Shown here one piece after another: positions 1 through 20,045 of a DNA stretch of 20,045 bases (the first letter of the stretch is position 1; each line of letters begins with the position of its first letter). The stretch spans positions 1 through 20,045 of IMG/VR virus record IMGVR_UViG_3300044681_000608; one strand, given 5' to 3'. The notes under the pieces are model-generated. The model was given only the letters and a program-made list of their open reading frames with translations, was not told where the DNA came from and made no database searches. The translations under genes were made by a program, and so were the position numbers. The stretch is from a virus.

Positions 1-762
1 CTCTTCTTTCATAGAAGAGAATTCTTTAACGTCTTCTTCTAAATTTTTGATTTCAGATAAAAGTCTATCTATTTCTTTTTCTACTTTTTCTATTTTCTTT
101 GCGTTGTTTGATATATTTTCTTCTTGTTTATTTTTTAAAGTAACAATATTATCCTCTTGAATACTTTTCTTTTCTTTTAGTATTTCCATACTAGCATTTG
201 TTTCTAGTGTTCTTTCCTTTAGAATGGATAATTTACTTTTAATAACAACATTCATTGTACTAAAAATATTAATATTCAAAATGTCTTCTATAACTTCCCT
301 TCTATCTGCAGCGGTCAACTGCATGAAAGGAACAAAGGAAGAACTACCCAAAGTAACAATTTGGGTAAAGGACTTATAGTTCATTTTTAGAATCTGTTCT
401 TCTAAAAATCGCTGATAATCCTTTGATTTTGCGTTTTGTTTTATCAGTTCTCCATTTTTATAAATCTCAAATTTTTTTGGTTTCAATCCTCTGATAACTT
501 CATATGAATTACTGCCAATATCAAACGTAAGATGAACTACACAATTTTTATTGTTTATACTATTCACTAGTTGAGGAATATTAATTTTTCTAAACGGCTT
601 TCCAAATAAAGCAAAAGTAATAGAATCCAATAGGGCATACGATTTACCATGCCCATTGGATCCAGTTACAAGAGTCATCTGATTATTTTCAAAACTTACA
701 GTAGTAAAATAATTACCAAAAGAACCAAAGTTCTTAAACTTCACATTTTTGAATTGAATCAT
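1..762 (-). CDS. 46: gp46 recombination endonuclease ATPase subunit (Rad50/SbcC family), 5' part only
   Basis: This is the large subunit of the gp46/gp47 complex, the phage version of Rad50/Mre11, which resects DNA ends to start recombination-dependent replication. The first 254 codons are open from the ATG at 762 to the window edge, so the gene is cut by the window and not broken. A Walker A motif GSNGHGKS lies at residues 34-41, after an N-terminal strand typical of SMC-like ATPases. A Q-loop region follows (KSFTQIVTLGSSSF, around residue 145). From about residue 190 the chain is rich in Lys, Glu and Leu with heptad character, the start of the long coiled coil. The Walker B and signature motifs must lie beyond the edge. 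The ATG is 5 nt after the stop of the SET-like gene, with an AAGG upstream. The neighbouring gp47 gene fits the assignment. Confidence 0.95.
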   Translation of the reverse strand, partial: MIQFKNVKFKNFGSFGNYFTTVSFENNQMTLVTGSNGHGKSYALLDSITFALFGKPFRKINIPQLVNSINNKNCVVHLTFDIGSNSYEVIRGLKPKKFEIYKNGELIKQNAKSKDYQRFLEEQILKMNYKSFTQIVTLGSSSFVPFMQLTAADRREVIEDILNINIFSTMNVVIKSKLSILKERTLETNASMEILKEKKSIQEDNIVTLKNKQEENISNNAKKIEKVEKEIDRLLSEIKNLEEDVKEFSSMKEE

Positions 763-767
763 CTATA

Positions 768-917
768 TCAATCAACCTTTATGCTAGTTAGATCTTTGCC
801 GTCTACCATTGATTTAAATTTTGAAGATTTAACTTCATCTGTTTTCACTGGTTCTTCTTGCTTTGGTTCTTCTTGCTTTGGTTGTTGTGCCTTTTTCTTT
901 CCGCAGCCACATCCCAT
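768..917 (-). CDS. Possible internally started 49-residue MGCGCGKKK protein, in frame with the SET-like gene
   Basis: An ATG at 917-915, inside the SET-like gene and in the same frame, would give a 49-residue product starting MGCGCGKKK, followed by a Gln/Pro/Glu repeat and a short charged tail. It is preceded by AAAGGAT (930-924) with a 6-nt gap, a better ribosome site than the one for the full-length gene. The preceding 30 residues are low-complexity Ser/Asn/Asp/Lys linker, which suggests that two units were joined. I have the impression that short stand-alone MGCGCGKK proteins occur in marine phages, but this was not checked. It may be only the C-terminal tail of the longer protein. Confidence 0.35.
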   Translation of the reverse strand: MGCGCGKKKAQQPKQEEPKQEEPVKTDEVKSSKFKSMVDGKDLTSIKVD

Positions 918-1451
918 TTTTTTATCCTTTTTGTTATTATCCCCACTACTATCTATACTTTGAGAATCTTTTGATTCATTATTTGATTCATTACTAGAAG
1001 TGGTAGCAAGTATTACAGGCGAATCTTTTTCTATATGAGTATGTGCTCTAATAATAAAAACATTAAAATTTGGATCATGCATATATACTGCATTTCCAAT
1101 ACTGTCATTTGAATATAAACAAAAATTACCTAGACCAATGATAATAGGATGCCCTTCCTTTTCGAATTCATCAATATTTCTGTTATCTATTACCCCATAA
1201 TTAAATAAAACATCATCCATTGAATTAGGTGTTTTGGTTAAATCTTCGTATGAGGTATGAAGACTTAATGATGGGCATATCTCTATAATATCGCCCCTAT
1301 TAATATCTTCCTTTGCAAGTAAAACATATCCATTTTTAGTTGATTTAATCTTTACTTTTGGCTCTGGGATATCCATAAAGGAAAGTTTATGTTCTGTATT
1401 TTTATTAAATCCTATTGATTTAAGTATCCACTCTATACTCTTCTTTTTCAT
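768..1451 (-). CDS. SET-domain-like protein with a C-terminal GCGCGKKK tail, function unknown
   Basis: The 227-residue protein sits between gp47 and gp46 and overlaps the gp47 stop by four bases (ATGA). Residues 33-149 follow the SET lysine-methyltransferase pattern: GYVLLAKEDINRGDIIE (41-57) resembles the N-terminal SET motif, IGLGNFCLYSNDSIGNAVY (105-123) resembles the NHS-x-x-PN segment, and a strand at 131-149 sits where the GEE-L-x-x-Y motif is expected. The usual NHS reads SND, and the terminal catalytic Tyr position is not obvious, so activity is doubtful. Residues 150-178 form a Ser/Asn/Asp linker. Residues 179-227 begin MGCGCGKKK and carry a tandem KQEEP repeat. The internal Met has its own good ribosome site (separate entry). 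The SET assignment rests on pattern recognition only. The product could modify a host or phage protein, but no target can be read from the sequence. Confidence 0.6.
   Translation of the reverse strand: MKKKSIEWILKSIGFNKNTEHKLSFMDIPEPKVKIKSTKNGYVLLAKEDINRGDIIEICPSLSLHTSYEDLTKTPNSMDDVLFNYGVIDNRNIDEFEKEGHPIIIGLGNFCLYSNDSIGNAVYMHDPNFNVFIIRAHTHIEKDSPVILATTSSNESNNESKDSQSIDSSGDNNKKDKKMGCGCGKKKAQQPKQEEPKQEEPVKTDEVKSSKFKSMVDGKDLTSIKVD
851..880. repeat. Two perfect 15-bp tandem repeats encoding KQEEP
   Basis: The 15-bp unit GTTCTTCTTGCTTTG (plus strand) occurs twice in a row with no mismatch. It keeps the reading frame and encodes the KQEEPKQEEP part of the tail. It is a likely slippage site where repeat number could vary between related phages. 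Confidence 0.85.
924..930 (-). promoter_or_regulatory. Internal Shine-Dalgarno AAAGGAT
   Basis: The minus strand reads AAAGGAT, then 6 nt of A/T, then ATG at 917. It lies inside the SET-like coding region and could start a separate short protein. Confidence 0.4.
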
Positions 1452-2479
1452 TGGTCTAAAGCCTCCAAATATATTTCATTTGATATTTTTTTTAAAAAGT
1501 TTTTATCTATCTCAATCTCTAAACTATCTATCTCTTCGCTAATGATTGTTATCGTATCTTTTGATAAATCAACTGCTTTTCTTTCTAAATCCTCAATAGA
1601 AAAATCTTCTATTACACTCATTTCATATGGATTATTTAGTTCTATCTGATTGATTATCAAATCTACTTTTTTCCTATCTGTGTTTTTTGAAACCAAAATT
1701 TTTACAAACTTGTCTCTCAAAAAACTATAATCATCTATTATATCATCAGTTGATATATTGTAAAACATTTTTTCTTTATTTTCTATAAAAATAATAGAAT
1801 CATCTTCGGTATCAAAGATGTGAAATCCTTTTATGTCATCTAAATCAGAATAAGTTATTTGGTATTGTGTTCCCAAATATTTAATGTTTCCCTTTGATGA
1901 TTTGTTATGAAAGTGACCAGACAAAACCATTTTAAACCTCTTAAACACATCATCATCCATACCACCCATGTGTTTAATCCCTCTCATAACTTCATATCCA
2001 TTCAATTCTAAATGACCACATAAAATATCAGCAGATGTATTTTGTATAAATTGCAATACCTTTTCTTTGTTTTCTTCACATATCCATGGAATAAAACAAA
2101 AAATAGTAGATTCAAATGTCTTAACAACGGGATCCAATGAATATAGAATATTCCTGGAATATTCTGATAGAATCTGATCTATTGAATTTAGTGAATTGGT
2201 ATTTTTATAATAGGTATCATGATTACCTATTAGCATATGCATTTTTATGTTATCACAAACCAGCACATCTAAGAATCTTTTCCTTACTTCATTTAATGTG
2301 TGGAAATTGATGTACTTTCTTCTATCAAAGAAATCACCAAGATGGAAAATATGTTTTATGTTATTTTCTTTGAGATATGGAAAAAACTGATTCTCAAAGA
2401 AACGAAGAAAATAATCTAAAAATAACTGATGGTCATTTCGAGCACCGAAATGTGTATCATTTATCATCGCTATTTTCAT
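1448..2479 (-). CDS. 47: gp47 recombination endonuclease nuclease subunit (Mre11/SbcD family)
   Basis: This is the nuclease partner of gp46. All Mre11-type metallophosphoesterase motifs are visible, counted from the ATG at 2479: DTHFG (D8, H10), GDFFDRR (D49), GNHD (N86, H87, D88), GHLE (H156) and GHFH (H189, H191). These residues bind the two metal ions. Length is 343 residues, close to T4 gp47. A longer reading to 2506 adds nine residues, but the ATG at 2479 starts the conserved MKIAMINDTHFG segment and has AAAGGT just upstream. The start overlaps the 3' end of gp55 by 23 bases, and the stop overlaps the next start as ATGA, so translation is probably coupled across 55, 47 and the SET-like gene. 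Confidence 0.96.
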   Translation of the reverse strand: MKIAMINDTHFGARNDHQLFLDYFLRFFENQFFPYLKENNIKHIFHLGDFFDRRKYINFHTLNEVRKRFLDVLVCDNIKMHMLIGNHDTYYKNTNSLNSIDQILSEYSRNILYSLDPVVKTFESTIFCFIPWICEENKEKVLQFIQNTSADILCGHLELNGYEVMRGIKHMGGMDDDVFKRFKMVLSGHFHNKSSKGNIKYLGTQYQITYSDLDDIKGFHIFDTEDDSIIFIENKEKMFYNISTDDIIDDYSFLRDKFVKILVSKNTDRKKVDLIINQIELNNPYEMSVIEDFSIEDLERKAVDLSKDTITIISEEIDSLEIEIDKNFLKKISNEIYLEALDQ

Positions 2480-2984
2480 TGTTTTTACCTTTTTTATTTT
2501 TTCCAAATTTATCTAAATCATTTTTGGACAGAGAAAAATAATCTGCCATTTGATCTTCTATATTTTTGTCGGAATCAAAAAAATTATCACTAAACCACCT
2601 TCTAACAGAACCATCTTCATCTAACTTTTGAAGCATTTTGTATTTTACAAAGTTTTGTTTTTTTTCTTTTTCTATCCTACGAATAAATGCGTAATAGGTT
2701 ATTTGAGTAAAGTAAGAAAATGGATTATTTGATTTATCTGGATCAAAGTTATGAGCATACATGAGGCAGTTCTCAACAGCATCTCCAATCATATCTTCTC
2801 GAAATGGATAGTTTGCAAAGTTGGATTTAAAAGATAGGTGCTCTGCTATCTTCCAAAAGCATTCACCTATGTAATCACTGACAGGTGGTTTTTCATCCCC
2901 CTGTAGAATTGCTTCCAAAACCTTTTTCTTCCACTGTTTTATTTCATCAAAGAATCGTTCATTATCAATGTAGTTATTCGCCAT
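2457..2984 (-). CDS. 55: gp55 sigma factor for late transcription
   Basis: This is the phage-encoded minimal sigma factor that directs host RNA polymerase to late promoters of the TATAAATA type. The product is 175 residues from the ATG at 2984, near T4 gp55 in size. Residues 61-110 look like sigma region 2: FREDMIGDAVENCLMYAHNFDP, then NPFSYFTQITYYAFIRRIEKEKKQ. The reading frame stays open up to 3188, but the upstream 68 residues overlap the Sm-like gene and look like a shadow; AAGGG at 2995-2991 selects the 2984 start. T4 gp55 ends in a short tail that binds the sliding clamp gp45; here the last 15 residues are Lys, Asn and acidic, with no clear hydrophobic clamp motif. Its product explains the late octamers found further right. 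Its leader holds overlapping opposite promoter elements. Confidence 0.93.
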   Translation of the reverse strand: MANNYIDNERFFDEIKQWKKKVLEAILQGDEKPPVSDYIGECFWKIAEHLSFKSNFANYPFREDMIGDAVENCLMYAHNFDPDKSNNPFSYFTQITYYAFIRRIEKEKKQNFVKYKMLQKLDEDGSVRRWFSDNFFDSDKNIEDQMADYFSLSKNDLDKFGKNKKGKNNENSDDK

Positions 2985-2990
2985 ATTTTT

Positions 2991-2995
2991 CCCTT
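2991..2995 (-). promoter_or_regulatory. Ribosome binding site AAGGG that sets the gp55 start
   Basis: AAGGG lies 6 nt before the ATG at 2984 and supports this start over the longer open frame. It overlaps the -35 box of the plus-strand promoter by two bases. Confidence 0.75.
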
Positions 2996-3021
2996 GACAT
3001 TTTAAAAAACCGTAGTATAAT
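2994..3021 (+). promoter_or_regulatory. Full-consensus sigma-70 promoter on the plus strand, antisense to all genes
   Basis: TTGACA at 2994-2999, a 16-nt spacer and TATAAT at 3016-3021 match the bacterial housekeeping promoter at all 12 positions. The predicted start is G3028. It points away from gp55 into the 3' end of the Sm-like gene, against all annotated genes. No plus-strand protein gene with a ribosome site follows. Confidence 0.6.
3014..3019 (-). promoter_or_regulatory. Weak candidate promoter -10 (TATACT) for gp55
   Basis: The minus strand reads TATACT at 3019-3014, five of six matches to the sigma-70 -10 box. A hexamer 17 nt upstream (TTCTCT) matches TTGACA at only three positions, so an activator would probably be needed. 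Transcription would start near 3007 and give a leader of about 23 nt including AAGGG. The box shares four bases with the plus-strand TATAAT, so the two promoters could not be occupied together. Confidence 0.3.
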
Positions 3022-3027
3022 TCGAGT

Positions 3028-3116
3028 GTTAACGAGAGAGAAGGGTAATTAGTATTCTCTAGGATCAGAACTCCAATCAGTCCAACGATTACCATAATCT
3101 GGATGATTGGTTTGTT
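3028..3116 (+). ncRNA. Candidate small antisense RNA over the 3' end of the Sm-like gene
   Basis: This is predicted from three signals in a row on the plus strand. A consensus promoter would start an RNA at about 3028. A 6-bp inverted repeat follows (AGAGAA 3037-3042 with TTCTCT 3055-3060). Then comes a longer hairpin, left arm 3073-3090 and right arm 3096-3110, 15 bp with bulges of one and two bases and a 5-nt loop, followed by TTTGTT. The RNA would be about 90 nt, complementary to the last 22 codons of the Sm-like gene and part of the gap before gp55. The stem is not GC-rich and the T run is broken, so termination may be partial. The arms also encode protein on the other strand, so the hairpin could be chance. 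Confidence 0.4.
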
Positions 3117-3639
3117 CCTCCGTAGTTTCATCGCTAATTTCTTCTGGGGGAAATTGAAATTCAAACTCCCATTCAACTTCTTCACCATTCATTCCCATAC
3201 CTAAAATCTCAGCCAAAGATCTACCATCGCCATCTTCATCAGACATTTTCTTTGCCTGATCAATCATAGAATCGAGATATTTCTGAAACTCATTTTCCAT
3301 ATCTTTTTTTACCGAATCCAAATTCTTTATTGATTTTGGTTTGGTATCACTTTGTTTTTTTTCTTTTTCTTTCTCATACAAAGAGATAGCCTCCTTGAGT
3401 GGAGTGCTATAACTAATCACTAAATCTCTTGGTATTTTAATAAATTTATCAGCACTGTAAGATACCCAGTCTCTCAGAATTGTAACTTCCCTCTGAGATC
3501 CTGTGTATGGATCAGTCATGAGCATAGTTCGGAATGCCATTGGAAATTCCATTGACAGTTTACCCTTTTCTGACTCTACTAATTTAGTAATGATTTCCTC
3601 ACCTGACTTTAATTTAAGAATTCTGTATGCTGGATCCAT
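3049..3639 (-). CDS. Sm-like (LSM/Hfq-type fold) conserved phage protein, function unknown
   Basis: The 196-residue protein lies between uvsW and gp55. Residues 5-90 have the strand pattern of an Sm-like domain: YRILKLKSGEEIITKLVE (5-22), then KLSMEFPMAFRT (27-38), then a VTILRDWVSYSADKFIKIPRDLVISYSTP segment (52-80) leading into a helix. I assign the fold from this pattern only; RNA binding has not been shown. Residues 91-150 are Lys/Glu/Asp-rich and include DEDGDGRS (134-141). The C-terminal 45 residues are acidic and aromatic and end in SSDPREY. The ATG at 3639 has GAGGAG upstream, which overlaps the uvsW stop, so the two are coupled. Its 3' end is covered by the candidate antisense RNA. 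T4 has no gene here that I recognise. Confidence 0.65.
   Translation of the reverse strand: MDPAYRILKLKSGEEIITKLVESEKGKLSMEFPMAFRTMLMTDPYTGSQREVTILRDWVSYSADKFIKIPRDLVISYSTPLKEAISLYEKEKEKKQSDTKPKSIKNLDSVKKDMENEFQKYLDSMIDQAKKMSDEDGDGRSLAEILGMGMNGEEVEWEFEFQFPPEEISDETTEEQTNHPDYGNRWTDWSSDPREY
3073..3116 (+). terminator. Bulged 15-bp hairpin with T-rich tail, possible terminator of the antisense RNA
   Basis: CCAATCA (3073-3079) pairs with TGATTGG (3104-3110), TCCA (3081-3084) with TGGA (3100-3103), and GATT (3087-3090) with AATC (3096-3099). The right arm is fully paired without a break. TTTGTT follows at 3111-3116. It is weaker than the terminator at 6094-6120. Confidence 0.35.
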
Positions 3640-3649
3640 GCTGTTCTCC

Positions 3650-5119
3650 TCATAGTTTGATTCTTGTCAGATCATATGGAAACTTCTCATTATTATATAT
3701 CTTTAATCGTTCATCTAGGTGTTTCATGGTATGATTCTTATAGCTCTTGTATGAAAAATCGTCTGATATATCGTAAACAAAGGTTTTATCTTTTCCCTGT
3801 GCCTTTCTCAATCCTCTTCCAATCGACTGGAGAACCCGTACAACAGATTTAGATGGCGAAGCAAATACAACATTGTTTATTCTTGGAATATTAATTCCAG
3901 TTGAACATGTTCCATATGAAGCAATCAGAATGGCATTCTCCTCTTGGTTGAGAATATGTCGTATCTTTTCTCTTTGATCTGCATCAGTACCTCCGTGGAT
4001 AAAGAATATCTTTTTATCCTCTGATTCTTGTTGTATTATATCATATAAAACCTTACCGTGCAACTCAACATAGTTGAACAGTACAAGGCTATTTCCCTTG
4101 AGGTTAAGGGAAAGTTTCTTTATAAACTCATTTCGTTTTGTGTTAGATATTATATAACTGATTTCTTCCTGATAAGTTTTCCGTTTCATTTCTTGGACGG
4201 CTTCATCGTCGTATCCAAGAATCAAACACTTTATTTCTATGTCAGATAATAGGTTCTTGTCAATAAGTTTCTTAGTCGAAGTGACGTTATACAGTTTACC
4301 AAATAATCCCTCAATGACAAGTTTATGTGTTTGTGTTCCATCTAGTGTACCTGTTGTTCCGATTCTGAAGTGAGCATTCGTCATCTTGGTCATAAGACCA
4401 GCAAGAGACTTCGCCTTGAATAAGTGACATTCGTCCCCAAAAACACAATCAAACTCGTCAAAGAACTCCTTTGGCATCTTATAAAGGCTTTGCCAAGTTG
4501 AAATTACAATTGGTTTGTTGCTAGCCTTTTCTTCACCTGAAAAAATACGATGCGTATTTCCCTCTACATTCCAAGTCTTATTTGCATAATCCTTGAAGTC
4601 ATTGTATAATTGATTCACCAAGCCAACTGTAGGAACTACGATAAGTATCTTTTTATTTGTTGGTTGATTCAGACAATACCGAACCAACATGTAAATAATC
4701 AAAGATTTACCACTACCAGTCGGAGATAAAAGTAGTGCTCGTTTTTTTCTGATGGCATGATAAACTGCTTTTAACTGATGTACATGGGGAGTTATTTTTA
4801 ACTTTAAAGACTTAACAAAATCCATGAACTGTTCTTTAGTTTCAGTTCCTGTTTCTAATAACTTTTCACTGTCTATCTCGTATTTGTACTTACGGTCTTC
4901 TGCAAAACGAATGATATAATCCAACAACCCAGCATATATTGTTCTTCCGTATAGATTGAATAGCCTTATCTGACCATCCCATATTTTCTTTTTATATGCT
5001 GGTGTGTATTGATAATTTGGAACGTAGAATGTAAAATAGCCGTTTAATTCTTTTGCTATATCTTTCTCTGATTCTACGATTAAATTAACTGCATCTTTTT
5101 GCCGAATGATTATATCCAT
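3650..5119 (-). CDS. uvsW: UvsW ATP-dependent RNA-DNA and branched-DNA helicase
   Basis: UvsW is a superfamily 2 helicase that removes R-loops at origins and moves branched recombination intermediates, shifting the phage from origin-dependent to recombination-dependent replication. The 489-residue product shows an N-terminal substrate-binding region (1-110), Walker A SPTGSGKS (132-139), the DEAH-type box DECH (229-232), motif III TGT (256-258), a C-terminal RecA domain with SYGTCSTGINIP (401-412), and motif VI QSIGRGLR (431-438). Length matches T4 UvsW at about 500. A TTG one codon upstream would also be in frame, but the ATG at 5119 shares one base with the uvsY stop (TGATG) and has AAGGA upstream, so it is chosen. 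Its place beside uvsY and gp46/47 fits its role. Confidence 0.96.
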   Translation of the reverse strand: MDIIIRQKDAVNLIVESEKDIAKELNGYFTFYVPNYQYTPAYKKKIWDGQIRLFNLYGRTIYAGLLDYIIRFAEDRKYKYEIDSEKLLETGTETKEQFMDFVKSLKLKITPHVHQLKAVYHAIRKKRALLLSPTGSGKSLIIYMLVRYCLNQPTNKKILIVVPTVGLVNQLYNDFKDYANKTWNVEGNTHRIFSGEEKASNKPIVISTWQSLYKMPKEFFDEFDCVFGDECHLFKAKSLAGLMTKMTNAHFRIGTTGTLDGTQTHKLVIEGLFGKLYNVTSTKKLIDKNLLSDIEIKCLILGYDDEAVQEMKRKTYQEEISYIISNTKRNEFIKKLSLNLKGNSLVLFNYVELHGKVLYDIIQQESEDKKIFFIHGGTDADQREKIRHILNQEENAILIASYGTCSTGINIPRINNVVFASPSKSVVRVLQSIGRGLRKAQGKDKTFVYDISDDFSYKSYKNHTMKHLDERLKIYNNEKFPYDLTRIKL

Positions 5120-5553
5120 CAAATTCCTTGTGTAAATTTAATCCACTCAATTGCAGATTTTATATTCCATTGTCTTCCGGTAATAATTTTAATTACCTCT
5201 TCCAGATAAGAACAAGTTGACTTCTGCAGTGATATTTTTGCTCGTATTTTTTGCAAATCACGATCAGAGTCTAAAAACATTGGTATATCTGTTTTTAATA
5301 TGTTGTGCTCAAATGGTTCCCAATCATTTCTCCGTAAATCATCATCACCCATCTTTCCTGTGTAATAAAGCCATTTATCACGTTTCATTGTCTTTTCTTC
5401 AAACTCTAACTTTTCAAGTTGAAGTTTAGCGTTTTCATATAAAACAAGATATTTATTATGTAATTGTGGAGTTCTTAGTGATTCTGAATTTAGATCGGTT
5501 TCATTAATTTTAATATCATCTTCTACCATTCGACGAAGAGATTCAATGTTCAT
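5119..5553 (-). CDS. uvsY: UvsY recombination mediator protein
   Basis: UvsY helps the phage recombinase UvsX replace single-strand binding protein gp32 on single-stranded DNA. The 144-residue, mostly helical and charged protein fits T4 UvsY (137 residues) in length and layout. There is a KRDKWLYYTGKMGDDDLRR segment (58-76), equivalent to the T4 region around LDYYSGRGDGDEF, a Lys/Asp-rich middle, and a C-terminal helix ending KSAIEWIKF. It lies directly upstream of uvsW, as in related phages. The ATG at 5553 has GAGGT 5 nt upstream, and the stop overlaps the uvsW start by one base. No enzyme motif is expected. Confidence 0.88.
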   Translation of the reverse strand: MNIESLRRMVEDDIKINETDLNSESLRTPQLHNKYLVLYENAKLQLEKLEFEEKTMKRDKWLYYTGKMGDDDLRRNDWEPFEHNILKTDIPMFLDSDRDLQKIRAKISLQKSTCSYLEEVIKIITGRQWNIKSAIEWIKFTQGI

Positions 5554-5560
5554 TTTTACC

Positions 5561-6079
5561 TCACAGTTTTATTAAATCATAATAAAGAAATCTAAATGTA
5601 GCGGCAGATGATATCTGAAGTGAATCTGCTGCTGTTGTTGTAAAGGAAAATCCAGTTAATGCAATAGGAAAGAAATTATAAAAAACAAATTTAAAATTTG
5701 GCTGATATGTTTTTGTTAATACAGTTAATTCTGCAGTTGTAGTAGATTCGTAGCAGTTTTTATACATTATTTCTTCTGAGTTGTCATTCAATGGACCAAG
5801 ACGCCTCATCCATTCATATATTTCTCTCCAGGACTCCAATTCCTCATCTACAAGAAAACTTATAGTTAGATCAGAAAAAATATACTTACCTGTTCCAATT
5901 GGCTGATTTACTCCATATGCAGTTTTCAAATCAGTACTTATGAATTCAATTGATGGGATATTTACACCAGTGATAAACTGACTCAGAATTGGTATTCTGG
6001 AAGTAGTAAACTTAAACTGGTTTGCAGTTAAAAGATTGTATGTTGTTGGTGTGTTACCAAGTCCGTTATTATCTGCCAT
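5561..6079 (-). CDS. Tail-tube-fold protein, probable tail tube terminator (gp3-like)
   Basis: The 172-residue protein starts MADNNGLGNTPTTYNLLTAN. The pattern NQFKFTTSRIPILSQFITGVNIPSIEF, followed by a conserved IGTGKYIFSDLTISFLVDEE and an EIYEWMRRLGP helix, resembles the gp19/gp54 tail-tube family fold. Neck, sheath and tube genes are already assigned elsewhere in the window. In marine T4-like phages the gene between 23 and uvsY is, as I recall, called gp3 (tail completion and sheath stabiliser); T4 gp3 has 176 residues, close to this. The name is an inference, and a baseplate tube protein is the alternative. A frame extension to 6106 (GTG) would run through the terminator hairpin and is rejected. 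The late octamer lies only 5 nt before the ATG, so its mRNA may lack a leader. Confidence 0.65.
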   Translation of the reverse strand: MADNNGLGNTPTTYNLLTANQFKFTTSRIPILSQFITGVNIPSIEFISTDLKTAYGVNQPIGTGKYIFSDLTISFLVDEELESWREIYEWMRRLGPLNDNSEEIMYKNCYESTTTAELTVLTKTYQPNFKFVFYNFFPIALTGFSFTTTAADSLQISSAATFRFLYYDLIKL

Positions 6080-6084
6080 AATAC

Positions 6085-6092
6085 TATTTATA
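6085..6092 (-). promoter_or_regulatory. Late promoter octamer TATAAATA before the gp3-like gene
   Basis: This is an exact match to the T4 late promoter octamer recognised by gp55-containing polymerase. It follows directly on the T run of the gp23 terminator. The start would fall about at the ATG at 6079. Confidence 0.75.
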
Positions 6093-6093
6093 T

Positions 6094-6120
6094 AAAAAAA
6101 GAGCACTCCGAAGAGTGCTC
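6094..6120 (-). terminator. Strong intrinsic terminator after gp23 (UUCG loop)
   Basis: An 8-bp perfect stem GAGCACTC/GAGTGCTC (6101-6108 with 6113-6120) closes a TTCG loop on the minus strand, the extra-stable C(UUCG)G form, followed by seven Ts (6100-6094). It lies 25 nt after the gp23 stop. The other strand has CTTTATTTTT after the stem, so it may act in both directions. Confidence 0.93.
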
Positions 6121-6144
6121 CTTTATTTTTCTGATATTTAATTA

Positions 6145-7560
6145 TCAGGAGGTTACGCCACCAAGACCGTGAAGGTTTTGGATACCGAAGATGCGGTAGT
6201 ATTGGTTTCCAGCACTAGCAAGATCTTTCTGTGCTGAGAATGGGTTTGCAACCATTCCGTAACGAGTCTTGAATCCAATCTTTGGCTGGAAGGTGTTTGG
6301 ATCAACTGCTCTGACCATCTGTAATGGAACATATGGGCAGTAGAAGAATCCGGCATCATATGGACTAGCACCCCTATATCCGACTACTGCATAGTCAGGA
6401 GTGATATTTCCACCTGCATTACCAGTTGCATATGGATCAATATAGACCTTGAACTTACCGTTAAGAGTACCAACAAAGGTGTTGCCAGTGTCATCTGAAT
6501 CAAGAGCAACATTGAGTGCTGGTGAGATGTTGAGGAATCCACCCATTGCGAGGGCAGAAGCAACGTCTGATGTGCAGACAACAAAGTTGCCCTTACCACG
6601 ACGAGTTTCCTTGGCAATTATATTAGCTTCGCGCTCAATTTGGAACATTAGACCACGGAAGCGTTCTGCACTCCAACGACCATCTGAATCAGCATAAAGA
6701 TCATAGATACCATTTGCTCTTTGGGCTATGTCTGATTGCTGACAGCCAAGTTTAGCGGTTGCATATAGAGTACGAATAACTTCACGGTTGAGTTCACTAA
6801 GAATCTCAGTTGAGAGAATGTTAGAAAGCTCTGTTTCAGCATCAAGACCGTGAACTGCCTTGAGGTCTTGGGCAAGTTCTGTGGTGTATTCAGCCTTGAG
6901 TGCCTTGGTCTTTGCTTCGACTGCAATCCTGTCGATATCAAATGCCATTTGTTGGAACTGTAAATCTCCATTTTGTCCTCTGCCAAGGGTTTCAGCCTTT
7001 GCTGTGCTCATACCACGGAAGTCACCATTAGTAATTGTAAGAGCAGTATTACGAGATGTTCCGCTGAATGCAGAGAATGAAAGACCAGTTCCTGCATCAT
7101 CATTAGTCACACCAGAAATTTGGGTTGGTCCACCACCAGCAGAAGCACCTGCGTATGGAAGAGCTTCTTGGAATCCAGCTTCGAACCCATCTTGGGTGCC
7201 GTACTTAGCACGAATTGCAAAGATAAGACCAGTTGGTGCAGTCATTGGCTGAACGCCGCAAAGATCATATGCCATAAGGTTTGGCATTGAGCGGCGAACG
7301 AGGCTGATGAGAACTGGGTCATAACCAGCAATTGCTCCAGGTGTACCAACTTGTGGGTTATCAAAATTACCACCCATAAAGTTAGCTTGTTCGTGGATTG
7401 CTTGCTCACGAAGAGCGGTTTGTTGGTTCTCAAGAAGAACAGCAGTTACCTTCTTCTTGTAGTAGTCGCCGATTGGCTCAAGTGAGTCATGCTCTAGAAG
7501 TGGGTTCCACTTCTCGACGAGTTGGTCGTATGGGGTTGTGTCGTCTCTGTGTGAAAACAT
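6145..7560 (-). CDS. 23: gp23 major capsid protein precursor
   Basis: This is the major head protein, built as a precursor on the scaffold and trimmed by protease gp21. The 471 residues have the gp23 pattern: an N-terminal charged region (1-57) with VEKWNPLLEHDSLEPI and TAVLLENQQTAL, then a mature part with PVLISLVRRSMPNLMAYDLCGVQPMTAPTGLIFAIRAKY, typical of T4-like capsid proteins. Possible gp21 cut sites of the (L/I)-x-E type are LRE at 50-52 and IHE at 55-57; cutting after E57 would match the place of the T4 cut after residue 65. It is shorter than T4 gp23 (521). The ATG at 7560 has AAAGGAG at 8-nt spacing. Bases at third codon positions look richer in G and C than in flanking genes, as expected of a highly expressed gene. 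No gp24-like vertex gene follows. Confidence 0.97.
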   Translation of the reverse strand: MFSHRDDTTPYDQLVEKWNPLLEHDSLEPIGDYYKKKVTAVLLENQQTALREQAIHEQANFMGGNFDNPQVGTPGAIAGYDPVLISLVRRSMPNLMAYDLCGVQPMTAPTGLIFAIRAKYGTQDGFEAGFQEALPYAGASAGGGPTQISGVTNDDAGTGLSFSAFSGTSRNTALTITNGDFRGMSTAKAETLGRGQNGDLQFQQMAFDIDRIAVEAKTKALKAEYTTELAQDLKAVHGLDAETELSNILSTEILSELNREVIRTLYATAKLGCQQSDIAQRANGIYDLYADSDGRWSAERFRGLMFQIEREANIIAKETRRGKGNFVVCTSDVASALAMGGFLNISPALNVALDSDDTGNTFVGTLNGKFKVYIDPYATGNAGGNITPDYAVVGYRGASPYDAGFFYCPYVPLQMVRAVDPNTFQPKIGFKTRYGMVANPFSAQKDLASAGNQYYRIFGIQNLHGLGGVTS

Positions 7561-7577
7561 TTATTTACTCCTTTTGG

Positions 7578-7585
7578 AAATTATA
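7578..7585 (-). promoter_or_regulatory. Weak candidate promoter TATAATTT before gp23
   Basis: TATAATTT on the minus strand matches the late octamer at six of eight positions, 17 nt before the gp23 start, and overlaps the gp22 stop. It also reads as a sigma-70 -10 box, but no clear -35 was seen. gp23 may instead be served by the promoter before gp22. Confidence 0.25.
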
Positions 7586-8651
7586 CGTTTTTGTTTCTGT
7601 TCTGAAAAGCGAATGATCTACTGTAGGCTTCCATTAATGGATCTAGCCCACCATTGTGTGAAACTTCTGTAACATCTTCTGACAAAACTTGTGGAGCTAG
7701 ATTACTAACTTCATTTTGCTTTGCGTAGGTTCTGTTGATGAATGATTCTTTAATTATTGAAAGCTTGTTCGAGAACTGTTCTTCAGTTTCGAATTCAACA
7801 TTTTCAACTAATGAGTAGAATCTTTCAATTTCTGTATCAGTCATACCTTGGCAGCTTTCAATAAAAATTGATCTTGCCTTGGTTGCGTCTCTCTCTTGTC
7901 TGAGACGAATGTTGGTTTCGATTTCAGTGTTGAGTTGTTCTTCGAGTTCTTTCTTGGCATCAAGAAGTTCATCAACAACTGAAATCTTCTCTTCTGGCAT
8001 TTCGATGTAATGTGTTTCGAAGAGTGATTTAAGACCTTCGATAAAGGATTCAGCAATATCAGCTTTTATTCCTCTTTCGATTGCAAGCTTGTTTTCTTCG
8101 GTCCATTCGTTTACAACATAAGAGAGGAATTCATCAAGCTTCTCGGAAAGTTCTTCTGAGATTGTTTCAACTTGCTCGTTGAGTGCTTGGTTAAATGACT
8201 CTTGCATTGAAGCTTCGACAAAAGAAATTCTGTCTTCTAAGGCGGCTTCAAAAACTGTTGTTAACTTATCCATAAAGGTTTCAGAAAGTTCTCCTTCATC
8301 AAAAAGATCTGCAAGATAATCTTCGGTACTACGAATAGTTTCTTGCATTTCTTCTTCTGAACCTTCTTCTTCTTCCATTGCGCCCTTCTTTTTCTTAGCA
8401 GGGGCAACACCACCACCCATAGCGTTGGATGGTTTAGCGGCAATTGTGCTCATGTTAAGAGCAGCATTGTCTTGTGTAGCTAGAGTACCCAACATGGCAC
8501 CCCTTCCTTGAGTATCGGAATATAATGCGGGATCTTCATAACCCATTGGGTTAACTGTTGGGGAAGCATCTGCTGCTTCTCTGAAATTTTGAAGTCCTTT
8601 GTCTATGGCTTCATTAATTTCTTTAGAGTTTAAATTCTTTTTGCTGCTCAT
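7581..8651 (-). CDS. 22: gp22 prohead core scaffold protein
   Basis: This is the main internal scaffold around which the prohead forms; in T4 it is degraded by gp21 during maturation. The 356-residue protein is rich in Glu and predicted mostly helical, with heptad-like stretches at about 125-190 and 215-260. It has an acidic run EEEEGSEEEMQE near residues 92-105 and many (L/I)-x-E type sites, for example ISE, LSE and LNE, suited to protease digestion. It is longer than T4 gp22 (269), the extra length being mostly the first 90 residues, which are Ala/Pro/Met-rich with little apparent structure. The ATG at 8651 has AAGGAG upstream; an out-of-frame ATG four bases earlier is not used. Position between 21 and 23 and the acidic helical composition make the call firm. 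Confidence 0.92.
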   Translation of the reverse strand: MSSKKNLNSKEINEAIDKGLQNFREAADASPTVNPMGYEDPALYSDTQGRGAMLGTLATQDNAALNMSTIAAKPSNAMGGGVAPAKKKKGAMEEEEGSEEEMQETIRSTEDYLADLFDEGELSETFMDKLTTVFEAALEDRISFVEASMQESFNQALNEQVETISEELSEKLDEFLSYVVNEWTEENKLAIERGIKADIAESFIEGLKSLFETHYIEMPEEKISVVDELLDAKKELEEQLNTEIETNIRLRQERDATKARSIFIESCQGMTDTEIERFYSLVENVEFETEEQFSNKLSIIKESFINRTYAKQNEVSNLAPQVLSEDVTEVSHNGGLDPLMEAYSRSFAFQNRNKNV

Positions 8652-8679
8652 TCATAAGCTCCTTGATGCCAGTCTTGAA

Positions 8680-8687
8680 TATTTATA
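8680..8687 (-). promoter_or_regulatory. Late promoter octamer TATAAATA before gp22
   Basis: This is an exact late octamer in the 65-nt gap after gp21, 28 nt before the gp22 ATG. It would drive scaffold and capsid (22-23) in large amounts, ending at the terminator at 6094-6120. Confidence 0.85.
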
Positions 8688-8716
8688 AAATTCCTTACTT
8701 TGACTATGTATACGGA

Positions 8717-9358
8717 TTAAATTTTCCTTAGAAAATCTTCAAATAAGTGTATAAATGTTTCTTTCATCTTTCTTTGCGGAGTATTTTTAATTTGGTTGTG
8801 GTAGTCAGAAATATTCTGTTCTTTCAAAATACCGTTTTCCCAAATCCATTCTTTACCTTCCATGATGCCGTCTACAAATGCATCTGGAGCTGATGGGTCA
8901 GCAACAATATCAATCGCTGATAACATAAAATCTGGTTGAACTAGATTCACTCCATTTACCTGACGAAGAGAACCCATTCCTCTTGTGGATACACCTAAAC
9001 GAGCACCTTCATCCATTAAGTTCTGGACGATTTTGCCCATTGGTGTTTCCATGATTTTGGCTTTGCCTTTGAAGTTATTACCCTCACAACGAAGATCCTT
9101 TACTATATGAGACACACGATCAAGATTTACAGTAGGACCCTTTGGATGGTTTAATTCACCAAAAGCACGATTTTCTTTAATAAACTTTGTTGTGTAATCA
9201 GTGACTTTTGGTTCTAGAACATTCATAGGATAAATTCTGCCGTTTCTATTCTTAGTCTCGGCTTGCATGAATACACCTTCGATGAAGTATTGCTTTCTGC
9301 CTTCGTTGGACTCAATGATGAGTTCAACCTCTTCATTCATTTCGGTGATTAGCTTCAT
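8717..9358 (-). CDS. 21: gp21 prohead maturation protease
   Basis: This serine protease, carried in the prohead core, cuts capsid and core proteins after (L/I)-x-E. The 213 residues match T4 gp21 (212). Conserved features are the N-terminal strand region with FIEGVFMQAETKNRNGRIYP (25-44), the catalytic His in GELNHP (H71), the catalytic Ser in GARLGVSTRG (S124), and FMLSAIDIVADPSAPDA (144-160), typical of herpesvirus-type prohead proteases. The ATG at 9358 overlaps the previous stop as ATGA and is preceded by GAGGA. The last 30 residues are basic and helical and could be the self-cut tail. It is encoded among its own substrates: the 67-like protein, gp22 and gp23. Confidence 0.97.
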   Translation of the reverse strand: MKLITEMNEEVELIIESNEGRKQYFIEGVFMQAETKNRNGRIYPMNVLEPKVTDYTTKFIKENRAFGELNHPKGPTVNLDRVSHIVKDLRCEGNNFKGKAKIMETPMGKIVQNLMDEGARLGVSTRGMGSLRQVNGVNLVQPDFMLSAIDIVADPSAPDAFVDGIMEGKEWIWENGILKEQNISDYHNQIKNTPQRKMKETFIHLFEDFLRKI

Positions 9359-9621
9359 TTATCGTCATCCTCTTTTGCTTCTTCTGCAGCTTTTTTCATT
9401 GGCTCTTTTTTGTTACCATCTTTGTCAAGATCTAAAAAGTCTGGTTTATGACCTTTTTTATGCTTCTTCTTCTTTGCTTCTGTGATTAAATCTGGTGCAA
9501 TATCCTTATACATCTCGTTGAGATGAACCCCTAATTTCTCATAAAGGGTTTCATGGATTTCTTTCTTTGCTCCAATTAAGTTTTCATCTAGAAGCTCTTT
9601 TATAATTTTTTGTGTGCTCAT
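9355..9621 (-). CDS. Small prohead core protein (gp67-like) with an EF-hand-like loop
   Basis: The 88-residue protein lies between portal gp20 and protease gp21, the place of core proteins 67 and 68 in T4. The N-terminal half is helical. Next is DLITEAKKKK with a (L/I)-x-E cut site (after E48) and a Lys/His-rich stretch. Then PDFLDLDKDGNKKEPMKK (60-77) has the D-x-D-x-D-G spacing of a calcium-binding loop (D64, D66, D68, G69), though the usual last Glu is not in its normal place. The C-terminus is acidic. An in-frame ATG at 9633 has no ribosome site, while the one at 9621 has AGGGA upstream, so 9621 is chosen. The call as 67-like rests on position, size, charge and the cut site. A second small core gene is absent. 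Confidence 0.65.
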   Translation of the reverse strand: MSTQKIIKELLDENLIGAKKEIHETLYEKLGVHLNEMYKDIAPDLITEAKKKKHKKGHKPDFLDLDKDGNKKEPMKKAAEEAKEDDDK

Positions 9622-9653
9622 AGTGTCCCTCATTTTGGTAATAAAACTATTTT

Positions 9654-9661
9654 TATTTATA
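9654..9661 (-). promoter_or_regulatory. Late promoter octamer TATAAATA before the core-protein gene
   Basis: This is an exact late octamer in the gap after gp20, 32 nt before the ATG at 9621. It would serve the 67-like gene and gp21. Confidence 0.85.
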
Positions 9662-9678
9662 CTTTTCTTAATCTAAGA

Positions 9679-11223
9679 TTATTGCTGCATTTGTGCCTGC
9701 TGCTGCATTTGCATCTGCATTTGCATCATCTGCATTTGTTCTTGTTCTGATTCTATTTGAGAGTTAATCTTTTCCATCTCTTCTTCAGTTTGTTTCAAGA
9801 TATGTTTTCTGATGTATTCAGTTGAGAAATACCGACCAACATATGGCTCGACTGCAGCAAGAACCTGGAGTCTTTCCTTTAATATTTCGGTTTCTCTTAA
9901 CTCTGCAAAATATGAATCTTCATTGAATACAAAGTTAATGTTATCATTTATGTCTTGCCAATCTTCTTCGTTTATGATTCCCTTAAGAATTAACTGCTTA
10001 CGAAGAACGTCTGTAAATAGGTTACAGAACTTGAATCTAAGTCTTTGAATAAACTTATAGAATTTAACTTCATCACGGGTAATTTCGGCAGATCTACCCA
10101 TATTAAACCCATTTTGTGTTTCCAATCTAGACATTGGAACATTAAGTGCTCTATAGAGTTTTCTCTGTAGATAATCAACATCATCCATTTGACCTAGATT
10201 CTGACCACCTGCAAGAGTACTAATTTCAGTTCCACGACCACCTTCTCTACGAGGAAGCCAGTAGTCTTCCAACATGTGGAGATGGTTCCTATCGTCTCTA
10301 ACTTCACCAGTTGCCTGGTTATAAACCAACTTATTTCTATATCGGTTCATTAGTTCACGGAGATACTGTTCCGCTTTTTGCTTCGGAAGATTACCAACGT
10401 CGATATAGAAAATACGTCTTTCTGGTGCGCGAGATATTCTATAAATGACAACCGCATCTTCGATTTGGCGAAGCATGTTTACTGGGCGAATTGCTTTCTG
10501 TAGATACCCTACGACCTTTTTTGTTGTAGTATCAACAATTCCGCTGTGAACATATGCAATTGAATCTGGGGCAATTTTAATTCCTGTCGATCCGGTGTAA
10601 TTATTGCTGTTTTTATCGTTATCTGTATATAAGAAGAATTCTTCTATATCAGTTACGATTGGAACTGCCATGCCCTTTTGATTGAAAGCTTTTTTATTTA
10701 CTTTTCTAACTTTCTTAATCTTGATCGGATCTATTGCCCTGACTTCTTTTATGCCAGCTCTTGGGTTTTCTTTGTCTATAATTAGATGATAGTAAAGTCT
10801 TCCGTCTATGTACCATCTACGGAATATCTCATATGCTTTGTCAGAAAAATCAAACATTTTCATTACAGAATCATATTCTCTGTAAATTTTTGTTTTAATG
10901 TTCTCTGATAAATGTGTTTTCGTAAGATCTAACTTTATTGGTTTTCTATCTGTACCCATTATGATTGAGTCATTTACAATATCTTCTATTGCCATATCAA
11001 CTTCTGGGTAGAGAGACAAACTTCTATAAGTTTGAATAAACTGATTTTCATCTTGAATACCGCCACTAAAATCAACATAGGTGCCCAAAAACCCCCCAGT
11101 TTGAAGAGTTTGAGCACCATCATATTCATCTGGTGATACAAAAGATTCCTCTTTTATATTTTTTTCTAATTGTTCTTCTTTATCTTTTCTTCCAATAGAA
11201 AAGCCGAATAAATCAATAGCCAT
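9679..11223 (-). CDS. 20: gp20 portal vertex protein
   Basis: The portal is a dodecameric ring at one head vertex that starts head assembly, passes DNA during packaging and joins the neck. The 514 residues match T4 gp20 (524). Conserved portions include EVDMAIEDIVNDSIIMG (74-90), an ERRIFYIDVGNLPKQKAEQYL segment, GRGTEISTLAGGQNLGQMDDVDYLQRKLYRALNVPMSRLE and a C-terminal helical part. The end is unusual, a run of about 21 residues almost all Met and Gln. The ATG at 11223 has GGAGTG upstream. It lies 12 nt after the gp19 stop with no promoter seen in the gap, so it is probably read from the gp18 or gp19 promoter. Confidence 0.97.
   Translation of the reverse strand: MAIDLFGFSIGRKDKEEQLEKNIKEESFVSPDEYDGAQTLQTGGFLGTYVDFSGGIQDENQFIQTYRSLSLYPEVDMAIEDIVNDSIIMGTDRKPIKLDLTKTHLSENIKTKIYREYDSVMKMFDFSDKAYEIFRRWYIDGRLYYHLIIDKENPRAGIKEVRAIDPIKIKKVRKVNKKAFNQKGMAVPIVTDIEEFFLYTDNDKNSNNYTGSTGIKIAPDSIAYVHSGIVDTTTKKVVGYLQKAIRPVNMLRQIEDAVVIYRISRAPERRIFYIDVGNLPKQKAEQYLRELMNRYRNKLVYNQATGEVRDDRNHLHMLEDYWLPRREGGRGTEISTLAGGQNLGQMDDVDYLQRKLYRALNVPMSRLETQNGFNMGRSAEITRDEVKFYKFIQRLRFKFCNLFTDVLRKQLILKGIINEEDWQDINDNINFVFNEDSYFAELRETEILKERLQVLAAVEPYVGRYFSTEYIRKHILKQTEEEMEKINSQIESEQEQMQMMQMQMQMQQQAQMQQ
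9682..9744. repeat. Low-complexity Met/Gln tract at the portal C-terminus
   Basis: Imperfect repeats of a TGCATTTGCATC-type unit (plus strand) encode about 21 residues made almost only of Met and Gln at the end of gp20. The tract is prone to slippage. Confidence 0.8.
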
Positions 11224-11235
11224 ATTTCACTCCAA

Positions 11236-11763
11236 TTAAGATCCATTTTCTAGATTAAAATATTCATATTCAACTGTACAACTAAACTGAGACATTTGAT
11301 CCATTGATCCATACGCTAATTCGAATGGACCTACAGAAGAAAGCCAGCAGTTATATAGTGTGACTTTCTTTAATAACTTTTCTCCATTTAAACTATAATG
11401 GCGTATGGTCCAGTTTTTATTATATGTTCCATCATCTGAAGTATATCTTGTTTCATTGTTCACATAATTATTTAAATTATTGCTCCAAGAATGTAATTTA
11501 TTCCAAATTTTATCTTCAGTATCATATACTGTAAATGACCAAGGAGAAAATCTTCTATCCCCTGGAAGTTTTAGAGTTCTTCCACGAAAAGGGACATAAA
11601 TAGTTCCGACTGCACCTGCAGGTAAACTTAAAGCAGAAACTTCTACTGTCAGTTGATGATTTTCTCCTGGGATTACCATATCAACCAAATACCGATTTGG
11701 TCGAGTACCCATACCGACAACAGATTTGAAATCAGATAAATTTAAATCGTTTTTTAGAGTCAT
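11236..11763 (-). CDS. 19: gp19 tail tube protein
   Basis: This protein forms the inner tail tube through which DNA leaves the head. The 175 residues compare with 163 in T4. Features of the family are PNRYLVDMVIPGENHQLTVEVSALSLPAG near the start, followed by VPFRGRTLKLPGDRRFSPWSFTVYDTED, which corresponds to the T4 segment with the conserved GDR and the Trp-x-Val/Phe strand, and a C-terminal QFSCTVEYEYF strand. It lies between sheath and portal as in T4. The ATG at 11763 has AGGAG upstream and is preceded by a CTAAATA-type late octamer that overlaps the gp18 stop. Confidence 0.94.
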   Translation of the reverse strand: MTLKNDLNLSDFKSVVGMGTRPNRYLVDMVIPGENHQLTVEVSALSLPAGAVGTIYVPFRGRTLKLPGDRRFSPWSFTVYDTEDKIWNKLHSWSNNLNNYVNNETRYTSDDGTYNKNWTIRHYSLNGEKLLKKVTLYNCWLSSVGPFELAYGSMDQMSQFSCTVEYEYFNLENGS

Positions 11764-11778
11764 TTATTTCTCCTAAAC

Positions 11779-11786
11779 TATTTAGT
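11779..11786 (-). promoter_or_regulatory. Variant late promoter ACTAAATA before gp19
   Basis: This matches TATAAATA at six of eight positions, with the AAATA core kept. It shares the form xCTAAATA with the site before gp18. It is 15 nt before the gp19 ATG and overlaps the gp18 stop, which would leave a very short leader holding AGGAG. Confidence 0.5.
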
Positions 11787-12975
11787 TGATTTCTGTATCG
11801 GATTCTTTATTCGTAAATGTTAATTGTAAATATTCAATAGATTTTATTGGTTTAATAAACACATCTGCTTTAAAATAACCCTGGTTTATTAATTCAGTTG
11901 TATTATTTGTTTCATTGCATATAATATTATAATCAGTGATTCCTTTTTGCCTTTTTACATTTTCAAGAATAGCTGTTGCTTTATTAGTAAAAGCTGATCT
12001 TGTAATAGTATCATTTCTCTCAAAAAGAACATCTCTTGCGAAGTTTCCAATTTCTCTCTTTAGATATAAAACCAACATAGAGGCACCTATTCTGTCATCA
12101 ACTGCTCCTGCAGTTGCACCTGTTTTATTTCCGAATAAAACCGTACCAGTCCCAGGAAAACTAAGTACTGGATTTACTCTATTATCATAGAGAGATGTTG
12201 CTTCCTGTGCAGTTGGAGGTCTTTTTAAATTATCCCCATCAATAATTAAGCCTCTAGAGGTTCCTGCTGGATCATACCATAGATTAGCCACTCTTTTTGT
12301 TCTTGCCATACAACCTGCAACATCTGCATTTAATCTTGTTTCAATATAATCAGAATCGGTGGTAACTTGTGTTGGATTTACGCCAAGAGGTAAAATATAT
12401 TTACTTCCATAAACATATATTTTATTTCCATTTGCTCCTTCTGGAGGACTACTGATTGTTTTTTCATCTATATTAATAACTGCCATAAAATCATAATTTC
12501 TATCCACCAGAATAGTATCAATGTCTGCACTAACTCCAGAAGTAGTTCCAAACACTGCATGTAAATTATGTGTATTTAATGAAGTAAATGGCGCAGATGC
12601 AGTTGTTCCAACTACAGCTCTACCTCCATATTGCAAGTAATTATGGACTGTCCACCATTCAGTTTTCCACGTTCCAGTTGCACCTTCGGGCCAACGAACT
12701 TCATTTGAATTTGCTGGATATTCACCCGCAGACAGAGAAAATCCATCAAATGGGTACGATGCCCCATTCCCAGAATTACTAGATAGTCTAGCCCACCAAT
12801 CTGATAGGCTGTTTACTTCCATGTAATTATTACTTACTTCTAATGTTGCTCCTAATGCCTTAATTAAGGTATTATCATAAATTAAAATACCAGTGAGAAA
12901 ATCCCCTGGATCTTCACCATTAGTAACTATAAAATTCTGATCTGAAACATTTACGCTTACCGATGGTAGTGCCAT
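11782..12975 (-). CDS. 18: gp18 contractile tail sheath protein, short form
   Basis: This is the sheath subunit whose contraction drives the tube through the host envelope. The C-terminal 130 residues are the clearest part: a NFARDVLFERNDTITRSAF helix region, then NKATAILENVKRQKGITDYNIICNE, ending in strands of the type FKADVFIKPIKSIEYLQLTF, which are typical of sheath C-terminal domains that link subunits. The N-terminus (MALPSVSVNVSDQNF) is also typical. Length is only 397 residues against 659 in T4, so the outer inserted domains of T4 gp18 appear to be missing or much reduced. The ATG at 12975 with GGAGA upstream is chosen over a frame extension to 12999. Its place between gp17 and gp19 supports the call. 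Confidence 0.9.
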   Translation of the reverse strand: MALPSVSVNVSDQNFIVTNGEDPGDFLTGILIYDNTLIKALGATLEVSNNYMEVNSLSDWWARLSSNSGNGASYPFDGFSLSAGEYPANSNEVRWPEGATGTWKTEWWTVHNYLQYGGRAVVGTTASAPFTSLNTHNLHAVFGTTSGVSADIDTILVDRNYDFMAVINIDEKTISSPPEGANGNKIYVYGSKYILPLGVNPTQVTTDSDYIETRLNADVAGCMARTKRVANLWYDPAGTSRGLIIDGDNLKRPPTAQEATSLYDNRVNPVLSFPGTGTVLFGNKTGATAGAVDDRIGASMLVLYLKREIGNFARDVLFERNDTITRSAFTNKATAILENVKRQKGITDYNIICNETNNTTELINQGYFKADVFIKPIKSIEYLQLTFTNKESDTEIN

Positions 12976-13003
12976 TTGTATCTCCAGCCTATATATCAAT
13001 TAA

Positions 13004-13011
13004 TATTTAGG
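13004..13011 (-). promoter_or_regulatory. Variant late promoter CCTAAATA before gp18
   Basis: This matches the late octamer TATAAATA at six of eight positions and lies 28 nt before the gp18 ATG, directly after the gp17 stop. The same CTAAATA core precedes gp19, which supports a real variant. Confidence 0.55.
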
Positions 13012-13018
13012 ATTTTAG

Positions 13019-15102
<2,084 letters not shown>

Positions 15103-15110
<8 letters not shown>

Positions 15111-15831
15111 ATATAAAATCTCCAATAGTATAATCTGCAGTACTTCCTGTTACGGATCCCGTATAAAGAAGATTATCACTATCCCCAAGAATTGTTCCAA
15201 AACTCATTTGAGAGGTTACAACTGGAATAGTTTCTCTTATTGGAGAATATAATCTGGTTTTGGCAATAAAATTAAAACTAGAAGCAATAATTCTTCTATC
15301 CATCATATTGCCTTCATAGCTTTCTTGTATTGCAACACTACTTAATGTAATTGGAACACTCAAATTAGTATCTAGTTTATTTAAGTTTAAACTTACTATA
15401 AATTCAGGAGAAAAATAAGGTATAATTTGCTCTACAATCTGTAAATTATCATCCATTGTTCTTGTATATGCATATAAACTAAATGATATATTATATGGAA
15501 CTTCCTGAAAGGTCTCATATGTGGTATCACCCGCAGAGTTGATTACTTTTTTATTTAATTTATTTAAATGTCTAATTGGATCATAATTAATTGAAGCTAT
15601 TTCAAACCCCATCCTTGGTAAAGTTATTTGTAATTTAGTTTTATCCGATATGCCACTAGGTTCATCTAATCTTCGTATAAATTTTTCCTTAGATCCATAA
15701 GTAATTGGAACCTGAACTTTATTCTGTTCAGATCCATCTTCATTTTTTCTAATTACATATATTTCATTAAACAAAGCACCAAATGCTACTGTTAACTTTC
15801 TTAATGATTCGTTGTAAAAATGTCCAAACAT
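15103..15831 (-). CDS. 15: gp15 tail terminator / proximal sheath stabiliser
   Basis: gp15 caps the end of tube and sheath and joins the tail to the neck. The 242 residues (272 in T4) begin MFGHFYNESLRKLTVAFGALFNEIYVIR, close to the T4 start MFGYFYNSS. They continue with QVPITYGSKEKFIRRL (42-57) and a strand-rich core including LQITLPRMGFEIASINYDP and NISFSLYAYTRTMDDNLQIVEQIIPYFSPEF. These are family hallmarks. The start shares one base with the gp14 stop (TAATG), and the end overlaps gp16, so 14-15-16-17 behave as one coupled unit. Confidence 0.95.
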
Positions 15832-16754
15832 TAATAATTACCCTCAGAGAATGGATCTGTGTTATCAAAATTAAATATATTTGTAGAATTCTTTTCTGAT
15901 TCTAAATCAACACCATCCAGTGATGTTTTATCTGTTATTGGATTATGTGAATATTTTAATTCAAGACTTCCGTATGAAGTTATTTCACCAACTGCTCCAC
16001 TACTAACTCCGTATATATATTCTCCTGATTCTATATTAAATGTTCCTGATTGGTTTCCTATTATCAATAAAGTAGAATCAGAATCCCATTTATATACAGT
16101 TCCAAGTCCATCTGCATTTGATATTAGAGGAGGAGTTGGTCCTCCTGCACCGTTTCCAATAATATGAAAAATCGTTTCTCCTACAATATAACTTGCTGCA
16201 GTATTCATATAAAGTTCAAACGCATTTTCAGAATAATCCGTTTCAATATCATCAATAAAGCTTTGATCTGTATCGAAATCTTCATTTGAGTAAACAAATG
16301 TCTCACAAGTTAAAACATAACTGTATAATTTACCTAATGGATAAAAAGGATTTTCGTGTTCAACAAAATTAATTTCAAAAATAGTATCACTATCTGGAAA
16401 ATAAACAAGATCTCCTTCCCTTGGTCTTGTTATTTTACTCTCAGATCTAGTAATCAATTCCTCAAATACTTTTTTTGAAATTACAAGTTCTATCCTATCT
16501 TTTAAATCTATTCCAAATTTTGTTATTAGATCTCCCTGACCCTCAAATCCAGAAACACTATTTACATAGGCAACGATAGAATATGATCCATTAAATCGAG
16601 TAACTTCAGATTCACCATACAAGTAATCTTTATTTAAATTCTGTCTTGGTATATAATATATCTTTCTACCCATAGCCGATATAGTCTCTTTTGTTATATC
16701 TTCTATGAGTCTCTGCTCACTTGTGTTGTCTAAAAAATAAGGATTTTTAGCCAT
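15831..16754 (-). CDS. 14: gp14 neck protein with an added C-terminal domain
   Basis: gp14 with gp13 closes the neck between head and tail. The first 180 residues match the family: NPYFLDNTSEQRLIEDITKETISAMGRKIYYIPR, EVTRFNGSYSIVAYVNSVSGFEGQGDLITKFG, and PREGDLVYFPDSDTIFEINFVEHENPFYPLGKLYSYVLTCETF. Total length is 307, against 256 in T4. The extra part (about 185-262) reads as a small strand-rich unit with VGETI, GTVYKWDSDSTLLIIG, SGTFN and GVSSGAVGEI, a pattern I associate with repeats in large structural proteins of marine T4-like phages. The start lies 3 nt after the gp13 stop. Confidence 0.93.
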   Translation of the reverse strand: MAKNPYFLDNTSEQRLIEDITKETISAMGRKIYYIPRQNLNKDYLYGESEVTRFNGSYSIVAYVNSVSGFEGQGDLITKFGIDLKDRIELVISKKVFEELITRSESKITRPREGDLVYFPDSDTIFEINFVEHENPFYPLGKLYSYVLTCETFVYSNEDFDTDQSFIDDIETDYSENAFELYMNTAASYIVGETIFHIIGNGAGGPTPPLISNADGLGTVYKWDSDSTLLIIGNQSGTFNIESGEYIYGVSSGAVGEITSYGSLELKYSHNPITDKTSLDGVDLESEKNSTNIFNFDNTDPFSEGNY

Positions 16755-16757
16755 GGA

Positions 16758-17561
16758 TTATCCTGTCATGAAATCTACTGGCAGCTCGTACTGTGAATAT
16801 ACTTTCTGCTCAATAATTTCTATTTCTCTTTGTGCCTCTGACATTATTTGACCACCTCGTAATACTACACCACCAGGCATAGGAACCCCATCAAACTTTG
16901 ATAGATTTGCTCCCCATTGTCTCTTTATAAGAGCCGTGACATATTCTTTTAACAGACGATCATTAAATATTTTATTATAAGTTTCTGGATTTAAAGCTGC
17001 ATATGATTCAATAACTATATATTCTCCTACAGGTATTTCCTGCCAATTCATATCAATATGAATTTTATTTGTTACTTTAGAAAATCTAACAGCCTTTTCT
17101 GGCTGAAAGAAGTCTTCAATCATATTGATATATCTTTTAGTCGAATCATATGATGCAAGTCCCTGAGAAACTGCAGCATTTAATCCACGATTGATTCCAA
17201 AATAATCTGATAATGCCAGTTGATATCTAATATCAAACATATTGATGTTTGAAAATTGTCCAAATTGGAACACTTTAATTACAGATAAAATATCAGATCC
17301 AGATGGTCCATCTCCCGAGGGACCATTTACTGGACCTATATTTGTGGTACTGATATATTGTTGATCTACATCTTCTTGAGTTATTTCATGGGCAAAAAAT
17401 ACTCTTTCTACACCGTCAAAATGTCTTTCACGGAAAAAATCTAAGGCATCATCTAATCTATCTTCGGCTTGAGTCCAATCAACATTTATTTCTATTACAG
17501 GAGAGCCGAGTCGTTTAAATGCGTATTCTATTATACTTTCTCTTGAATTTGGAGTTGCCAT
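16758..17561 (-). CDS. 13: gp13 neck protein
   Basis: gp13 forms the neck connector with gp14 once the head is full. The 267 residues (309 in T4) show the family opening NSRESIIEYAFKRLGSPVIEINVDWTQAEDRLDDALDFFRERHFDG, then VFQFGQFSNINMFDIRYQLALSDYF in the middle and a WGANLSKFDGVPMPGGVVLRGGQIMSEAQREIEII segment near the end. The ATG at 17561 has the strongest ribosome site in the region, AGGAGG with 6-nt spacing. A Gly/Pro/Ser stretch (GPVNGPSGDGPSGSD) around residues 77-91 is a likely loop. Confidence 0.95.
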   Translation of the reverse strand: MATPNSRESIIEYAFKRLGSPVIEINVDWTQAEDRLDDALDFFRERHFDGVERVFFAHEITQEDVDQQYISTTNIGPVNGPSGDGPSGSDILSVIKVFQFGQFSNINMFDIRYQLALSDYFGINRGLNAAVSQGLASYDSTKRYINMIEDFFQPEKAVRFSKVTNKIHIDMNWQEIPVGEYIVIESYAALNPETYNKIFNDRLLKEYVTALIKRQWGANLSKFDGVPMPGGVVLRGGQIMSEAQREIEIIEQKVYSQYELPVDFMTG

Positions 17562-17597
17562 GGATATCCTCCTATGATATGTAGGCTCCTCGAAAAT

Positions 17598-18077
17598 TCA
17601 TTCATTTTTATCTTTTAATTTTTTATCAAGCTCTTTTTTATGCTCTTCTGGTATTTCATGCTCTGTTATTTCAATTTTAGTTATTTCTTCATCATTTATA
17701 TTTTCTATAAAATATTTTCTTGTAATTGGTTCTATAGAATCTTCTGGAGCACTTGCTTCATAATTAGTAAACCCAGGCATTTTCAGAGGACATGACAGAT
17801 TTGGATAATCTAATTTACTGTAACGCTCTGCATCTGCTAACAACCATGTAGTTGCTCTGTCTCCACACCCACATCCACCGCAATAATATTTTCCTTCAGT
17901 TTTACTCTTTTTTAAATGTTCACATGCAGGCAATTCTCCCCCAATATGCTCATTACCATAACAACTCAAAACTCTTAATTTTTTTGTAAAAGGTTCTGTT
18001 TTCTTGTTAGTTAACCCACGAGAGGCAAGAGCTTGAGCAAAACTTTTTGCCATTCCCAACCCTTTTATAATATCCAT
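17598..18077 (-). CDS. Six-cysteine protein of unknown function between fibre and gp13
   Basis: I do not recognise this 159-residue protein. It has six cysteines (C39, C52, C66, C69, C71, C96) spaced C-x12-C-x13-C-x2-C-x-C-x24-C, with two nearby His residues (H44, H54). The dense YYCGGCGCGDRATTWL segment (64-79) and a following YSKLDYPNLSCPLKMPGF suggest a metal site, zinc or iron-sulfur. The first 30 residues are basic and helical; the last 50 are acidic and Lys/Glu-rich, with little expected structure. There is no signal peptide or membrane segment. The ATG at 18077 has GGAGA upstream. It lies in the neck and fibre block, so it is presumably made late, but its role cannot be inferred. Confidence 0.75.
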   Translation of the reverse strand: MDIIKGLGMAKSFAQALASRGLTNKKTEPFTKKLRVLSCYGNEHIGGELPACEHLKKSKTEGKYYCGGCGCGDRATTWLLADAERYSKLDYPNLSCPLKMPGFTNYEASAPEDSIEPITRKYFIENINDEEITKIEITEHEIPEEHKKELDKKLKDKNE

Positions 18078-18094
18078 AATATATCTCCAATGTT

Positions 18095-19552
18095 TTATAC
18101 AGTATAGTCTGAATCTGCTACAAAGTGAACAAAAATATCGTCAAAAATTACTGCCCCGGAATCAATATGGAATATTATTCCGTTTGTATTTGATGTTGTA
18201 CTTAAAGTAGATTGACCAGCAGAATGAAGACGAATATTACCATTCCATCCAGAAGTTCCACTGGTAAGTCTCATATCCAATCCAGCAGTTTTATTAAATC
18301 CATCTGTTATCGTTCCAGTAGATGGTGAGTATATAGTAACTGATGGACTAGTTACCATTTGAGTATTAAAATCATAATAATATTCATTATTTGGGGTAAC
18401 ACTAAATCTCACCGAAGTAAAATCTGGATCAAAAGAATTCAACATGCTAGTAGATCCATTGTTTTCATTTAAGGCGTATGAACGCTGATAAAATCTTGAG
18501 CATCTCCGAAGTTCTTCTTGTGGATCTGTACTTTCTCTGAAAGGGGATGATTCTAGTGTCTCTCCCTGAGTAGCAAATACTCTAATATTTGACATATATA
18601 ATGCTTGGCTGCTTGGTATGTCATTAACTTTAAATCCAACTGCCACATATCCACTAGTGTAAGTACTACCGGACGTATAACCTATATCATGGGAAACAAA
18701 GAAATCTGTCCATGTAGTTCCCTGAACATACACCTGCTCCGAGAATTCTTCTGTCACATAATTGCCAGTTGATCCATCTATATTTCTTCTAACATATACA
18801 CCAACCGTAGCACCACTAATTCCTTCCATTCTCAAATAACCATCAACATATATTGTTTCTCCGATAAATTTTTCTGATCCCTCTATTCTATTTTCAATTC
18901 CTACAAAATCAGAAGAAGTAAATCCAGAATGAACAACTATAGATCTTGCATAATATGTTGGACTTCCTAGAACCTCAGTTTGACCTGGATCGAATGCAGC
19001 TCTAGTTAAAAATCCGCCTATAATAGAACTTAAGGTATCTGGTGTAGCAAATCTTACCCATCTATCAGCAAAGTATTTATTTGTTTTTCCTGTAAAACCT
19101 GTCCCTCTTTGCCAAACATCAAAGTTTCCGTTAATTAATTGATTCTTAGATATAAAAATTGGATCTGGAGTAGTCCCTGCTGGACCAGTTGGTCCCTGAC
19201 CACCAGTTACACCCAAAGATATACTGACTGCTCCAGTTTGACCATTAACAGATGTTACCAATGATGTCGCAGATGTTCCATCTGAAATATCAATTGATCC
19301 AGTTACAACTAAATTTCCAGATACTGTAATTCCAGGAATAGTTTCACTTAAACTTAGAATTGCAGTACCGGCATCATAAGAGTTTCCAGTGCTTCCAATT
19401 ACTACATCAAGTCCATTTCCGGCTGAAACGCCATAAATGGACATTAGATTTAATTTTGCAATGACATCATCATTTTCTTTATTCACCCAATCATAAAATG
19501 TGGTGTTTGCATCTAAATTTGTAATTTGGTAGTAATTATCTTCTACGCCCAT
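18095..19552 (-). CDS. Fibre-like structural protein with a short collagen-like stretch
   Basis: The 485-residue protein has the layout of a phage fibre. An N-terminal attachment region (1-45, including FYDWVNKENDDVIAKLNLMSIYG) is followed by strand-rich repeats such as ITVSGNLVVTGSIDI and SVNGQTGAVSI. A short Gly-x-y run GGQGPTGPAG (117-126) comes next. From residue 137 there is a large domain opening NQLINGNFDVWQRGTGF with FADRW (161-165), a pattern seen at the tips of many phage fibres and likely to bind sugar. It lies upstream of gp13, where T4 has fibritin (wac, 487 residues), but there is no long coiled coil, so it is at most a positional counterpart. The ATG at 19552 has AAGGAAA upstream. 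Confidence 0.7.
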   Translation of the reverse strand: MGVEDNYYQITNLDANTTFYDWVNKENDDVIAKLNLMSIYGVSAGNGLDVVIGSTGNSYDAGTAILSLSETIPGITVSGNLVVTGSIDISDGTSATSLVTSVNGQTGAVSISLGVTGGQGPTGPAGTTPDPIFISKNQLINGNFDVWQRGTGFTGKTNKYFADRWVRFATPDTLSSIIGGFLTRAAFDPGQTEVLGSPTYYARSIVVHSGFTSSDFVGIENRIEGSEKFIGETIYVDGYLRMEGISGATVGVYVRRNIDGSTGNYVTEEFSEQVYVQGTTWTDFFVSHDIGYTSGSTYTSGYVAVGFKVNDIPSSQALYMSNIRVFATQGETLESSPFRESTDPQEELRRCSRFYQRSYALNENNGSTSMLNSFDPDFTSVRFSVTPNNEYYYDFNTQMVTSPSVTIYSPSTGTITDGFNKTAGLDMRLTSGTSGWNGNIRLHSAGQSTLSTTSNTNGIIFHIDSGAVIFDDIFVHFVADSDYTV

Positions 19553-19562
19553 TAATCTTTCC

Positions 19563-20045
19563 TTAGAATTTTTGTATTACTTGGGTAACAAAGGTTTTTG
19601 CTTTATCTGTATCAAATGTAAAATTCGCATCACTTATATGTAGGACCTTTCCACTGAACTCTTTAGTTTGTGGTTTCGTTACAGAACTCACCAAAAATAC
19701 ATTATTACTTTTTCCTGTTTTTATGGTATCACCGACTTCATATGTATTTTTGTTTTTTACTTCTATTTCTGCTATAAGAGCACCACCTCCAGATAATCGC
19801 TGCGATGCAACTTTACCTTTTTGATATCTTGTTTTACTTTGTAGAGTTATCAGTGTTTTTGTTGAAAATTCATTTAAAGTTGGAGCCGGACCAATTGAAT
19901 ATTTTGAAGTTGTTATTTTTACATTATTTGAGATTATTTTTGTTGCAGATTCAGAATTAAAAATTTTGACACCTGAATCATCGGTTATGTCTTCTACGAT
20001 ACCAAAAGAATTAAATGATTTTTGTTCAATTACTTCTTCTACATC
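19563..20045 (-). CDS. Unrecognised, probably structural protein, C-terminal 160 residues only
   Basis: An open frame enters from the right edge and stops with TAA at 19565-19563, giving the last 160 residues of a gene whose start is outside the window. The sequence is rich in Thr, Lys, Ser and Val and looks strand-rich: KIISNNVKITTSKYSIGP, TLITLQSKTRYQKGKVASQRL, GGGALIAEIEVKNKNTYEVGD and VFLVSSVTKP. It ends TFVTQVIQKF. There are no cysteines and no enzyme motif. It lies 10 nt upstream of the fibre-like gene in the same direction, and T4 has the short-fibre and baseplate genes 10-12 in this area. It could be a baseplate or fibre component, but I cannot name it. Confidence 0.6.
   Translation of the reverse strand, partial: DVEEVIEQKSFNSFGIVEDITDDSGVKIFNSESATKIISNNVKITTSKYSIGPAPTLNEFSTKTLITLQSKTRYQKGKVASQRLSGGGALIAEIEVKNKNTYEVGDTIKTGKSNNVFLVSSVTKPQTKEFSGKVLHISDANFTFDTDKAKTFVTQVIQKF

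Follow-up and report, generated by a model that had tools for sequence, protein, structure and literature searches.

A backward promoter beside the late sigma gene

This locus raises the question of what a perfect host-type promoter is doing on the plus strand of phage DNA in which, as the original prediction pointed out, every major ORF lies on the minus strand. A motif scan of the window, by which we mean the whole 20,045-nucleotide stretch analysed here, confirmed that promoter at 2994-3021(+), where TTGACA (the -35 box, 2994-2999), a 16-nt spacer (3000-3015) whose sequence is unconserved and TATAAT (the -10 box, 3016-3021; TANAAT in relatives) match the sigma70 consensus at 12 of 12 positions. 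Transcription would be expected to start at G3028, the seventh base past the -10 box. The promoter occupies the 64-bp gap between two minus-strand genes, one for an Sm-like protein (3049-3639; T4-GC 139 family, PHROG 431/471) and gp55, which encodes the late sigma factor (2457-2984; PHROG 234, E 4e-53). ORF annotation places the uvsW helicase gene (3650-5122, minus strand) upstream of the Sm-like gene. No second perfect promoter occurs in the 20 kb, where 0.07 would be expected, and 6 of 100 shuffled windows held one or more, so that, judging by one window alone, a chance match was possible; the original prediction had likewise called chance unlikely but possible, and it was the comparison with relatives that removed the doubt.

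The Sm-like family matches PDB 3by7 and TIP60 chains with E values of about 1e-11 to 1e-12; one structure of the family thus exists. Members of this family (T4-GC 139) are often labelled 'methylamine utilization', a label that is probably wrong. The C-terminal NRWTDW tail of the protein belongs to the non-cyanophage branch. Further along the window, after gp23, a strong bidirectional terminator-like hairpin (GAGCACTCCGAAGAGTGCTC, 6097-6124) has T runs on both sides.

Conservation of the promoter

A search with the Sm-like protein gave 74 IMG/VR loci, to which we added pelagiphage HTVC008M, Methylophilales phage Melnitz-3, eleven annotated cyanophages and a second IMG/VR scan. De-duplication by sequence, with no phylogenetic weighting, left 83 distinct loci with an Sm-like gene. 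Querying annotated phages with the Sm-like gene of the window itself, at the DNA and the protein level, returned no match, and the link to known phages was made through IMG/VR contigs and gp55. At the equivalent position, 80 of the 83 distinct loci have a sigma70-type promoter in antisense orientation, with TTGACA placed 16 or 17 nt from TANAAT, TAGGAT or TACACT; the carriers include IMG/VR marine phages, HTVC008M and many cyanophages. Both promoter boxes, which the original prediction had proposed to look for in related phages, are therefore kept. TTGACA itself is invariant in 81 of the 83, and across this set the boxes hold 1.8-2.0 bits of information apart from a free third base in the -10 box, while the spacer and upstream flank drift (mostly below 0.5 bit). 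The promoter persists where the identity of the neighbouring proteins falls to 27%. Conservation in relatives rules out a chance match as the origin of the promoter, and the plus-strand element beside gp55 is, on this comparative evidence, almost certainly a true conserved promoter.

Two losses are clear (L028 and L031), and these are the two loci without gp55 after the Sm-like gene. Since both clear losses fall where gp55 is absent downstream, the promoter goes with gp55. Melnitz is degenerate by promoter score; by eye, TTGCTT-17-TATATT is a possible promoter there. In two Melnitz-like loci of Methylophilales type (L077 and L202) the -35 box seems weaker, TTGACT or TTGCTT lying 17 nt before TATATT, and an additional TTGACA falls within the promoter spacer.

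When the scan was anchored on gp55 instead, 41 of 80 additional, more diverse loci matched the promoter at 10 or 11 of its 11 scored positions. It is present in Syn9 (record position ∼123,700, minus strand), freshwater DSL-LC02 and Sinorhizobium phage phiM7, but absent from T4, Vibrio phage R10Z and Delftia phage PhiW-14. Its orientation is equally distinctive. In six complete cyanophage genomes (Syn1, S-SM1, Syn33, P-SSM5, S-SCSM1 and P-RSM1) it is the sole TTGACA-N16/17-TANAAT opposite most genes, against 3-19 matches on the coding strand of the same genomes.

In the window the antisense -35 box overlaps the gp55 ribosome-binding site (AAGGG, minus strand, 2991-2995), a feature that the original prediction overlooked, as it did the sense promoter for gp55, the start-site palindrome and the recurring copies described below. 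We rejected this ribosome-binding site as the cause of TTGACA conservation, because in most of the distant clades gp55 starts ∼80-190 nt past the Sm-like stop codon and TTGACA stays. A backward promoter that is near-universal in related marine phages is very likely to be a working control element, and we regard it as probably a working promoter.

Earlier promoter surveys relied on standard predictors, and the sites that they retained were confined to gaps or to the vicinity of ORF ends (PMC3037559, PMC9004378). We found no description of the element in the literature searched, which did not take in the main Syn9 transcriptome paper.

The predicted antisense RNA

A transcript from this promoter would overlap the Sm-like gene from 3049 on, and the placement of the promoter thus supports the proposal that its product would be antisense to the end of that gene. 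The 15-bp bulged hairpin and TTTGTT described originally are present on the plus strand (3073-3116), and the stem at 3073-3110 has 16 pairs, with a bulge and an internal loop. The 93-nt stretch has a folding energy of -25.8 kcal/mol (z -2.3), and the terminator score of the window, -14.2 kcal/mol with the tail at ∼+84, is the strongest among the relatives listed. In the window phage the RNA would thus probably run from 3028 to an end near 3116, an end point that is unconserved.

The notion of a defined RNA of ∼90 nt with a conserved hairpin end did not survive comparison. Among 15 close relatives, 8 of the 16 pairs are broken in some, and the compensatory stem changes that the original prediction had suggested looking for are absent, with zero pairs changed on both sides. 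As had also been noted, the hairpin bases encode protein: one arm carries, on the minus strand, the WTDW codons of the NRWTDW tail. Distant relatives have lost the 3' arm; the 5' arm owes its retention to the WTDW codons that it carries. The Thr codon of WTDW (3073-3084 region of the window) is unusually fixed: it reads ACT at 45 of the 52 distinct loci (z -10 relative to codon usage), next to a free Arg codon, a pattern that points to a nucleotide-level constraint. Terminator-like hairpins of -9 kcal/mol or stronger lie within 200 nt in 22% of loci versus 8% of shuffles, a modest excess at no fixed place. Having found no covarying pair, we rejected a conserved terminator or small RNA fold.

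These results bear on the suggestion that the promoter makes a discrete small RNA acting in trans, perhaps together with the Sm-like protein encoded by the adjoining gene. The good terminator-like hairpin of the window phage would suit such an RNA, but that hairpin is unconserved, and across the 83 distinct loci no sequence is conserved past ∼+30 and none is common across lineages downstream. Action in trans by a conserved seed is therefore unlikely. The Rfam 15 covariance models gave no match up to E = 1, which led us to reject a known RNA family. Overall we consider a trans-acting RNA very improbable. A conserved antisense ORF, found at only 4 of 122 loci, was also rejected as the product of the promoter.

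A possible gate on gp55 and the late genes

The promoter lies at a boundary in gene order. In Syn9 the site separates a late block (gp13 to gp23, gp3, uvsY, uvsW and the Sm-like gene) from a replication block (gp55, gp47, gp46, gp45, gp44 and gp43). Most relatives also have a sense sigma70 promoter for gp55, overlapping or near the antisense one. A sense promoter scoring at least 10 of 12 is found at 72 of 122 loci, as against 5 of 122 shuffles; measured from where the antisense -35 box ends, its own -35 box falls anywhere between 39 nt before and 57 nt after. A good sense promoter for gp55 is missing from the window (8 of 12) and from its nearest relatives, in which the antisense -35 box overlaps the gp55 ribosome-binding site.

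The explanation that we tentatively prefer, at somewhat under an even chance, is that an early sigma70 promoter at the late/early boundary directs antisense transcription into the Sm-like gene, acting against read-through and in competition with the gp55 promoter. It would fire backwards from the junction of a late module (gp23-uvsY-uvsW-Sm-like) and an early/replication module (gp55-gp47-gp46). While host sigma70 polymerase is dominant, antisense transcripts would enter the Sm-like gene at its 3' end, and the polymerases making them would oppose those reading through from upstream, at a promoter that overlaps or competes with gp55's own. Once gp55 takes polymerase, sigma70-dependent antisense traffic would fall, so that read-through and late transcription could rise and the gate would time itself. 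The proposal that the promoter might affect read-through into gp55 fits its placement. Promoter activity, early timing and a lowering of gp55 or of Sm-like/uvsW expression are the parts of this model that we infer.

Conservation in 80 of 83 loci, gp55-linked losses, uniqueness on the non-coding strand, the nearby sense promoter, the copies of the unit and the boundary position all speak for such a gate. Against it stand the unconserved terminator and the score of the window's sense promoter, which is 8 of 12, so that promoter competition may not apply in the window phage. The gate also leaves one feature unexplained, namely the covarying palindrome at the predicted start.

The inverted repeat at the predicted start

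The -10 box of the antisense promoter is directly followed, in many lineages, by an inverted repeat built around a TGT core. The centre of the repeat lies 6-8.5 nt past that box, which is the expected start. The arms covary: the mean stem score is 4.06 versus 3.14 ± 0.10 when 3' halves are swapped, and with one locus per distinct 5' arm it is 2.78 versus 1.67 ± 0.22, a value reached in 0 of 1000 swaps. Such a repeat could belong to a promoter that acts as a polymerase roadblock, where the near-consensus boxes bind sigma70 polymerase tightly and a hairpin formed by the palindrome in the opened non-template strand keeps it paused and slow to escape. The parked polymerase, more than the RNA, would then block read-through and access to the gp55 promoter. 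The fixed position of the palindrome, the covariation of its arms and the fact that it travels with the promoter to the CP12/cpeT and small-gene sites of cyanophages favor this reading. However, perfect stems of at least 4 bp are found in only 35% of distinct arms, the palindrome of the window's clade is a weak remnant of just 3 bp (TCG..CGA, 3022-3035, plus strand), and the non-template strand is only slightly preferred (paired difference -0.29 ± 0.14 kcal/mol). We consider a roadblock of this kind rather unlikely. Slightly less likely still is the wider claim of a new architecture, a sigma70 promoter that starts transcription within the loop of a covarying hairpin, with the hairpin acting as DNA. 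Such a promoter would be universal in marine T4-like phages beside their late-sigma gene, its copies in cyanophages would drive metabolic genes and small early ones, and it would gate the early-to-late switch by means of a paused polymerase.

The unit of promoter and palindrome recurs elsewhere in several cyanophage genomes. Coding-strand copies precede small ORFs in Syn1, S-SM1 and Syn33, and others stand before host-like auxiliary genes, CP12 in S-SM1 (L259, record position 14280, plus strand) and cpeT in Syn33 (L261, 13858, plus strand). Copies ahead of such genes suggest that the unit is probably a working promoter. HTVC008M, P-SSM5 and two large non-cyanophage contigs (142 and 157 kb) yielded the gp55 copy alone, and the gp55 copy is probably the common ancestral one, as far as its distribution allows us to infer.

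The palindrome might instead be an operator, a dimeric site at which a phage regulator would bind and turn the promoter off, with a specificity that drifts between lineages. Arms are indeed common to the copies within one genome (AACC..GGTT occurs three times in Syn33 and likewise in S-SM1) and differ between lineages. The arm sequences nevertheless number at least 20, with some differences between close relatives, which is fast for protein-DNA co-evolution, and the single copy in HTVC008M, P-SSM5 and the large non-cyanophage contigs led us to reject a regulon-wide operator. An operator in general appears improbable.

In phiM7 (L254) the antisense promoter has a perfect palindrome (CAGGAATGTCCTG). 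It precedes a small annotated gene, gp36, on the opposite strand (L254 minus strand, 520-672); Kyanoviridae have no ORF like gp36 at the site.

Relation to known systems

T4 ori(uvsY) is an R-loop origin with a promoter beside uvsY-uvsW. By analogy, the antisense RNA could form an R-loop that primes replication, and a universal promoter without a conserved product, adjoining uvsY-uvsW, would suit that role. The gene order and promoter type differ from those of T4. A single theta origin, of no given location, has been predicted for Syn9 (PMC2984593). GC skew gave no turning point at the site in Syn1, S-SM1, Syn33, P-SSM5 or HTVC008M, and with the extremum elsewhere in all five genomes we rejected an origin on this measure, which is a weak test for T4-like replication. 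We judge an origin primer to be distinctly improbable.

Overlapping opposed promoters are familiar from IS10 RNA-IN/RNA-OUT and similar antisense pairs. The gp55 site resembles these in its predicted overlapping opposed transcription and in a predicted start inside a hairpin-encoding stretch. It differs in that what is observed is a promoter sequence and no RNA pair, and in that its palindrome is also found where an ordinary gene (CP12 or cpeT) is driven.

One antisense RNA is established in a T4-like cyanophage: CfrI of S-PM2 (∼225 nt) is found at psbA and a homing endonuclease gene (Millard et al. 2010; PMC2984593, PMC5931967). Like the RNA predicted here it lies on the 3' side of a phage gene. 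CfrI, however, is defined by its psbA locus, whereas the window element, a computational prediction, lies between the Sm-like gene and gp55, occurs also in phages of heterotrophs and is thus not a member of CfrI.

Cyanophages, which lack MotA/AsiA, are thought to transcribe their early genes with the host's sigma70 polymerase in unmodified form (PMC2984593), and the early promoters of T4-like cyanophages are of host sigma70 type (PMC2984593; predicted in PMC3037559). These share with the gp55-site promoter the consensus -35 and -10 boxes read by host polymerase, but they drive coding-strand genes, whereas the gp55-site promoter is backward, nearly invariant and in many lineages joined to a palindrome. 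Marine T4-like phages lack the MotA/AsiA middle system of T4 (PMC2984593), and for part of the timing of their change from early to late genes the backward host promoter conserved next to gp55 offers a concrete candidate. The phages that carry it infect cyanobacteria, SAR11, Sinorhizobium and, more weakly supported, a methylotroph. Among phages already used for RNA-seq, Syn9 and S-PM2 either carry the promoter or belong to a group that does.
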